DNA of 64,000 nucleotides from contig NZ_KB893728.1 in NCBI RefSeq assembly GCF_000374165.1, positions 1-64,000 on the forward strand, given 5' to 3'. Shown here one piece after another: positions 1 through 64,000 of this stretch. The DNA comes from Parafrankia elaeagni (GTDB lineage: Bacteria > Actinomycetota > Actinomycetes > Frankiales > Frankiaceae). The translations under genes and the position numbers were made by a program. The notes under the pieces are model-generated. The model had not been told where the DNA came from. It did not search any database and saw only the letters and a program-made list of their open reading frames with translations. Each line of letters opens with the position of its first letter. Within the stretch, counting starts at the first letter, position 1.

Positions 1-243
1 CGGTTCGCGACCGACCTGACGGTCCCGTTCTCGAACAATCTCGCGGAACGCGACGTCCGCCCCGTCAAGATCCAGCAGCGGGTCTCCGGTGGCTGCTGGC
101 GCACGCTCCAAGGCCTCGCTGACTTCGCTGTTGTGCAGTCCTACCTGTCGACCGCCAGCAAATGGGGCGTCGACACCCTCGATGCCCTCACCCGCCTGTT
201 CACCACCGGCGCGTGGCTCCCACCCACCACACACCCGGCCTGA
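1..243 (+). CDS. IS66-family transposase, C-terminal part (5' end outside window)
   Basis: An open frame from base 1 to the stop at 241-243 reads as the end of an IS66 DDE transposase. The stretch NNLAERDVRPVKIQQRVSG (about bases 37-93) matches the conserved catalytic Glu segment of that family (N-x-x-E-R-x-x-R-x-x-K followed by the K/R-V-S-G block). The tail after it (SYLSTASKWGVDTLDALTRLF) also fits the usual helical C-terminus. Only 80 codons lie in the window, so whether the element is intact cannot be judged. The adjoining nuclease gene lacks its 5' end, which suggests insertion into that gene. Confidence 0.85.
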   Translation, partial: RFATDLTVPFSNNLAERDVRPVKIQQRVSGGCWRTLQGLADFAVVQSYLSTASKWGVDTLDALTRLFTTGAWLPPTTHPA

Positions 244-280
244 ACAGCGCATTCAATCTCGACCTCAGCTGAACAGCTAC
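1..280 (+). mobile_element. right end of an IS66-type insertion sequence
   Basis: The element includes the transposase 3' end and about 37 bp beyond its stop. The segment CTGAACAGCTAC at 269-280 resembles the terminal inverted repeats I recall for actinobacterial IS66 elements and would mark the right boundary. The reading frame of the interrupted nuclease begins immediately after it. The left end is outside the window, so the repeat pair and the target duplication cannot be checked here. Confidence 0.55.
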
Positions 281-1441
281 GATGGAAGAGGCGGCGGCAC
301 CCTGCGGTTCGCCACCTTCAACGCCTCGCTCAACCGGGCCACGGCGGGCCAGCTGCGGACGGACCTGTCGACGCCGGATAATGCCCAGGCGCGGACGGTC
401 GCCGAGATCATCCAGCGGGCCCACCCGGACGTCCTGCTCATCAACGAGTTCGACCACGACCCGGTGGCCGCGCGGCTGTTCGCCGACAACTACCTGGCCA
501 AGGGCCAAGGCGGCGCCCAGGCGCTGCGTTATCCGTACCGGTACGTCGCCCCGAGTAACACCGGCGTCGCCTCCGGCTTCGACCTGAACAACGACGGCCA
601 GGTCGTCACGACCCCGGGAGCAGCCGGCTACGGAGACGACTCCCTCGGCTTCGGCGCTTTCCCCGGGCAGTACGGAATGGTCGTCTACTCGCGGTTCCCC
701 ATTGACACCGGAGCCGTCCGGACCTTCCAGAACTTCCGCTGGAAGGACATGCCGGGCGCGTTGCTGCCCGACGACCTGGCCACGACAGCACCCGCCGACT
801 GGTACTCGCCGCGCGAGCTGGCGGCCTTCCGGCTTTCCTCGAAGAGCCACTGGGACGTCCCGATCCGGATCGGCCGCGAGACGGTGCACCTGCTGGCGAG
901 CCATCCCACCCCGCCCACGTTCGACGGGCCGGAAGACCGAAACGGGCTGCGTAACCACGACGAGATCCGGTTCTGGGCCGACTACATCCGCCCTGGTGCG
1001 AGCTCCTACATTCACGATGACCGGGGCCGCCGCGGTGGGCTGAAGCCGGGCGAGCGGTTCGTGATCGCCGGTGACATGAACGCCGACCCGCTCGACGGGG
1101 ACAGTGTTGCCTCCGCTGCGACCCAGCTGCTCAACAGCCGCTGGGTGAATGGCTCGGCCACCCCGACGAGCGCCGGTGCCGTCGAGGCCGCCGCACTGCA
1201 GGGCGGTGCCAATGCCACCCACCGCGGCGACCCTGCCCAGGACACGGCCGACTTCGCGGACACGGCCCCGGGCAACCTGCGCGCCGACTACGTCCTGCCG
1301 TCGCGCACCCTCGCCGTCGCGGGCGCCGGGGTGTTCTGGCCGCTGTCCTCGGACCCGCTGTCCCGGCTCACCGGCACCTACCCGTTCCCGAGCTCCGACC
1401 ACCGGCTGGTCTGGCTGGACGTCCGAACTTCCCGCCGCTGA
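281..1441 (+). CDS. endonuclease/exonuclease/phosphatase family protein, 5'-truncated
   Basis: This belongs to the Mg2+-dependent endonuclease/exonuclease/phosphatase superfamily. Visible motifs in order are FATFNASLN near 309-335, DVLLINEFD with the metal-binding Glu near 429-455, GDMNADP near 1071-1091, and the C-terminal SSDHRLVWLD with the catalytic Asp-His pair near 1391-1420. Related secreted actinobacterial proteins carry a signal peptide before the FATFN strand, and none is present here. The open frame can be extended upstream to a GTG at 89, but that extension lies inside the transposase gene in another frame and looks artefactual. The gene has most likely lost its 5' end to the IS66 element and is probably not expressed as a native protein. 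Confidence 0.75.
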   Translation, partial: DGRGGGTLRFATFNASLNRATAGQLRTDLSTPDNAQARTVAEIIQRAHPDVLLINEFDHDPVAARLFADNYLAKGQGGAQALRYPYRYVAPSNTGVASGFDLNNDGQVVTTPGAAGYGDDSLGFGAFPGQYGMVVYSRFPIDTGAVRTFQNFRWKDMPGALLPDDLATTAPADWYSPRELAAFRLSSKSHWDVPIRIGRETVHLLASHPTPPTFDGPEDRNGLRNHDEIRFWADYIRPGASSYIHDDRGRRGGLKPGERFVIAGDMNADPLDGDSVASAATQLLNSRWVNGSATPTSAGAVEAAALQGGANATHRGDPAQDTADFADTAPGNLRADYVLPSRTLAVAGAGVFWPLSSDPLSRLTGTYPFPSSDHRLVWLDVRTSRR

Positions 1442-1640
1442 GAGCGCAGGTCCACGGACGGGCACGTCGCGCCACGGCGCGGGGTGGGGCACTGCCGCGG
1501 ACACACGCCGGGCCCATCGGCAGGGCGGCAGGGTGTGTCGGGGCCCGCCGGGCGGGAACAGTCACCGCGTGGCTGCATCCGTCACGACGCGCCCCGAACC
1601 ACGGACGACCGGGGGAGAACGAACCCGATCACCGCGGGTC

Positions 1641-2564
1641 ATGGTGTTCGCCCCGTCACCACTGCTGACGGTGACGATCGAGGCGCGACCGGACGGGGAG
1701 AGTGACATCCACCTGCACGCGGGCGGTCAGGGGGTGTGGATCGCGCACCTGATGATGGTGCTGGACGTCGAGGCCCGGCTGTGCGCGCCGTTCGGCGGGG
1801 AGACCGGCGAGGTGCTCATGACCCTGTTGGGACGCAGCGGTGTCGCCTTCCGGCCGGTTGCGGTGGGCAGCGACAACGGGGGCTACATCCACGACCGCCG
1901 CGGGGGGCGGCGCGAGGCCGTGGCGACGACTCCGGCACCGCCGCTTACCCGCCACGAACTCGACGGGCTGTACAACACGGCGTTGGTCGAAGGGCTTGAC
2001 GCCGGTGTGGCGGTTCTCGGTGGCCCTGACGGTGAGGGTGTGCTGCCCGTCGACACCTACCGCCGGCTGGCGGCGGACCTCACGGAGGCGGGTACCCGGG
2101 TGGTGGCGGACCTGTCGGGGGAGTGCCTCACGGCGGCGCTGGAGGGCGGGGTCGCGGTGCTCAAGGTCAGCCATGACGATCTTGTCCGGGACGGGCACGC
2201 CGGTTCCGACGACCCGGACGAGCTGCGGGCGGTCATGGGGGAGCTGGCCCGTTCCGGTGCCGAGACGGTGATCGTGTCCCGCGCGGAGCAACCGGCGCTG
2301 GCACTGGTCGGCGACCGCGCGGCCGAGATCCGCACGCCCCGGTTCACCATGCTCGACCACCGTGGTGCGGGTGACTCGATGACGGCCGGTGTCGCGGCCG
2401 CCCTGGCACGCGGGGCGGACATCGACCAGGCGCTGCGCCTCGGGGCGGCGGCCGGTGCGTTGAACACGACCCGGCACGGGCTCGCCACCGGCGAACGGGA
2501 CCTGATCGAACGCCTGGCGGCCCGGGTGGAGATCTGCCCGGCGAGCGAGGGCGCCACGCGCTGA
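1641..2564 (+). CDS. PfkB-family carbohydrate kinase (1-phosphofructokinase-like)
   Basis: A 307-residue protein of the ribokinase/PfkB family. Like bacterial 1-phosphofructokinases and tagatose-6-phosphate kinases, it opens with a TVTIEARPD strand and has a GGETGEVL segment near residue 50. The C-terminal signature DHRGAGDSMTAGVAAAL near residue 235 carries the anion hole and catalytic base (GAGDS). The substrate is not predictable from sequence alone; a phosphosugar or nucleoside-like sugar is plausible. The ATG at 1641 precedes the conserved domain closely; the same frame runs further upstream, but that part reads as low-complexity shadow. Its stop overlaps the start of the SurE-like gene (TGATG), so the two are probably cotranscribed and translationally coupled. 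Confidence 0.85.
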   Translation: MVFAPSPLLTVTIEARPDGESDIHLHAGGQGVWIAHLMMVLDVEARLCAPFGGETGEVLMTLLGRSGVAFRPVAVGSDNGGYIHDRRGGRREAVATTPAPPLTRHELDGLYNTALVEGLDAGVAVLGGPDGEGVLPVDTYRRLAADLTEAGTRVVADLSGECLTAALEGGVAVLKVSHDDLVRDGHAGSDDPDELRAVMGELARSGAETVIVSRAEQPALALVGDRAAEIRTPRFTMLDHRGAGDSMTAGVAAALARGADIDQALRLGAAAGALNTTRHGLATGERDLIERLAARVEICPASEGATR

Positions 2565-3328
2565 TGCACGCGCTGATCACCAACGATGACGGTGTCGACA
2601 GCGGCGGACTGCGCACCCTCGTCCGGACCGCCGTCGCGTGCGGTCTCGACGTGACCGTGGCGGCGCCGGACGGCGAGCGGAGCGGGAGCAGCGCCTCCCT
2701 GTCCGCGCTGGAGTCGCAGGGGCGCCTGCTGGTGGAGGAACGCGCGCTCGACGGCGTCCCGGATCTGCCAGCGCTGTCCGTCCGCGCGTCGCCCGCGCTG
2801 ATCGTCTTCGTGGGTGTCCGCGGCGCGTTCGGCCCGGTACCCGACGTCGTGCTCACGGGTGTCAACCACGGACCGAACACCGGGCAGGCCGTGCTGCACT
2901 CCGGCACGGTCGGGGCGGCTCTCACGGCGGTCACCCACGGCCTGCCCGCACTGGCTGTCTCGTGCGCCGCGGCGCAGCCCGTTCACTGGGAGTCGTCGGC
3001 GCTGGTCGCGGGCCGTGCCGTCGACTGGCTGCTGGCGTACCGCGGCGCGCCGTTCGTGCTCAACGTGAACGTGCCCGACCTGCCGTCCGAGCGGCTGCGC
3101 GGACTGCGGCCGGCGGTTCTGGCGCACTTCGGCGCGGTGCAGGCCCGGATCGGTGAACGGGGACGCGGCTACCTCACCACCACCTTCAGCGAGACCTCGG
3201 AGGAGGCCGGTCCGGGCACCGACGTCACCCTGCTCCGACAGGGCTGGGCGACGGTCACAGCCCTCGAACGGCCCACCGAGTCCGAAGCCGTCGACCTCAC
3301 CCAGCTCGCCTGGGACCCCGGCGCCTGA
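2564..3328 (+). CDS. surE: SurE-like 5'/3'-nucleotidase
   Basis: A 254-residue SurE-family phosphatase. The metal-binding motif NDDGVDSGG is at residues 7-15 (the Asp8-Asp9 pair), Ser40 follows in the PDGERSGSS loop, and the Asn-rich loop TGVNHGPNTGQAVLHSGTVGAA is near residue 100. SurE proteins dephosphorylate nucleoside monophosphates and short polyphosphates. The family usually stands alone or near pcm, so the one-base overlap with an upstream PfkB kinase is unusual and hints at a paired kinase/phosphatase acting on one phosphorylated sugar or nucleotide pool. The start is fixed by the overlap with the upstream stop codon. Confidence 0.88.
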   Translation: MHALITNDDGVDSGGLRTLVRTAVACGLDVTVAAPDGERSGSSASLSALESQGRLLVEERALDGVPDLPALSVRASPALIVFVGVRGAFGPVPDVVLTGVNHGPNTGQAVLHSGTVGAALTAVTHGLPALAVSCAAAQPVHWESSALVAGRAVDWLLAYRGAPFVLNVNVPDLPSERLRGLRPAVLAHFGAVQARIGERGRGYLTTTFSETSEEAGPGTDVTLLRQGWATVTALERPTESEAVDLTQLAWDPGA

Positions 3329-3394
3329 ACCTCGACCGAGCCGGCTTGTCCCGAGATAATGACGGACTGTAGTGCTTTTGTTGGTGCAGGCGCT

Positions 3395-3772
3395 TCAGTC
3401 GGGCGCACCCGCCCGCGCATCCTCGCTGCCTTCGGTCGGATGGGCCGGGTGGAGCCTGCCGGATCGGGCCTCCGGGCCCTGTGGGCTCCTCCACCCCTGG
3501 ACAACGAACACGACCATCATGGCGGCGAGGCAGAGCAGGCCGAGGACGGAAAGCGAGATGGAGAGCGTCCGGTGGTCGCGCAGCAGGGCCGCGGTCGGGT
3601 TCAGAGCCAGGCCAGCGAACAGCAGCGTCAGGGCCAGCGACTGCGAACGAGTTGCTCGCCCCGCGAACGGCCGGTGCCGGAACGGCCGCTTACGGACGAC
3701 CTCGGCCAGGTAGTAACCGGCGGCCAGGGCCCAGGCCACGGCGAAGACAACCGGGACAATCAGATCGGACAT
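3395..3772 (-). CDS. small membrane protein of unknown function
   Basis: A 125-residue protein beginning MSDLIVPVVF, with three hydrophobic segments at roughly residues 3-22, 45-65 and 80-100, and a charged, Pro-rich tail. The first loop after TM1 is rich in Arg, which suggests an inside location. I do not recognise a family. It is the last gene of a leftward group with the DUF3592 protein and the M48-like protein, and all three are membrane-associated. The frame extends upstream to 3838, but the ATG at 3772 places the first membrane segment at the N-terminus and is preferred. Confidence 0.6.
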   Translation of the reverse strand: MSDLIVPVVFAVAWALAAGYYLAEVVRKRPFRHRPFAGRATRSQSLALTLLFAGLALNPTAALLRDHRTLSISLSVLGLLCLAAMMVVFVVQGWRSPQGPEARSGRLHPAHPTEGSEDARAGAPD

Positions 3773-3872
3773 CGCTGCGGCTCCCGGGCAGACGGAACGA
3801 GGGTGCAGGTGGCTCCCCGCGGAACACCGCACGGGCACTCCTGGACAGGCCCGGGGGGCCAGGGATGTCCGC

Positions 3873-4898
3873 TCACGGTTCTCCCCCGCTCAGCATCCAG
3901 CCGGTCAGCAGGATGGTGGACATGAGCACGGCGCCGGGGATGACGGTGACCGCGCCGTCCAGCCCGTAGCCGAGCGCTCCGCCCAGCAGGGTGCCGACGA
4001 GCACGAGACGCGGAGTACGGCGCCACCACCGGCGGGGGTGGGGCGGGGGATCCTCGCGAACGATGACGATGCTGCCGCCGGGCCCGACATCGACTCTGAC
4101 GCCGGGGCGGGAGGTCAGGCGGAAGCGTCTGGGTGGCTCCCGCCGGACCTTGCCGATGGGTGTGAGGCGAACACCGCCGGGCAGTTCGACGGCGAGCGGG
4201 CCCACCGGCCCTGACTCCGACGCCCTGCCTCGTACGATCGCCTCGGCCCTGTCCGGTATCTGCTCGACGGCGGGGTGCCACATCACCCGCTGCCAGCCGT
4301 AGGGCACCGGGTTTCCGATGTCGTTCAGAATGAGCCAGGTACTTGGATGGGTGATGCCCGCTCCGGCGGTGTCCTTTCCGACCCGGGGATGGGCGACCAT
4401 GGCGCGGCCGGGGTGTTCGGCGGCGTGCCGGAAGCGCAGGCCGCGTATTGCCCACCACAGCGGCACCCCGACCGCGACTGCGGCGGCATAGCCGAGGAAG
4501 AGGAGCGGGATGTCGTTGTCACGGTCCGTTCCCGAGTCCGCGGGGAAGCCCCGCGGGGAGGGGTCGTTCGGGTCGTAGGCGACGGTGAACCGCTCACCGA
4601 CGCGATATCGATGATCGACCTCGAACCGCTGCACGTGCTCGCGACCTGAGGCGTCGACCCAGCGGGCCCGGAGGTCGAAGTGCTCGTAGTACCGGTCCTC
4701 GACCACCGTGCCGTCGGCGACGGCGGTCGCCCGGGCGCGGGCGGTGTCGTATCGGTGCGTCCGCCACGCGGTGTCACTGACGATCACCGTGAACCCGACC
4801 AGGGCGACCGAGATACCGAGGAGCGCCACCCGCAGGACCGGACGCCGGCCGATCAGGCCCGCCCGTCCCGCACGGGGGGCGTGGTCGAGCCCCGTCAC
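3873..4898 (-). CDS. DUF3592 membrane protein
   Basis: A 341-residue membrane protein. An N-terminal membrane helix (VLRVALLGISVALVGFTVIV) is followed by a DUF3592-type extracytoplasmic domain with the typical GTVVEDRYYEH, RARWVDASGREHVQRFEV and YRVGERFTVAYDPNDPS strands. A second helix follows, then a cytoplasmic region and two C-terminal helices. Its GTG start at 4898 overlaps the stop of the upstream M48-like gene (GTGA), which indicates translational coupling. The function of DUF3592 is unknown. An in-frame extension to 5228 is a shadow of the upstream gene. Confidence 0.75.
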   Translation of the reverse strand: MTGLDHAPRAGRAGLIGRRPVLRVALLGISVALVGFTVIVSDTAWRTHRYDTARARATAVADGTVVEDRYYEHFDLRARWVDASGREHVQRFEVDHRYRVGERFTVAYDPNDPSPRGFPADSGTDRDNDIPLLFLGYAAAVAVGVPLWWAIRGLRFRHAAEHPGRAMVAHPRVGKDTAGAGITHPSTWLILNDIGNPVPYGWQRVMWHPAVEQIPDRAEAIVRGRASESGPVGPLAVELPGGVRLTPIGKVRREPPRRFRLTSRPGVRVDVGPGGSIVIVREDPPPHPRRWWRRTPRLVLVGTLLGGALGYGLDGAVTVIPGAVLMSTILLTGWMLSGGEP

Positions 4899-6502
4899 GC
4901 CCCTGCCGCCCTGACGGCTTCGGTGTCGTCGCCTGCCGCGATCAGCGCGCGCACCGGAGCCGCGTCGCCGGAATCCACGGCGTGCTCGATCAGCTCCCGT
5001 ACGTCGATGGTCCGGCCGTCGGGGGAGACGACCACGGTGGTCACCCATCGGCTCGCCCGCTCCCAGCCGGAGTCGACCAGCATCCTGCTGATCAGGCGGC
5101 CCAGGTAGCCAGCGAGGATCGCACGGGCGATCGCGTCGCGCCCCGGCGGTGGCTCGGCGCGGATCGACGGGTTGATGCGGCGGGCGAGGCCGCGCCAGTC
5201 CATGTCGGTTCCCGCCCGGCTTCGCCACAGGCCACCTGCAGGGGGTGCGCTCGCGGGAGGTGGACCGGACTCCAGGGCGTCGACCGCGGCGGCCAGCGCG
5301 CCCGATGCCGTGTCACGGCCCGTCACGTGCCGCAGGGTGGCAGGTGTCCCGTCGAGGGGCCCGAACAGGTCGGCCGGGTGGTTCGGCACGCGGGTAGGGA
5401 CAAGCGCGACCTGGTCGGAGCCGGCGAGCAGATTCCGCGGCGCCCACCGGTTCAGGTCGTCGGCCTGGTGAATGCCCACCGGCCTGTCGGCGGGTTCACC
5501 GGGCCCGCTCACAGGCCGGCAGCGGGCTGCCTCGGCGCGTTCGGTACGGGGCGGCGCGGCGTTGCCGATCTCAGCTCTGGGGGGAGTGGGGGCCGATGAC
5601 TCCGTCAGGGCAGCCAGCCGCGGCTGCAGCGGAAGCCGGGTCTGCGCGGCCCAGGGGTCCCTGATCTCGTCCGTCAGGATGCCCGCGAAGACCCATCGGA
5701 CGACGTGTGGATCATCGAGACTCTCGTCGAGGATGTCGTACAGGTTCTTGGGAAAAGTCCGCTGCTGGGCAAGGACCTTGGTCCCGTGCCCGCCGAGGTG
5801 GTCGAACGCTGCCGCGACCAGCGTTGCGCGGGTCAGGGCGGAGCTGACTTCGGTGGTACCGAGGACCTCGGCGGCCCGTGCGTCCGCCGCGAGCTCCACC
5901 CGCCAGCGGTATCGCTGCGTAGCGTTCAGCAGCGCAGCGGCGACGGCGCGGCGCGGGGGAAAGCGGCTGGCAAGCGCCTGCGCGACCATGCCGCGGGTGG
6001 ACGCCAGCGCTCCTTCGCGCCGGCCGGTCAGCTGATGACGGGCGATCTCCCGGGCGATGATGGCCGTGAGCTGCGCCGCGGTGAGCCCACGCAGGAGGGG
6101 CCAGCCGAGGAGCAGGCTCGGTGACCGACTGCCCAACCCCGGGTGCACCAGAGCCACCGGAGTCGGTAGAACCCGGAAGGCGAGCGGAGCGTCGAAAGCC
6201 ATCCGTTCGGCGGCCCGGCGTATCAGGACGGCCAGGTCGGGTTCATCGTCCGGTCGCAGCGCCCGGCCCGGTGGGCGTGCGCTGCGGAGAACCGGGATGA
6301 GTAGCGCAAGAAGCAGGCCGATGAACGGTGCGGCACCGAACAACCAGTCGTGAGACGCGACGGCCAGGCCGACGATGACAAGACCAAAAACGATACCGTC
6401 GATCATGAAGAAGGTCCACAGGGCGATCGCCCACAGAACGGTTGTCGGGACCGTTCCACGACTGATCCGGAGCTGCTCGACAGGCGGCGGAAGGGTGCTC
6501 AC
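4895..6502 (-). CDS. M48-like membrane protein lacking the HExxH zinc motif
   Basis: The N-terminal half looks like an M48 (HtpX/BlaR-type) peptidase: two membrane helices near residues 20-75, then a cytoplasmic domain with LLLGWPLLRGLTAAQLTAIIAREIARHQ. In active M48 proteases this last position reads AHE-x-x-H, but here it reads AREIAR, so both His ligands are Arg. The downstream RVELAADARAAEVLG segment corresponds to the E-x-x-A-D third ligand region and is retained. It is probably an inactive pseudoprotease or a scaffold. The C-terminal half is Pro/Arg-rich and carries no recognised domain. The start at GTG 6502 is chosen because it sits close to the first helix; GTG 6589 is possible. Coupled to the DUF3592 gene. 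Confidence 0.65.
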   Translation of the reverse strand: MSTLPPPVEQLRISRGTVPTTVLWAIALWTFFMIDGIVFGLVIVGLAVASHDWLFGAAPFIGLLLALLIPVLRSARPPGRALRPDDEPDLAVLIRRAAERMAFDAPLAFRVLPTPVALVHPGLGSRSPSLLLGWPLLRGLTAAQLTAIIAREIARHQLTGRREGALASTRGMVAQALASRFPPRRAVAAALLNATQRYRWRVELAADARAAEVLGTTEVSSALTRATLVAAAFDHLGGHGTKVLAQQRTFPKNLYDILDESLDDPHVVRWVFAGILTDEIRDPWAAQTRLPLQPRLAALTESSAPTPPRAEIGNAAPPRTERAEAARCRPVSGPGEPADRPVGIHQADDLNRWAPRNLLAGSDQVALVPTRVPNHPADLFGPLDGTPATLRHVTGRDTASGALAAAVDALESGPPPASAPPAGGLWRSRAGTDMDWRGLARRINPSIRAEPPPGRDAIARAILAGYLGRLISRMLVDSGWERASRWVTTVVVSPDGRTIDVRELIEHAVDSGDAAPVRALIAAGDDTEAVRAAGA

Positions 6503-6905
6503 GGGTGTCCCGGGAAGGGCACGGCGTCCTCTTTCGGAGCAGCGCGCAATGATCCGTGGCAGCACGACAGCGAATGTCCGCCAGCCCACGGAACAAGCAT
6601 CGACAAATGGCTACGCCCGGCCTGCGGACCGGACACGGCAGCGAACACGAGGATGACCAGAGGCCTCCAGGGAAGGTCGGCGCAATGCAGCGATGGACAG
6701 CACGAACTGCTTCGCCGACCAGACTTCCCGGCACACCAACGAGAACTTTATCGGGCTACTTCTGGGCCCGCAAGTGCTTCCGGAGCGGGCAATGTGTCGG
6801 AATGACGCTCACCGGGCAGCGGGTCCCGCGGTGGCGGCCATGGCCACCTCGTGCTGGCAGCGGCATGCTCCGGGGGAGCGCCGCAGGCCCATCCGGCCGA
6901 CTCTC

Positions 6906-7067
6906 GCCGCCGTCGTCACCGAATCAGCTGGCGGCGTGGACGACCCCGTGTTCGGCTCTGACGATGCACTCCTGGCGGTCACTGAGTTCGACGGGCACGC
7001 CGTGACGCTGTGGGATGTGTCAGATCCCAGCCGTCCGCGGCTGGCCGCGACATCGGCGTTGACGGTG
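6906..7067 (+). pseudogene. WD40-repeat protein fragment
   Basis: In one frame the sequence reads VDDPVFGSDDALLAVTEFDG followed by HAVTLWDVSDPSRPRLAATS. This is a recognisable WD40 blade (V-F-S-P-D-G-x-x-L-A-V-x-x-x-D-G, then V-x-L-W-D-V-S-D-P-S-R-P) as found in large actinobacterial WD40 proteins. Nothing up- or downstream in the same frame continues the propeller, and no plausible start fits the family. It is the remnant of a deleted gene. The rest of 6503-7120 shows no other coding signal that I can support. Confidence 0.6.
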
Positions 7068-7120
7068 CGATGCGCGCGTCCCCGGGCGGGGCCGGGTATG
7101 ACCGATGCCTCGTGTAGGGC

Positions 7121-7969
7121 ATGCCGGATGATGGCGCCATGACGCTCGAGACGATGCGCCTTGCCGCGAGTGGCGGGACGGACGCCGGTGGCCACGCAGC
7201 GGGGGAGACCGCGGGAGAGGGGAAGCCGGGCGCGGGCGTCCCGGTGACTGTCGCCGCTCCGCGGCCCGCGACGTCCACGTCCGGGCTGGGGTCCGCGGCT
7301 CGCGGTGCGGTCATCGTCCTCGCGGACGCGCGAGGGATCACCGGGTACGTGCTCTCGGTGTGCGAGCAGTTGCGTGACGAGGGATGGTTGGCGTTGACGC
7401 CGCACCTTTACCACCGCGACGGCACTGCCGAGGTGCCCGTGGCCGAGGGCGCCGCGAAGATGCGGACCCTGACCGCCGACGGCATCGCCGCCGACCTGGA
7501 CGCGTGCCTGGAGCACCTGGCCGCGGCCGGGTTCCCACCGGGCCGGACCGCGGTGATCGGCTTCTGTATGGGTGGTACAGCGGCGTTCCTCACCGCCGCG
7601 CGCCGCCGCCTGGGCGCCGCGGTGTCCTTCTACGGCGGCGCCGTCACCGAGCCCTACTGGTCCGGAGCGCCGCCGCTGCTGGACGTCGCCGGCCGTCTGC
7701 GCACCCCGTGGCTCGGGCTGTACGGCGAGAACGACACCTGGGTCACGCTGGAGGAGATCGGGCGGCTGCGTGCCGCGGTCGCCGGGGCCTCGGTGCCGAC
7801 CGAGCTGATCAGCTATCCGGGCGCGCAGCATGCCTTCCACACGCCCGAGCGGCCCTCGACCCACCACCCGCAGGCCGCCCGCGACGCCTGGGACCGGATG
7901 CTGCGGTGGCTGGCCACCCACGTCGGCCCGGGCTCCACGTCAGGCGTCGGCGACGGGCCGCCTGGTTGA
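7121..7969 (+). CDS. dienelactone hydrolase family protein
   Basis: A 282-residue alpha/beta hydrolase of the dienelactone hydrolase family. The nucleophile elbow GFCMGG has a Cys (residue 149) rather than a Ser, as is typical of this family. Asp205 lies in GENDTWV and His237 in GAQHAF, completing the triad. The segment corresponding to the Glu of the family's QEIFG motif reads ADARGI, which is unusual. The N-terminal 60 residues are low-complexity Gly/Ala and not part of the fold. Family members open dienelactones in chloroaromatic catabolism or hydrolyse other lactones and esters. It lies beside a catabolic cluster on the opposite strand. A start at ATG 7139 is equally possible. Confidence 0.8.
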   Translation: MPDDGAMTLETMRLAASGGTDAGGHAAGETAGEGKPGAGVPVTVAAPRPATSTSGLGSAARGAVIVLADARGITGYVLSVCEQLRDEGWLALTPHLYHRDGTAEVPVAEGAAKMRTLTADGIAADLDACLEHLAAAGFPPGRTAVIGFCMGGTAAFLTAARRRLGAAVSFYGGAVTEPYWSGAPPLLDVAGRLRTPWLGLYGENDTWVTLEEIGRLRAAVAGASVPTELISYPGAQHAFHTPERPSTHHPQAARDAWDRMLRWLATHVGPGSTSGVGDGPPG

Positions 7970-8806
7970 GGGCCGGCCGGTCGAGCTCTCGGTGAAGCCG
8001 ACGAAGCTGCGGGTCCGGCCGCGGGGATCCGACGTTCCGGTCATGCGAGGGCCCCAGGCGACCATGCCGCCGTCGGCCAGCACCGCCGTCCCGGTGAGGA
8101 AGACGCTGTCCGGGCCGGCGAGGAAGGCCACGAGGCCGGCGATGTCCTCCGGCCGGCCGAGCTCCGGCCACGGCTGGAACGTGGCCAGCCGGGCTTCGAT
8201 GGCGGCGGCGTCCCGGCCCATCACCAGCGGGGTGTCGACCAGGCCGGGGCAGACCGCGTTGACCCGGATGCGGTGGGCGGCGAGCTCGACGGCGGCGTTG
8301 GCGGTGAAGTTGATGACCGCGGCCTTGGCCGCCGAGTAGGCGGTCAGGCCACCACCGCCACCCATCCCGGCGACGGAGGCGTTGTTCACGATCACTCCGC
8401 CGTCACCCTGGGCGATCATCGCTCGGGCGGCGTGCTTCGTCCCGAGGAACACCCCGCGGCTGATCACGGCGAAGGTCCGGTCCCAGTCGGCCGGGTCGGT
8501 CTCGACCAGCGGCCCGAAGGCTCCGCCGATACCGGCGTTGTTGAACACGATGTCGAGCCGGCCGAAGGCGTTCACGGCGGCGCCGACGAGCGCGGCCACG
8601 TCCGCCTCGTCGGTGACGTCGGTGGGCACGAACCGGACACGGGCCGGGTCGGCGACCTCGTCCAGCAGCTGGCCGGCGTTCGCTTCGTTGAGGTCGCCGA
8701 AGACGACCCGGGCGCCCTCGGCGAGGAAGCGCAGCACGCTGGCCCGGCCGATGCCGCTGGCGCCGCCGGTCACGACGGCGACTCGGGTGGTGAGCCGGTC
8801 AGACAT
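7940..8806 (-). CDS. short-chain dehydrogenase/reductase
   Basis: A classical SDR of 288 residues. The NAD(P)-binding glycine motif TGGASGIG is at residues 13-20, FGDLN follows with an acidic residue after beta-2 (favouring NAD+), then FNNAGIGG, the catalytic Ser in NNASVAG and the Tyr-Lys pair in YSAAK. The C-terminal LTGTAVLADGG is typical. The last 45 residues are an extension without family counterpart and overlap the 3' end of the convergent dienelactone hydrolase gene by 30 bp. The ATG at 8806 starts directly at the Rossmann fold; the longer frame to 9148 is a shadow. It follows the epimerase and amidohydrolase genes on the same strand. Confidence 0.88.
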   Translation of the reverse strand: MSDRLTTRVAVVTGGASGIGRASVLRFLAEGARVVFGDLNEANAGQLLDEVADPARVRFVPTDVTDEADVAALVGAAVNAFGRLDIVFNNAGIGGAFGPLVETDPADWDRTFAVISRGVFLGTKHAARAMIAQGDGGVIVNNASVAGMGGGGGLTAYSAAKAAVINFTANAAVELAAHRIRVNAVCPGLVDTPLVMGRDAAAIEARLATFQPWPELGRPEDIAGLVAFLAGPDSVFLTGTAVLADGGMVAWGPRMTGTSDPRGRTRSFVGFTESSTGRPSTRRPVADA

Positions 8807-8852
8807 GGCGGTAACCGTGGAAAACTGGGTGAGTGGCCACTCATGTCCTCCC

Positions 8853-10013
8853 TCAGCGGCCGCGGTGGTCCGCTTTTCCGGGTTCCTGCGGGTGGGGCAT
8901 GCTGTGCACCGGCGGTGCCGCGCGCTGCTCGACCACGGTGGCCAGCCTCGCCGCCGCCGCGCGGTACTCGGCGAGCAGTGCGTCCTCGCCGGCATAGTCG
9001 AACCGGTCGGTGAACGACGGGCTGGCGGCCGGGTCGAAGTCGGGGTGCTCGCCGTACCAGTCGACGAGTGCGGCCAGTGCGTCGAGCGGGTCGACAGCCG
9101 GGGTGTAGCCCAGCTCGCGGCGCGCCTTCTCGGTGCTGACGACGACATGGGTCGCGGTGGTGCCGGCGAGCGGGAGCAGCGTGGTGGTGGCCTCGACGGC
9201 GATCTCCCGGGGCAGCCCGACCAGCTCCAGGTCGGCTCCCATCAGCCGGGCGATGGTCGTCGCCCAGTCGCGGAGCGACCAGCTCGTCGCCTCGCCCGCG
9301 TTGTAGACCTGACCGCCGGCCACCGCCGGGGCACCCACCACGGCCAGGACGAACGCGGCCGCGTTGGCAGCGGCGCAGCGGGTGTGGATCTGACCGCCAC
9401 CGTCCGGAAGGATCATGAAAGGACGGCTGTCGCGTACCCGCCGCACCACCGACCACTCGGCCGGCCGGGGGTTGTTCGGCCCGAACAGCATCGGGAAACG
9501 CACGACTGTCGCCCCCGTGTGGTGCGCGAAGACGGCGGCCTCGGCCTCCGCGAGCCGGCTGGAGAACGCCAGGGCCGTCGGCGCCGCCATCGCCATCGCC
9601 GTCGCTGCCTCCGTCGTCGCTGCTCCCGCCGCCGGGCCGGTGCCGTCCCGGACGACCGGATGATCCTCGGTCACCGGGACCGGCAGCGGGCTCTGGCCGG
9701 GGCTCGGGAAGAACCCCTGGTACACGGGCACCCCGCCGACGGCGACGAACCGGCCGCATCTCCCGGCCAGCGCGGGCGCCAGCTGCCTGAGCCGCCCGTA
9801 CATGGCCACCACGGCATCGAAGTCCCGCGTGCCGAGGGCGGCATCGATCGACGCGCGGAAATGGGGATCGCCGTGGATGTGCTCGACCTCGGCCAGCTCG
9901 GGCGGTTCGTGGGAGCCCCGATGGAAGATCGTGACGTCGTCGCCGCGGGTGAGGAGACCGCGTACGACGTGCGGCCCGGTGGGCCCCGTCCCGCCCACCA
10001 CCAGGACCCGCAC
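8853..10013 (-). CDS. NAD-dependent epimerase/dehydratase family protein
   Basis: A 386-residue extended-SDR protein with the N-terminal Rossmann motif VVGGTGPTGPHV at residues 5-16. Later features are GRFVAVGGVPVYQG and VRFPMLFGPNN, which match the NAD-dependent epimerase/reductase fold of the isoflavone-reductase or mRNA-binding type. The canonical YxxxK is not evident, so the reaction is uncertain. A low-complexity Ala/Thr/Met insertion lies near residues 127-148. GTG start at 10013. It is separated by only 7 bp from the upstream amidohydrolase gene, so an operon amidohydrolase, epimerase, SDR is likely. Confidence 0.75.
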   Translation of the reverse strand: MRVLVVGGTGPTGPHVVRGLLTRGDDVTIFHRGSHEPPELAEVEHIHGDPHFRASIDAALGTRDFDAVVAMYGRLRQLAPALAGRCGRFVAVGGVPVYQGFFPSPGQSPLPVPVTEDHPVVRDGTGPAAGAATTEAATAMAMAAPTALAFSSRLAEAEAAVFAHHTGATVVRFPMLFGPNNPRPAEWSVVRRVRDSRPFMILPDGGGQIHTRCAAANAAAFVLAVVGAPAVAGGQVYNAGEATSWSLRDWATTIARLMGADLELVGLPREIAVEATTTLLPLAGTTATHVVVSTEKARRELGYTPAVDPLDALAALVDWYGEHPDFDPAASPSFTDRFDYAGEDALLAEYRAAAARLATVVEQRAAPPVHSMPHPQEPGKADHRGR

Positions 10014-10020
10014 CGTTCGC

Positions 10021-11193
10021 CTAGATCCGGTAGAGCTTGGCCGCGTTACCGCCCATGACCTTCTCCCGCGTCTCCGGACGGAGGCTGAGGATCTTCTCGC
10101 TGACGATCCCGAGGGGGTCGGGGTGCAGGCAGGTGGGGTGCGGAAAGTCCGTCTCGAACATGATCCTGTCCTCGCCGACCTGGTCGATGAGGTGCTGCAG
10201 GTCGCCGCGGCCGGTCTCGAACCAGAAGGTCGCGTACCAGTTGTCGCGGAAGTACTCCGAGGGGAGTTTCCGCAGCTTCGCGGCGTGCCTGGGCGCGTTC
10301 TCCTCGAGCTCGTAGTCCATCGCCTCGAGCATGAACGGCACCCAGCCGATGCCGCTCTCGACGGAGACCATCTGGAGCGCGGGATGCCGGTCGAACATCC
10401 CGGAGTAGGCGCTGTTGAGCAGGACCCGGGAGTTGTTCTGGAACAGCGACGCGCCGCCGATGGCGGGCTTCACGTAGTCGTCCTGGCTGGGCCAGTACGT
10501 GGTGCCGAAGTACGACAGCGAGGTCTGGCTGGCGCCGATGTGGAAGTGCACCGGCAGCTGCAGACCGGCGCAGATCTCCCAGAACGGATCCCAGTCGCGG
10601 TGGCCGAGATCCGGTGATCCGGAGTCCTGGGGGTCGGCGGTCATGTTGACGCCGCGGTAGCCCAGGGCGGCACACCGTTCGGCCTCGCGGACGCAGGACT
10701 CGACGTCCCACGCCGGCATGATCGGCATGGGCAGCAGCCGGTTGCCCGACTCGGCCTGGACCTCGGCCATCGCGTCGTTGTAGAGCTCGACGCAGAGCCG
10801 GAGCAGCACCGGGTCCTGCACCGAGTTGCGCAGGTTCTGGCCGCCGATGCCGATGGCGTTCGGGTACAGGACCTGCGTGTGAATGCCGATCTCGTCCATC
10901 AGGGCCAGTCGCGCCTTCGGGTCCCACGCGGCCGGGTGCACGTCGCGGATGCCCCACGAGCCGCCCTGGGAGTCGCGGAACGCGTGCTTCTTCCCGTCGT
11001 GGTCGACGGTGCCGCCGGAGCCGGCCTTGCCGAACGTCTTGCCCTCGATGACCCACATGTCCGTGCCGTCGATCCGCTCGACGTGGGGGACCCGGTCCTC
11101 GTACCCCTTCGGCGCCCGTTCGGTGAACAGGTCGTGACGTTCGGTCATGTGTGCGTCGGCGTCAACCACGCGCAGACCAGCCAGTTCGCTCAT
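10021..11193 (-). CDS. amidohydrolase family protein (amidohydrolase_2 type)
   Basis: A 390-residue TIM-barrel metallohydrolase of the amidohydrolase_2 (ACMSD/gamma-resorcylate decarboxylase) group. The metal-binding DADAH is at residues 11-15, HFHIG supplies further ligands in mid-protein, and ETDFPHPT near residue 350 holds the conserved Asp. Actinobacterial relatives act in aromatic or polycyclic catabolism as hydrolases or decarboxylases; the substrate is not evident. A GAAGGAG-like Shine-Dalgarno (AAGGAGATCCGC before ATG 11193) supports the start. It is divergent from the GntR regulator at 11330, which is a candidate regulator. Confidence 0.85.
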   Translation of the reverse strand: MSELAGLRVVDADAHMTERHDLFTERAPKGYEDRVPHVERIDGTDMWVIEGKTFGKAGSGGTVDHDGKKHAFRDSQGGSWGIRDVHPAAWDPKARLALMDEIGIHTQVLYPNAIGIGGQNLRNSVQDPVLLRLCVELYNDAMAEVQAESGNRLLPMPIMPAWDVESCVREAERCAALGYRGVNMTADPQDSGSPDLGHRDWDPFWEICAGLQLPVHFHIGASQTSLSYFGTTYWPSQDDYVKPAIGGASLFQNNSRVLLNSAYSGMFDRHPALQMVSVESGIGWVPFMLEAMDYELEENAPRHAAKLRKLPSEYFRDNWYATFWFETGRGDLQHLIDQVGEDRIMFETDFPHPTCLHPDPLGIVSEKILSLRPETREKVMGGNAAKLYRI

Positions 11194-11219
11194 GCGGATC
11201 TCCTTCGGTCGGTGCGGCC

Positions 11220-11257
11220 GCGGTCGTGCTGCGTCAGAGCGGTCGTGCTGCGTCAGA
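11220..11257. repeat. perfect 19-bp tandem direct repeat
   Basis: GCGGTCGTGCTGCGTCAGA occurs twice back to back (11220-11238 and 11239-11257) in the divergent promoter region between the amidohydrolase and the GntR gene. It may be a doubled regulator half-site or a simple slippage duplication. Confidence 0.8.
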
Positions 11258-11260
11258 ACC

Positions 11261-11274
11261 TGAGCGTATGCTCA
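11261..11274. promoter_or_regulatory. candidate operator, TGAGC-GTAT-GCTCA
   Basis: An inverted repeat with 5-bp arms and a 4-bp centre in the intergenic region shared by the amidohydrolase and GntR genes. Its size and location suit a FadR/GntR-family operator, whose sites are short palindromes; the assignment is inference. Confidence 0.4.
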
Positions 11275-11329
11275 CTTACCTCCGGACCGCAATCGCCAAT
11301 TTCTGATTGTTGATTGCCCACCGGGGCCG

Positions 11330-12058
11330 GTGTCGACCACGATGGGCGATGTGGTGGCAGAAGCCGCGTTGCGGCGGACCAGAACGAGCGCTGCGGTCGT
11401 CGAGTACCTGCAGAGGGAGATCTTCGCCGGCAGCCTCCGTTACGGCGACCGCGTCGACGTCGAGCGGATCGGCACGACCCTCGGGGTGAGCCCCACCCCT
11501 GTCCGGGAGGCCCTCGTGCTCCTCGAGCGGGACGGCCTGATCGCGACCCGCGTGCACCGGGTGGCGTTCGTTCAGCACTTCGACGCCCGCACGCTGCGCG
11601 CGGACTTCCACGTCCTGGGCCTCCTGGGCGGAGTCGCGGCGGCGCGGGTGGCGAAGGACCGCGACCCCGAGATCCTCGCCCGGCTCCAGGACCTGCTCCG
11701 GGCGCTGGACGACAGCGGCGCTGACAACGCCGACAGCGCTGACAGCGGGCGCCTGCTGGACCTCGCCGCCGAGATCGTCCTGCTCCAGCACCGTGCGGGA
11801 GCCACCCCGCGCCTGCTCGCGGATCTCCGTGGAGCCGGCGGCTTCCTGGAATGGGCGGCGCGCCAGAGCGACCGCCGTGCCCCCGGGGAGATCGTCGAGG
11901 CTCAGCGGCGGGTCGTCGACGCCATCGTCGCCGGTGATCCGCGGAAGGCCTCGCGGGCCCGCCTGCAGGACACCCGCGCCGCGGCCGAGCAGGTGATAGA
12001 CGAGCTGATCCGGCGTGGGGTACTGCGCGCGGACGGCACCAACGCCGCCGCCGGCTGA
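11330..12058 (+). CDS. GntR-family transcriptional regulator
   Basis: A FadR-subfamily regulator of about 242 residues. The N-terminal winged helix reads AVVEYLQREIFAGSLRYGDRVDVERIGTTLGVSPTPVREALVLLERDGLI, a typical GntR HTH with the VSPTPVREAL recognition helix. An FCD-like all-helical ligand domain follows; it is short and lacks obvious His ligands for the usual metal. An Asp/Ser/Ala-rich insertion sits near residue 130. Its divergence from the amidohydrolase operon and its position before a P450 suggest local control of these catabolic genes. The start may be GTG 11330 or ATG 11342. Confidence 0.85.
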   Translation: MSTTMGDVVAEAALRRTRTSAAVVEYLQREIFAGSLRYGDRVDVERIGTTLGVSPTPVREALVLLERDGLIATRVHRVAFVQHFDARTLRADFHVLGLLGGVAAARVAKDRDPEILARLQDLLRALDDSGADNADSADSGRLLDLAAEIVLLQHRAGATPRLLADLRGAGGFLEWAARQSDRRAPGEIVEAQRRVVDAIVAGDPRKASRARLQDTRAAAEQVIDELIRRGVLRADGTNAAAG

Positions 12059-12101
12059 CGGGCCGGAGCGCCACCGTCCGGGAGACGAGGTGCGGAGGAG
12101 C

Positions 12102-12185
12102 CGGTGGTGCCGGCGAGGTCGGTGGTGTCGGCGAGGTCGGTGGTGCCGTTGATACCGCTGGTGCCGTTGATACCGGTGGCACCAG
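12102..12185. repeat. two families of 18-bp tandem repeats
   Basis: The gap between the GntR and P450 genes holds two copies of a GCCGGCGAGGTCGGTGGT-like unit followed by two copies of a GCCGTTGATACCGCTGGT-like unit, all 18 bp long. No start codon with a ribosome site supports a coding role. The remainder of 12059-12324 shows no other gene. Confidence 0.7.
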
Positions 12186-12324
12186 CGATGCGTGGCTCGG
12201 AGAGCAAGTACTCACTACATTGGAGCGGAACGCTCGCGCGTTCGCCCGGCGACGGCCGGTGACTGGCCCGCGCCAGCAACCGGCCCGAACCGCACGGCTG
12301 CCACAGGTAGGAGCGTGAGGTGTG

Positions 12325-13563
12325 ATGGAGACAGGGACCGCGGGCCCGGTGCTGATCGACGACGAGTGGGTCGAGAAACACTTCGACCACCTGTCGCCCG
12401 ACCTCGCCCGGGAGCTGCACCCGACGCTCGCCCGGGCCCGCTCCCGGTGCCCGGTGGCGCACAGCGACCAGCACGGAGGCTTCTGGGTGGTCACCCGGAA
12501 GGAGGACGTCCTCCGCGTCGCCCAGGACTGGAAGGCGTTCACCTCCGAAAGCGGCATCACCGTGCCCTCGCCCCCCGGGCCGCCGATGAAGATCCTCCCC
12601 GTCACGGTCGACCCGCCGCTGCAGCGTGAGTTCCGGCAGCTGACGAACCCCTATTTCCGGCCCACGGTCGTGAAGGAGTGGGAGGAACCGACCCGCGCGG
12701 TGGTGAACCGTCTCATCGACGGTTTCATCGAGGACGGCAGCTGCGAGTTCATGGAGGCGTTCGCTCGGCCGTTCCCCGGCCTGACGTTCTTCGACCTGGC
12801 GCTACACGCCCCCGCCGAGGACCTCGACGAGGTCAACGGGTACGCCATCATGGCGTCGCAGATGCACCGCCCGGAGGCCAGGGAGTGCCTGCTGAAACTG
12901 GCCGGCTGGATCAGCCGGTTCGTCGAGGAAAGGCGCCGTGAGGGCCCGCGGGGAGACGTTGTCGACGCCGTGATGGCCGCACGGATCGAGGGCCGCCCGA
13001 TCACCCCCGAGGAGGTGGTCGGAACCATTCAGCTGCTGGTCCTCGGCGGCCTCGAGACGACCGCCGGTGTGTTGGGGATGGCGATGCTGCGGCTCTGCGA
13101 GCATCCCGAGATCCTGACAGCGTTGCGGGAGCGACCGGAGCTGGTTCCGAACGCCGTCGAGGAGTTCCTGCGGCTCGACGGATCCTTCGTGTGCATCGCC
13201 CGCACGGCTCGGAACGACACCGAGGTGGGCGGCCGGCTGATCCGGCAGGGCGAGAAGGTACTCATGTACTGGGTCTCCGCCAACCGCGACGAGGCCGAGT
13301 TCGACAACCCCGACGTGTTCGACCTCGAGCGAGCCAGGAACGCGCATGTCGCCTTCGGCGCCGGGCCGCACCGCTGCGCCGGCTCGAACCTCGCGCGGAT
13401 GAACCTGCGGGTCGCGCTCGTCGAGATCGTCCGGCGACTGAACGACATCCAGGTGCGGCCGGGTGCCGATATCGGTTTCATGTCGACGTTCAATCGGGCG
13501 CCGGTGTCCGTCCCGCTTGTCTTCACCCCTGGGAAGCGGGTGTCCGAACCGACCTCCTCCTGA
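12325..13563 (+). CDS. cytochrome P450
   Basis: A 412-residue soluble bacterial P450. The heme-ligand signature AFGAGPHRCAGSNLAR is at 13351-13398, with the Cys ligand. The K-helix region is AVEEFLRLDGSFVCIAR, and the I-helix reads LVLGGLETTAGVLG, with Glu-Thr-Thr at the oxygen-activating position where Asp-Thr is more common. The N-terminal part (DDEWVEKHFDHLSPDLARELHPTL) matches actinobacterial P450s near aromatic or terpenoid catabolism genes. The ATG at 12325 is preceded by GAGG; a GTG lies one codon earlier. No ferredoxin or reductase gene is adjacent, so redox partners must come from elsewhere. Confidence 0.92.
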   Translation: METGTAGPVLIDDEWVEKHFDHLSPDLARELHPTLARARSRCPVAHSDQHGGFWVVTRKEDVLRVAQDWKAFTSESGITVPSPPGPPMKILPVTVDPPLQREFRQLTNPYFRPTVVKEWEEPTRAVVNRLIDGFIEDGSCEFMEAFARPFPGLTFFDLALHAPAEDLDEVNGYAIMASQMHRPEARECLLKLAGWISRFVEERRREGPRGDVVDAVMAARIEGRPITPEEVVGTIQLLVLGGLETTAGVLGMAMLRLCEHPEILTALRERPELVPNAVEEFLRLDGSFVCIARTARNDTEVGGRLIRQGEKVLMYWVSANRDEAEFDNPDVFDLERARNAHVAFGAGPHRCAGSNLARMNLRVALVEIVRRLNDIQVRPGADIGFMSTFNRAPVSVPLVFTPGKRVSEPTSS

Positions 13564-13651
13564 TCGTGAGGCGGGCCTGGGGACTGTTCCAAAAGATCGT
13601 TGGCGGAGCCGGATGTTGATCGCTGCGGTGGTGACCTGACACCGGTGCCGG

Positions 13652-14675
13652 TCACCGGATGCGTCGGCGCGTCCCGGCCGGGTTCGTGATGAACCGCTGG
13701 CCGGACTCGCAGGGCATGGCGCCTCGCCCCCGGGTACTCGGGACCTCATCCCCTGCCTGCGAAGTCGAGTGGTGGATCGTGAGCCTGACCGCTGCCGCGC
13801 GAAGGCTCGGGCTGGTCGTCACCGCCTCCAGGGTGGTCAGCATCCAGGGGGCAGCTGTGGCGGCCTGCTCCAGTGCCTGTACGTCAGGAGCCGCAGGCGT
13901 GGCCGGGCCCACCGCCGTGGCAAGCACCGCCAACCCGCCGAGCTGGTCCGCGTGCACCAGACGCGGACCAGGATCCATCGCCGTGCCATGGGCGGTGAAC
14001 CGCAGTGCGGTGCGGGCGGCGTGCCAGGACGAAGGGAGGTCCAGCACCGGAACGGCCGGTCCGACACCGGTTCGCCGGTCCGCCACCCGCGCGGTGACCG
14101 TCTCCCGCCGGGCGCCCGCCGGCACGGTTTCAAACAGCGTGGTTCCGTCCGCCAGGGCCAGCGCACGGGCCGGGGCGCGCGGGTCGAGTCCGAGCTGGAC
14201 GCCCGCCATGCGCCGGGCGCGTGGCGATGCCGCCTGGTCCAGGAGAACCTCGGTCGCGGCCCGGCGGGCGCCGTCCACGGCGACCACCACCGACGGCCGG
14301 CCGCTCGTCCGCTCGAAGAAGGCACGGCAGGCGCCCGCTGCCCGTTCGAGCACAACTGCCTCGACGGGGCCGGCGGGACCGGGCTGTTCCAGCCACAGCG
14401 CGGCTGGCTCGCCCGGTATCAACGGGACGCTGACCCAGTTGTTGTCGAAGGCGGTGGCGACGGCCCGGCGGCAGCCGTCGAGGTCGACCTCGACGTGTAC
14501 GCCCCGGGGGCCGTCCACCAGACGGGCCGGCGCGCCCGTCAGCAGCGCCACGCCGCGCACGATCGCCTCCAGGCCGGCCCTGCCCTCGACCAGCTGGTCG
14601 GAAGTAGACGACGGCACGTACCGCGGCGCTTGCGTCGGGGTCCAGGGCTGCGAGCCGGCCGGCAAGTTCCTTCAC
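13652..14675 (-). pseudogene. PucR-type transcriptional regulator, frameshifted
   Basis: The N-terminal 25 codons from ATG 14675 (MKELAGRLAALDPDASAAVRAVVYF) read in one frame, and the rest (DQLVEGRAGLEAIVRGVALLTGAPARLVD onward) reads in another. Removing one C from TACTTCCGACCAG near 14601 restores a continuous protein (VVYFDQLVEG). The body matches actinobacterial PucR/CdaR-like regulators. The C-terminal helix-turn-helix begins normally (TLEAVTTSPSLRAAAVRLTIHHSTSQ) but then diverges into AGDEVPSTRGRGAMPCESG and ends early. Either the gene is decayed at both ends or one lesion is a sequencing error. It lies between the P450 and an alpha/beta hydrolase. Confidence 0.7.
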
Positions 14676-14696
14676 CTGGTAATAGTGCCGCGGGCG

Positions 14697-15713
14697 CTAC
14701 CCTGCGAGAAGCCGGCGAAGCCAGTTGATCCGCGCGGCCTTGGCGGCCTGCGAGACCGGGGCCTGCGGCGCCATGAGGTCGAAGCCATGGAAGCCGCCCG
14801 GCCAGACGTGCAGTTCGGCGCTTCCACCGGCCTGCCAGATCCGGCTGGCGTAGGCGACGCTCTCGTCGCGGAACGTCTCCGCCGAGCCGACGTCGATGAA
14901 GGCCGGCGGCAGGCCCGAAAGGTCCCGTGCGCGGGCCGGGGCGGCGTACGGCGAGACAGCGGGCCCGCCGCGCCGATCACCGAGCAGCGCCGTCCACCCG
15001 GTCTCGTTCGACGTCCGGTCCCAGACACCGTGCCCGGCCATCTGCCGGGCCGAGGGGGTGTCGTTGCGGTCGTCGAGCATCGGGCACAGCAACATCTGCC
15101 CGGCCAGCGCCGGCCCACCGCGGTCCCGGGTCATCAGCGCCACGGCCGCGGCCAGGCCACCGCCCGCGCTGGTGCCGGCGACCACGAGCCGGCCCGAGGC
15201 GACACCGAGCTCGGCCAGCCTGCCTGCCGTCCAGAGCAGGCCGGTGCAGCAGTCCTCCACGGGCACCGGGTGCGGGTGGTCCGGGGCGAGCCGGTAGTCC
15301 ACCGACACGACCACCAGCCCCAGTTCCTGAGCCCAGTCGAGCGCTTCGGAGATCCCCGTCCGCGCGTCTCCGATCATCATGCCACCGCCGTGCAGAAAAC
15401 AGATCGCCGCCGCCGGAACATCGGTCGCGGTCGGCCGGCACAGGACCATCGGTAACCTGAAACCGTCCGCCCCGGCTGGTGCCGTGACAGTCTCGACGGT
15501 GAAAGCTCCCCCGCGCGCGAGGTCCTCATCGGTGGGGGAGATGGCCGACATCTGTTGGCGGATCTCCGGGACGGAGTCAAGCGCTATCGGCTGCGGCATC
15601 AGAGCTCTGAAACTGTCGAGGGCAGCGGCCAGTTCGACGTCGAAAGGCGGCGGCGGGCCGACCCTCCCGTCACCGTTTTCCGTACCGGTCTCCGTGTCAC
15701 TGTGCACATTCAT
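14697..15713 (-). CDS. alpha/beta hydrolase, hormone-sensitive-lipase family
   Basis: A 338-residue esterase of the HSL/alpha-beta hydrolase fold-3 family. The oxyanion HGGG is at residues 108-111, the nucleophile Ser182 in GTSAGG, the Asp in FIDVGSAE and the catalytic His in GGFHGFD. Such enzymes hydrolyse short-chain carboxyl esters. The start ATG 15713 is preceded by GGGAG at proper spacing; the frame continues upstream to a TTG at 15818 inside a strong hairpin, which is unlikely to be used. The gene lies downstream of the isomerase gene but is separated from it by that hairpin. Confidence 0.9.
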   Translation of the reverse strand: MNVHSDTETGTENGDGRVGPPPPFDVELAAALDSFRALMPQPIALDSVPEIRQQMSAISPTDEDLARGGAFTVETVTAPAGADGFRLPMVLCRPTATDVPAAAICFLHGGGMMIGDARTGISEALDWAQELGLVVVSVDYRLAPDHPHPVPVEDCCTGLLWTAGRLAELGVASGRLVVAGTSAGGGLAAAVALMTRDRGGPALAGQMLLCPMLDDRNDTPSARQMAGHGVWDRTSNETGWTALLGDRRGGPAVSPYAAPARARDLSGLPPAFIDVGSAETFRDESVAYASRIWQAGGSAELHVWPGGFHGFDLMAPQAPVSQAAKAARINWLRRLLAG

Positions 15714-15800
15714 CGTCGCTCCCGGCGGTTCCGGAGGGCCAAGGCCTGGTACTGGAGGCACGATAGCAGCCGTGGCAGGTGCCGGATGGCTGGAATGATC

Positions 15801-15832
15801 CGCCATCCGGCGGGACAACCCGCCGGATGGCG
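15801..15832. terminator. perfect 14-bp stem hairpin with ACAA loop
   Basis: The arms CGCCATCCGGCGGG (15801-15814) and CCCGCCGGATGGCG (15819-15832) pair perfectly around a 4-nt loop. It sits between the isomerase stop (15950) and the hydrolase start (15713), both on the minus strand, so it is probably a terminator isolating the two genes. No U-run follows, as is usual in high-GC actinobacteria. Confidence 0.7.
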
Positions 15833-15949
15833 TCAGTCAGCTGGGAACTGCTGGTCATCCGCGTGAGCCTCTCGATTTCTCCGTGCTGATTTGATATGAG
15901 TGCGGTCGAGATAGCTCGCGGGGATGTGGGAATTCCGTGACCCAGACGT

Positions 15950-16816
15950 TCACCGGTCTCCTTCCGGGCCACGATCTCGAATGGCACGCTGTCCACCAGA
16001 AGGCTGGAGCTGGGTCAGGAGGCCTCGAGTCGCCTCGACGCAGCGGGCGAGCCGGTCAGCGGGACTGACGCCGGCCTCCGCCTGGGAGCGGATCGGTACC
16101 TCGAGGCCGATCACCCGGTCACGGGGGAGTGCCGTGAGCATGTCGAGCAACGGCAGCTCACCCGTGCCGGGAACCATCCGTTCGAACATCGCCTCGGTTG
16201 CGTAGTCCGTGCCGGTGGGGGCCAGCGGTGCGTCGCTGAGCTGGATGTAGCCGACGAGATGCGGGTCCAGAGCCGCGATGTCCTCGGGGGTGGAACCGGC
16301 GCGGGCGACGTGCATCGTGTCGACAAGGAGACGGAAGTCCGGCCGCCCGACCTGGCGGATGGCCTCGAGCGCCGCCGGCAGATCTCCGATGGTCAGGCCC
16401 GGACTCGGTTCCAGGGTCGTCTCCATGCCGAAGGAGGACGCCATCTCGGCGAGATACCCGAACTGCTCCACGCTGCGTTCCGGATCGGGATCGAGAGAGA
16501 CGGTGTTGACGCGCCGTACGCCCAGCTCGGCCATGAGCTCGAGGTCCGGAAACCGGCCGCGGACATCGGAGCCCGGGCGGACGTTCATTCCCTCGCCGAG
16601 TGAGATGGAGATGCCACGGTCGCGCATCGCCGCGATCATCTCCCGCCGCAGTGCGGCATCGTCGCGCAACGAGAAAGGCGGGTAGCCCAGTGTGCCGTGT
16701 GGATTGGATTCCAGTCCGGTGGAGATGTGCCGGCAACCGAGATCCGCGGCCAGGGAGACGAATTCGGTCGGCGGCATTCCGAAAACGCTGAGAAACTCGA
16801 TTCCCAAATCTTGCAT
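15950..16816 (-). CDS. sugar phosphate isomerase/epimerase family (TIM barrel)
   Basis: A 288-residue xylose-isomerase-like TIM-barrel protein. The conserved strands are SVFGMPPTEFVSLAADLGCRHIS, GISISLGEGMNV, GVRRVNTVSLD, METTLEPSPGLTIGDL (metal-ligand Glu), FRLLVDTMHVARAG (metal-ligand Asp and His) and VIGLEVPIRS (ligand Glu). Family members isomerise sugars, inosose or small keto-acids; the precise substrate cannot be read. The ATG at 16816 follows an excellent AGGAGG ribosome site. It heads a leftward gene after the glyoxalase-fold gene, 100 bp away. Confidence 0.85.
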   Translation of the reverse strand: MQDLGIEFLSVFGMPPTEFVSLAADLGCRHISTGLESNPHGTLGYPPFSLRDDAALRREMIAAMRDRGISISLGEGMNVRPGSDVRGRFPDLELMAELGVRRVNTVSLDPDPERSVEQFGYLAEMASSFGMETTLEPSPGLTIGDLPAALEAIRQVGRPDFRLLVDTMHVARAGSTPEDIAALDPHLVGYIQLSDAPLAPTGTDYATEAMFERMVPGTGELPLLDMLTALPRDRVIGLEVPIRSQAEAGVSPADRLARCVEATRGLLTQLQPSGGQRAIRDRGPEGDR

Positions 16817-16916
16817 CGGTTCAGTCCTCCTGCTCGGTGTCAGGGATCCGCCGTCCCGGGCAGCCGGTGGTCCACTGGTGCGGTGAGGCGTTCGTGCGAC
16901 CGGTGCAGGGCTCAGT

Positions 16917-17306
16917 TCAGGGGGCACCCTCGACGACCTCGAGGGCGTTGCCGTCAGGATCACGGAAGACCGCGAGGCGTACGCCGGAGCCAAGGTCGAT
17001 GGGGCCGGTCAGCAGTTGCCCGCCACCGGCCAGGGCGCGCTCTGTGATTGTTCCCAGGTCGGTGACGTGCATGGTGAGGTACCGAATACCGGTCGCGCCG
17101 ATGAAGACGGCGGGTGGCTCGGTCACCGTCGGAGGCCGCAGCGGAACCATGATCTTGATTGTCACGCCGGGTGCCTGGAGCGGGTGGACGGCTCCGGAAC
17201 TTGAGATGATCACTGGGAGCCGCTCCAGGTCGAAGACGGTGGCGAAGAAGTTCACCAGGGTCTCGTCGGTACTGACGAGACCGACCTCGATGCGCGACAC
17301 CGTCAC
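16917..17306 (-). CDS. VOC/glyoxalase-fold protein
   Basis: A 129-residue protein of the vicinal oxygen chelate superfamily. It shows two beta-alpha-beta-beta-beta modules, the first starting VSRIEVGLVSTDETLVNFFATVFDLERLP and the second IRYLTMHVTDLGTITERALAGGG, ending in VFRDPDGNALEVVEG with a likely metal-ligand Glu. The His at the start of module one in true glyoxalase I is absent, so a dioxygenase-like or binding role is possible. The start GTG 17306 has a good GGGGAGAG site; the frame extends to 17354 without support. Confidence 0.8.
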   Translation of the reverse strand: MTVSRIEVGLVSTDETLVNFFATVFDLERLPVIISSSGAVHPLQAPGVTIKIMVPLRPPTVTEPPAVFIGATGIRYLTMHVTDLGTITERALAGGGQLLTGPIDLGSGVRLAVFRDPDGNALEVVEGAP

Positions 17307-17606
17307 GTTCTCTCCCCTGATGGTTCTGCGGCTGACGGTCACACGATCGCACATGGCGCGTCGGCGTCTCCTCGCGGCGAAACGGCTCCGGATCTACCTG
17401 CCAGGCGGCGCGGGATGGCGACGGCCCACCCCGGACGCGCACTCAGGCGGGTCCTGACCGCCCGGGGCTGACCCGACAGCGAGGAGCTCTGTTGTGTCGG
17501 CCGCGGCGGAATCGCGGGCCGGCGGCCAGGCGTGATCGGGCGACAGGTCGAGCGGTCGGTCGGCTACGGGACGTCCGCGAGATTCTCGATATGTTCACCG
17601 AAATAG

Positions 17607-17634
17607 TTGACAAATGGAGGGTGTGTCTTCTAAC
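17607..17634 (+). promoter_or_regulatory. sigma-70-type promoter of the sulfonate-type region
   Basis: A perfect -35 TTGACA (17607-17612) is followed after 16 bp by TCTAAC (17629-17634), a good actinobacterial -10. The expected start point falls at about 17641-17643, the ATG of the leader peptide, so the transcript would be leaderless or nearly so. This is one of the strongest consensus promoters I saw in the window. Confidence 0.65.
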
Positions 17635-17642
17635 CTCCTCGC

Positions 17643-17726
17643 ATGAGTGAGCACCTGCGCCTCGTCTGTCGTGCTCATATCGACCTTCGGCGCGTTGCCA
17701 GCGCGCTCTGTCAGACCACCAGCTGA
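17643..17726 (+). CDS. cysteine-bearing leader peptide (putative attenuator peptide)
   Basis: A 27-codon ORF beginning MSEHLRLVCRAHIDLRRVAS and ending ALCQTTS. It matches the pattern of actinobacterial leader peptides found upstream of sulfur-uptake and cysteine genes (R-L-V-x-R-x-H-x-D-L-x-R-x-A-x-A-x-C), where ribosome stalling at Cys codons is thought to govern the downstream operon. Two Cys codons (TGT) are present, at positions 9 and 23. It lies just at the predicted transcription start and upstream of the ROK regulator, TauD and SsuABC-like genes, which fits sulfur-responsive attenuation. Identification is by pattern and context. Confidence 0.75.
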   Translation: MSEHLRLVCRAHIDLRRVASALCQTTS

Positions 17727-17764
17727 GTCGTCCGACCACGAGCTGAGTCAGACCACCGGCTGAC
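17711..17764 (+). repeat. three imperfect repeats after the leader peptide (candidate attenuator)
   Basis: Immediately at and after the leader ORF stop the motif GACCACCAGCTGAGTC recurs in three variants (CAGACCACCAGCTGAGTC, CGACCACGAGCTGAGTC, CAGACCACCGGCTGAC) within about 55 bp. Each contains a CAGCTG-like self-complementary core, so alternative pairings are possible. The remainder of 17765-17941 shows no gene. Confidence 0.5.
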
Positions 17765-17941
17765 AGAGCAGCAGCGTCCGCGACCCGCGGTCCGTGCCGT
17801 GCGCCGTCAATGTTGCGCACTGCCGGTACCGCGAGCGGCTTGCCACACATCCGCCTCCTCGCCCGGTGCGGGAGGTGTTCCGCCGCGCCCTCGGGGCCCG
17901 TTGCTGCCGGCGGAAGACACGCGCGTAGGAGAGAGGATCCC

Positions 17942-19318
17942 GTGCCCACTCGGCGCATGAGCCCACCCACCACCCGATCAAGCCCCCGCTCCACAGGCCC
18001 CCGCTCCACAGCCCCCCGCTCCACAGGCCTCGGACCAGGCGACGACCGCCGCGACCTGCCACGGGGCGGCGGCTCGGCTGCGGCCGTCCTGCGCACGGTT
18101 CTCGACCACGGGCCGGTCGCCCGGAGCCACATCGGCGCGGCGACCGGCCTCAGTCCCGCGGCGGTGTCGAGGCAGACGGCGGACCTCATCTCGCTGGGCC
18201 TGCTGCGGGAGCTGCCGGCAGCCGCCTGCGGGCCACGCGCGGGACGTCCGAGTGTGCCGATCGATGTCGACACCGAGACTCATCTCGCCTGCGGCGTGCA
18301 CATCGCGGTTCCCTCCGTCACCTTTGGCCTGGTGGACCTGCGGGGGCGGACGGTGGCCAGGGAGCAGGTGCCGCACCGGGGTGATGCCGACAGCACCCTT
18401 TCGCTGATCGCCCGCCACCTGCCGGGCTTCCTGCGCCGGCACGCGGGCAGCCGTCGGGTTCTCGGTCTCGGTGTGGTGACCGGTGGGCACGTCGACACCA
18501 GGAGCGGCACTGTCATCGAGCACGAACCGCTGGGCTGGCGGAACCTGCCGCTGGGGCCGCTGCTGGCGGCCCGTACCGGTCTGCCGGTGACCGTGGACGG
18601 TCACTCTCGCGCGCTGGCCCAGGCGGAGATCCTGTTCGGGGACCCCCGTGCCCGCTCCAGCCTCGTCCACCTGTTCGTGGGCCATGTCGTGGACGCCGCG
18701 ATCGCCACCGACGGAGTCGTGCACCGCGGGCTGCGTTCAGCCGCCGGCGGCGTGGCGCACCTGCGCCTTGCCGGTCAGGACCAGCCGTGTCCCTGCGGTG
18801 GCCGGGGCTGCGCGCAGGTCGCCCTCTCCGATCGCGCCCTGGTGGCGACCGCGGTCGAACACGGGGTGATCCCGCGCCCTGACCTCGGTCTTCTTCTCCG
18901 TGCGGTCGCCGAGGGGGAGAGCGCGGTCGTCGAGCTGCTGCGCCGTCGGCTCCGGGCTATCGCCAGAGTCGTGGCGACGTTGCTGGACATGCTCGATCCC
19001 GAGGTCCTGGTCCTGACCGAGCTCGGCACGATTCATCGTCCGCATCTGCTGCCGGACCTGTTCGAGGAGATAGCCGCGCATTCCCGTACGTGCCGGGATC
19101 CGGAGCTCGTCGTGCGCCCGAGCAGTTTCGGGGTGGACGTCCTCGCCATCGCCGCGGGAGCGACCGTGCTGGACTTCGTCCACCGGAGCCCGCGCACGCT
19201 GCGCAACGCCGGTGGACCGGTACCCGTGCCGGTGCCACCGCCGGCATGGGCCGCTTTCGCGACGTACTCCGGTAGTGGATTGGAAATATTTCTGTTCGAT
19301 CCGAAATTGTTGACCTGA
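17942..19318 (+). CDS. ROK-family transcriptional regulator
   Basis: A ROK-type regulator of 458 residues. After a Pro/Ser/Thr-rich N-terminus with three 16-bp DNA repeats, a winged helix (VLRTVLDHGPVARSHIGAATGLSPAAVSRQTADLISLGLL) leads into the ROK fold (LACGVHIAVPSVTFGLVDLRG) and the zinc-type cluster CPCGGRGC at 18785-18808. The sugar-kinase E-x-G-H motif preceding this cluster reads G-x-A-H, so kinase activity is excluded. The start GTG 17942 follows AGGAGAGAGG. Its place between the sulfur leader peptide and the TauD/ABC genes suggests it regulates organosulfur use, which is not the usual sugar role of ROK proteins. Confidence 0.88.
   Translation: MPTRRMSPPTTRSSPRSTGPRSTAPRSTGLGPGDDRRDLPRGGGSAAAVLRTVLDHGPVARSHIGAATGLSPAAVSRQTADLISLGLLRELPAAACGPRAGRPSVPIDVDTETHLACGVHIAVPSVTFGLVDLRGRTVAREQVPHRGDADSTLSLIARHLPGFLRRHAGSRRVLGLGVVTGGHVDTRSGTVIEHEPLGWRNLPLGPLLAARTGLPVTVDGHSRALAQAEILFGDPRARSSLVHLFVGHVVDAAIATDGVVHRGLRSAAGGVAHLRLAGQDQPCPCGGRGCAQVALSDRALVATAVEHGVIPRPDLGLLLRAVAEGESAVVELLRRRLRAIARVVATLLDMLDPEVLVLTELGTIHRPHLLPDLFEEIAAHSRTCRDPELVVRPSSFGVDVLAIAAGATVLDFVHRSPRTLRNAGGPVPVPVPPPAWAAFATYSGSGLEIFLFDPKLLT
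17984..18029 (+). repeat. in-gene 16-bp tandem repeats (three copies)
   Basis: CCCCGCTCCACAGGC-like units occur three times within the ROK gene, encoding the repeated RSTG-P-RSTA-P-RSTG stretch before the DNA-binding domain. Confidence 0.7.
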
Positions 19319-19450
19319 GCTAACTGCGGTATGAAGATGGAATTCGCCCGGAATTCGGTGCAGCGAGTTCCGTGGGCCTTGTTCCTTCAACCCGCGTGGT
19401 TGCGCCCTGCTCTTTTTACGCGCCTTCGCGCCCGAAAGGTGAGTGTAAAG

Positions 19451-20380
19451 ATGACCAGCACTGTCCAGAGTCTGGGTCTGGACGTCAGGCCGTTGTCGGG
19501 ATATACCGGCGCCGAGATCCACGGTGTCGACCTGCGTGCGGACCTTGACGACGCGACCATCGCCGAGATCCGTTCCACCCTGCTGAAGTGGAAGGTGGTG
19601 TTCTTCCGCGACCAGCACCTGGACCACGCCCAGCAGGTGGCGTTCGGGCGGCGTTTCGGCCTGCTCACCCCGGCGCATCCACACGAGACCGAGCCGCCGG
19701 AGGGGCACCCGGAGATCCTCCCGATCGACAGCCGGAGGTATGCGAAGCTCTTCGGTGACAGGCGCAAGGCGACCTACGACAACGGCTGGCACACCGACGT
19801 GACGGCGCTGGTGAATCCGCCGGCCGGCTCGATCCTGCGCGCCGACATCGTGCCGCCCTACGGCGGCGACACGGCCTGGACGAACCTGGTGGCCGCGTAC
19901 GAGGCGCTGCCCGAGCCGCTGCGGGCCCTGGCTGACAGCCTGCGGGCCCGGCACAGCTTCAACGCGCCGATCTTCGACAGCGGCGTGTACGGGCAGCGGA
20001 TCGCCTCGAATCCCCTCGTCGCGATCCACCCGGTCGTCCGGGTACACCCGGAGACGGGTGAGCGGGCGCTGTTCGTCAGCCCCAGCTTCACCGCCCGCGA
20101 CAACAACATCATCGGCCTCTCCGCCCGGCAGAGCCAGCGCGTCCTCGACCTCCTCTACGAGCAGATCTCCCGGCCGGAGTTCACCGTGCGGTTCAAGTGG
20201 AACCCGGGTGACATCGCTTTCTGGGACAACCGGGCCACCGCACACCTCGGGCCGTCCGACCTCAGTCACCTCGAGTTCGACCGGGTTCTCTACCGGGTGA
20301 CTCTTGAGGGTGATGTCCCCGTCGGCGTCGACGGAAAGGAATCCGAGCTGGTCGCCGGATCGCCTTTCCTCGGTTCCTGA
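19451..20380 (+). CDS. TauD/TfdA-family Fe(II)/2-oxoglutarate dioxygenase
   Basis: A 309-residue alpha-ketoglutarate-dependent dioxygenase. The iron ligands are His114 and Asp116 in WHTDVT and His265 in RATAHLGPSD, and Arg282 in RVLYRVTLEG would bind the 2-oxoglutarate carboxylate. The N-terminal GAEIHGVDLRADLDDATIAEIRSTLLKWKVVFFRDQHL is standard for TauD and alkylsulfatase AtsK-type enzymes. Together with the downstream SsuABC-type transporter it would release sulfite or sulfate from a sulfonate or sulfate ester in the cytoplasm. The ATG at 19451 follows GAAAGGTGAG; the frame also runs from 19331 but without ribosome site. Confidence 0.9.
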   Translation: MTSTVQSLGLDVRPLSGYTGAEIHGVDLRADLDDATIAEIRSTLLKWKVVFFRDQHLDHAQQVAFGRRFGLLTPAHPHETEPPEGHPEILPIDSRRYAKLFGDRRKATYDNGWHTDVTALVNPPAGSILRADIVPPYGGDTAWTNLVAAYEALPEPLRALADSLRARHSFNAPIFDSGVYGQRIASNPLVAIHPVVRVHPETGERALFVSPSFTARDNNIIGLSARQSQRVLDLLYEQISRPEFTVRFKWNPGDIAFWDNRATAHLGPSDLSHLEFDRVLYRVTLEGDVPVGVDGKESELVAGSPFLGS

Positions 20381-20464
20381 GCTCCGGTCGCTGTTTCTGA
20401 TCGCCGTACTGCCTTCTGCCCCCGGCGCGGCCTGGCCGTGAGGCCATCGTGACCTGGACACCTG

Positions 20465-20497
20465 GCCGTCGGCACCGGTCCCACCGGTGCCGACGGC
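20465..20497 (+). terminator. perfect 15-bp stem hairpin with 3-nt loop
   Basis: The arms GCCGTCGGCACCGGT (20465-20479) and ACCGGTGCCGACGGC (20483-20497) flank CCC, and TCCTTTCG follows. It lies between the dioxygenase and the binding-protein gene, 21 bp before the latter's ATG. It may be a partial terminator or an mRNA-stabilising element inside the operon. Confidence 0.65.
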
Positions 20498-20518
20498 TCC
20501 TTTCGCCTGGAGATATGC

Positions 20519-21559
20519 ATGCACCTACGACGGACCCGCAGGCGGTGGTCGGCGCTGGTGTCCGCCGGCCTCGTCGCCATCCTGGCCACCGGCCTGGCGG
20601 CCTGCGGCGGAGGAGACGACGGGGAAGCGTCCGACGCGGCGACCCCCGGGCAGGTGGACACGTTGCGCATCGGCGACCAGGGCAAGCTCCTGGAGCTGCA
20701 GATCACCCTGTCGGGCCAGGAGCAGGGCGCGCCGTACACACTGAACTGGAACACCTTCGCCGACGGGCCGCACATGAACGCGGCCTTCAGCGCCGACCGG
20801 CTGGATGTCGGCTACATGGGGGACACACCGGTCCTGTTCGCGAACGCGGCCGACGCCGGGGTGGTCGCGGTGGCCGTCTCGGAGTCCTCCGTGAACGCCC
20901 AGACCATCTTCGCGGCGGCGGACTCGGGTATTCGCGGTCCCGCCGACCTGAAGGGGAAGCGGATCGCGCTCACCCAGGGAACGTCCCTGCACGGGTATCT
21001 CCTCAACCAGCTCGACTCGGCCGGACTCAGCCAGGATGACGTCACCGTGGTGAACGTTCCGGTCACGAGCCTGCCCTCCACGTTCGCCTCCGGCCAGGTG
21101 GACGCGGTGGTGTATGTCCGCCAGTACGGTGCGGCGATCACCGCGCAGAACAGGGGTTCCTACGAGGTGAGGACGACCCCGCTGCCGCATTTCGGCGTCC
21201 TGCTGGCAGCGAAGGACGCGTTGGCCGACCCGGCTCGGCGCGCCGCGGTGAAGGACTTCGTCCTCCGTTTCTCACGGGCGTCGGCCTGGCCCAAGGAGAA
21301 CCCGGACGAATGGGTCCAGCAGTACTACGTCAAAAATCTCAAGCAGGACCCGGCCGCGGCCCGGGAGTACTTCGACAGCACACCCGCGACCAGGTTCACC
21401 CCGGTCACGGAGGCGTTCGTCGAAAGCCAGCGCGTTCAGGGGGAACTGCTCTCCGGTGTCGGTGAGCTACCGGCGTCGCTGAACGTCGACGACGAGATCG
21501 ACAACGCGTTCAACGACGAGCTCAGGGCAGCGTTCACCGCCGCAGGCCTGCCGATATGA
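20519..21559 (+). CDS. ABC transporter substrate-binding lipoprotein, sulfonate/taurine type
   Basis: A 346-residue binding protein with a lipoprotein signal: a basic MHLRRTRRRW start, a hydrophobic core and lipobox TGLAAC with Cys29. The mature domain is of the SsuA/TauA (NMT1-like) class: TLRIGDQGKLLELQITLSGQ, then the hallmark NAAFSADRLDVGYMGDTPVLFA and DLKGKRIALTQGTSLHGYLLNQL. It would capture an organosulfur compound outside the membrane and deliver it to the permease encoded next. A GGAG site precedes the ATG. Confidence 0.87.
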   Translation: MHLRRTRRRWSALVSAGLVAILATGLAACGGGDDGEASDAATPGQVDTLRIGDQGKLLELQITLSGQEQGAPYTLNWNTFADGPHMNAAFSADRLDVGYMGDTPVLFANAADAGVVAVAVSESSVNAQTIFAAADSGIRGPADLKGKRIALTQGTSLHGYLLNQLDSAGLSQDDVTVVNVPVTSLPSTFASGQVDAVVYVRQYGAAITAQNRGSYEVRTTPLPHFGVLLAAKDALADPARRAAVKDFVLRFSRASAWPKENPDEWVQQYYVKNLKQDPAAAREYFDSTPATRFTPVTEAFVESQRVQGELLSGVGELPASLNVDDEIDNAFNDELRAAFTAAGLPI

Positions 21560-21611
21560 GCGTCCCGTCCACGAGCGACCGCCCGTCGCGGAGCAGCGGA
21601 GCGAGGCAGCC

Positions 21612-22478
21612 ATGACCGATGTGATCGATGAATCCGTCGTGCGGACCGTCGGCGCGCACCTGGCTCCGGTACTGACCGATCCGACCGGTACCCGCCGTCA
21701 CACACGCCGCCCGCGGATCGTGCCGCCCTGGACGCGCCGTCTGTCCGGGCCGGCCCTGCTGTTCCTCCTCTGGCTTGCGCTGACCGGGCTGGACCTGGTC
21801 AGCGACCGGGCGTTGGCCTCACCCGGCGCGGTGGTGAGCGCGGCGCGGGAGCTGTGGAGCTCGGGCGAGCTGACCGGCAACCTCGGGACCTCCCTGCTCC
21901 GGGTGGCCTGGGGCTGCGCGATCGGTCTCGCCATCGGCCTGGCGCTCGCGGTCGTGGCGGGGTTCTTCCGGTTCGGTGAGGACGTCGTCGACTCCGCGAT
22001 GAACTTCCTGCGCACGATCCCGGTGATCGCGCTGCTTCCACTGATCATCGTCTGGATCGGGATCGGTGAGGAGGCGAAGATCTTTCTGATCGCCGTGGGT
22101 GTGATCTTCCCGGTCTACATGAACACCTTCTCCGCGATCCGCGGTGTGGACATCAGACTCGTCGAGGCCGGCAGGGCCTTCGGGCTCGGTCGGCTCGGCC
22201 TGATCCGCCGTGTGATCATCCCCGGCGCCGTCCCGGGCTTTCTGACCGGACTGCGCTGGTCCCTGGGCGTCGCCTGGCTTCTGCTGATCTTCGCCGAGCA
22301 GGTCAACGCCGACTCCGGTATCGGTTACCTGCTCAACCGCGCCCAGGGCTGGAACCGGACCGACATCATGGTCCTCTGCCTGGTGATCTACGGCCTCCTC
22401 GGACTGGCCTGCGACGGCATCGTCCGCCTTCTGGAAAGGAGCCTGCTGTCATGGCGACGCGGATTCTCCGGCACCTGA
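21612..22478 (+). CDS. ABC transporter permease, SsuC/TauC type
   Basis: A 288-residue integral membrane permease of the BPD_transp_1 family with about six helices and the EAA-type loop near VEAGRAFGLGRLGLIRRVIIPGAVPGFLTGLRWSLGVAWLLL. Similarity in layout to SsuC/TauC and position between the binding protein and the ATPase define a sulfonate-type importer. The ATG at 21612 follows GAGGCAGCC. The 3' end overlaps the ATPase gene start by 28 bp. Confidence 0.87.
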   Translation: MTDVIDESVVRTVGAHLAPVLTDPTGTRRHTRRPRIVPPWTRRLSGPALLFLLWLALTGLDLVSDRALASPGAVVSAARELWSSGELTGNLGTSLLRVAWGCAIGLAIGLALAVVAGFFRFGEDVVDSAMNFLRTIPVIALLPLIIVWIGIGEEAKIFLIAVGVIFPVYMNTFSAIRGVDIRLVEAGRAFGLGRLGLIRRVIIPGAVPGFLTGLRWSLGVAWLLLIFAEQVNADSGIGYLLNRAQGWNRTDIMVLCLVIYGLLGLACDGIVRLLERSLLSWRRGFSGT

Positions 22479-23377
22479 CAGGCGCCGCCACCCCCACAGC
22501 CGCCACCCCCACAGCCGCCACCCCCACAGCCGCTGGCCCGCTCGGCGCCGGCGCGGTGGGCGCTGACCAGGTGGACGCTGACCAGGTGGGCGCTGACCGG
22601 GTGGGCGCTGACCGGGTGGGCGACGCCCGGTTCGGCTCCCCGGCCGATGCCCCGGCCGGGGAGGAGCCTGCCGCGGCCGTCCGGGTACGTGGTCTGACCC
22701 GCGCCTTCGGGCCCCGTGTGGTGCTCGACGGGCTCGACCTGACCGTAGCGTCCGGTGAGTTCGTGGCGTTGCTGGGGCGCAGCGGCTCCGGGAAGAGCAC
22801 CCTGCTGCGGATTCTCGGCGGGTTCGACGACGAGGTCACCGGAGACGTGCTCGTCGCCCGCCGGCGCGCCGTGGTCTTCCAGGAGCCGCGGCTGCTGCCG
22901 TGGACGCGGGCGCTCGGCAACGTCGTCCTCGGCCTGCGGGGAACGGACGTGGACAGTCGCGGGCGCGCCGCGCTCGCGGAGGTGGGGCTCGCCGGACGGG
23001 AGAGATCCTGGCCGGTGACCCTCTCCGGCGGTGAGTCCCAGCGGGTGGCGCTCGCCCGCGCGCTCGTGCGCGAACCGGATCTGGTCATGCTCGACGAGCC
23101 GTTCGGCGCGCTGGACGCACTGACCCGGATCCGGATGCACGCCCTGCTCCAGGAACTGTGCCGGCGGCACCGTCCCGCGGTGCTGTTCGTGACCCATGAC
23201 GTCGACGAGGCCATCCTGCTGGCGGATCGGATCCTGGTCCTGACCGAGGGCAGGCTCTCCTTCCAGGCACCGGTCGCCCTGCCCGCGCCGAGGCTGCGCA
23301 CCGACCCCGCGTTCGCGGACCTGCGCTCCCGGCTGCTGGCCGAGCTGGGTGTCCAGGAGTTGACCGACGTCCACTGA
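22451..23377 (+). CDS. ABC transporter ATP-binding protein, SsuB/TauB type
   Basis: A 308-residue ATPase. Walker A GRSGSGKST at residues 109-117, Q-loop VVFQEPRLLPW, signature LSGGESQRVALARAL, Walker B LVMLDEP and the switch His in VTHDVDEA are all intact. The first 65 residues are an unusual low-complexity extension made by 15-bp DNA repeats (ATPTA three times, then GADQV/GADRV four times) before the conserved domain opens at AVRVRGLTRAFG. It energises the adjacent SsuC-like permease for sulfonate-type uptake. Confidence 0.9.
   Translation: MATRILRHLTGAATPTAATPTAATPTAAGPLGAGAVGADQVDADQVGADRVGADRVGDARFGSPADAPAGEEPAAAVRVRGLTRAFGPRVVLDGLDLTVASGEFVALLGRSGSGKSTLLRILGGFDDEVTGDVLVARRRAVVFQEPRLLPWTRALGNVVLGLRGTDVDSRGRAALAEVGLAGRERSWPVTLSGGESQRVALARALVREPDLVMLDEPFGALDALTRIRMHALLQELCRRHRPAVLFVTHDVDEAILLADRILVLTEGRLSFQAPVALPAPRLRTDPAFADLRSRLLAELGVQELTDVH
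22484..22621 (+). repeat. two blocks of 15-bp in-frame tandem repeats in the ABC ATPase gene
   Basis: GCCGCCACCCCCACA-like units (three copies, 22484-22531) and GGGCGCTGACCAGGT-like units (four copies, 22562-22621) lengthen the ATPase N-terminus by multiples of five residues. Unit length is a multiple of three, so copy-number change would not break the frame. Confidence 0.8.
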
Positions 23378-23624
23378 TCCCGGCACACCCGTGGAACCAC
23401 CGCCGGAGGGGCTCAGTCAGCCGCTCCGGCGTCCGGTCGTGGTCGGGTGCCCGAACCGCCGGTGGCAGGCGCCGCGTAGTAGTCGGTGGATCGCCTCCCA
23501 TGGCGGACAGACCACGGCGGACAAGGAGCCGGCATGGCCGACCTCGCCCGGCGCTCTCGGGAAATCGGGAAGACCGGGCAACCTGCCGCCGTCCCCGTGG
23601 CCTCTGTAGGGGTGAGGGAGGGCC

Positions 23625-24200
23625 GTGGTGCGCACAGATGAGGGCGACGACGGCGGCTTCACGGCGTACTTCGCGTCGAGGGCTGCCGGGCTGTTGCGGT
23701 TTGCCTATCTGCTGACGGGCGACTCCGCCGAGGCGGAGGACCTGACGCAGACGACCCTGACCCGGGTGTTCGCCGTCTGGCCGCGGGTCCGTGGCCACGA
23801 CAGGCCCGACGCGTACGCCCGCCGAGTGATGGTGAACGCCAACGCCCGTCGGTTCCGGCGCCGCCAGGTCCGACAGGTTCTCGTCGAGCTGCCGCCGGAA
23901 CGGACGGCGTCGTCGCCGCAGCTCGCGGCCGTCGAGGACCGGGCGGGGCTTGCCGCGGCACTCGCGGCGTTGCCGCCGCGGCAGCGGGCGGTCGTCGTGC
24001 TGCGCTACTGCGAGGACCTGCCCGAGGCCGAGGTTGCCGCGCTGATGCGCTGCTCGGTCGGCACGGTGAAAAGCCAGGCCGTAAAGGGCCTCGCGAAGCT
24101 GCGTATCCATCCCGCGCTCGCCGGTCCCACCAGACCCGCTGCCCCGTCGGCCCCGAGCCGGGTTGGACGCCCCGTCGTCGCGCGGGAGGAGACGCTATGA
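23625..24200 (+). CDS. SigE-family RNA polymerase sigma factor (ECF type)
   Basis: A 191-residue ECF sigma factor of the actinobacterial SigE (SigE-family, sigma-70-like) group. Region 2 reads FAYLLTGDSAEAEDLTQTTLTRVFAVWPRV and includes DAYARRVMVNANARRFRRR. Region 4 reads ALAALPPRQRAVVVLRYCEDLPEAEVAALMRCSVGTVKSQAVKGLAKLR. GGAGGG precedes the GTG start (23625, with 23628 also possible). It overlaps by ATGA the gene for a membrane protein that probably serves as its regulator. Confidence 0.9.
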   Translation: MVRTDEGDDGGFTAYFASRAAGLLRFAYLLTGDSAEAEDLTQTTLTRVFAVWPRVRGHDRPDAYARRVMVNANARRFRRRQVRQVLVELPPERTASSPQLAAVEDRAGLAAALAALPPRQRAVVVLRYCEDLPEAEVAALMRCSVGTVKSQAVKGLAKLRIHPALAGPTRPAAPSAPSRVGRPVVAREETL

Positions 24201-25228
24201 ACGACACCCCACTCGGCAGGTCCGACGACGAGATCGCAGGCTGGCTGCGCTCGGCCGCCGGCCAGCTGGAGGTCCGCCTGCCGGACGAGCTGCTGCCCGG
24301 CGCACGCGCCTCAGTATCCGAGGCCCGGCGTCGCCGCCGGCGTCGCCTCGCCGTGGCCGTCCCTGCCGGCGCTGCCCTGGCCGCCGTAGCGATCGGGGCC
24401 GGTGTCCTCGCCGGCGGTGGTCCGGACAGCCGAGCGACGATCATGCCTGTGGCCGGGCTGCCCACCGTGCTCCGTGGCCCCGCGCCGGCGCCTCCCACGG
24501 AGGCTCCCGCCGCCGCGGACGGCGCGCCCCTGCAACTGCGCTACGTCGACACCCCCCGTCTGGTGCCCCTCACCGCCGCTCAGCGCGAGGAGATCGACAG
24601 CCACTGTGCGCCGGAGACCACGCGCCTGTTCGTTGCGGTCGCCGACCGGTGGGGCCTGCAGGTCCTCCTTGTGGGAGCGGACGGCGGGGGGATGTGCCGG
24701 ACCTTCCACGAACCTGCCACCGTTCCCGACCTCACCGGCATCAACGGCCCGATTCTCTGGCCGGGCGGTCGCCACGACCTGACTACACCGCCCACAGCCC
24801 CCGTCGAGGTGTTCAGTTCCGGCGATGACGGGTCCGGCATGCTGGGCGCGTGGAACGCGCGGCGGTGGGCCGTCGGCCAGGTGTCACCACAGGTCGCCCT
24901 GCTCGTCGCCGCGCTCCCGACCGGAGACGCCGTCGTCGTCCCCTTCGAGCCATCGAGCGGCGCGTTCATCACCCGCATCCAGGTCACAACCCCGGATCTC
25001 GCCCAGTACCAGACCATCGGCCAGATGCCGCTGACCCTCTACGCCTACAACTCCGCCGGCACACTGGTCGCCCAGTTCACGGCCACCGCCTGCGGTCAGA
25101 TGATGATGGTGTGCAACAGTGGGCCGGGCACCAGCGAGACTCACCTGCCCTCCCCCCTCTCCCCGTCGCAGTCGCCGACGTCGGGCATGGGCAGACCCAT
25201 CGCGCCCCGGACCCCCTCCGCCGGCTAG
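24197..25228 (+). CDS. membrane protein, probable partner of the upstream sigma factor
   Basis: A 343-residue protein with a cytoplasmic N-terminus (DDEIAGWLRSAAGQLEVRLPDELLPGARASV), an Arg-rich stop (seven Arg in eight residues), one membrane helix at about residues 50-76 and a large Cys-containing external domain with no recognised family. The layout and the ATGA overlap with the sigma gene match proteins coupled to SigE-family factors, likely anti-sigma or sensor proteins. No zinc anti-sigma HxxxCxxC motif is present, so the anti-sigma role is inference from position. Confidence 0.6.
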   Translation: MNDTPLGRSDDEIAGWLRSAAGQLEVRLPDELLPGARASVSEARRRRRRRLAVAVPAGAALAAVAIGAGVLAGGGPDSRATIMPVAGLPTVLRGPAPAPPTEAPAAADGAPLQLRYVDTPRLVPLTAAQREEIDSHCAPETTRLFVAVADRWGLQVLLVGADGGGMCRTFHEPATVPDLTGINGPILWPGGRHDLTTPPTAPVEVFSSGDDGSGMLGAWNARRWAVGQVSPQVALLVAALPTGDAVVVPFEPSSGAFITRIQVTTPDLAQYQTIGQMPLTLYAYNSAGTLVAQFTATACGQMMMVCNSGPGTSETHLPSPLSPSQSPTSGMGRPIAPRTPSAG

Positions 25229-25283
25229 CCCGCCACAGGCCGGGGACGGCGGTGGCGGACGTGGACTCGATCTCGGAGCCGGT

Positions 25284-26231
25284 TCAGGAGACCTCGACGA
25301 CGACCTTGACGGCGCCGCTGCCGCGGTCGGACGCCACCCGGAACGCCTCGGCGGCGTCCACCAGTGGAAAACGGTGGGTGATGAGCGCGTCCGGGATCTC
25401 GGGGCGGGCGGCGAGCATCTGGGCGGCCTGGAGCATTTCCCGACGGCCTGCGTGCCCGCAGTAACCCATGGAGACGACGAGGGTGGCCTCCTTGCCGCGT
25501 AGCGCCGAGTGGGGGAGGTCCATGCCGTCGAAGTACACGCCGAGCAGGGCGATCGTCCCGCCGGGCTTCAGCAGTTCGATGCTGCGCTGCAGGGCACTGG
25601 GCGAGCCGGCGGCCTCGATCACCACGTCGTAGAGCGCGCCCTCCGCGGGTTCACCGACTCCGAGCCGCTCGCGGATCTCGTGCTGGTGCGGGTAGCGGGC
25701 CACGAGCACGACCTCGTCGGCACCCTGGGTCTGGGCGGCGGCCGCGGCGAGCTGACCGATCGACCCGCCGCCGACGACGGCGACTGCCCGGCCCGGCGCG
25801 GCCCCGCCGAGGCGGACCCCGTGCCAGGAGACCGCGGCGGGCTCGGCCAGCGAGGCGTTCGCGACTTCGAGCCCGGCCGGTACCTCGAGGACCTTGTGCG
25901 CCGGCACCCGGAACTGCTCCACCATGCCGCCGTCACGCTTCATACCGAGCGCCATCCCGGTCGTCTGCCCGCAGAGGTTGTTCCGACCCTCGCGGCACAG
26001 GTCGCACTGCCCGCAGCCGAACAGACCCTCCACCAGGACGGGCGTTCCGTCGGCGCGCCGCCCGGCGAGCTCGTGGCCGAGGACGAACGTGGTCCCGTAC
26101 CTCAGGTAGCTGAGGTCGGAGGCGCAGATCCCGGCCGCGGCCATGTCGAGGAGCTCGCCGTCGTCCCAGCCGGGAACGTCATCCACGTCGATGACCACCG
26201 GCCGCCCCTCGTGGCCACGCACTGCCTTCAT
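25284..26231 (-). CDS. zinc-dependent alcohol dehydrogenase (MDR family)
   Basis: A 315-residue medium-chain dehydrogenase. Catalytic zinc ligands Cys36 (AAGICASD) and His53-Glu54 (GHE) and the structural-zinc set Cys73, Cys76, Cys79, Cys87 (CGQCDLCREGRNNLC) are present. The Rossmann glycine motif is VVGGGSIGQLAA. It resembles sorbitol or threonine dehydrogenase-like enzymes, and the physiological alcohol is unknown. It is divergent from the sugar-type ABC operon at 26692, with 460 bp of shared upstream sequence, and could process the imported compound or its hydrolysis product. Confidence 0.88.
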   Translation of the reverse strand: MKAVRGHEGRPVVIDVDDVPGWDDGELLDMAAAGICASDLSYLRYGTTFVLGHELAGRRADGTPVLVEGLFGCGQCDLCREGRNNLCGQTTGMALGMKRDGGMVEQFRVPAHKVLEVPAGLEVANASLAEPAAVSWHGVRLGGAAPGRAVAVVGGGSIGQLAAAAAQTQGADEVVLVARYPHQHEIRERLGVGEPAEGALYDVVIEAAGSPSALQRSIELLKPGGTIALLGVYFDGMDLPHSALRGKEATLVVSMGYCGHAGRREMLQAAQMLAARPEIPDALITHRFPLVDAAEAFRVASDRGSGAVKVVVEVS

Positions 26232-26539
26232 CGGTTTCCTCCCACCGCCGCGGAACTCCGGTCTACCAGGGAGGGCACCGGGATGCCGGGGTGAGGAGCC
26301 GGTGAGGAGCTGGCGAGGAGCCGGCGCGGACAGCCCGCTGCCAGGCAGCGGAACCGCCGGACCAGCAGATCACCACTCCGGTCAAGCCGATCGACCACGA
26401 GAGCCGTTAGGCGCGGGCGGAGAACCCTCGGCCGGAGCGGCGCCCGGCACCTGATCACAGAGCATCGGTCCTGGTCAGCGCGTCGTCCGGTGATCAATCT
26501 GGTCACAAGATCGGGGACGGATCCGGTGTGCTGTGACTC

Positions 26540-26568
26540 TTGACACGTAGTGGACTCCACAACTACTT
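26540..26568 (+). promoter_or_regulatory. candidate promoter of the sugar-type ABC operon
   Basis: TTGACA at 26540-26545, 17-bp spacer, CTACTT at 26563-26568 (TACTTT at 26564 is an alternative). Inside the spacer lies GTAGTGGACTCCAC, a partial inverted repeat continuing to CTAC. The rest of 26232-26691 shows no supported gene. Confidence 0.45.
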
Positions 26569-26600
26569 TCACGACACCTAGTCGCAAAAAGGAACGTGCG

Positions 26601-26614
26601 TTCGTAAATACGAA
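26601..26614 (+). promoter_or_regulatory. palindromic operator candidate TTCGTA-AA-TACGAA
   Basis: A 6-bp inverted repeat with a 2-bp centre, unusually AT-rich for this region. It is located 33 bp downstream of the predicted -10 and about 78 bp before the binding-protein start. Size and symmetry suit a repressor binding site. Confidence 0.5.
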
Positions 26615-26691
26615 TCACTCGCCAGGCGGGGACGCCACGTGTCAACGCCGGGCGCCGCCTCTGAGTGGCGTGATTGCAGGGAAGGACGCGA

Positions 26692-27771
26692 GTGAAGACA
26701 TCGTTGAGGACCGCTGGCTTAGCGCTGGCGCTCACGGGCGCGCTGGCTCTCGCCGGGTGCGGGGCAGCTGACCCGGAGCCAGCCGGGGGTACGGCGAGCG
26801 GGACGGGCGCGGTCGACATCGGGGACGGCAAGACGATCGAGCTCCCCCAGGGTGACCTGAAGATCGGGTTGTTCCTGCAGAGCGCGGCGACCGCCTTCAA
26901 CCAGTCCCTGCTCAGGGGCGCCCAGGATGCCGCGGCGAAGTACGGCTACACGATCGAACCCATCGACGGACAGTTCGATCTCAACAAGCAGCTCAACCAG
27001 CTCCAGACGGCGGCGACGAACAGGACGTACGACGTCGCGGCGGTGGAGCCGCTCGTCGGCGCCTCGGAATGTGCCGCGATGACCAGGGTGCTCCCCGCCG
27101 CCGGGGTCCTGGTGGTGACCACGGGCACTCCGTGTGACACGAGCACGAAGCCCGCAGGCGACGAGCTCTGGGTGCCGGGAACACTCGCAACGGTCGCGGG
27201 TGACACGACCTACACCTACACCAGGGCCTTCCTGCAGAACGCGATCAAGGCGTTCCCGGGCGCGCAGAAGGTCGCGCTCGTGACGGGGCCGGAGCTCGAC
27301 CCGCTCGTGATCAACCAGAAGCAGGCCGTCGCGGAACTCGCGGAAACAAACCCCGATTTCGACGTGAACTTCGTCTACACGGACTGGACCACGCCGAAGG
27401 CGCTGAGCGCGACGCGCGACTACCTGAGCGCCAACCCGGATGTCACCGCTGTCCTGTCGTCCTTCTCCCCGGACGTCACGCGCTCGGTGGTGACCGCGAT
27501 GGAGTCGGTGGACATGCTCGGCAAGGTTGGGCTTGCCGATCAGGGAGCGACGTCCTACAGCGTCGACCAGGTGAAGAACGGCAATATGCAGTTCACGCTT
27601 CCGTACTTCCCCGACGAGTACGGCAGGCTTCTGGTCGAGGCTGTGCACTCGGCGCAGATGGGTGACGATGTGCCGCGCTTCATCTCCAACATTCCGGATG
27701 AGTACGGAACCGTCGAGGATCCGGTGGTCATCACCAGGGACAACGCGGACGACTTCACGCCGCGCTACTGA
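26692..27771 (+). CDS. sugar-type ABC transporter substrate-binding lipoprotein
   Basis: A 359-residue periplasmic-binding-protein-like lipoprotein with lipobox ALAGC (Cys23). The mature fold is RbsB-like: KIGLFLQSAATAFNQSLLRGAQDAAAKYGYTIEPIDGQFDLNKQLNQLQTA, with a middle VALVTG strand and a C-terminal KNGNMQFTLPYFPDEYGRL. It would deliver ligand to the RbsA/RbsC-like transporter encoded at 29894-32532, although two hydrolase genes intervene. GTG 26692 follows AGGGAAGGA and starts directly at the signal peptide. Confidence 0.87.
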   Translation: MKTSLRTAGLALALTGALALAGCGAADPEPAGGTASGTGAVDIGDGKTIELPQGDLKIGLFLQSAATAFNQSLLRGAQDAAAKYGYTIEPIDGQFDLNKQLNQLQTAATNRTYDVAAVEPLVGASECAAMTRVLPAAGVLVVTTGTPCDTSTKPAGDELWVPGTLATVAGDTTYTYTRAFLQNAIKAFPGAQKVALVTGPELDPLVINQKQAVAELAETNPDFDVNFVYTDWTTPKALSATRDYLSANPDVTAVLSSFSPDVTRSVVTAMESVDMLGKVGLADQGATSYSVDQVKNGNMQFTLPYFPDEYGRLLVEAVHSAQMGDDVPRFISNIPDEYGTVEDPVVITRDNADDFTPRY

Positions 27772-27778
27772 CGGCACG

Positions 27779-27813
27779 ACGGAGCCGGCGTGGAACCACT
27801 GCGCCGGCTCCGT
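27779..27813 (+). terminator. 12-bp stem hairpin after the binding-protein gene
   Basis: ACGGAGCCGGCG (27779-27790) and CGCCGGCTCCGT (27802-27813) pair perfectly around an 11-nt loop. Its place directly after the binding-protein gene suggests partial termination or 3'-end protection, giving more binding protein than transporter. Confidence 0.6.
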
Positions 27814-27883
27814 CGGCGGTTCTTCGGACACAACCTTTCTGCGGATCAGGTTCCACTCACATGATCAGGCGAGGAACGTTCAC

Positions 27884-28939
27884 ATGCGCACGGTCGACGT
27901 CGATATCGATGTGGCACCAGAGGCAGGGCAGCAGGCCGGGCTGACGACCGCTGCGACGATCTGCCTCCCCGACGAGGTCCCCACGGACCCGGTGGTCTGC
28001 TTCGCCTTCACCGGCGGGGGCTACAACCGGTCCTACTTCACGCGTGACCTCCTCGGTGACGGCACGCCCAGCCAGGCGGAGCTGCACACCTCGCGCGGGT
28101 GGATCTTCGTCGCCGTCGATCATCTCGGCTGTGGTGGGAGCACGCGGGTCAGGGACATGGCCGAGGTGACCTGGCAGCACCTCGTCGACGCAAACGAGTC
28201 CACGGTGCGCGGCGTGATGAGACTGCTCTCCGCACCCGGATGTCGAGACGACCTCCCGACGGTGGAGTCGGCGCGAATCCTTGGCCTGGGTCAGTCGATG
28301 GGCGCAGCCCTCCTCATTCTCCAGCAGGGGCAGAACCACACGTTCCAGGCGGTGGGTGTTCTCGGCTGGTCGGCAAGTCACGCGGTCAGCTGGCTGCCGC
28401 CCGGCGCCCCGCGAAGCACTCCGTTCTACTTCCCTCGGGGAACGGACGTCGGCGTGATGACCCGCGCACTTCACACGACAGCGATGCCCGAGATGGCTCC
28501 TGACGAAAACGGCCTCCCCGCAACTGCTGCAGGATTCCACTACGACGACGTGGCACGCGAGGTGGTGCTCGCCGACCTGGTCGACTATCCGCTGCGACGT
28601 GGGCAGCTTCCGTTCTGGGCAACCGATGTCATCCCGCCGTCGAGCATGACGATGATGTCGCCGGGTGCTGTAGCCGCGGAGGCGGCGATGATCCGTTCTC
28701 CGGTTTTCGTCGGAGCGGGGGAGCGGGACGTGACTCCGAATCCCCGCTCGGAGCCTGCTGCGTATCTTCAGTCCAGCGACGTGACGGTATACGTGCAACC
28801 GCGCATGGGTCACATGCACAACTTCGCCAGCACTCGGCTGACGTTCTGGAACCGCATCCATGCATGGGCGGAGGGTGTTCTGGTCGAGCCCGTGCCGATG
28901 ACGGCGGGAATCGACATGGCTACCGCCGGTGCCAACTGA
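27884..28939 (+). CDS. alpha/beta hydrolase
   Basis: A 351-residue alpha/beta hydrolase. The nucleophile elbow is GLGQSMGAALL, the oxyanion strand CFAFTGGGYNRSYF, the acid region FVGAGERDVT and the His in MGHMHNFAST near the end. The family is not further resolved. The ATG at 27884 has GCGAGGAAC upstream. It lies inside an ABC importer operon directly before another hydrolase gene, whose frame can begin within its last codons, so it probably acts on the imported compound, cutting an ester or lactone. Confidence 0.78.
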   Translation: MRTVDVDIDVAPEAGQQAGLTTAATICLPDEVPTDPVVCFAFTGGGYNRSYFTRDLLGDGTPSQAELHTSRGWIFVAVDHLGCGGSTRVRDMAEVTWQHLVDANESTVRGVMRLLSAPGCRDDLPTVESARILGLGQSMGAALLILQQGQNHTFQAVGVLGWSASHAVSWLPPGAPRSTPFYFPRGTDVGVMTRALHTTAMPEMAPDENGLPATAAGFHYDDVAREVVLADLVDYPLRRGQLPFWATDVIPPSSMTMMSPGAVAAEAAMIRSPVFVGAGERDVTPNPRSEPAAYLQSSDVTVYVQPRMGHMHNFASTRLTFWNRIHAWAEGVLVEPVPMTAGIDMATAGAN

Positions 28940-28961
28940 CGACGGCGAAGGACCCCGAGAC

Positions 28962-29723
28962 ATGCAACGCATCCCCCCGGCACTCGGTGGCCGCAGGACC
29001 GGCGTGGTCCTGGTCCATGGCGCATGCCATGGACCGTGGTGCTGGGAAAACGTCGTCGGCCCCGTATACTCGGCGGGTTTCGAGGTCCACGCTGTCGACC
29101 TGCCGTTGACATCGTTGTCGAGCGACGCCGACGTGGTCCGCTCTGCCGTGAGAGCCATGAAGAAGTCGTGCGAGGCGGTCCTGGTCGTCGGGCACAGTTA
29201 CGGCGGGGTCGTCATCACCGCAGGCGGTCATGAGGCGGACGCGCTCATGTTCTGCGCGGCGTCGATGCCTGACGCCGGTCAGGCGGCGGGCGATGTCGTT
29301 CCCCAGCTCACGACGCCCGAACTGGAGTTATCCCTCGCCGTCCACGAGGACGGCGTGAGCTTTGGGCTTGACCCGGTGCGGGCGATTCCGGCCTTCTACG
29401 GCATGTGCACGGCCGCGCAGGTCAAGGAAATTCTTGACCGGTTGCGCCCGATGCACTTTGCCTGCATGAACGAGGTGATCGTCGAACCGGCGTGGCGGTC
29501 GGTACCCTCCTCGTACGTCGTGTGCACCGAGGACTTCGCGATGGCGCCCGCCTACCAGGAGGGACGCGCGAACTTCCTCGGTGATGCCGTGCGGCTCCGG
29601 TGCGACCACTCGCTGTTCTACTCGGCGACGGACCAGCTTGTCGCACGCCTGGTTGAGGTCGCACGTCGGCTGACTGCCGATTCGGGCACGGTGAGAGCGC
29701 AGACGACGACACCCATCTCCTGA
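28962..29723 (+). CDS. alpha/beta hydrolase (esterase/hydroxynitrile-lyase-like)
   Basis: A 253-residue protein of the compact alpha/beta hydrolase type seen in EstC, salicylate esterases and hydroxynitrile lyases. GVVLVHGACHGPWCWENV opens the fold, VVGHSYGGVV has the nucleophile Ser, and RLRCDHSLFYS carries the catalytic His. The N-terminal VHGACHG pattern is typical of plant methylesterase relatives. The frame can start earlier at GTG 28929 overlapping the upstream stop; ATG 28962 is preferred because the fold follows closely. Coexpression with an importer suggests hydrolysis of a small ester or lactone. Confidence 0.8.
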   Translation: MQRIPPALGGRRTGVVLVHGACHGPWCWENVVGPVYSAGFEVHAVDLPLTSLSSDADVVRSAVRAMKKSCEAVLVVGHSYGGVVITAGGHEADALMFCAASMPDAGQAAGDVVPQLTTPELELSLAVHEDGVSFGLDPVRAIPAFYGMCTAAQVKEILDRLRPMHFACMNEVIVEPAWRSVPSSYVVCTEDFAMAPAYQEGRANFLGDAVRLRCDHSLFYSATDQLVARLVEVARRLTADSGTVRAQTTTPIS

Positions 29724-29893
29724 GGCCTGGCGCTGTCGACCTCCACCGGGCCTCAGGACGTCGTCTGTCGAGGCATGTTCGCGGGCGCCAGCCCCGAGCG
29801 AACGGGCTCCGCTACGCGGACTTCAGGTGAATCGCCCGCCATCCTCAGGGCCGCGAGTGGCTGCCTGTCAACTCCAACGAATGGTGATGTGTT

Positions 29894-31507
29894 GTGACTG
29901 ACGCAGTCGTCGTATCGAAACTCGTGAAGACCTTCGGCCGCTCTCAGGCGCTTCGCGGGGTTGACCTGCGCATCGAGGCCGGTAGCGTGCACGCCCTGGT
30001 CGGAGAGAACGGCGCCGGCAAGTCGACGGCTCTGGGCGTCATAGCCGGACGCGTCTCGAAGAGCTCCGGTGACGTGAGCGTCTTCGGTCACGAGCTGCGT
30101 GGCGGACACCCGCGGTTCGCCAGGGCTGCCGGGGTGTTCGCGATCTATCAGGAGTTGACGATCATTCCCGCCCTCACAGTCGAGGCCAATCTTTTCCTCG
30201 GTCATCCCCTGGCGCGATTCGGACTGCTCTCCGAACGTGAGATGCGGGTGCGCTACCTCGAACTCTGCGGCCGCGTCGGTGTTGCCGCCCAACCTCCCCA
30301 CACCCTGGCACGGTCGTTGTCGGTCGCCGAACAGCAAATGATCGAGATCCTGCGTGCGCTCGTCACGGAAGCCAGGATCATCCTGTTCGACGAGCCGACG
30401 GCCTCGCTTGCCAGCTCCGAACGGGAGGCGCTCTTCAGCACCATCCGCAGGTTGCGTGCCGACGGTGTCACGGTTGTGCTGGTGAGCCACAACCTGGACG
30501 AGGTGCTTGCGATCTCGGATCACATCACCGTGTTCAGGGACGGGGCCGTCGTCGCTGACGGACCTCGCGTCGAGTTCACGAAGGCGTCGATCATCGACGC
30601 CATGCTCGGCAAGCAAGTAGATCCGCGCCTGGCCGCGGAGTTCTCCAACGAGTCAACGGGTGTTCCGAAGGAGGCCACACGCCGGCGTTCACATCGCAGT
30701 GACGGCCGGCGGACGACTCTCGCGGTCTCCGGGCTGACCGTGCCCGGCGTCGTGTCGGGCATCGAGTTCGAGGTCCTGCCCGGCGAGATCCTGGGCCTGG
30801 GCGGGCTGGTGGGTTCCGGGAGATCGACGGTCCTCCGAGCGCTGGCCGGTGTCGAACCACGTGCCCGGGGCCGCATGTGGATCGACGGTGAGGAGATCCC
30901 GTGGCCTCACACGGTGCGCAGAGCGCTTCGTCACGGCATCGCGCTGCTGCCCGAGGATCGCAAGACCCAGGGCCTCGTGCTCGCGATGCCCGCGATGGAC
31001 AACATCGCGCTGAGCAACTTTCGCGGGGCCAGACGGTGGGGCATGGTCTCGCCTCGATCTGTCGAGACGGCCACCCGCGAGCACGGGCAGGCTTTCGGTC
31101 TTTCGTCGACCCGCCTGCGTGATCCGGCGACTCACCTTTCGGGGGGAAACCAGCAGAAGCTGTTGCTCGCCCGTTGGCGATACGTCCAGCCGAGGCTGCT
31201 GCTCGCGGACGAGCCGACCCGCGGGATCGACGTCGGCGCCAAGTCCGAGATTCTCCAGTCCCTGGAGGACATGGCCGCAGGCGGTCTCTCGGTCGTGATG
31301 GTCTCCTCCGAGCTCGAGGAGATCGCGGCTGCAGCCGACCGCGTCGTCGTCCTGCGCGAGGGGACGCAGGTCGGGATCCTCGACGCCGTGACGGCCCCGA
31401 TCTCGCCGCAGGGAATCCTCACCCTTGCCTTCGGTTCCGACAATCCCAACGACCAGCCGGCCCAGGTGCAACGGCATGAGTCGCAGCTCGAGGAGAAGAT
31501 TTCGTGA
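29894..31507 (+). CDS. sugar-type ABC transporter ATPase with two nucleotide-binding domains
   Basis: A 537-residue RbsA/XylG-like protein. The first domain has Walker A GENGAGKST, the variant signature LSVAEQQMIEILRAL and Walker B IILFDEPTAS. The second has the degenerate Walker A GLVGSGRST typical of this family, the signature LSGGNQQKLLLARW and LLLADEPTRGIDVGAK. It powers carbohydrate-type uptake with the RbsC-like permease encoded next (GTGA overlap at 31504). The 170 bp before its GTG start contain no gene. Confidence 0.93.
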   Translation: MTDAVVVSKLVKTFGRSQALRGVDLRIEAGSVHALVGENGAGKSTALGVIAGRVSKSSGDVSVFGHELRGGHPRFARAAGVFAIYQELTIIPALTVEANLFLGHPLARFGLLSEREMRVRYLELCGRVGVAAQPPHTLARSLSVAEQQMIEILRALVTEARIILFDEPTASLASSEREALFSTIRRLRADGVTVVLVSHNLDEVLAISDHITVFRDGAVVADGPRVEFTKASIIDAMLGKQVDPRLAAEFSNESTGVPKEATRRRSHRSDGRRTTLAVSGLTVPGVVSGIEFEVLPGEILGLGGLVGSGRSTVLRALAGVEPRARGRMWIDGEEIPWPHTVRRALRHGIALLPEDRKTQGLVLAMPAMDNIALSNFRGARRWGMVSPRSVETATREHGQAFGLSSTRLRDPATHLSGGNQQKLLLARWRYVQPRLLLADEPTRGIDVGAKSEILQSLEDMAAGGLSVVMVSSELEEIAAAADRVVVLREGTQVGILDAVTAPISPQGILTLAFGSDNPNDQPAQVQRHESQLEEKIS

Positions 31508-32532
31508 TCAACATAGTGACCAATGAGGTTGTCGACGGCAGGGCATCCTCCCCGCCGCCCTCCTCGCCGGCGACGAACACCCTCGAAGGTCGCATCAGAA
31601 CGAGCCTGTCACGGATCTTCGGGCTGCGGTACGGCATGGTGTGGGTTCTGCTTCTGACCTTCGTGTTCGCCCGGGTCATCTACACGCAGTTCCTGGACCC
31701 GCAGAATCTGAACAACATGGTGGCCCAGGTGACGCCGACCGCCATTGTCGCGGTTGGAATGACCTTCGCGATCATCTGTGGCGGCTTCGACCTTTCGGCC
31801 GCCGCGGTGTTCGCCGGCGCGTCGGTCGTCTACGCGAGCCTGTCCAACTCCATGCCCCTGTGGCTCGCGTTCCTGTGCACGATCCTCGTCGGAGTCGTGT
31901 GCGGAGTCATCAACGGCCTGGCGGTGACCGTCCTCAAGGTCAACTCCTTCATCGCGACACTCGCGACCGCATCGCTCTTCTCGGGGGCCACGTACTGGTA
32001 CTCCGACTCGCAGCCAGTGGTCTCCACCAAGGCGGGCTTCGAAACGCTTGGCACCGGGAAGTGGGGCGGCATATGGGTCGCAACGTGGGTGCTGGTGGTG
32101 GTGGTAGGCGTGTTCGGATTCATCCTTGCGCGCACCGTCTACGGCCGCTCCATCTACTCGGTCGGAGGCAACCTCGAAGCCTCCCGACTCGCGGGTATGC
32201 GGGTGAACGTCGTCCGAACAAGCACCTTCGCGATCGTTTCGATGTGCGCCGCACTGGGCGGGATGATCGTCGCGTCGCAGACGAGCGTCGGCCAGGCCAA
32301 CATAGGTCCTACGGTGACCCTGGATGCCATCGCGATCGTCATCATCGGAGGAACGGCGCTGATGGGCGGCGAGGGCGCCATCTGGCGAACCGTGGTGGGG
32401 ATCCTGCTCTGGGGAACGATCAACAACGTCTTCTCCGCGCTGGCGCTCGACACCTCGAAGCAGCTCCTCATCCAGGGAGCTATTCTGTTGATCGCGGTCT
32501 CACTCGACTCCCTGGCGCGCAGCCGACGCTGA
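31504..32532 (+). CDS. sugar-type ABC transporter permease (RbsC-like)
   Basis: A 342-residue membrane protein of the branched BPD_transp_2/RbsC family with 8-10 helices. Diagnostic segments are VTPTAIVAVGMTFAIICGGFDLSAAAVFAGA, LKVNSFIATLATASLFSGATYWYSD and the C-terminal MGGEGAIWRTVVGILLWGTINNVFSAL. Its GTG start overlaps the ATPase stop, so it is cotranslated. A 40-residue hydrophilic N-terminus precedes the first helix. Partner of the binding protein at 26692. Confidence 0.92.
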   Translation: MINIVTNEVVDGRASSPPPSSPATNTLEGRIRTSLSRIFGLRYGMVWVLLLTFVFARVIYTQFLDPQNLNNMVAQVTPTAIVAVGMTFAIICGGFDLSAAAVFAGASVVYASLSNSMPLWLAFLCTILVGVVCGVINGLAVTVLKVNSFIATLATASLFSGATYWYSDSQPVVSTKAGFETLGTGKWGGIWVATWVLVVVVGVFGFILARTVYGRSIYSVGGNLEASRLAGMRVNVVRTSTFAIVSMCAALGGMIVASQTSVGQANIGPTVTLDAIAIVIIGGTALMGGEGAIWRTVVGILLWGTINNVFSALALDTSKQLLIQGAILLIAVSLDSLARSRR

Positions 32533-32650
32533 GTCGACGCGGGGCGGTGCTTCTGGGCGAGGTCACCGAAATCCCATTGAACATGACGTGACCGGCGACA
32601 GGGCGTCGCCTTCATCAGCGTCCAGTCGAGCTTCGAGGAAGTGAGTCAAG

Positions 32651-33400
32651 GTGTCACTGACCATCCGCGCTCTGTGCGTTGGCCGCGCATACGGGCTTCC
32701 CAAGCCGTCGTTCACCTACATGTGCAACTGGGGCGCCAAGCAGGATCTTCCCCTCATCATGTTCGTGATCGAGGGGGGAGAATTCCCGGTCGTGGTGGAC
32801 ACCGGGGCGGATCCGTCGAGGGCCGAAGAATATCACGGTCTGGTGCTTGAGCAGACGCCCGACGAGCGCCCCGACACCAGCCTGCGCAACATTGGTATCG
32901 ACCCCGATGACGTGCGGCTGGTCGTCAACACACATCTGCACTGGGACCACAGCTCGAACAACCACCTGTTTCCGAACGCCGAAGTCGTCGTCCAGCAGCG
33001 GGAACTCGATTTTGCGAAGAATCCCGTGACCTGGCACCGGCGACAGTTCGAGGCGTTGCCGGGTCTCGAGGCGGCATGGCGCAGAGCCGAGCACCAGATC
33101 AGCCCTGTCCATGGGGACGTCACGCTCGCGCCGGGTGTGTCGACAGTGAGTCTGCCCGGTCACACTCCGGGCTCCCAGGGCGTCCTGGTCGAAGCCGGGT
33201 CGCAGAGCTATCTGATCGGAGGCGACACGGTTTATCTGTACGAGAACTGGGACGGCGACGCCGAGGGGCAACCGATTCCCGTCGGTCTCTACACGGACCT
33301 TGTCGCCTACGAGACGAGCATCAAGAAGATCCAGGGACTGCCCTGTGAGGTCATCCCCAGTCACGACTTCCGCGTTCTGGAACGCGGCCGATTCAGTTAG
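32651..33400 (+). CDS. metallo-beta-lactamase-fold hydrolase, lactonase-like
   Basis: A 249-residue metallo-beta-lactamase protein. The zinc motif is THLHWDH (His95, His97, Asp99, His100), followed by the His in PGHTPGS, the bridging Asp in GGDTVY and a final His in PSHDFRV. This spacing and the N-terminal VVVDTGADP resemble N-acyl-homoserine lactonase AiiA-type enzymes. It closes the ABC/hydrolase gene set, 118 bp after the permease. The likely role is opening of a lactone ring on the imported molecule; that substrate is inference. Confidence 0.82.
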   Translation: MSLTIRALCVGRAYGLPKPSFTYMCNWGAKQDLPLIMFVIEGGEFPVVVDTGADPSRAEEYHGLVLEQTPDERPDTSLRNIGIDPDDVRLVVNTHLHWDHSSNNHLFPNAEVVVQQRELDFAKNPVTWHRRQFEALPGLEAAWRRAEHQISPVHGDVTLAPGVSTVSLPGHTPGSQGVLVEAGSQSYLIGGDTVYLYENWDGDAEGQPIPVGLYTDLVAYETSIKKIQGLPCEVIPSHDFRVLERGRFS

Positions 33401-33458
33401 TCCTCCACCATGACCTGATCATGCCCGGCCAGCAGCCCGGGATCCCGCCGCGGCCGAT

Positions 33459-33502
33459 GCGACAGAAGCCTCACCCGGGTGCGACAGAGGCCCCACCCGG
33501 GA
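33459..33502. repeat. 22-bp tandem direct repeat between convergent genes
   Basis: GCGACAGAAGCCTCACCCGGGT and a near-identical copy with two changes adjoin at 33459-33480 and 33481-33502, in the 297-bp space between the lactonase-like gene and groEL. No gene is supported there. Confidence 0.65.
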
Positions 33503-33697
33503 ACCGGTGCGCCCCAGCGGTCTCGGGAGGGGCCCGGCCGGGCCGCCGACGCCGCGGCGATGAGTGCGGGATCAGGCGGCCCGAGCGGACCTCAGGGTGG
33601 TGTCACCGCACCCGTCCCGGCCGGCGCGTCCGTCTGCCAAGCGTTCAGGCGCGCACCATCAGGACCCGTACGGCTCTGCCGCGGTGTTCGGCGATCG

Positions 33698-35440
<1,743 letters not shown>

Positions 35441-35452
35441 TCACACCAGAGG

Positions 35453-35479
35453 TTGGCACTCGACCTAGCTGAGTGCCAG
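35453..35479. promoter_or_regulatory. CIRCE operator of groEL (HrcA site)
   Basis: Arms TTGGCACTC (35453-35461) and GAGTGCCAG (35471-35479) around a 9-bp spacer match the CIRCE consensus TTAGCACTC-N9-GAGTGCTAA at 15 of 18 positions. It is upstream of groEL. Confidence 0.92.
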
Positions 35480-35483
35480 CCAC

Positions 35484-35489
35484 CTTATA
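35484..35489 (-). promoter_or_regulatory. -10 hexamer of the groEL promoter
   Basis: TATAAG on the minus strand directly upstream of CIRCE. The predicted start point would lie inside or next to the operator, consistent with repression by HrcA. I see no convincing -35. Confidence 0.5.
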
Positions 35490-35593
35490 GGGCCCGGCCG
35501 TGCCGACAGCGACACCGCGACCACCCAAGGTCTACCCCCGGTACCGGTGTCGGGGAGTGGTCGTGTTCCCGGCGGGAGATCGTCCGGTGGGGG

Positions 35594-36622
35594 TCAGCCG
35601 ACGTCGCGGACGGTGATCAGTCGGTCGTCGGGGTGGATCGGGGTCGCGGCCGGGTCGTCGAAGCGCAGCAGGTGGCCGTCCCGGATGACGGCGAGCACCG
35701 GATCCGAGCACTCCCGGGGCCCGCGCCCGACCTCGTCCGCGGCCGCGGGGCGCTCCGCCAGCCGCAGCCCCGCGTCCGAGGTCAGCAGGTCCTCGAACAC
35801 GTCGACGACCTGCGGGCTGCGGGTCGCGAGCCCCAGCATCCGCCCGGCGGCGTCCGAGCTGGTCACCACCTGGTCCGCCCCGCCGCGGCGCAGCAGGGGA
35901 ATGTTCTCCGCCTCGCGGACAGCGGCCGAGATCACCGCGTTCGGTGCCAGATCCCGCGCCGTCAGAGTGATCAGAACGTTCGCCTCGTCGGAGTTCGTGG
36001 CGATGATCACAGCGCGGGCGCGGTCGGTCAGTGCCTCGCGCAGAACGGCGGAACGGGTGCCCGACCCGATGACGGTCGTGTACCCGTCGCGCCCCGCGTC
36101 GGCGAGCGTCCGCCGGTCGGGGTCGACGATGACGATCTGCTCCGCGGGCACGCCGTCCTCCCGCAGTGCCCGGACCGCGCTGCGGCCCTTCACGCCGTAG
36201 CCGACCACCACCACGTGCTGGTCCACTCGTCTCCTCCACCGTTCGACCCGGAACGCCTCCCGGGAACGCTCGGTCAGCACCTCGAGGGTCGTGCCGACCA
36301 GCACGATCAGAAAGATCACCCGGGCCGGCGTGACCACCAGGACGTTGACCAGGCGCGCGCCCGGCGTGATCGGAGCGATGTCGCCGTAGCCGGTCGTCGA
36401 CAGGCTGACCGTCGCATAGTAGGCGGCGTCCAGCAGGCTCAGCGGGTTCCCCTGGTTGTCGGCGTAGCCGTCCCGCCCCAGGTAGACCACGAGCACGGTC
36501 CCCACCAGGATCAGCCCGGCCGCCGCCAGCCGCCGCAGGATCGCCCGCGCCGGCCCACCGTCGCGCGGCCGGGGCACCGAGACGTCCGCGTGGGCCCGCT
36601 CGCCCTCCCGCATCCTCGCCAC
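35594..36622 (-). CDS. TrkA-domain potassium channel
   Basis: A 342-residue two-helix K+ channel. TM1 is LAAAGLILVGTVLVVYLG, the selectivity filter is TTGYGD at residues 76-81, and TM2 follows (VVTPARVIFLIVLVGTTLEVL). The cytoplasmic part is an RCK domain with Rossmann motif VVVVGYGVKGRSAVRAL near residue 135, then a TrkA-C-like end. Such channels conduct K+ under control of nucleotide or Ca2+ binding to the RCK ring. The start may be GTG 36622 or ATG 36613. Confidence 0.9.
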   Translation of the reverse strand: MARMREGERAHADVSVPRPRDGGPARAILRRLAAAGLILVGTVLVVYLGRDGYADNQGNPLSLLDAAYYATVSLSTTGYGDIAPITPGARLVNVLVVTPARVIFLIVLVGTTLEVLTERSREAFRVERWRRRVDQHVVVVGYGVKGRSAVRALREDGVPAEQIVIVDPDRRTLADAGRDGYTTVIGSGTRSAVLREALTDRARAVIIATNSDEANVLITLTARDLAPNAVISAAVREAENIPLLRRGGADQVVTSSDAAGRMLGLATRSPQVVDVFEDLLTSDAGLRLAERPAAADEVGRGPRECSDPVLAVIRDGHLLRFDDPAATPIHPDDRLITVRDVG

Positions 36623-36868
36623 GTCCGCCAGTCTCTCGCGAGCCCGGTACCGCTCGGCGTCGACCCTCGACCGGGGACATGCGAAGGCGTGCTGCCCGGT
36701 GCCAGCGGCCGAGGTGCCCGTGCGGGGTTCGCGGGCCTTTCCAGTGCTCGGGGCCTGATTCCCCTTTTGGGCTAGCCGGAACGTGGTGCTTTGCCGGCCT
36801 GTCGCGGCCCGCCCACCGATCGTGGTGGCGGCTGGGTACTCGGCCCGGTCGTGATGGGAAGGAGCGCC

Positions 36869-38356
36869 ATGCCCCGTCTGCCTCTGGGCCGTGTGGCCAG
36901 CGCCGGGTTCGTCGCGGCGTCCATGATTGTTCCGCTGGGTGTCGCGGTGCCCGCGGCCGGCGCCGCCGCGGCTTCCACGGCTTCCGCGGCCGCACCGGCT
37001 GCCGTCGTCCGTTTACCGGCGGACGCCACGCCCGCGCCACCCGCGCCACCCGCGCCAGGGCGGCCGGGGCCGGCGGCGCCGTCGGTCGTGCCGAACCCGG
37101 CCGTGACCGCGATCCCGACCACCGCGCAGTCGACGCCGTTCCTGAGCGACACGGATCTGCGCAGGCACGGGTATGTCGAGGAGGAGTTCTCGTTCAGCGG
37201 CAAGGCCGACATCTACGCGATCCCCACGCTGGCGGACGCGACGGTCGCGACGCCGGACATCCCGTACACCTCACGGCTGATCGTGCGGCGTCCGACGGAT
37301 CCGCGCCGCTTCAACGGCGTGGTGGTGGTCGAGTGGCTGAACGTCTCGGCCGGCTACGACATCGAGGCCGCCTGGCTCCCGCACCGGGAGCACTTCCTGC
37401 GTGAGGGTTACGCCTGGGTCGGCGTCTCGGCGCAGACCGGCGGCGTGAACCATCTCAGGGCCTGGAACCCGGACCGCTACGGCAGCCTGGACACCACCGC
37501 CGGCGGCACCGTCACGCCCGCCGACGCGCTGTCCTACGACATCTTCTCCCAGGCGGTGCAGGCGCTGCGCAGCCCGAAGCAGGTCTGGCCGCTCGGCGCG
37601 CTGACGGCCCGGCACGTGATGGCGGTCGGCGCCTCCCAGTCCGCCGGGCGGCTCGCCGTCTACCACAACGCGATCCACCCGCTCCACACGGTGATCGACT
37701 CGCTGCTGCTCACGGTCGGTGGCGGGCAGCTGCGCACGGACGTCGGCCTGAAGGTCCTGCAGGTGCTGAGCGAGACCGACGTCCGCGCGCCGTCCACCAC
37801 GCCGGACTCGGCGACCTTCCGCCGCTGGGAGGTCGCCGGGACCTCCCACTTCGACGAGAACATCCACACGGCCCTGGACCGCCTGCTGGAGCGGGACTAT
37901 CCCGAGGGGCTGACCGAACCTGCCTGCACCAGCCCGCCGTTCAGCCGGGCGCCCCTGCACCACGTGACCAACGCGGCGATCGACCACCTCGCGCGGTGGG
38001 CCCGCTTCGGTGCCGCCCCGCCCTCCGCGCCGGGTCTGACGTTCACCACCGGCCCGGACGGCCGGCAGGTGCTCGCCCGGGACGAGCGCGGGATCGCCCT
38101 CGGCGGCATCCGGCTGGCCGCGGTCGACGTGCCGACCGCGGTGAACACCGGCGTCAACGGCGGGGAGAGCTTCTGCATCCTGTACGGCACCCACGTGCCG
38201 TTCGACGAGGCGACCCTCAACCAGCTGTACCGGTCGCACGCCGACTACGTCGGCAAGGTCACCGCGGCGACGGCGCGCAACGTCGCCCGGGGCTACGTCG
38301 TCAGGGCCGACGCCACCGCGACGATCACCGAGGCCCGCCGCAGCGACATCCCCTGA
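36869..38356 (+). CDS. secreted alpha/beta hydrolase-domain protein
   Basis: A 495-residue protein with a signal peptide (MPRLPLGRVASAGFVAASMI then an Ala-rich cleavage region) and a Pro/Ala linker, followed by the alpha/beta hydrolase domain found in many uncharacterised actinobacterial proteins. Visible blocks are FNGVVVVEWLNVSAGYDIEAAW, YAWVGVSAQTGGV, the elbow VMAVGASQSAGRLAVYHN, and VAGTSHFDE with a likely catalytic His. ATG 36869 follows GGAAGGAGCG; ATG 36854 is less favoured. The 246 bp before it, shared with the divergent channel gene, hold no clear signal. Confidence 0.78.
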   Translation: MPRLPLGRVASAGFVAASMIVPLGVAVPAAGAAAASTASAAAPAAVVRLPADATPAPPAPPAPGRPGPAAPSVVPNPAVTAIPTTAQSTPFLSDTDLRRHGYVEEEFSFSGKADIYAIPTLADATVATPDIPYTSRLIVRRPTDPRRFNGVVVVEWLNVSAGYDIEAAWLPHREHFLREGYAWVGVSAQTGGVNHLRAWNPDRYGSLDTTAGGTVTPADALSYDIFSQAVQALRSPKQVWPLGALTARHVMAVGASQSAGRLAVYHNAIHPLHTVIDSLLLTVGGGQLRTDVGLKVLQVLSETDVRAPSTTPDSATFRRWEVAGTSHFDENIHTALDRLLERDYPEGLTEPACTSPPFSRAPLHHVTNAAIDHLARWARFGAAPPSAPGLTFTTGPDGRQVLARDERGIALGGIRLAAVDVPTAVNTGVNGGESFCILYGTHVPFDEATLNQLYRSHADYVGKVTAATARNVARGYVVRADATATITEARRSDIP

Positions 38357-38363
38357 CCCGGTA

Positions 38364-38432
38364 GTCGCGCTGTCCGCCCCCGCCCCCGCCCCCTCCCCCT
38401 CCCCCGCGGGCAGCGGGGGCGGGCAGCGCGAC
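38364..38432. terminator. convergent-gene terminator with 20-bp stem
   Basis: The left arm (38364-38383, starting GTCGCGCTG) and right arm (38413-38432, ending CAGCGCGAC) pair over 20 positions with a single non-Watson-Crick pair, enclosing a C-rich loop. It fills the gap between the convergent hydrolase and DUF779 genes and should stop both transcripts. Confidence 0.8.
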
Positions 38433-38434
38433 GG

Positions 38435-38890
38435 TCAGCCAGGCCGCACGGCGTCCAGCCGGGCCACCTCGGCGTCGGTGAACAGGCGGGACCGGGTAAG
38501 GAAGCGGTAACCCTCGGGCGCCTCCAGGCTGAAACCGGCGCCGCGCCCCGGGACGAGGTCGATCGTCAGGTGGGTGTGGGACCAGTACTCGAACTGGGCC
38601 GCTCCGATGTACACGGGCACACCGCCGCCTGGAATGCCGTCTCCGGCGGCCCCGTCCCCTGCTGGCTCCGCGCTGTCCGCGCTGTCCGCGCCGAGGACCC
38701 CGAGCAGGACGTCGCGGTCGCCGACGAGGAGCTCACCGCGCGGATAGCACATCGGGGACGACCCGTCGCAGCATCCGCCGGACTGGTGGATGATAAGCGG
38801 GCCGTGCTCCGCGGAGAGTCGCCGCAGCATGGCGAGCGCCGCGGGGGTGGCATCCACCCGCCGCGCCGCCGTTCTTCGCACGTCGGTCAT
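38435..38890 (-). CDS. DUF779 protein, aldehyde-dehydrogenase partner
   Basis: A 151-residue DUF779 protein. The Cys-rich motif GGCCDGSSPMC (Cys40, Cys41, Cys48) and a later HTHLTIDLVPGRG are the conserved family features and look like a metal site. An Asp/Ser/Ala/Gly-rich insertion near residues 70-90 is unlike relatives. DUF779 genes regularly follow alcohol- or acetaldehyde-oxidising ALDH genes, as here (57 bp after the ALDH stop). The molecular function is unknown; support of the ALDH by redox or metal handling is inference. Confidence 0.85.
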   Translation of the reverse strand: MTDVRRTAARRVDATPAALAMLRRLSAEHGPLIIHQSGGCCDGSSPMCYPRGELLVGDRDVLLGVLGADSADSAEPAGDGAAGDGIPGGGVPVYIGAAQFEYWSHTHLTIDLVPGRGAGFSLEAPEGYRFLTRSRLFTDAEVARLDAVRPG

Positions 38891-38947
38891 GGCCGCCTCC
38901 CCGGGACGAGTCGGACGAGTCCTCCGGTGTCCGCCATGGTCTGTCTC

Positions 38948-40471
38948 CTAGAAGAAGCCCATTGCCTTGGGGGAGTAACTGACGAGCAGATTCTTCGTCT
39001 GCTGGTAGTGGTCGAGCATCATCCGGTGGTTCTCCCGGCCGATGCCGGACTGCTTGTAGCCGCCGAAGGCCGCGTGCGCGGGGTAAAGGTGGTAGCAGTT
39101 CGTCCAGACGCGTCCCGCGCGGATGTCGCGGCCGGCGCGGTAGGCGGTGGTGCCGTCTCGGGTCCACACGCCGGCGCCGAGCCCGTACAGGGTGTCGTTC
39201 GCCTGGGTGATTGCGTCGGAGTAGCCGTCGAAGGAGGCCACCGAGACCACCGGGCCGAAGATCTCCTCCTGGAAGATCCGCATCCGGTTGTCGCCCTGGA
39301 AGATCGTCGGCTGGACATAGTAGCCGCCGGCCAGATCGCCACCGAGCTCGGCGCGTTCGCCGCCGAGGACGAGGCGGGCGCCCTCCTTCCGGCCGATGTC
39401 GATGTAGGAGAGGATCTTCTCCAGCTGGTCGGCGCTGGCCTGCGCGCCGACCATGGTCTCGGTGTCGAGCGGGTTGCCCTGCCGGATCGCCTTCGTGCGG
39501 ATCGCCGCCGCGTCGAGGAAGTCGTCGAAGATCTCGCGGTCGATCAGGGCACGCGACGGGCAGGTGCAGACCTCGCCCTGGTTGAGGGCGAACATCGTGA
39601 AGCCCTCCAGACACTTGTCCTGGAAGTCGTCATGCTCGGCGAGAACGTCCCGGAAGAAGATGTTCGGGCTCTTGCCGCCGAGTTCGAGGGTGACCGGGAT
39701 CAGGTTCTGGCTGGCGTACTGCATGATCAGACGTCCGGTGGTCGTCTCGCCGGTGAAGGCGATCTTCGCGATGCGCGGTGAGGAGGCGAGCGGCTTGCCC
39801 GCCTCGACGCCGAAGCCCTGCACGACGTTGAGGACACCGGGCGGCAGCAGGTCGCCGATCAGCTCCCACAGCAGGTTGATCGACGCCGGTGTCTGCTCGG
39901 CCGGCTTGAGCACGACGGCGTTGCCGGCCGCGAGGGCGGGCGCGAGCTTCCAGATCGCCATGAGCAGCGGGAAGTTCCAGGGGATGATCTGCCCGACCAC
40001 ACCGAGCGGTTCCTGGAAGTGATAGGCGACGGTGTCCGCATCGATCTCGGAGAGCGAGCCCTCCTGCGCGCGGATGGCGCCCGCGAAGTACCGGAAGTGG
40101 TCGATGGCCAGCGGGATGTCGGCGGCGAGCGTCTCGCGGACGGGCTTGCCGTTGTCCCAGGACTCGCCGACGGCGAGCAGTTCGAGGTTCGTCTCCATCC
40201 GGTCCGCGATCCTGTTGAGGATGTCGGCGCGGGCGGCGACCGAGGTCCGTCCCCAGGCCGGCGCGGCGGCGTGGGCGGCGTCGAGGGCCTTCTCCACGTC
40301 CTCCGCGGTGGAGCGGGCGATCTCGGTGAAGGGCTGGCCGGTGACCGGGCTGGTGTTCTCGAAGTACTGGCCCTTCACCGGCGCCACGTACTCGCCGCCG
40401 ATGATGTTGTCGTAGCGCGGGGCGAAACGGGTGGGGGATTCCGGCTGTCCGGGGCGGGCGTAGACGGTCAT
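38948..40471 (-). CDS. NAD-dependent aldehyde dehydrogenase (ExaC/AdhA type)
   Basis: A 507-residue ALDH. Catalytic residues are in canonical positions: Asn166 (IIPWNF), Glu263 (LELGG) and nucleophile Cys302 ([11 protein letters not shown]). The sequence belongs to the acetaldehyde/propionaldehyde dehydrogenase class that pairs with DUF779. It would oxidise the dehydratase product propionaldehyde, or 3-hydroxypropionaldehyde, to the free acid. It is not the CoA-acylating PduP type, in agreement with the separate propionyl-CoA synthetase gene. ATG 40471 follows GAAGGAG; the frame to 40600 is not needed. A GCAAC-N6-GCAAC site lies about 91 bp upstream. Confidence 0.93.
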
Positions 40472-40547
40472 GTCTCGGAACTCCTTCGGGAATCTGTTGG
40501 TTCCGGTCGGCTCCGGCCGGCTCCGGTCGACGAGCCTGTCGCGGACG

Positions 40548-41411
40548 CTAGGCCCGTGCGCGTTGCGGAAACGTTGCAGTGGCGCCGAGGTGGTCGGCAC
40601 CGGCCTGGGCGATGGTGATGTCCTGCTCGACGGTGCCGCCGCTCACCCCGATCGCACCGAGCAGGTCGCCGGCCGGCGTGAACAGCGGGATGCCGCCGCC
40701 GAAGACGACCAGGCCGCCGTTGGTCCCCTCGATGCCGTAGAGCGGACCGCCGACCGCGGCCGCCTTGCCCAGCTCGTCGGTGGTCATCCGCAGCAGCACC
40801 GCGGTGCGGGCCTTGCGGATGGCGATGTCGACGCTGGCGAGGATCGCGCCGTCCTGGCGGGCGAACGCCAGCAGGTGGCCGCCGTCGTCGGCCACGGCGA
40901 CGTTGATCGGCACTCCGATCGCGTCCGCCTTGGCCAGCGCGGTGTCGAGCAGGACGCGGGCCTGGTCGAGACTGAGACGTCCGGGCATGGCGAGGTCTCC
41001 GTTCACTGGTATGGGCAGCGCTGGGGCGGGCAGCGGCCTGAGCGGGAGCCCGACGACGATGCGGGCTGCGTTGTGGCCGAGGACGCGGGCGGCTGACGCC
41101 GGGCCGGTCAACGCCGGTGCGGCCGGCGGCAGTTTCGCGTGGTGCACGCAGATGGTTCCGCGGGCGTCGACGCCGACGCCGACATCGAGCGCGGAGGCCT
41201 GGGCAGCGGCGTAGGCCAGTGCCGCCGCCTCGCCGCCGTGAGCGCCGAGACGTCCGTGATCGTCGTGGGCCTGGTCGGTCCGGAAAGGCACGCCCTCCTC
41301 CTCCATCCCGGCCTGGATCTCCCGGATCAGCCGCGGATCCGGGAGGTCGGGATGGTGGCGGACGACCATCGTGGGCCGGTCGCGCCGAGCCCGGTCCGCG
41401 CGCGAGGCCAC
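40548..41411 (-). CDS. fusion of diol dehydratase reactivase small subunit with a PduO-C/GlcG-type domain
   Basis: A 287-residue two-domain protein. Residues about 25-124 match the small subunit of diol/glycerol dehydratase reactivase ([51 protein letters not shown]). Residues about 146-285 match the heme-binding GlcG/HbpS/PduO-C domain ([75 protein letters not shown]). The start GTG 41411 is 3 bp after the stop of the large reactivase subunit. In Pdu systems these domains occur on separate proteins (PduH and PduO), so the fusion is noteworthy. Confidence 0.82.
40562..40577 (-). promoter_or_regulatory. GCAAC-N6-GCAAC site upstream of the aldehyde dehydrogenase
   Basis: On the minus strand TGCAAC-GTTTCC-GCAAC lies about 91-106 bp before the ALDH start, inside the last codons of the fusion gene. 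It has the same element, spacing and orientation as the sites upstream of the dehydratase and the propionyl-CoA synthetase genes. Confidence 0.6.
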
Positions 41412-41414
41412 CGG

Positions 41415-43274
41415 TCAGACCCCCGCGGCCGGCACGGGGTCGCGCGCCGTCGCCGCGTGCCGGGCGACCAGCCCGGTGGCGACGGCGTTGCGCGGGCCCT
41501 CACAGCCGCGTACGTTGCCTGTCCCGCAGACGATCCCGAACTCCGCGACCGCCTCGGAGATCATGTCCGGGATCTCGAAGTCGAGGGCGGATCCGCCGAG
41601 AACTACGACGAACCCAAGCTGGCGGAGGTTGCCGCCGGGGGACACCATCTCCAGCGCCCGCAGTGCGTTGACGACGAAGACCCGGTGCTTGGCGGCCCGG
41701 CGCACCTGGCGGATCCGTTCCAGGGTGTGGCGGGTGGGGATCGGGTCCACCCCGGTGTCGGTGAGCACGACGACCCGGGCAAAGGCGTCGACGGGCAGTG
41801 GATCGGCGCGGAAGCGGACCGTGCCGTCCTCCATCCGGAGGTGGAAGAAGCTTTCGGCCTTCGCCAGCGGACATTTCTTGATCTCCTCGGCGAGGTCGAC
41901 GTTGCGCAGCCCGAGTTCGGCGTCGATCAGCCGGGTGACCAGGTCACCGGCACCCGCCAGGTGGACGGAACGGACCTCGTCTCCAGGGCTGGCGACCGCC
42001 GCGTCGGTGGACCCGCCCCCAAGGTCGAGGATCGCGATCGGACGGTCGGTACCGGGGGTGGTCAGGGCGCCGAGCACCGCCATGTCCGCTTCGACGCCGC
42101 CGATCAGCACGTCGAGGCCGAGCGCCTCCCGCAGCCGGGCGGCGAGCAGTTCCATCGGCCCTCGGCTGGTGCGCACCATCGCGGCGAGCGCGACCGCGTT
42201 CGCCAGCGCGGACTCGCCCGCCAGCGCCCCGGTCACCGGCTGCGGCGCGACGGTGTCCACGGCGAGGACGTCCTGGATGCGCACCGCGTCCGCGGGGGTC
42301 GCGGTGAGGTCGGACATGTTGTCGTGAACCCGGGCGAGCATCCCGCCGACGTGGGTGCCGGCCTCGCCGGTGGCGTCGACCAGCGGCTGGACCCGGTGTA
42401 GGGCAGCCATGATCTCCTCGGCGCCGGCGCTGATCTCGACCGTCCGCCGGGCCGTCGCGCCGATCAGGGTGAGGCGGCCGGCGGGGATCCTGCGATCGGT
42501 GATGTCTCCGGTGGGGGTGCGGATCACCACGGCGGACCGGTTGCCCACCAGGGCCCGTGCGACAGGCGCGACCATCCTGGTCTGGTCCGGGTCGAGGCCG
42601 AACACGGTCGCGATCCCGTAGGAGTTCGACAGCGTCCGGATGGTGTGCCCGGGCCGGGCGACCTCGACGGCGGCGAGCATGCCCAGCGGGATCCGGTCGA
42701 TCAGGCTGACCTCGTCGACGACCGGGATCGGGGCGTGCAGCCGGTTGGCGATCAGGTTCGCGTCGTCGGCGCACACGATGACACCGGTAACCCTGATCCC
42801 GGCCGCGGCCGCGCTGTTGATGCCCGCCGCCGCGTCGTCGAAGTCGACGCCCGCACCGACCACGCAGACAACCGGTTCAGCGGGATCGTGGCCGGTCAGG
42901 TCCGCGAGGGCGACGGTGACACCGACGCCCAGCCCGTCCCCGCCCGGCGTCCGCGGGTTGTGCCCGATCATTGTCGACTCGGTGATGATCGTCTCGGTGA
43001 TGGTGTCCATCGCCAGCCCGCTGATGACCGGAGTCGCCTCGTTGACCAGGAGTGTGGCGAGCTCCGTCCGGTCACGCCCGGCAGCGGCCAGGGCCCGGCG
43101 GACGACGTCGACGACCCCGGACACGTTCTCCGTCGTGCCCTTCACCCCGGACGTCGGCCCGAGCGCCCCGGCGAGCCAGGAGACCTCCCGCCCGTCCGCG
43201 TCGACCTCGGCGACGCACGCCTCGGTCGTCGAGTTCCCGATGTCGACGCCCACGACCAGCGTCACCGGGGCCAC
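41415..43274 (-). CDS. diol/glycerol dehydratase reactivase, large subunit
   Basis: A 619-residue DdrA/PduG-type protein of the Hsp70-actin fold. The N-terminal phosphate-1 motif is VVGVDIGNSTTEACVAEV and the second nucleotide motif IAILDLGGGSTDAAVA is near residue 410. It contains the reactivase blocks NEATPVISGLAMDTITETIITESTMIGHNP and AEEIKKCPLAKAESFFHLRMEDGTVRF. With its small subunit it uses ATP to exchange damaged cobalamin from the dehydratase. It is 10 bp downstream of the medium-subunit gene in the same operon. Confidence 0.95.
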   Translation of the reverse strand: MAPVTLVVGVDIGNSTTEACVAEVDADGREVSWLAGALGPTSGVKGTTENVSGVVDVVRRALAAAGRDRTELATLLVNEATPVISGLAMDTITETIITESTMIGHNPRTPGGDGLGVGVTVALADLTGHDPAEPVVCVVGAGVDFDDAAAGINSAAAAGIRVTGVIVCADDANLIANRLHAPIPVVDEVSLIDRIPLGMLAAVEVARPGHTIRTLSNSYGIATVFGLDPDQTRMVAPVARALVGNRSAVVIRTPTGDITDRRIPAGRLTLIGATARRTVEISAGAEEIMAALHRVQPLVDATGEAGTHVGGMLARVHDNMSDLTATPADAVRIQDVLAVDTVAPQPVTGALAGESALANAVALAAMVRTSRGPMELLAARLREALGLDVLIGGVEADMAVLGALTTPGTDRPIAILDLGGGSTDAAVASPGDEVRSVHLAGAGDLVTRLIDAELGLRNVDLAEEIKKCPLAKAESFFHLRMEDGTVRFRADPLPVDAFARVVVLTDTGVDPIPTRHTLERIRQVRRAAKHRVFVVNALRALEMVSPGGNLRQLGFVVVLGGSALDFEIPDMISEAVAEFGIVCGTGNVRGCEGPRNAVATGLVARHAATARDPVPAAGV

Positions 43275-43284
43275 ACCATCACCG

Positions 43285-43887
43285 TCATGACGCGGCCGCC
43301 AGGCGGATCAGGGCCGTCAGCTCCTCCGGGGCGGCGCCGGGGCGGACGAGGCCGGTCTCCTTGATGTGCAGCAGCGCGGCCTTCGCCTGCCAGCGCGGGC
43401 GGGCCATGTAGTCGTTGCGGGACGGAACCGGCTCCGGGGACTCGCCCTTGGCATACCGGGCGGCGTTGCGACCGACGCTGCGGAAGACCTCCAGGTCCAT
43501 CAGCGGCGCCTGCGGGAACAGCTCCAGGCTGGACAGTTTCGGCAGATCCTTCTGGTGGATCATCGTGGTGCCCCGGGACAGGACGCCGATGCCGATCCCC
43601 GATCCGGACAGCCGGGCCGCGCCGTGGCCGATGACCGCGAGGTCGGAGCTGCCGGGGAACCGGACCACCCGGGCATGCACGCCCTGCTCCTCGACGCCGG
43701 CGAGCAGCTGCCGCAGCACCTCCGCGTGCGGCACGTCGACGATCGTCCTCGTGAACAGGTCACCGAAGCCCGGCGAGAGGCCGATGACCACCTCATCGGG
43801 CCGGCGTCCCGCCGCGGCCGGGCCCCGGCTCGCCAGTTCCAGCGTGCGCCTGTCGGTACGGCGTTCGGTCGCCGTCGTGTCTGCCAT
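43285..43887 (-). CDS. B12-dependent diol/glycerol dehydratase, medium subunit
   Basis: A 200-residue medium (beta) subunit. Characteristic segments are DEVVIGLSPGFGDLFTRTIVDVPHAEVLRQLLAGVEEQGV, ARVVRFPGSSDLAVIGHGAARLSGSGIGIGVLSRGTTMIHQKDL and LSSLELFPQAPLMDLEVFRSVGRNAARYAKGESPEPVP. It is slightly shorter than the enterobacterial PduD because its N-terminal extension is short, and that extension is where the microcompartment-targeting region of PduD lies; this agrees with the lack of shell genes. The ATG at 43887 overlaps the large-subunit stop (TGATG). Confidence 0.93.
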   Translation of the reverse strand: MADTTATERRTDRRTLELASRGPAAAGRRPDEVVIGLSPGFGDLFTRTIVDVPHAEVLRQLLAGVEEQGVHARVVRFPGSSDLAVIGHGAARLSGSGIGIGVLSRGTTMIHQKDLPKLSSLELFPQAPLMDLEVFRSVGRNAARYAKGESPEPVPSRNDYMARPRWQAKAALLHIKETGLVRPGAAPEELTALIRLAAAS

Positions 43888-45635
43888 CAGCTGACTTCCT
43901 CCTCCGGGTTCTGCGCGCTGACCACGTGCCGCAGCCGCTTCATCTCCTCCCACCGGGCCCCGGTGGGGCGGTAGCCGGTGCCGGGCCCCGCGTAGTCGTT
44001 GGCGTCGTTGACCGCCGAGAGCGTCTCCAGCTCGGGGGTGAGAATCGCCGCGGTGTGCAGGAGGTCGCCGGAGACCCGGTGCCGCAGGACCCCGAGGAAC
44101 GCCTCGGCCATGTCGGGGAAGCCCGCGGCGTCCAGCCCTCTGACGATGTCAAGCCCGGTGACGCCGCGGTCCATGACTGACTGCGCGCCCTTGAGGTCCT
44201 CCAGGACGTCCCGCAGCGGCAGTTCCTTGCTGCCGTGCGCGTAGGTCACCGCCTCGATCTCCTTGTCAGTGATCGGCGGCAGGTCGAGATAGGCGAACAC
44301 ACCCTGCAGGGCCCGGGCGGCCCGGTTGCGGGCGGCGAGGATCTCCGCCTCCCCGACGTGCCGCAGTGCGCCGTCGACCTGGAGGTCGCGCTGGATGACG
44401 TTCCAGTCGTCGTAGTCCTCGGAGTCGAGGTTCGAGCCGGCGAACATGTTGTCGTAGTTCGGCACCGCGGAGTAGCCCGAGCAGATGAAGTCGGTGCCGG
44501 GCAGCAGCTGCGGGAGCAGCCGGGCGGTACGCCGCATGTCGGAGTGGGAGAACGACTGGTCGTTGCCGGAGGCGCACTCCAGGCCCACCGTGCTGGCGAT
44601 CAGGTTCTCCGCCAGCACCGCGCGGATGCCCGCCGGCACGGCGCCGGGTACGCCGATGCAGCTGATCGAGCCGTTCTGCAGGCCCTGCACACCGGCGCCC
44701 CTGGTCACCAGGATGCAGCGGATCTCCAGGTACAGCATGGACCTGCCCTCTGCGTTGCCCATCTGCACCTCGGAGCCGGTCCCCGAGGTGAACCGCATCT
44801 TGATGCCGCGGGACGCGTACGCCGAGGCGAGGAAGGTCTTCGACCAAGGGGTGTCATCCCCGTCACAGAAGACCGACTCGGTGCCGTACACGGAGATCGT
44901 CTCCGCGTAGGCGGTGATGCCGCGCATGCCGAGTTCGAGTTCGGTGGCCTCCTCCAGCGCGCACTGGGTGAGCGCGCCCGGAACCGCCGCCTGCGCGCCG
45001 ACCTGCAGCGCGATCGCCACCAGCGGGGCGTACCGCACCACCCCAAGGGTGGTCTCCAGCTCGCGGAAGCCGCGCAGCGCGCCCTCGGCGGCGTCCGCCG
45101 CGACCTGGACGGGGTTGTCCCGCGCGCTGGTGGAGTGCGCCTGGTTCGCGGGGGTGCGCCGGGCCCGCATCTTCTGCAGGGCCATCATCATCTCGACCAC
45201 GTTCATGGTCTTGACGACCTCGAGCAGCGCCGCGGGGGTCAGCCCGCGCGAGACGTCCAGCACCTCGCGCCGGGACACCTTCGGGTCCACCAGCAGGTGC
45301 GCGATCTCGACCGGGTCGAGCGCCATCGCCTTCTCGGTGGCCGTCACGTCGATGGCGTGGTCGGCGATGAACTGGTCGAGGAAGTCGAAGTCCGCGCGTT
45401 CCCGCCCGTCCATCTCCATGATGACCCCGCCCTCGACCCGCACGCTCGGGGTCGGGTCGTACGGGCTGTCCATGGCGACCATGCCGACCTCGGGCCACTC
45501 CTCGACGAAACCGTCGAGGTTCACCGGCCGGTTCTCCAGAATCTCGGTCCGGCGGGACCGTCGTGCCGGTGCCGGTGCCGACCCCGGGGCCTGTGCGCTG
45601 CGCCCGGCTCGGCTCGTGGCGTCCGTCGTGCTCAT
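43887..45635 (-). CDS. B12-dependent diol/glycerol dehydratase, large subunit
   Basis: The 582-residue catalytic (alpha) subunit. With an offset of 24 relative to Klebsiella diol dehydratase, the active-site set Gln141, His143, Glu170, Glu221, Gln296, Asp335 and Ser362 is conserved as Gln165, His167, Glu194, Glu245, Gln320, Asp359 and Ser386. It converts 1,2-propanediol to propionaldehyde or glycerol to 3-hydroxypropionaldehyde by adenosylcobalamin radical chemistry. The offset reflects an Ala/Pro/Arg-rich N-terminal extension of about 28 residues. Second in the operon, after the small-subunit gene. Confidence 0.96.
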   Translation of the reverse strand: MSTTDATSRAGRSAQAPGSAPAPARRSRRTEILENRPVNLDGFVEEWPEVGMVAMDSPYDPTPSVRVEGGVIMEMDGRERADFDFLDQFIADHAIDVTATEKAMALDPVEIAHLLVDPKVSRREVLDVSRGLTPAALLEVVKTMNVVEMMMALQKMRARRTPANQAHSTSARDNPVQVAADAAEGALRGFRELETTLGVVRYAPLVAIALQVGAQAAVPGALTQCALEEATELELGMRGITAYAETISVYGTESVFCDGDDTPWSKTFLASAYASRGIKMRFTSGTGSEVQMGNAEGRSMLYLEIRCILVTRGAGVQGLQNGSISCIGVPGAVPAGIRAVLAENLIASTVGLECASGNDQSFSHSDMRRTARLLPQLLPGTDFICSGYSAVPNYDNMFAGSNLDSEDYDDWNVIQRDLQVDGALRHVGEAEILAARNRAARALQGVFAYLDLPPITDKEIEAVTYAHGSKELPLRDVLEDLKGAQSVMDRGVTGLDIVRGLDAAGFPDMAEAFLGVLRHRVSGDLLHTAAILTPELETLSAVNDANDYAGPGTGYRPTGARWEEMKRLRHVVSAQNPEEEVS

Positions 45636-45706
45636 CTCTGAGACTCACCCTCCTGTTGGAAACCCGGAACCCGGAACTCGGATCGGCTGGCGCGTGTTGG
45701 GGGCGG

Positions 45707-46171
45707 TCAGCCCGCGAGGATGCCGCGTCGCTCGTAGACGTCGGCGGCCTCCCGGACGAGCTCGGCACACAGCGTCGCGCCGTGGTCCCGTTCGAGCCGG
45801 TCCGCGATGTCGGTCAGCTGCTCCCGGGTCGCGGCCCGCGGCCGCAGCGTGTTGTAGATCGTCAGGACGTCCTCGTCCGACAGCGAGGTGAGCTCGGCGG
45901 CCCGGCGGAAGTTCTGCGCCAGCTGCGGCAGGCCCACCTTCTCGGCGATCTGGGCCTGCAGTCGCAGCGTCGCCGGCGTGATGCGGATGTCCTCGGGGCC
46001 GATCTCACCGGCCAGCAGCGCGGACATGGTGATCTCGTCGATGCGCCTGCCGGTCGGCGTCCGGAGCAGGTCCGGGCGGTGGGCTGCCAGCGGGTAGTCC
46101 CGCCGCGGGTCCAGGTCGACGTCGACCTCCGCGTCGATTTTCGCGTCGACGTCCACTTCGACGTACGTCAT
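45707..46171 (-). CDS. B12-dependent diol/glycerol dehydratase, small subunit
   Basis: A 154-residue small (gamma) subunit. The core reads DYPLAAHRPDLLRTPTGRRIDEITMSALLAGEIGPEDIRITPATLRLQAQIAEKVGLPQLAQNFRRAAELTSLSDEDVLTIYNTLRP, typical of PduE/DhaB3. The first 25 residues are an acidic Val/Asp repeat (EVDVDAKIDAEVDVDLD). It is the first gene of the operon, whereas other dehydratase operons place it third. ATG 46171; the frame to 46321 is a shadow. Upstream are a GCAAC-N6-GCAAC site and the divergent aquaporin gene. Confidence 0.93.
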   Translation of the reverse strand: MTYVEVDVDAKIDAEVDVDLDPRRDYPLAAHRPDLLRTPTGRRIDEITMSALLAGEIGPEDIRITPATLRLQAQIAEKVGLPQLAQNFRRAAELTSLSDEDVLTIYNTLRPRAATREQLTDIADRLERDHGATLCAELVREAADVYERRGILAG

Positions 46172-46282
46172 GGGCTTCGCTCCTGCCTTCGTCACGGTGC
46201 CGCGGTGCGCTGCCCCGTGCCCTGCCTCCGTGCCTGTGTGCCGTGGGCCGCGCCGACGGTTCGAGACAGTAAGCAGCGTCAC

Positions 46283-46299
46283 GTTGCTGCGGCGTTGCA
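46283..46299 (-). promoter_or_regulatory. GCAAC-N6-GCAAC site upstream of the dehydratase operon
   Basis: On the minus strand TGCAAC-GCCGCA-GCAAC, about 112-128 bp before the small-subunit start. It also forms an inverted repeat (GCGTTGCA, 17-bp spacer, TGCAACGC at 46317-46324) with the site facing the aquaporin gene. Confidence 0.6.
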
Positions 46300-46316
46300 C
46301 CTGCCGACGTCCGGAC

Positions 46317-46333
46317 TGCAACGCGCCTGGAAC
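46317..46333 (+). promoter_or_regulatory. one-mismatch GCAAC-N6-GCAAC site upstream of the aquaporin gene
   Basis: TGCAAC-GCGCCT-GGAAC on the plus strand, 65-81 bp before the aquaporin start. Spacing and orientation equal the other three sites; the second half has G in place of C. Confidence 0.45.
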
Positions 46334-46397
46334 CCCGTCGCCCGCACAGTGACCCGCATTCCGGCACCCAGCCCGGCTCAGCGTGTGGAGGAGAAAC

Positions 46398-47465
46398 GTG
46401 ACCGAGTCCGCGCCCTTACGTGACCAACGACGCCTGGAGCGCGTCCGGGGAGGCTACGGCGACGTGCTCGCCGAGTTCTTCGGCTCCTTCCTGCTCATCG
46501 CCTTCGGGGCGGGCTGCGTCGCCATGCTGGTGGCAGGCCTGCCCGGTTCGGGACGCACCGCCGGGCCGACCGTGATCTTCCAGGCGGCGGGGGACTGGCT
46601 GCTCCCCGTCTGGGGCTGGGCGTTCGCCGTCGCCTTCGCGGTGTACCTGACCGGTGGGATCAGCGGGGCCCATCTCAACCCGGCCGTCACCCTCGCCCTG
46701 GCGGTGCGTCGGCGTTTCCCGTGGCGCAGGGTCCCGGGCTACTGGGCGGCACAGGTCGTGGGCGCCTTCGCTGGCGCGGCCCTGGTGTACGCCGTCTACA
46801 GCCCGGCGATCGCCGCGTTCGAGACCGCGGCGGACACCCCGCGCGACGGCGGAGCCGCCGTCACCTCGTTCTCGATCTTCGCAACCTTCCCGGCGGGCTA
46901 CTTCGACAGCTGGACGGGGCCCCTGCTCGACCAGGTCGTTGGAACCGCGCTGTTCGTGGCGGTGGTGTTCGGTCTCATCGATGGCCGCAACAGATCGGTG
47001 TCGGCGAAGGCCGCGCCGCTCCTGCTTGGCTTCGCCGTCGCCGCCGTCGGGATATCCTTCGGCGCGAACGCGGGGTACGCGATCAACCCGGCGCGTGACT
47101 TCGGGCCGCGGCTGTTCACCTTCTTCGCCGGCTGGGGCGAAGTGGCCCTGCCCGGCACGGTCACCAGCGGCGCCCTGGACTTCCACAACTACCTGTGGGT
47201 GCCCATCGTCGGGCCGCTCGTCGGTGCCGTGGTCGGCGCGCTGGTCTACGACTTCTTCATCGGCGACGTGCTCCACGCCCGCCAACAGCCACAGTCACAG
47301 TCACAGCTGTTGTCGGCCTCGGCCTCGGCCTCGGCGGTCAGCATCGCGTCGACGTCCGACCGACGTCCGGCCTCGGGCGAGGTCAGTCCTCGTCGGCGAG
47401 AAGCCATGCGAGCCGGGCCGCGGCGAGACTGTGCCGCGGGTCGTGAGTGGGAAGTGTCCGGGTGA
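46398..47465 (+). CDS. aquaporin/glycerol facilitator (MIP family)
   Basis: A 355-residue MIP channel with six helices. The two pore motifs are HLNPAVTLAL and INPARDFGPRLF; the Asp after the second NPA (NPARD) is the signature of glycerol-conducting aquaglyceroporins. It would admit glycerol or 1,2-propanediol, the substrates of the divergent dehydratase. The last 70 residues are a low-complexity tail (QSQSQ, SASASAS) from short DNA repeats. GTG 46398 follows GGAGGAGAAAC. The 3' end overlaps the convergent regulator gene by 83 bp. Confidence 0.92.
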   Translation: MTESAPLRDQRRLERVRGGYGDVLAEFFGSFLLIAFGAGCVAMLVAGLPGSGRTAGPTVIFQAAGDWLLPVWGWAFAVAFAVYLTGGISGAHLNPAVTLALAVRRRFPWRRVPGYWAAQVVGAFAGAALVYAVYSPAIAAFETAADTPRDGGAAVTSFSIFATFPAGYFDSWTGPLLDQVVGTALFVAVVFGLIDGRNRSVSAKAAPLLLGFAVAAVGISFGANAGYAINPARDFGPRLFTFFAGWGEVALPGTVTSGALDFHNYLWVPIVGPLVGAVVGALVYDFFIGDVLHARQQPQSQSQLLSASASASAVSIASTSDRRPASGEVSPRRREAMRAGPRRDCAAGREWEVSG

Positions 47466-48951
47466 GACGCTCGAACACCTCGATGTCGCCGCTGCCCGGC
47501 TCGCTTCGCGCGAAGGTCCACAGCGCGTCGACGTCCGGGTGGCCGAGGACCGCCGACCGCAGCGCGGCGACCAGCTGGTCGCGTTCCGCGCGGATCGCCG
47601 GTGCGTCCGAGTGGGGGAGCAGGGGCGCGTGGCCGGCGGCCACCGCCGCCCGCACGTCACCGCCGTCCAGCGCGGCTCGCATGGTCAGGAAGTCCGCCTC
47701 CACCTCGGCCCGCAGCCGGTACGGCTGGGTCGACATGATCGATTCGCCCAGCGTGGCTCGCAGCCGGTGGATCGAGGCGCGCACCGTGGTGGGATTGCCC
47801 TGGTCGCCGTAGAGCATGGTGGCGAGCTGCTCGCCGGTCAGACCGCCGGGATGGAGCGCGAGCATGGCGAGCAGCTCGGCCCGCCGCAGGGTCAGCGGCA
47901 CCTCCCGGCCGTCGAGCACCGCCGCCGGCCGCTCGTTCAAAAACGACAGCGACAGGGTGGGTCGGCGCGGGGCTGTCCGCGCCGGGTGTGCGAGCCGGAC
48001 GAGGTACCCGTCGGGCAGCGGCTCGACCCGCGCCTCGCGGCCGTCGTCCAGCCGGATCCGGTCGACGCCGGGCTCGACCGGGATCCGCCGCGGCCACCCG
48101 CCGTGTGGCTCGGCGGCGATCACCCGTCGGGACGGCGTCACCAGCGCGGCCGGCTCACCGTGCAGACCGGCGAGATGGGCCAGGTTCCGGGCTCTGATCC
48201 GTTCGTCCTGCAGCTCCATCTGGTGCCGCAGATGGCTCTCCGCCAGTTTCGCGGCGGCGTTGACCAGGGAGACGCAGGCGGGATGCAGCTCGTCCAGCAG
48301 GCCGCTGACATCGATCGTGCCGAGCACGCGCCCGGTGTCCGGGTCGTGGATGGGCGCCGCGGCGCAGGTCCAGTTGTGGTAGGTGCGCACCAGATGCTCG
48401 GCCGAGTAGATCTGCACCGGAGCGTTGATGGCCAGCGCGGTGCCCATCGCGTTGGTGCCGATGGTGTCCTCGGCCCAGCGGGCGCCCTCGCACAGCCCGA
48501 CCGGGTCGGCCCGCCGGCACAGGTCACCGGCCCCCTCGCGCCAGAGGATGGTGCCCTCGGCATCGGTGACGATCATGACGTGCCGGGAGGCGTCAGCGAT
48601 GCTGACGAGCAGGTCACGCAGCAGTGGCAGCACCGCGCGCAGCGGGTGGGCGGACCGGACGTCCACGATCTCGTCCGACCGGTAGACGATGATCGGGCTG
48701 TAGCTGTCCGGGTTGACCTGGGCGGCGAGCGAGCGGCGCCAGGATTCGGAGATGACCGATCGCGGCGCGGTGGGTAACCTCGCGTCGCCCAGCACGGCCT
48801 CGTGTAACCGCCGCAGAGCGAAGGACTGCGCCCGCGGGTCGTCCGTCGGTGTGCTGCCGGCCCCGGAGACCGTCGCGCTCCTCGCGGTCGTGGGGGCTTC
48901 CAGGGCTCTCGGGATCTTCGCGGCCGGGCCATCAGTGATGCGTGACTTCAT
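47383..48951 (-). CDS. AcoR-like GAF-domain transcriptional regulator with C-terminal winged helix
   Basis: A 522-residue regulator. The N-terminal part (VISESWRRSLAAQVNPDSYSPIIVY) and GAF domain (about residues 110-235, with the hallmark GARWAEDTIGTNAMGTALA and NWTCAAAPIHDPDTGRVLGTIDVSG) match AcoR/XylR-type activators. The AAA+ sigma-54 domain is missing; instead a winged helix at about 345-416 (LTLRRAELLAMLALHPGGLTGEQLATMLYGDQ) resembles OmpR/SARP-type DNA-binding domains. It lies between the aquaporin and the divergent propionyl-CoA synthetase gene, and is the natural candidate to bind the GCAAC sites in response to an alcohol or aldehyde. Confidence 0.88.
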   Translation of the reverse strand: MKSRITDGPAAKIPRALEAPTTARSATVSGAGSTPTDDPRAQSFALRRLHEAVLGDARLPTAPRSVISESWRRSLAAQVNPDSYSPIIVYRSDEIVDVRSAHPLRAVLPLLRDLLVSIADASRHVMIVTDAEGTILWREGAGDLCRRADPVGLCEGARWAEDTIGTNAMGTALAINAPVQIYSAEHLVRTYHNWTCAAAPIHDPDTGRVLGTIDVSGLLDELHPACVSLVNAAAKLAESHLRHQMELQDERIRARNLAHLAGLHGEPAALVTPSRRVIAAEPHGGWPRRIPVEPGVDRIRLDDGREARVEPLPDGYLVRLAHPARTAPRRPTLSLSFLNERPAAVLDGREVPLTLRRAELLAMLALHPGGLTGEQLATMLYGDQGNPTTVRASIHRLRATLGESIMSTQPYRLRAEVEADFLTMRAALDGGDVRAAVAAGHAPLLPHSDAPAIRAERDQLVAALRSAVLGHPDVDALWTFARSEPGSGDIEVFERLTRTLPTHDPRHSLAAARLAWLLADED

Positions 48952-49111
48952 GATGAACGCTCCGCGGCGGTCTTGACAGAGGCGACTCGTCGGCGCAGCC
49001 GTCACTGCGGGGTGGGCGGAGTCACAGCATGAACGGCCAGACGGGAGGTCGGCAAGCGCGCGCCGCAGCGTGGCCGGCCGGTCGCCCGCCACCGTGGGGG
49101 TGCCGTCCGCT

Positions 49112-49127
49112 GCAACGAGGATGCAAC
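49112..49127 (+). promoter_or_regulatory. GCAAC-N6-GCAAC site upstream of the propionyl-CoA synthetase gene
   Basis: TGCAAC-GAGGA-TGCAAC on the plus strand, 54-69 bp before the ATG. The other half-sites of this element also contain TGCAAC. Confidence 0.6.
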
Positions 49128-49180
49128 ATCGCGCCCACTACGGTGCGGCAGCAGGCGGCACGGAGGGGACGGGACGGTCG

Positions 49181-51058
49181 ATGGGCGCATACCGGGACGT
49201 GTACGACGCGTGGCGGAAGGATCCGTCCGACTTCTGGCTGTCTGCCGCGGCGGCGGTGACCTGGTCCCGCCCGCCGCGTGTGGGCCTGGACGACAACCGT
49301 CCGCCCGCCGCCCGCTGGTTCCCCGACGGCCGGCTGAACACCTGTCACAACGTCCTCGACCGGCATGTGGATGCCGGGCACGGGGAGCGGACCGCGCTGA
49401 TCTACGACTCGCCGGTGACAGGCGCCGCCGGGCGCCACACCTACGCCGAGCTGCGTGACGAGGTGGCGCGGTTCGCCGGCGTCCTGCGCGGGCTGGGCGT
49501 AGGGCCCGGTGACCGGGTGATGGTCTACATGTCGATGGTTCCGCAGGCCGTGATCGCGATGCTGGCCTGCGCCCGCCTCGGCGCCGTGCACACCGTGGTC
49601 TTCGGCGGGTTCGGCGCGAAGGAGCTGGCCGCCCGGATCTCCGACGCCGCCCCACGGGTGCTGGTCTGCACCTCCTGCGGTGTCGAGCCGAACCGGATCG
49701 TCGAGTACAAGCCGATCGTCGACGAGGCGATCGCGCTCGCCGCCGGCCCGCCGGACCATGTGGTGGTCCTGCAGCGCCCCCAGGCGGAGGCGGCGCTCGG
49801 CGCCCGCGACCGCGACTGGGACGAGCTGATGGCGTCGGCCGGGCCGGTGGACTGCGTCGACGTCGCCGCGACGGACCCGCTGTACGTGCTGCACACCTCC
49901 GGCACGACCGGGCGGCCCAAGGGGGTCGTGCGCGACAACGGCGGGCACGCCGTGGCGCTGGCCTGGTCGATGGCCAACATCTACGACATCGGCCCGGGCG
50001 ACGTGTGGTGGGCGGCGTCCGACATCGGATGGGTCGTCGGCCACTCCTACATCGTGTACGGCCCGCTGCTCGTGGGTGCGACGACCGTGCTCTACGAGGG
50101 CAAGCCGGTCGGGACCCCGGACGCCGGTGCCTTCTGGCGGGTGATCTCGCAGTACGGCGTCCGGGGGCTGTTCACCGCGCCGACCGCCATCCGGGCGATC
50201 CGCCGGGCCGATCCGGACGGGAACGAAGCCGTCGGCCAGGACCTGGCCGCGCTGCGGACCCTGTTCCTGGCCGGCGAGCGGCTGGACCCCAGCACCTACC
50301 GGTGGGCGACCGACACCCTGCGCGTCCCGGTCATCGACAACTGGTGGCAGACCGAGACGGGCTGGCCGGTGGCGGCGAACCCACGCGGCCTGGAACCGAT
50401 GCCGGTCCGACCGGGCTCGCCGACCGTCGCGGTCGTCGGCTACGACATCCGGATCCTCGACCCGGACGGCCGCGAGGTGCCGCCCGGCACCGAGGGGCTG
50501 ATCTGCATCCGGCTGCCCATGCCGCCCGGCACGCTGGTCACCCTGTGGGGGAACGACGACCGCTACGTCGAGTCCTACCTGTCCCGCTTCCCGGGCTTCT
50601 ACCTGACCGGCGACAGCGGGTACCTCGACGAGGACGGCTACCTGTTCGTGATGGGGCGCACCGACGACGTCATCAACGTCGCCGGGCACCGGCTGTCGAC
50701 CGGCGCGATGGAGGCGGTGCTGGCGGCGCACCCCGCGGTGGCGGAGTGCGCCGTGATCGGTGTGCGAGACGACCTGAAGGGTCAGGTGCCCTGCGGTCTG
50801 GTGGTGCTGAAGGCAGGGGCGGACACCGACCCGGAGACGCTGCGCGTGGAACTGGTCGCGGCGGTCCGCCGGGATATCGGCGCGGTGGCGGCGTTCCGCG
50901 AGGTCGCCGTCGTGGACGGCCTGCCGAAGACCCGGTCGGGGAAGATCCTGCGAGCCTCGATGCGCGCGATCGCCGAGGGCCGCAACGAACCGGTGCCGCC
51001 CACCATCGAGGACCCCGCGGCGCTGGACGCGCTGCGCCCGGTGCTGCGCCGGGCGTGA
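49181..51058 (+). CDS. prpE: propionyl-CoA synthetase (acyl-CoA ligase, PrpE type)
   Basis: A 625-residue AMP-forming ligase. The N-terminal YRDVYDAWRKDPSDFW and LNTCHNVLDRHV plus ALIYDSPVT are typical of PrpE rather than acetyl-CoA synthetase. ATP motifs are HTSGTTGRPKGV and DNWWQTETGWP, and the catalytic, acetylatable Lys lies in GLPKTRSGKILR. It turns propionate, made by the dehydratase and ALDH, into propionyl-CoA. ATG 49181 follows CGGAGGGGAC; a longer frame from 49070 covers the regulatory site and is rejected. Confidence 0.92.
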   Translation: MGAYRDVYDAWRKDPSDFWLSAAAAVTWSRPPRVGLDDNRPPAARWFPDGRLNTCHNVLDRHVDAGHGERTALIYDSPVTGAAGRHTYAELRDEVARFAGVLRGLGVGPGDRVMVYMSMVPQAVIAMLACARLGAVHTVVFGGFGAKELAARISDAAPRVLVCTSCGVEPNRIVEYKPIVDEAIALAAGPPDHVVVLQRPQAEAALGARDRDWDELMASAGPVDCVDVAATDPLYVLHTSGTTGRPKGVVRDNGGHAVALAWSMANIYDIGPGDVWWAASDIGWVVGHSYIVYGPLLVGATTVLYEGKPVGTPDAGAFWRVISQYGVRGLFTAPTAIRAIRRADPDGNEAVGQDLAALRTLFLAGERLDPSTYRWATDTLRVPVIDNWWQTETGWPVAANPRGLEPMPVRPGSPTVAVVGYDIRILDPDGREVPPGTEGLICIRLPMPPGTLVTLWGNDDRYVESYLSRFPGFYLTGDSGYLDEDGYLFVMGRTDDVINVAGHRLSTGAMEAVLAAHPAVAECAVIGVRDDLKGQVPCGLVVLKAGADTDPETLRVELVAAVRRDIGAVAAFREVAVVDGLPKTRSGKILRASMRAIAEGRNEPVPPTIEDPAALDALRPVLRRA

Positions 51059-51107
51059 CGCCGGCGCCGTGACGCCGGCCGCGCACTGCCCGCCGCGTGC
51101 CGGGTGG

Positions 51108-51428
51108 CTAGGTCGTCCAGCGCACGACCGCGAGTTCGTCCGCGGGGGCGATGACCAGGCCATTGCCCCCGCAGGACGGGCACGGGTCCAGGCGGGCACC
51201 GTCGTAGTCGTGGCCGCACGCGAAGCAGCGCAGCCGGTCCGGCGCATGCTCCCAGGTGAGGTCGGTGGCCTCCAGGGGGGTGCCGGTGGCAGCGGCGTGC
51301 CAGGCGGCGGAGGCCGAGCTGATGTCGACGCCGGTCGCGGCGGCGAGGACCACCGTGCGTACCGGTGCTCCCGCGCTGGCCTCGATGATGGCGCTGACCG
51401 CGGCGCGGGCGAGGCCGGCCTCATGCAT
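51108..51428 (-). CDS. hypA: hydrogenase nickel incorporation protein HypA
   Basis: A 106-residue HypA/HybF. The Ni-binding MHE start is intact (Met1-His2-Glu3) and the zinc domain has two CxxC pairs (CFACGHDYDG and CPSCGG). It delivers nickel to the large-subunit precursor. It overlaps the upstream endopeptidase gene by 8 bp and ends the leftward hydrogenase operon, convergent with prpE. The central domain is divergent (TVVLAAATGVDISS) compared with other HypA. Confidence 0.9.
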   Translation of the reverse strand: MHEAGLARAAVSAIIEASAGAPVRTVVLAAATGVDISSASAAWHAAATGTPLEATDLTWEHAPDRLRCFACGHDYDGARLDPCPSCGGNGLVIAPADELAVVRWTT

Positions 51429-52053
51429 GTCCGGGTACCTCCACTTCCCATTCGGTGAGGACGGCGCGGGCCGCGTCGACGATCGCGTCCACGCGGGAGG
51501 CGATGAGGTCGCTCAGGCCCCAGCGGTCGGTGATCGATTCGGGGACGACGCCCACCAGGGCGACGTGCCGGGGGGCGCAGCCGGAGAGCTCGGTGGCGGC
51601 GAGCGCGTCGACGAGCCCGATGTCGTGCGCGGTGGCGCGGACGCCGTGGCCGCGCCGGACGTCCCCGTCGCCGATGACGACCAGGTCGCCGGGCTGTCCG
51701 TGCGCGGTGGCCACCGCGTCGAGGATGAGCACGGCGTGGCGCCCCGCCAGGTAGGGCATGAGCATCAGACCGAGCGTGCCGCCGTCGAGGACGTCGACAC
51801 CGGGTATCGGCGGCGCGGCGAGGCGCCGGGCGGCCACCACGCCCACGCCGTCGTCGCCGAGCAGCTCGTTGCCGATGCCGAGGACCAGCACCGGGGCGTC
51901 CGGGCCGTCGGCTGCGGCCGGGGCCCCGCGCAGCACGGCCACGCTGGTGCCCTCGGCCGCGGTGGTGAGCTGGGCCGCGGCGGCGGCCGCGGCGGCGGCG
52001 CCGGTGGCGTCGGTGGGATCGGTGACGTCGGCGGGGCCGGTCGGGGGAGTCAC
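51421..52053 (-). CDS. hydrogenase maturation endopeptidase (HyaD/HupD family)
   Basis: A 210-residue protein; the protease domain begins after about 50 Ala/Thr-rich residues at VLVLGIGNELLGDDGVGVVAARRL. The nickel ligands expected from this family are Glu in GNELLGDDG, Asp in LDGG/LDAVATA and His in VRATAHDIGL. It removes the C-terminal tail from the large-subunit precursor once nickel is in place. GTG 52053 overlaps the cytochrome b stop (GTGA). Confidence 0.9.
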   Translation of the reverse strand: MTPPTGPADVTDPTDATGAAAAAAAAAQLTTAAEGTSVAVLRGAPAAADGPDAPVLVLGIGNELLGDDGVGVVAARRLAAPPIPGVDVLDGGTLGLMLMPYLAGRHAVLILDAVATAHGQPGDLVVIGDGDVRRGHGVRATAHDIGLVDALAATELSGCAPRHVALVGVVPESITDRWGLSDLIASRVDAIVDAARAVLTEWEVEVPGHA

Positions 52054-52811
52054 GTGTGGTCCTTCGGCAGGAACTTGTTGCCGGAGAAGATCGACGTCAT
52101 GACGCCGGTGCCCTCCACCCGGTCGACGAGGATGGCGCTGTACAGGTGATGGATCATGAAGCCCCACGTCAGCCACATGATCAGGTGATGGACGAGTCGG
52201 ATCGTCGGCAGCGGCACGAGGTGGAGCAGCCACCCGGTGAGCCACGAGGCCCAGCCCGTCCCCTCGACACCCCACAGGACCAGGCCGGTGACGATCTCGA
52301 CGCCGAACATCGTGTACAGCACGCAGTAGGTGAGCCCGGCGAGCGGGTTGTGGCCGACGACCGGCGGCGCCTCCCGGGTCAGGAACATGTAGAAGCGCAG
52401 CGACGGGACGATCTGGCCGAGCCGCTCCCGGGTGCTGGGGATCCACTCCGTCCACCGCGACCAGGGGTTCGGCGAGCGCAGGTGCCAGCAGAGCCGGGCG
52501 AAGACCAACGCGATGAACAGGTAGGCGGTGATCTTGTGGATGGTCCGCGTCCAGGACATCCAGTACACGCCGCCACCCGGGTCGATGACCGGGGTGCCGA
52601 TCAGGAAGCCGGTGACGGACAGTGCGACGAGGTCCAGTACGAGCAGCCAGTGGATGAGCCGGACCGGCAGGTCCCAGACCCGGACCCGGACGAACGGCGC
52701 GGGCCCGCCGCCGGCGGCCCCGTGAACCGCGGGCTCGGCACCGGCGGCGGGCTCGTGGCCGGCGGGCTCGTGGGCGGCGGGGCCGTCGGTGGCGGGCGCG
52801 GGGGCGGTCAC
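52050..52811 (-). CDS. Ni/Fe-hydrogenase b-type cytochrome subunit
   Basis: A 253-residue membrane cytochrome b of the HupC/HyaC family with four helices and His ligands such as in VRLIHWLLVLDLVALSVTGFLIG, TRTIHKITAYLFIALVF, and IRLVHHLIMWLTWGFMIHHLYSA. The N-terminal 45 residues are an Ala/Pro/Glu/His-rich tail. It passes electrons from the hydrogenase to quinone. GTG 52811 overlaps the large-subunit stop (GTGA), and longer frames upstream are shadows. Confidence 0.92.
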   Translation of the reverse strand: MTAPAPATDGPAAHEPAGHEPAAGAEPAVHGAAGGGPAPFVRVRVWDLPVRLIHWLLVLDLVALSVTGFLIGTPVIDPGGGVYWMSWTRTIHKITAYLFIALVFARLCWHLRSPNPWSRWTEWIPSTRERLGQIVPSLRFYMFLTREAPPVVGHNPLAGLTYCVLYTMFGVEIVTGLVLWGVEGTGWASWLTGWLLHLVPLPTIRLVHHLIMWLTWGFMIHHLYSAILVDRVEGTGVMTSIFSGNKFLPKDHT

Positions 52812-54523
52812 TGGACCCGGACCTGGATGATGTCGTTGCCGTCGGCGTCGTAGAGGTGCGCCGCGCAGGCCATGCAGGGGTCGAAGGAGTGCAGGGTGCG
52901 CAGGACCTCCAGCGGCCGCTGCGGGTCGGCGACGGGCGTGCCGACCAGGGACGCCTCGTAGGCGCCCGGGTTCCCGTCCGCGTCGCGGGGGCTGGCGTTC
53001 CAGGTGGTGGGCACCACGGCCTGGTAGTTGCGGATGCGGTCGCCCTCGATGACCACCCAGTGCGACAGCGCCCCGCGGGGGGCCTCGTGGAAGCCGACGC
53101 CGCGCAGGGTGCCGTCCGGCCAGGAGGTGGGGCGCCACCTGCCGGTGTCGGCGATGGCCAGGTCGCCGCCGGCGACGTTGTCGCGCAGTTCGGCGACGAG
53201 GTCCAGCGCGTGCTGGGCCATCAGCCGGGTTTCCAGACCGCGGGCCAGCACCCGGCCCAGCGTCGACATCAGTGCCTCGGGTGGGAGGTGCAGGCGGTCC
53301 AGCGCGCCCTGCACCAGCGGGTGGATGCGGGCGTCGTTCAGGGAGTAGCCGACGAGCAGGCGGGCGAGCGGGCCCACCTCCACCGCCATGCCCTGGTAGC
53401 GCGGGGCCTTCAGCCACGAGTACTTCCCGGCGACGTCCAGGTGCTCGAACGGCGGCTCCGGGCCGGTGTACTGCGGTTGCGTCTCGCCCAGCCAGGGCGG
53501 CAGCGCCGCGTCGGCCTCCTCGTAGCGGAACCACGAGTGCGCGACGGACTCGGCGATGCCCGCCGGGTCGAACGGCTCCACCGCCAGGCTCCCGTTGCGG
53601 ATGACGCCGCCGGGGAAGATGCCGTCCCGGGGCGGCCGGGCGACCCGCGGCGGGGACGCCGAGTAGTCGCCGAACACCATGTAGGAGCCGAGGCCCCGGC
53701 CGTAGGTCGTCCACTCGGGGTAGGCGCCGGCGATGGCCTCCAGGTCGGGCAGGAAGACCTGCTCGACGAACTCGACGCCGCGCTGCAGGATCTGGGCGAC
53801 CTCCTGCAGCGTGTTGGCGTTGATCGCGTCCTGGCTGTTCAGGTCGATCGGGGAGGCCATGCCGCCGACCACGTACGTCTGCGGATGTGGGTTCTTGCCG
53901 CCGAGCAGGGCGTGTACCCGCACGTAGTCCCGCTGGAAGTCGAGCGCGTCGAGGTAGTGGCTGAACGCGATCAGGTTCATTTCGGGGCTGAGCCGGTAGG
54001 CCGGGTGCCCCCAGTAGCCGTTGGTGAACGGTCCGATCTTCCCGCTCTCCAGGAAGACGCGCAGCCGGGTCTGCACCGCGGCGAACAGGCCGGCGGTGGA
54101 CCGCGGGTAGTTCGAGATCGACTGGGCCAGCGCCGCCGCGCGGGCCGGGTCGGCCGCCAGCGCCGCCGTCGGGTCGACCCAGTCCAGCGCCTGCAGGTGG
54201 TAGAAGTGCACCACGTGGTCGTGCACGCTCAGGGACGCCGCGATGATGTCGCGCAGCAGCCGGGCGTTGCGCGGCGGGACGGCGCCGACGGCGTCCTCCA
54301 CCGCCCGTACCGACGCCAGCGCGTGCACCGTGGTGCACACGCCGCAGATCCGCTGCGCGAACAGCCAGGCGTCCCGGGGGTCGCGGCCGGTCAGAATCGT
54401 CTCGATGCCGCGCCACATCGTGGACGACGCGTACGCCTCGGTGACCTGACCGCCGTCCACCTGCACCTCGACACGCAGGTGACCCTCGACCCGGGTCACC
54501 GGGTCGATGACAAGCCGACTCAT
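52808..54523 (-). CDS. [NiFe] hydrogenase large subunit, group 1
   Basis: A 571-residue catalytic subunit. Both Ni-ligating motifs are present: L1 FAQRICGVCTTVHALASV and L2 DPCMACAAH near the end, followed by a 15-residue tail (LYDADGNDIIQVRVQ) that the neighbouring endopeptidase should cut after His. The start MSRLVIDPVTRVEGHLRVEV is typical. It oxidises H2 at the outer membrane face with the small subunit and cytochrome b, and its stop overlaps the cytochrome gene. Confidence 0.96.
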   Translation of the reverse strand: MSRLVIDPVTRVEGHLRVEVQVDGGQVTEAYASSTMWRGIETILTGRDPRDAWLFAQRICGVCTTVHALASVRAVEDAVGAVPPRNARLLRDIIAASLSVHDHVVHFYHLQALDWVDPTAALAADPARAAALAQSISNYPRSTAGLFAAVQTRLRVFLESGKIGPFTNGYWGHPAYRLSPEMNLIAFSHYLDALDFQRDYVRVHALLGGKNPHPQTYVVGGMASPIDLNSQDAINANTLQEVAQILQRGVEFVEQVFLPDLEAIAGAYPEWTTYGRGLGSYMVFGDYSASPPRVARPPRDGIFPGGVIRNGSLAVEPFDPAGIAESVAHSWFRYEEADAALPPWLGETQPQYTGPEPPFEHLDVAGKYSWLKAPRYQGMAVEVGPLARLLVGYSLNDARIHPLVQGALDRLHLPPEALMSTLGRVLARGLETRLMAQHALDLVAELRDNVAGGDLAIADTGRWRPTSWPDGTLRGVGFHEAPRGALSHWVVIEGDRIRNYQAVVPTTWNASPRDADGNPGAYEASLVGTPVADPQRPLEVLRTLHSFDPCMACAAHLYDADGNDIIQVRVQ

Positions 54524-55818
54524 TTCACCTCGCCCGTCTCTCTGCCGCCGTCGGTCTCACTGGATGGCACTGCCTTACCTGGTGGCACTGCCTGACTGGA
54601 TGGCTCTGTCCCACCGGATGGCACTGCGGCACCGGCCGTCCCGTCGCCGTCGCCGTCGTCGCCGCCGTGGCCGTGGTTGTCGGTCTCGGTCTCGGTCTCG
54701 GTCGCCGGCGTCTCGGCGTGCTGGGCGAGGCGGTCCGCGGCCTGGCGCTCCCGATGCGCGGCGGCGCGGTGCTGGACGACCTTGCCGACGCCGTGCGCGG
54801 CGAAGCCGGTCGCCGTCGCCGCCAGCACGCCCACCCCGATCTGGTCGGCGGTGAGGTCCAGACCGGACGTCGCCACGTGCGGCAGCCGGTCGTAGAAGGG
54901 GGACATCGAGTCCCAGAAACTCGGCTCCGAACAGCCCACACACCCGTGCCCCGCCGCGACCGGCCAGGACGTCCCGCCGTTGAACCGCACGCTCGGGCAG
55001 TTGTGGAAGGTGCTCGGCCCCTTGCAGCCCAACCGGTACAGGCACCACCCTCTGCGGTGGCCCTCGTCCCCCCATTGTTCGGCGAACTGGCCCGCGTCGA
55101 AGTGGCCGCGCCGCTGGCAGGTGTCGTGGATGCGCTCCCCGTAGGCGAACAGCGGCCGGCTGAACCTGTCCCGCGCCGGGAACTCGCCGAAGGTCAGGAA
55201 ATGCACGATGGTGGCGGTCAGATTGTCCGCGTTCACCGGGCAGCCGGTCAGGTTCACGACCGGGATGTCGCTGACGACGTCCTCGACCCGCACCGCCCCG
55301 GTTGGGTTCGGCCCGGCCGCCGGAATGCCACCGAAGGCCGAACAGGTCCCGACGTTGATGATGCCCGCCGCGCCTCGGACGGATTCACGCAGAATCTGCT
55401 CCGCCGACCGGCCGCCGACCGTGCACGACCCGGGAATTCCGGTCGGGATGGAACCCTCGACGATCACGAGATGCCCGCCCTGGGCCACCGCGTCGTCACG
55501 GGCCTTCTCCGCGGCCACTCCGGCCGCGGCCATCACGGTCTCGTGGTAGTCCAGCGAGATCATGCCCAGCAGCAGGTCCGCGACCGAGGGGTTGCGTGAG
55601 CGCAGGAACGCCTCGGTGTCACCGGCGCAGTCCTGGAACTCCAGCCAGATCACAGCGGGACGGTCGACGCTGTCCAGTGCGTAGGCGACCCGGGGCGCCA
55701 TCTGGGCCGGCAGCGCGAGCGTCGCGGTGATTCCCGCGCAGAACTTCAGGAACGATCGCCGGTCGACCCCGGCGTCCGCGAGCCTCGCGGACAACGGACG
55801 GCCGGATTCGCGCGTCAT
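54520..55818 (-). CDS. [NiFe] hydrogenase small subunit with Asp proximal-cluster ligand
   Basis: A 432-residue Tat-exported iron-sulfur subunit. The twin-arginine motif DRRSFLKFCAG is at residues 19-29. Where most group 1 enzymes carry C-x-G-C for the proximal cluster, it reads DCAGD (Cys64, Asp67). The other cluster ligands are in GTCSAFGG, GCPVN, the LGCKGPSTFHNC block and HGCVGCSEPSFWD. A C-terminal helix (IGVGVLAATATGFAAHGVGKV) may anchor it. The last 65 residues are a low-complexity Thr/Glu/Asp/Gly tail encoded by short repeats. ATG 55818 follows GGGAGG. Confidence 0.95.
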   Translation of the reverse strand: MTRESGRPLSARLADAGVDRRSFLKFCAGITATLALPAQMAPRVAYALDSVDRPAVIWLEFQDCAGDTEAFLRSRNPSVADLLLGMISLDYHETVMAAAGVAAEKARDDAVAQGGHLVIVEGSIPTGIPGSCTVGGRSAEQILRESVRGAAGIINVGTCSAFGGIPAAGPNPTGAVRVEDVVSDIPVVNLTGCPVNADNLTATIVHFLTFGEFPARDRFSRPLFAYGERIHDTCQRRGHFDAGQFAEQWGDEGHRRGWCLYRLGCKGPSTFHNCPSVRFNGGTSWPVAAGHGCVGCSEPSFWDSMSPFYDRLPHVATSGLDLTADQIGVGVLAATATGFAAHGVGKVVQHRAAAHRERQAADRLAQHAETPATETETETDNHGHGGDDGDGDGTAGAAVPSGGTEPSSQAVPPGKAVPSSETDGGRETGEVK

Positions 55819-56131
55819 TCGGGTGCCTCCCGCCCGGGACTTTCGCTAGTGCGGTCCTGTACGGCTGTCCTGTGTGACTTTCCGGCCGTCTTCCAGGCCG
55901 GCCGCCGGCGCCGCGGCGCTTTGTGCATTGTGCGAATGGACGTTAGTGCGCGCCGGGGCGCCGGACAGGAGCCTCATCGGATGCGGGCGGGAGTCCATCA
56001 GAGCCGAACCGCAGGGCCGGATGTCCCTTGTCGTCGCCGGGTCGGCGGCGGAAACTGATACACCGAACCCCCGCCCGGCAACCCGGTCCACCGGCCGCGA
56101 AGCACTGCTCGACAAAGGGGGGTGAGGCGCC
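55819..56131. other. divergent intergenic region between the hydrogenase operon and hypC
   Basis: 313 bp with no supportable gene, separating the hydrogenase small subunit (leftward) from hypC (rightward). It must hold promoters for both, but I see no consensus -35/-10 pair or strong palindrome. Confidence 0.5.
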
Positions 56132-56446
56132 GTGTGCCTCGGTATACCTGGCCGGATCATCGCCACCGTCGACGTCGCCGGCCTGCTCATGGGCACCGTC
56201 GACTTCGACGGGATCACCCGCGAGGTCTGCCTGGCCTATGTGCCCGACGCGCGGATCGGCGACTACGTCATCGTCCACGTCGGCTTCGCCCTCAACCTGG
56301 TCGACGAGGTCGAGGCGCACCGCACCCTGGAACTGCTCCGCTCGCTCGGCGACGTCCTGCGGGACGAACTCGCCGTGGCGGACCCGCCCCGGCCGCGGAA
56401 CGGGCTGCCGCCGTCCTCGGCCGGTGCTCGTGGTGGCGACTGCTAG
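56132..56446 (+). CDS. hypC: hydrogenase assembly chaperone HypC/HupF
   Basis: A 104-residue HypC. The essential N-terminal Cys directly follows the initiator (start GTG, then CLGIPGRIIATVD), and the segment REVCLAYVPDARIGDYVIVHVGFALNLVDEVEA is the conserved core. HypC carries the Fe(CN)2CO unit with HypD to the large subunit. It is divergent from the structural operon. The other maturation genes (hypB, D, E, F) are not in this window. Confidence 0.95.
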   Translation: MCLGIPGRIIATVDVAGLLMGTVDFDGITREVCLAYVPDARIGDYVIVHVGFALNLVDEVEAHRTLELLRSLGDVLRDELAVADPPRPRNGLPPSSAGARGGDC

Positions 56447-56456
56447 GGTTCCGCCT

Positions 56457-56903
56457 GTGTCGGGCTTTCCCCTGAGTCGGCGTGACTTCGACGAGATCTA
56501 CGGCCGGGTGCCCCGGCTGTGCGTCGATGTCGTCATCTCCGGACCTGCCGGCGTGCTGCTGGCGCGGCGGGACATCGAGCCCTGCCTGGGGCAGTGGCAT
56601 CTGCCGGGCGGCACGGTGTTCTTCGGCGAGTCGCTGACGGCGGCGGTGGCCCGGGTGGCCGCGCGCGAGCTGGGTGTCTCGGTCGCCGTCGGCGATCTCC
56701 TCGGCTACATCGAGTATCCGTTCATGGCGGCGGACGGCTACCGCGGCTGGCCGATCGGCATCGCCTTCGACGCGACGATCAGCAGCGGGCAGCCGGTCGG
56801 CAGCGCCGAGGGCAGCGAGACCGGCTGGTTCACCGAGATCCCGCCCGACACCATCCGCGAGCAGGCCGACTTCCTGAACCGGCTGGTCCGCGTCCCGTCC
56901 TGA
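56457..56903 (+). CDS. Nudix-fold protein, GDP-mannose-hydrolase-like
   Basis: A 148-residue Nudix protein. The box reads GGTVFFGESLTAAVARVAARELGV. Compared with the consensus GX5EX7REUXEEXGU, the first Glu of REU is Val and the first Glu of EE is Arg. This resembles the altered box of GDP-mannose mannosyl hydrolases, which use a different catalytic arrangement, but a non-hydrolytic role is also possible. GTG 56457 follows hypC by 10 bp, so it may share its transcript, yet no functional link to hydrogenase is apparent. Confidence 0.75.
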   Translation: MSGFPLSRRDFDEIYGRVPRLCVDVVISGPAGVLLARRDIEPCLGQWHLPGGTVFFGESLTAAVARVAARELGVSVAVGDLLGYIEYPFMAADGYRGWPIGIAFDATISSGQPVGSAEGSETGWFTEIPPDTIREQADFLNRLVRVPS

Positions 56904-56986
56904 CGCCACCGTGACCCGTTCATCATGGTCGAAGCCGACCAACGGGGCTCGACGGTTCGCCGCCACCGTGCCGGTGGGATATATAT

Positions 56987-57757
56987 CTAGGGCGGTGACC
57001 CTGACGGCTCGGCCCGTGACGTGTCGGGGCTGTGCAGGCCGTCCCGGTTCACCAGGTCGCGGATCACACCGGGCAGGTCGGCGAGGTCCGACACCAGAGC
57101 GTCGGCGCCGGCGGTGAGAAGCGCGCCGGCCCGCTGGTAACCGCCGCTCACCCCGATCGCCAGGCAGCCGGCGCGGTGCCCGGACCGGATGTCGTAGGCG
57201 GTGTCGCCCACGTACACACCGAGCGGATGCCCGCGGCGGTGCGCCGACAGCCTGCCGGGCTTGTCGGCGACCGCCGTCTCGACGAAGTCGAACCGGTCGG
57301 CGAGGCCCGCGGCGACGAGGTCGGTGCGTACCGGGTCGGCGCTGGCCGCGGAAAGCACGCCCAGGCGGGCCCCGTGGCGGCGCAGCGCGTCGAGGGCGTC
57401 CGCCGCGTGTGGGCGGGCGGGGGCGGGGTGAGCCGCCAGGTGGGCGTTCCATTCCCGCTCCGCCTGCGCCGCGTCGGCGGGCGTGATGCCGAGGCCGTGC
57501 ATGAACTCCGACAAAGGAAGGCGGAACGCGGCGGCGAACTCGTCCGCGGTGAGACCGGGCCGGCCCCGGCGGCGCAGCACCGTCGCCGTCGCCGCCCGGG
57601 CCCGTTCGGCATCGTCCATGATCGTCCCGTTCCAGTCGAACACGACGACCAGGCCTGCGAGCGGTGCTGGGCTGGTCCCGGGTCCGAGGTCGGAGCCGGG
57701 ACCGGGACCGGCGGCTGCCGCCCCGCCGATGATCGCCGTGGTGTCACGTTCTGTCAC
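56987..57757 (-). CDS. HAD-family hydrolase (phosphoglycolate-phosphatase-like)
   Basis: A 256-residue HAD protein. Motif I is FDWNGTIMDD, where the nucleophile Asp is present but the usual second Asp is Asn; motif II is in VLSAAS, the Lys in VADKPGRL, and motif IV is VYVGDTAYDIRSG. The Asn variant is common in actinobacterial members and suits phosphatase or related activity. Gly/Pro/Ala-rich N-terminus of about 35 residues. GTG 57757 overlaps the ABC ATPase stop, making it the last gene of the phosphoesterase/ABC operon; the operon likely handles a phosphorylated substrate. Confidence 0.82.
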   Translation of the reverse strand: MTERDTTAIIGGAAAAGPGPGSDLGPGTSPAPLAGLVVVFDWNGTIMDDAERARAATATVLRRRGRPGLTADEFAAAFRLPLSEFMHGLGITPADAAQAEREWNAHLAAHPAPARPHAADALDALRRHGARLGVLSAASADPVRTDLVAAGLADRFDFVETAVADKPGRLSAHRRGHPLGVYVGDTAYDIRSGHRAGCLAIGVSGGYQRAGALLTAGADALVSDLADLPGVIRDLVNRDGLHSPDTSRAEPSGSPP

Positions 57758-58986
57758 AGGACGAAGATGTGAAGGTCGGCGACGGGTGCGGTGACGGTGA
57801 CCTCGGCCCCGGGGCGCAGCGGGACGTCCGCCGCGCAGCGGGCTGCCATCGCCGTGCCGGAGGCATCCAGGTGGACGATCTTCTCGGGCCCTGCCGGCAC
57901 GACCAGGCTCACGACCGCCGGCGCGGAGACCCGGGCTTCAGCGCCGGTCCCGGAGGTCTCGCCATCGCCGCTTCGCCACGGACCATCGCCGGCCTTGGGA
58001 TTCGGACCACTGACGCGCAGATGTTCCGGTCGGATCCCCACCGTCACACCGTCGCCATCCGCGGCGGGGCGGCCTGGCAGGTCCGGGTGGTGGACGAGGC
58101 CGAGCGGCGTCCGCCATCCGTCGTGGGTGTGGTCCGCGGCCATCAGGTTCATCGGCGGGGAACCGATGAAGCCGGCGACGAACGCCGTCCGCGGATGGTG
58201 GTAGAGCTCGTCGGGCGTGCCGACCTGCTCGAGGCGCCCGTCGCGCAGCACGGCGATCCGGTCGGCGGTCGCCATGGCGTCGATCTGGTCGTGGGTCACG
58301 TGCACCGTGGTGGCGCCGGCCGCCCGCAGCCGGCCGGCGATCTCGATGCGCAGGGACTGGCGCAGTTGGGCGTCCAGGCCGGAGAGAGGCTCGTCGAGGA
58401 GGACCACGCCGGCCTGGCGGGCCAGCGCGCGGGCGAGCGCGACCCGCTGACGCTGGCCGCCGCTGAGCTGGCGCGGCAGCCGGTCGAGCAGCTCGGTGAT
58501 CTGGAGCCTGCCCGCGACGTCGCGGGCCCGCCGGTCGGCCGCGGCCGGGTCCAGGCGCAGCCCGTGGCGGAGCCCGAGCGTGATGTTGCGCAGTGCGGTG
58601 AGGTGCGGGTAGAGGGCGAAGTGCTGGAAGACGATGGCGATGTCGCGGCGGTGCGGGGGCAGGCCGATCTGGTCCCGGCCGCCGATGAGGACCTCGCCCT
58701 CGTCGGCGTGGTCCAGCCCGGCGATGATCCGCAGCAGGGTCGACTTGCCCGAGCCGGACGGCCCGAGCACAACGAGGCTCTCGCCGCGGGTCACCGCGAG
58801 GTCGACGCCGTCGAGCGCGACGACGTCCCCGAAGAGGCGGCGGATGCCGCGCAGCACCAGCCCGCCGTCGGAGAGCGCCGCGGAGCCGGAGTCCACCGCT
58901 GCGGCTGCCGGCCCGGCGGCTGTGTCGGCGGCCGGAACGATCTCCGATCCGCTGGCCGAGGAAGTCAGGACGTCGGGCGCTCTCAC
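57754..58986 (-). CDS. carbohydrate-type ABC transporter ATPase (MalK/UgpC-like)
   Basis: A 410-residue ATPase. Walker A GPSGSGKST near residue 75, Q-loop VFQHFALYPHL, signature LSGGQRQRVALARAL, Walker B VVLLDEPLSGLD and the switch His VHVTHDQIDAM are intact. The C-terminal OB-fold part (TVGIRPEHLRVSG) is of MalK type, but the linker holds a Gly/Asp/Ser-rich insert. It energises the two permeases encoded upstream. GTG 58986 overlaps the binding-protein stop. Confidence 0.93.
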   Translation of the reverse strand: MRAPDVLTSSASGSEIVPAADTAAGPAAAAVDSGSAALSDGGLVLRGIRRLFGDVVALDGVDLAVTRGESLVVLGPSGSGKSTLLRIIAGLDHADEGEVLIGGRDQIGLPPHRRDIAIVFQHFALYPHLTALRNITLGLRHGLRLDPAAADRRARDVAGRLQITELLDRLPRQLSGGQRQRVALARALARQAGVVLLDEPLSGLDAQLRQSLRIEIAGRLRAAGATTVHVTHDQIDAMATADRIAVLRDGRLEQVGTPDELYHHPRTAFVAGFIGSPPMNLMAADHTHDGWRTPLGLVHHPDLPGRPAADGDGVTVGIRPEHLRVSGPNPKAGDGPWRSGDGETSGTGAEARVSAPAVVSLVVPAGPEKIVHLDASGTAMAARCAADVPLRPGAEVTVTAPVADLHIFVL

Positions 58987-60272
58987 CGGGCCGCCCCGTC
59001 GATCTGCCGGACCGCGCCGGGCAGGACATCGTCGACCGACGCGCCGTTGGTCAGCTCTGTCACCAGGTCAGTGATGATCTTGTTGACCTTGGGGGTCGCG
59101 TCGCCGTGCCAGCCGCCCCAGGGGGTGAGGGTGCCGTCGAACGACCAGGCGAAACCGACCTGGGTGCGGGCAGCCGGGTCGGCCTTGAGCTCGGCCGCGG
59201 CCCGGGTGTCCACCGGGACGTAGCTGAAGGTCTTAGCGCTGGTGGCGATGACAGTCGGGTCGAGCATCGCGCCGATCATCTCGTTGGCGAAAGCGGCGCG
59301 GCAGGGGTCGTCGGACAGCACGATCCACCCGTTGCCGCCGGCGGGCAGTGAGGGCGTGCCGCCGTCCGGGACTGGGAAGGCGCTGACGCTCCAGTCGAAG
59401 CGGTCGCCGACCTGCGTGGTCATCGACGCCGCGCTGGCCGGCGAGGAGATCATGTAGGCGAGCTCGCCGCGGGTGAACATGGCCATGGCGTCGGCGAAGG
59501 CGACCGGCTCGGCGAGCTTCTCGGCGCCGAGGTCGGCGTAGATCGACAGCCCGTCGCGGCCCTGGTCGCTGTCGAAGCCGGCGGTGCCGTCGGGGTTCAC
59601 GAAGGTCGCGCCCGCGCTCTGGATGTACGCCTGGGCGACCCAGTCGGCGATGCCGTCACGGGGCAGCGCGACGGCCGCCGCGTCGGTGCGTTCGCCCACG
59701 GCACGCGCCGCCGCGAGCAGCTCGCTGGAACTCGTCGGGGGAGCCGTCACACCGGCCTGCCCTGCGAGGTCGGTATTGGTGTAGAGAACAGGCATCGAGA
59801 CCTGGAAGGGCGCCACGTACGGCTTCCCGTCGACCTCCCCGATAGACAGGAACCGTCGGTCGTAGGTGTCGTTCAGCGCCTCGGGATTGATCGGGGCGGG
59901 GGAGAACTCATCGACCCAGTACCGCACCTGGCCGAGGCCGACCATGACGACGTCGTGTCTGCGGCCCGAGGCGAGGTCGGTGACGACCTGCTGGGTCAGC
60001 GCGTCGTAGCCGGCGGCGGAGGACAGCTCCAGGTTGACCGTCAGACCGGGGTGCTCCGCCTCGAGGGTCTTCTTGGCCTGCTCCGCGGCCTGCGCGCCCT
60101 GCTGCGCGTAGATCGTGTCGATGGTGACGCCGTTCGGGTCGCAGCTGTCGACGGCGGCGGCCGTGGCGGGGGAGCCGGCGGTGTCGCCGGAGCCGCCGCA
60201 GGCGGCGGCCAGCAGTGCCACCGAGGCGATCGCGGCGGCCGTGGCCGCCGTGGTGCGGGAGAACGTCCGCAT
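58983..60272 (-). CDS. carbohydrate-type ABC transporter substrate-binding lipoprotein
   Basis: A 429-residue extracellular binding protein with lipobox LLAAAC (Cys25). The mature part resembles UgpB/MalE (SBP_bac_1) proteins: EQAKKTLEAEHPGLTVNLELSSAAGYDALTQQVVTDLASGRRHDVVMVG, GKPYVAPFQVSMPVLYTNTDL and NGWIVLSDDPCRAAFANEMIGAM. Two Cys pairs may form disulphides. The start ATG 60272 follows AAAGG. It is flanked by the two permeases and the ATPase. Sugar or glycerophosphodiester is a possible ligand given the phosphoesterase in the operon; not shown. Confidence 0.87.
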   Translation of the reverse strand: MRTFSRTTAATAAAIASVALLAAACGGSGDTAGSPATAAAVDSCDPNGVTIDTIYAQQGAQAAEQAKKTLEAEHPGLTVNLELSSAAGYDALTQQVVTDLASGRRHDVVMVGLGQVRYWVDEFSPAPINPEALNDTYDRRFLSIGEVDGKPYVAPFQVSMPVLYTNTDLAGQAGVTAPPTSSSELLAAARAVGERTDAAAVALPRDGIADWVAQAYIQSAGATFVNPDGTAGFDSDQGRDGLSIYADLGAEKLAEPVAFADAMAMFTRGELAYMISSPASAASMTTQVGDRFDWSVSAFPVPDGGTPSLPAGGNGWIVLSDDPCRAAFANEMIGAMLDPTVIATSAKTFSYVPVDTRAAAELKADPAARTQVGFAWSFDGTLTPWGGWHGDATPKVNKIITDLVTELTNGASVDDVLPGAVRQIDGAAR

Positions 60273-60328
60273 GGTGAGACGACCTTTCTTGGACGAACCA
60301 GGAATGTGTGACGGGTGATCCGGGCAGG

Positions 60329-61174
60329 TCAGCCGGGCAGCTCGCCGCCGGCGATGCCGGCGATGAACCGCCGCTGGGCGAGCAGGAAGAGCCCGACGAT
60401 GGGAGCGGTGATGATCGCCGCTCCGGCGGCGAGCGCGCCGAAGTCGGTGCCGGTCTCCGCCTGCTGGAACACGGCGAGGGCCAGCGGCGGCGTGCGCAGG
60501 CCCGGGTCGCGGGCGACGAGCAGCGGCCAGAGGTAGTCGTTCCAGTGCACGAAGATGGAGAACACCGAGAACGTGGCGATGGCCGGTGCGCTCATCGGCA
60601 CCACCACGCGGACGAGCGTGGAGACCGTGCCGAGCCCGTCGGCGCGCGCCGCCTCCAGCAGGCTGTCCGGGATGGTCGTCATGTACTGGCGGAGCAGAAA
60701 GACGCCGAACGCGCTCGTGGTGAAGGGCAGGACGAGCGCCACCATGGTGTTGTTCAGCCCGACCGACCCGATCCCCAGATAGAGCGGGATCGCGGTCGCC
60801 TGCGTCGGGATCAGCAGGCAGGCGAGGACGGTCGCGTAGAACGCGTTGCGGCCCCGGAAGCGCAGTTTCGCGAAGGCGTAGGCGGCCGGGATGCACGTGA
60901 GTAGCTGCAGGGCGAGGATCGAGATCGTCACGATCGCGCCGTTGAGCATGGCCGTGCCGAGGTCGGCCTGGTTCCAGGCGCGGGAGAAGTTCCCGAGGTC
61001 GATCGACTCCGGCAGGAACGAGATGCCGTCGAAGAAGACCGAGTCCTGGCCGGCGACCGCGGTGCGCAGCATCCAGTAGAAGGGGAAGACAGCCACGCTG
61101 ACCGTGACGAGGACGAGGCCGGCCTGTGTGGTCCGCCAGAGCGTGTCCGGGCCGGTGAGGCGGCGCGCCTTCAT
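60329..61174 (-). CDS. ABC transporter permease (MalG/UgpE-like)
   Basis: A 281-residue permease with six helices and the EAA loop PDSLLEAARADGLGTVSTLVRVVVPMSAPAIATFSVFSIFVHWND. The N-terminus (VLVTVSVAVFPFYWMLRTAV) is typical of MalG. ATG 61174 overlaps the stop of the first permease gene (ATGA). It forms a heterodimer with the protein encoded upstream. Confidence 0.92.
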   Translation of the reverse strand: MKARRLTGPDTLWRTTQAGLVLVTVSVAVFPFYWMLRTAVAGQDSVFFDGISFLPESIDLGNFSRAWNQADLGTAMLNGAIVTISILALQLLTCIPAAYAFAKLRFRGRNAFYATVLACLLIPTQATAIPLYLGIGSVGLNNTMVALVLPFTTSAFGVFLLRQYMTTIPDSLLEAARADGLGTVSTLVRVVVPMSAPAIATFSVFSIFVHWNDYLWPLLVARDPGLRTPPLALAVFQQAETGTDFGALAAGAAIITAPIVGLFLLAQRRFIAGIAGGELPG

Positions 61175-62118
61175 CGGGCACCGCCGAGCAGCGAGCGGCG
61201 GCGCAGCAGACCGAGCACGGCCAGGACGGTGAGCAGCAGCACCGACAGCGCCGCCGCCTTGCCCAGCTCGAAGTAGGTGAACCCGAGCCGCCAGGTCATG
61301 GTGAGCGCGGTCTCGGTGGCGCCCAGCGGCCCACCGCCGGTCATCACGTTCACCGTGTCGTACACCTGCACCGCCTGCAGGACGGTCATCACACTGGCGA
61401 ACACCATGATCGGACGCAGCAGTGGCAGCGTGACGAGCCGCAGCTTCGTCCAGCCGGTCAGCCCGTCGGCGGCGGCGGCCTCGTGGACGGCGGTCGGGAT
61501 CGCGGTGAGCCCGGACAGGAACAGCACCATGGTCAGCGCCGCCCCGCGCCAGACGCCGACGGCGGCGACCGTGGTGAGCGCGTACCGTTCGTCGCCCAGG
61601 TAGTTGACTGGGGCGATGCCGACGACGGCGAGTGCCTGGTTGGCGAACCCGCCGCGCAGCGCGAAGATCCACCGGAAGACGACGGCCATCGCGACGAGGT
61701 TCGCGGTGAACGGGAGGAACAGCAGGGTGCGGACGAGTCCGCGGGCGCGGCGCAGCGACTCCGTGAGCAGCGCCAGCGCCAGCCCGATCACCATGCTCGG
61801 GACGATCGTCAGCGCGCAGTAGACGAGGGTGTTGCGCATCGCCTGCAGGACTTCGGGGTCCGTCAGGACGTCGGTGAAGTTCGCCAGCCCCACCCAGGTC
61901 CAGGTGGTCCCGTCCGACAGGTCGATCTCGTACAGGCTGCCGACCAGCGCGAGCACGCCGGGCACGATCACGAACAGGGTGATGAGGACCAGCGCGGGGG
62001 CGGTGAGCACGGCTGCCGTGGCGCCGTCCGCCGCCGCGCCCCGCGGCGGCCGCGTGCCGCTCGGGTGCCCCGTCGATTCTGTGACGGCGGGCACGGCGGG
62101 GCCGGTCGTGAGCGTCAT
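61171..62118 (-). CDS. ABC transporter permease (MalF/UgpA-like)
   Basis: A 315-residue permease. It has the hydrophobic N-terminal helix APALVLITLFVIVPGVLALVGSLYEIDL and the EAA loop PTAVHEAAAADGLTGWTKLRLVTLPLLRPIMVFASVMTVLQAVQVYDTVNVMT. ATG 62118 overlaps the stop of the upstream phosphoesterase gene (ATGA). Together with MalG-like partner it forms the channel of the importer. Confidence 0.92.
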   Translation of the reverse strand: MTLTTGPAVPAVTESTGHPSGTRPPRGAAADGATAAVLTAPALVLITLFVIVPGVLALVGSLYEIDLSDGTTWTWVGLANFTDVLTDPEVLQAMRNTLVYCALTIVPSMVIGLALALLTESLRRARGLVRTLLFLPFTANLVAMAVVFRWIFALRGGFANQALAVVGIAPVNYLGDERYALTTVAAVGVWRGAALTMVLFLSGLTAIPTAVHEAAAADGLTGWTKLRLVTLPLLRPIMVFASVMTVLQAVQVYDTVNVMTGGGPLGATETALTMTWRLGFTYFELGKAAALSVLLLTVLAVLGLLRRRSLLGGAR

Positions 62119-64000
62119 CGCAGGACCGCGCGGTCGAACGCGAGGACGCGGCCGTCCACGCCGACGACGAGCAGCAGATCCTCGGCGGCGGTGACCGGGG
62201 CCGCCACCGGCACACCGACGTCCACCGGCCGGTGTACTGCTCCGGTGGTCGCGTCGACGACGTGCAGGACACCGTCCAGACCCGGGGCAACGAGGACCGC
62301 GGTGCCGTCCCCGGCGGTGAGGAGCGTCGGGCCGGCGAAGATGGCGTGCGGAGTGCGGGTGTAGCTGGTCATCGCGAAGGGAGACGGTCCGCCGAGCGGT
62401 GTCCGCCACAGCGGCGATCCGTCCTCGCGGGAGAGCAGGACCAGGCCGAACCCGGCGTCCGCGATCGCGATCCCGTCCGGAGCCGCCGCCGGCGTGGCCG
62501 GGTTGAGTGGCAGGCTCACCGGAGCCGACCAGACGGTGCTCCCGTCGGCCGAGGACACCCGCACGACCCGACCGGACGCGGCGAAGACCAGGTCGCCGGT
62601 CACCAGGTCGTGCAGCGGGGAGCCGATCGGAGTCGGGCTGTCGAGGGCCATGCCGCCGGCGGGCTGGCCCGTTGGCCACCGGGTCGCGCCGGTGTGCAGA
62701 TCGAGACCGATCATTGTCGCCGGTGCTGGCCAGGCCCCGACGATCAGAGTGTCGCCGACGGCCGTGGGGGCGCTGTGCGCCACGATCGTCTGGTACGGGG
62801 TGAGGTCGGTGCGCTCCCAGCACAGCTCGCCGGTCTCGGCGTCGAGAGCGCGCAGGTGACAGAGGTCGCCGACGATCGCCAGCCCGTCCGCCACGACGGG
62901 GTCGAGCCAGATGAACTGGCGCAGCGGGTCCGGCGACGGCACCCGCCACCGTTCGTGGCCGTCGGCCAGGTCCAGGCTCACCACGTCGCCGGAGACCTCG
63001 GCGACGAGCACGCTGCCGCTGCCGCTGCCGCTGCCGCTGCCGCTGCCGCTGCCCGGGCCGGTGCCGTGCACGGTCGGTGTGCCCTTCACCGAGGAGCGCA
63101 TTGGCGCGCGCCAGGCGAGCGTCCCGTCGGCGAGGCTGAGGGCTTCGACCGCGCCCGAGGCGCTGTCCTCGTGCCGGACCCCGGCGAGCACCAGGTCTCC
63201 GCTGACCCGGACCGGCGCGCGGTGACCGGGGCCGGAGAGCTGGTGCACCCAGCGCACGCTGTCGCCGGAAGCGCTGTCGCCGGAAGCGCCGTCGAGGAGG
63301 CTGCCGGCGGGCATCCGGGCCCAGGGCACGTCCGGGATCTCGAAGGTCGCCCGCTCCAGGCCCGTCGGCGCGACGGCCTGCGTCCGCAGTGTGATCCGCT
63401 CGCCGTCCCAGGTCACGATCCGGTAGGACGGCGGCGAGTAGTCGAGGGCGCCGAACAGCGGCGTCGGGGTGTTGACGTGCAGGGTCCCGCCGACCTCGAC
63501 GACCCGGGAGGTGTGCCGGTGCCCGGAGAAGGTCGCGAGCGGCTGGCTGGGCAGGCCGGCGAGGATCGACGTCCACGGCTGGTCGTGGCTGAGCAGGATC
63601 CACGGCGTGCCGGCGGGCAGCGACTCCAGGTCGGCCCGCAGCCAGGCGTCCTGGCGGTCGTTGTCGAGGCCGAGCTCGTGGGTGTGCCAGTCGAGCGCGA
63701 CGACATGCAGCCCGGGCAGGTCGAAGGAGTACCAGCGGGGCCCGATGTTGCGTTCGTAGCCGGCCGGGTCGCCGGAGTGCATCAGGTAGTTGGTGCGGGT
63801 CACCTCCATGCTGAACGAGTCGAACGAGCCGCCGATGTGGTCGTGGTTGCCCGGCAGGAGATGCACCGGGACGGGGCTGCCCTCGACGGCCTTGCGCAGC
63901 GCCTCGAACTCCTCGTCGCTGCCGAAGTCCGTCAGGTCGCCGGTGGCGACGACCGACGCGACGTCCCCCGCCCGCTCGGTGAGCCCGGCGAAGAAGGCGG
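62115..64000 (-). CDS. calcineurin-type phosphoesterase fused to a PQQ-like beta-propeller (5' end outside window)
   Basis: The visible 628 codons continue past base 64000. They contain metallophosphatase motifs GDLTDFG, GNHDH, LSHDQPW and SGHRH, which supply the dinuclear metal ligands. A beta-propeller with PQQ-like repeats follows (GTLAWRAPM, DGHERWRVP, ETGELCWER, TGATRWPTG, DGSTVWSAP, DGSPLWRTP). The ATG/GTG at 63866 is internal because coding continues upstream in frame (ATGDLTDFGSDEEFEALRK). A GSGSGS linker from CTGCCG repeats lies near 63011-63050. First visible gene of the ABC operon; probably an extracytoplasmic or surface phosphodiesterase, although no signal can be seen. Confidence 0.82.
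   Translation of the reverse strand, partial: AFFAGLTERAGDVASVVATGDLTDFGSDEEFEALRKAVEGSPVPVHLLPGNHDHIGGSFDSFSMEVTRTNYLMHSGDPAGYERNIGPRWYSFDLPGLHVVALDWHTHELGLDNDRQDAWLRADLESLPAGTPWILLSHDQPWTSILAGLPSQPLATFSGHRHTSRVVEVGGTLHVNTPTPLFGALDYSPPSYRIVTWDGERITLRTQAVAPTGLERATFEIPDVPWARMPAGSLLDGASGDSASGDSVRWVHQLSGPGHRAPVRVSGDLVLAGVRHEDSASGAVEALSLADGTLAWRAPMRSSVKGTPTVHGTGPGSGSGSGSGSGSGSVLVAEVSGDVVSLDLADGHERWRVPSPDPLRQFIWLDPVVADGLAIVGDLCHLRALDAETGELCWERTDLTPYQTIVAHSAPTAVGDTLIVGAWPAPATMIGLDLHTGATRWPTGQPAGGMALDSPTPIGSPLHDLVTGDLVFAASGRVVRVSSADGSTVWSAPVSLPLNPATPAAAPDGIAIADAGFGLVLLSREDGSPLWRTPLGGPSPFAMTSYTRTPHAIFAGPTLLTAGDGTAVLVAPGLDGVLHVVDATTGAVHRPVDVGVPVAAPVTAAEDLLLVVGVDGRVLAFDRAVLR
63011..63050. repeat. 6-bp microsatellite encoding a Gly-Ser linker
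   Basis: About seven tandem copies of CTGCCG lie inside the phosphoesterase-propeller gene and encode alternating Gly and Ser. Changes in copy number would stay in frame. Confidence 0.8.

Follow-up and report, generated by a model that had tools for sequence, protein, structure and literature searches.

A Conserved 33-bp Putative Promoter Element Associated with a Predicted DhaR-SARP Regulator in a Diol Dehydratase Gene Cluster of Parafrankia elaeagni

Results and Discussion

Genes of the Diol Dehydratase Cluster

The stretch of DNA analyzed here (the window) comprises 64 kb of the Parafrankia elaeagni genome. On its minus strand lies a dehydratase operon. The first gene encodes the small subunit of a diol/glycerol dehydratase (45707–46171; identified by Pfam, scanned from an upstream start). 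The genes for the large subunit (43887–45635; Pfam and NCBIfam), the medium subunit (43285–43953; Pfam) and the alpha subunit of the diol dehydratase reactivase (41415–43274; PduG model, Pfam and NCBIfam) follow, together with an open reading frame for a fusion of a Dehydratase_MU and an HbpS-like domain (40548–41411; Pfam). On the same strand an aldehyde dehydrogenase (ALDH) is encoded at 38948–40471, which matched the model of the acetaldehyde dehydrogenase ExaC with 939.6 bits (cut-off 900). The gene for a DUF779 protein at its 3′ side (38435–38890; Pfam) is probably co-transcribed with it.

The plus strand carries the genes for a MIP-family channel (aquaporin, 46398–47465; Pfam and NCBIfam) and an acyl-CoA synthetase (49181–51058). 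The best match of the latter was propionate–CoA ligase with 726.5 bits, below the cut-off of 955; the gene is designated PrpE in the following. A regulator of 522 amino acids is encoded on the minus strand at 47383–48951 and was characterized by Pfam, a structure model and fold comparison. The aquaporin reading frame, as called to position 47465, is convergent with the regulator gene and overlaps it by about 80 bp.

Judged from the protein families, the cluster may encode a pathway leading from the channel via a B12-dependent dehydratase and an NAD-linked aldehyde dehydrogenase to an acyl-CoA synthetase. Despite the diol dehydratase genes, a search of the window's genome for the BMC shell family PF00936 gave no match. 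Therefore, the pathway looks compartment-free.

Predicted Promoter Elements in the Window

The initial annotation had described an element GCAAC-N6-GCAAC in front of several of these genes. All three exact copies were confirmed at 40562–40577 (minus strand), 46283–46298 (minus strand) and 49112–49127 (plus strand), as was a fourth copy in front of the aquaporin gene with one mismatch (GCAAC-N6-GGAAC, 46318–46333, plus strand). Against the three exact copies in the window, 100 dinucleotide shuffles gave an expectation of 0.06, and no single shuffle contained three or more. With up to one mismatch eight matches were observed versus 3.65 expected, and 2 of the 100 shuffles reached eight. Because this excess is small, the aquaporin copy is weak when judged by the 16-mer alone.

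Each of the three exact copies is followed by a −10-like hexamer TAnnnT, located exactly 11 bp 3′ of the second half-site. This hexamer had been missed before; it extends the element to the 33-mer GCAAC-N6-GCAAC-N11-TANNNT. The predicted promoter element of the ALDH gene thus spans 40545–40577 (minus strand), with the repeats at 40562–40577 and the −10 hexamer TAGCGT at 40545–40550. It overlaps with the end of the reading frame located before the ALDH gene (40548–41411), so that the putative ALDH operator is embedded in the last codons of the Dehydratase_MU/HbpS-like fusion. The predicted element of the dehydratase operon (46266–46298, minus strand; repeats 46283–46298, TACTGT at 46266–46271) stands back to back with the predicted weaker aquaporin element (46318–46350, plus strand), in which GCAAC-N6-GGAAC is combined with the −10-like sequence CACAGT at equal spacing. 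In front of the PrpE gene the predicted element covers 49112–49144 (plus strand; repeats 49112–49127, TACGGT at 49139–49144).

The distance between element and start codon was given earlier as 50–130 bp. Our values agree with this range: 90 bp for ALDH (ATG 40471), 111 bp for the dehydratase small subunit (ATG 46171), 53 bp for PrpE (ATG 49181) and 64 bp for the aquaporin (GTG 46398), with start codons of our own choice from the sequence and both starts and −10 boxes being predicted.

A scoring matrix was built from 76 distinct sites, all of them from outside the family of the window. T was the base preceding the first GCAAC in 68 of these sites. When both strands of the window were scanned, the four sites occupied ranks 1 to 4 with 33.7, 22.5, 19.7 and 5.6 bits, and the next position scored −4.3 bits. 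In six random 64-kb sequences (Markov-1) the maxima ranged from −3.1 to 3.3 bits. Since random maxima run up to 3.3 bits, the aquaporin site is only modest by score. It has counterparts at two related loci, L050/L120 (one locus) and L121, the latter with two exact repeats.

Specificity of the Element in the Genome and in the Class

The genome of the window comprises 7.59 Mb in 135 contigs and is 98% complete. The initial annotation had named many equally good copies elsewhere as an argument against a regulon. For the bare 16-mer such copies were partly found: the genome contains 13 copies versus 12 of the reversed pattern, and ten of the 13 lie outside the cluster, some within open reading frames. 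The bare 16-mer was therefore rejected as a genome-wide marker. Among these ten, L002 has a site-like sequence but no −10 box at the correct place; its 16-mer is located near a reading frame that resembles an epimerase by eye. The 33-mer occurs in three exact copies genome-wide, every one in this cluster. Allowing one mismatch, two further copies were found elsewhere in the genome, and two for the reversed pattern at the same tolerance.

The reversed 16-mer is a non-neutral control with 62 occurrences in 80 regulator loci (see below), because real sites often read GCAACG-N5-GCAACG and match the reversed word too. A fairer control is provided by the reversed 33-mer, with no occurrence in the 80 loci and 10 in 394 genomes.

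The −10 spacing was first noticed on the sites of the window, so that other genomes provide the fair test of the 33-mer. In a sample of 394 genomes, all from one class, the exact 33-mer was present in 136. Summed over the 394 genomes there were 158 matches versus 10 for the reversed pattern.

Such numbers bear on the view that the cluster merely combines chance copies of a short word, for which the 13 bare 16-mers in the genome could be quoted. This view is contradicted by the class-wide scan and by the confinement of the exact 33-mers of the genome to this cluster. Also the matrix ranking of the window sites and the −10 offset shared by nearly all repeat pairs of related loci (see below) speak against it, and we regard its probability as negligible.

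Architecture of the Regulator

The initial annotation had called the regulator AcoR-like. This label was not sustained with respect to an AcoR-type sigma54 activator. No AAA+ sigma54-interaction domain was detected in the 522 amino acids, Pfam yielding only GAF and Trans_reg_C, also at E ≤ 1, and no Fis-type C-terminal HTH was matched. The identity as an AcoR-type sigma54 activator was consequently ruled out. A receiver domain gave no Pfam match in the regulator either. The C-terminal fragment matched Trans_reg_C with 27.6 bits (cut-off 26.2), and the whole regulator remained slightly below the cut-off with 25.4 bits. At E ≤ 10, 21 of the 29 C-terminal rows matched Trans_reg_C, the best with 3e-06.

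The structure model consists of a DhaR-like GAF sensor (approximately residues 64–263), a small beta-rich linker and a C-terminal module (residues 331–522). Fold comparison of the model assigned to this module a SARP-like winged helix plus helical domain, the fold of AfsR and EmbR. A first model based on 10 sequences had a mean pLDDT of 63, and a PDB search with it gave no AfsR among the best 50 matches listed. According to the model, the regulator is a chimera of a DhaR-like sensor and a SARP-like output (“DhaR-SARP”).

Conservation of the Element at Related Loci

Eleven regions of the family of the window were fetched (L050–L060). The 16-mer precedes the ALDH gene in nine of them. One region (L050) reproduces the entire cluster of the window including its three sites, and in eight (L051–L058) a divergent regulator gene adjoins the 16-mer and the ALDH gene. 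No 16-mer was found in L059, which contains ALDH and regulator, nor in L060, which contains the regulator and gave no ALDH match. At L057 (8068–8086) and L058 (8264–8282) GCAAC-N6-GCAAC can be read on both strands with a 3-bp offset. These sites sit between the divergent ALDH and regulator genes, and the −10 hexamer accompanies the ALDH-facing copy only; this arrangement possibly indicates coupled autoregulation.

A second set consisted of the best 80 of 348 relatives of the regulator in named genomes, with 8-kb flanks, and is biased to near relatives of the window protein. The two sets are not wholly independent, because L050 and L120 are one locus and L162 and L175 belong to genomes also sampled in the class-wide set (G033 and G030). 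The 33-mer was found in 77 of the 80 loci. GCAAC words were paired at 11 bp 90 times and at any other distance 17 times at most. Among the 90 exact 16-mers, 84 had TANNNT at offset 11, every other offset between 0 and 30 occurring at most once. The next tested gene 3′ of these 84 sites was ALDH in 57 cases, the dehydratase small subunit in 5, PrpE in 3 and another gene in 19. In the 58 loci with an ALDH match the 33-mer precedes ALDH in all but L158.

Sites were kept in all six orthologous diol clusters found among the 80 loci. They belong to Parafrankia colletiae (the L050 locus), Thermocatellispora, Planotetraspora, two Sciscionella and an Actinoallomurus MAG. Five of them have the exact 33-mer directly 5′ of the small subunit gene; the sixth (L144) has exact repeats and TACTGT at offset 13. 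In a tree of 49 rows the regulators of the six diol loci and that of the window form one group with a support of 100/100.

Another 29 loci were chosen by the site (L061–L089), nine of them from the family of the window. ALDH lies 3′ of the site in 20 and a Zn-alcohol dehydrogenase in three (L068, L069 and L073); the remaining six are all from one other family. No regulator match was seen in the 3 kb analyzed at L068 and L069.

At 18 Pseudonocardia-type loci (L125–L149) the regulator-adjacent site does not precede ALDH. In nine of these 18 the downstream reading frame was read and looks like a response regulator. For one of them, L126 (7089–7808), Pfam identified Response_reg and GerE, i.e. a LuxR-type response regulator. 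Ten Pseudonocardia-type regulators cluster together beside the diol group in the 49-row tree, and a scan of the neighbour genes at L140 gave no clue to a pathway. These loci may reflect a rewiring of the site to another target. Mycolicibacter L165 carries sites at 5188–5220 (plus strand) and 11752–11784 (minus strand), before ALDH and PrpE-like genes, and no dehydratase match in 17 kb.

Co-occurrence of Element and Regulator Gene

Relatives of the regulator were searched in the 394 genomes with a profile of 10 sequences. At E ≤ 1e-50, regulator and site were both present in 133 of these related genomes, the regulator only in 54, the site only in 3 and neither in 204. The corresponding numbers at E ≤ 1e-90 were 130, 22, 6 and 236. 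A regulator relative is thus encoded in 133 of the 136 genomes bearing the 33-mer. Coordinates were listed for 150 of the 158 sites, 140 of which lie in genomes with a regulator coordinate among the matches listed. The nearest listed regulator match was found within 300 bp for 102 of the 140 sites, within 1 kb for 108 and within 10 kb for 124; for 16 it was farther away or on another contig. The earlier proposal of a regulon with the GAF regulator of the cluster as binder is strongly supported by this association (133 of 136 genomes, 108 of 140 sites within 1 kb).

In the 54 regulator-only genomes the rescue by one-mismatch variants was weak overall. In eight genomes (G060, G143, G352, G229, G056, G149, G234 and G385) such a variant lies no more than about 2 kb away from the listed regulator match. 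A variant GAAACA-N5-GCAAC-N11-TAGnnT was seen in five genomes of one genus (G173, G255, G327, G333 and G389), at a distance of about 250–430 kb from the regulator match listed for the respective genome.

Proposed Mechanism and Alternative Explanations

We propose, with a probability of roughly 0.8, that the element is the operator of a regulated promoter by which the DhaR-SARP regulator of the cluster activates an aldehyde/diol regulon. Two 11-bp direct repeats TGCAACGTnnn would replace the −35 region at a fixed distance from the −10 sequence TAnnnT. The DhaR-like GAF domain at the N-terminus would sense the signal, an aldehyde or its precursor. As in the case of AfsR, two of the C-terminal SARP-like modules would then bind next to each other on the two repeats and bring in RNA polymerase, so that otherwise weak promoters become active. 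In this way the regulator would turn on four units, namely the dehydratase operon, ALDH-DUF779, PrpE and the channel, covering diol uptake, dehydration, aldehyde oxidation and acid activation. The ALDH gene was probably the ancestral target; the diol genes probably came under the same control later, within a single clade of the regulator.

The same protein and sites could also serve repression, with occupied repeats blocking the polymerase until an aldehyde releases the protein. A repressor could act as well from the −35 and spacer region with which the repeats overlap. However, the output module shares its fold with the activator AfsR, and the fixed −10 spacing with repeats in place of a −35 hexamer would fit an activator-dependent promoter; repression appears unlikely to us. 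Another transcription factor might bind the element, its association with the GAF protein reflecting shared operons only. The case for the GAF protein is made by co-occurrence and neighbourhood, and 16 of the 140 sites are distant from a listed regulator match or on another contig. On the other hand, the regulator is absent in just 3 of 136 site-bearing genomes, and the same site and regulator family serve targets as different as ALDH, the Zn-alcohol dehydrogenases (L068 and L069, with no regulator match in the 3 kb analyzed, and L073) and the LuxR-type response regulator of L126, which makes a foreign factor very improbable. The constant spacing between a GCAAC-like word and a −10 sequence with TA is also reminiscent of promoters read by alternative (ECF) sigma factors; one GCAAC would then be the −35 element. 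The pairing of the word at 11 bp (90 pairs versus at most 17 elsewhere) and the parallel distribution of site and GAF regulator gene leave little room for this explanation, which we consider highly improbable.

Operators of SARP proteins, sensors of the DhaR type and ExaC dehydrogenases have each been described before. For their combination in one widespread circuit we found no description in the open-licence literature, judged partly from the best-listed matches. It is rather likely that the circuit represents a widespread actinobacterial class in which a DhaR/AcoR sensor half is joined to a SARP-type module replacing the sigma54 output. This class would read a near-invariant 33-bp core promoter and control aldehyde catabolism or detoxification, rewired by lineage to clusters for diol dehydratase, to alcohol dehydrogenase genes or to the gene of a response regulator. 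One sequence rule would then predict regulator, operator, promoter and targets together across many actinobacterial families. The recurrence of word and sensor as a pair in many actinobacteria makes the control circuit testable. At the centre of the predicted circuit stands an ALDH of the ExaC type, an enzyme acting on reactive aldehydes. The circuit also suggests a way in which sensors familiar from sigma54 activators can act via an ordinary promoter, and it may offer parts for aldehyde or diol biosensors.

Comparison with Known Systems

Tandem 11-bp direct repeats bound by winged-helix domains are known from Pho-box/OmpR-type operators; the regulator described here differs from their regulators by a GAF sensor instead of a receiver domain. 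With DhaR/AcoR proteins such as E. coli DhaR (4lrx/4lrz) it shares the N-terminal GAF-type sensor. It differs in having no matched AAA+ sigma54-activation domain or Fis-type HTH, and its predicted DNA site is a promoter-proximal repeat. A further protein, MYCCH_RS28740 from Mycolicibacterium chubuense NBB4, is described in the available text of PMC8784404 as “AcoR; CadC1 HTH domain”, encoded beside monooxygenase genes and listed as their putative regulator without experimental evidence. By this description alone it apparently has the same sensor and winged-helix make-up, whereas that text gives no operator or SARP link for it.

The closest parallels in DNA binding are offered by SARP proteins. 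According to the portions of PMC10936776 available, the box in the AfsR promoter extends from −40 to −19 and is made up of two 11-bp repeats, of which the upstream one overlaps the −35 element; two SARP protomers bind side by side and contact sigma region 4. The direct repeats of SARP targets are described there as spaced by 11 or 22 bp, with some 8 bp separating the 3′ one from the −10 element (PMC10936776). The model of our regulator shares the winged helix plus helical domain fold with AfsR and EmbR, and the element shares the 11-bp direct repeats, with 9 bp between the 8-mer TGCAACGT and TAnnnT. In AfsR and EmbR, as far as the same text covers them, the module is N-terminal of extra domains, whereas here it is C-terminal behind the GAF domain. 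The repeat word also differs, being TGCAACGT here, and the targets here are catabolic genes. If TAnnnT is assumed at −12 to −7, TGCAACGTnnn-TGCAACGTnnn lies at −40 to −19. Because the repeat pair fits the AfsR register as given in that text, we propose that these promoters are activated by a DhaR-like sensor joined to a SARP output.
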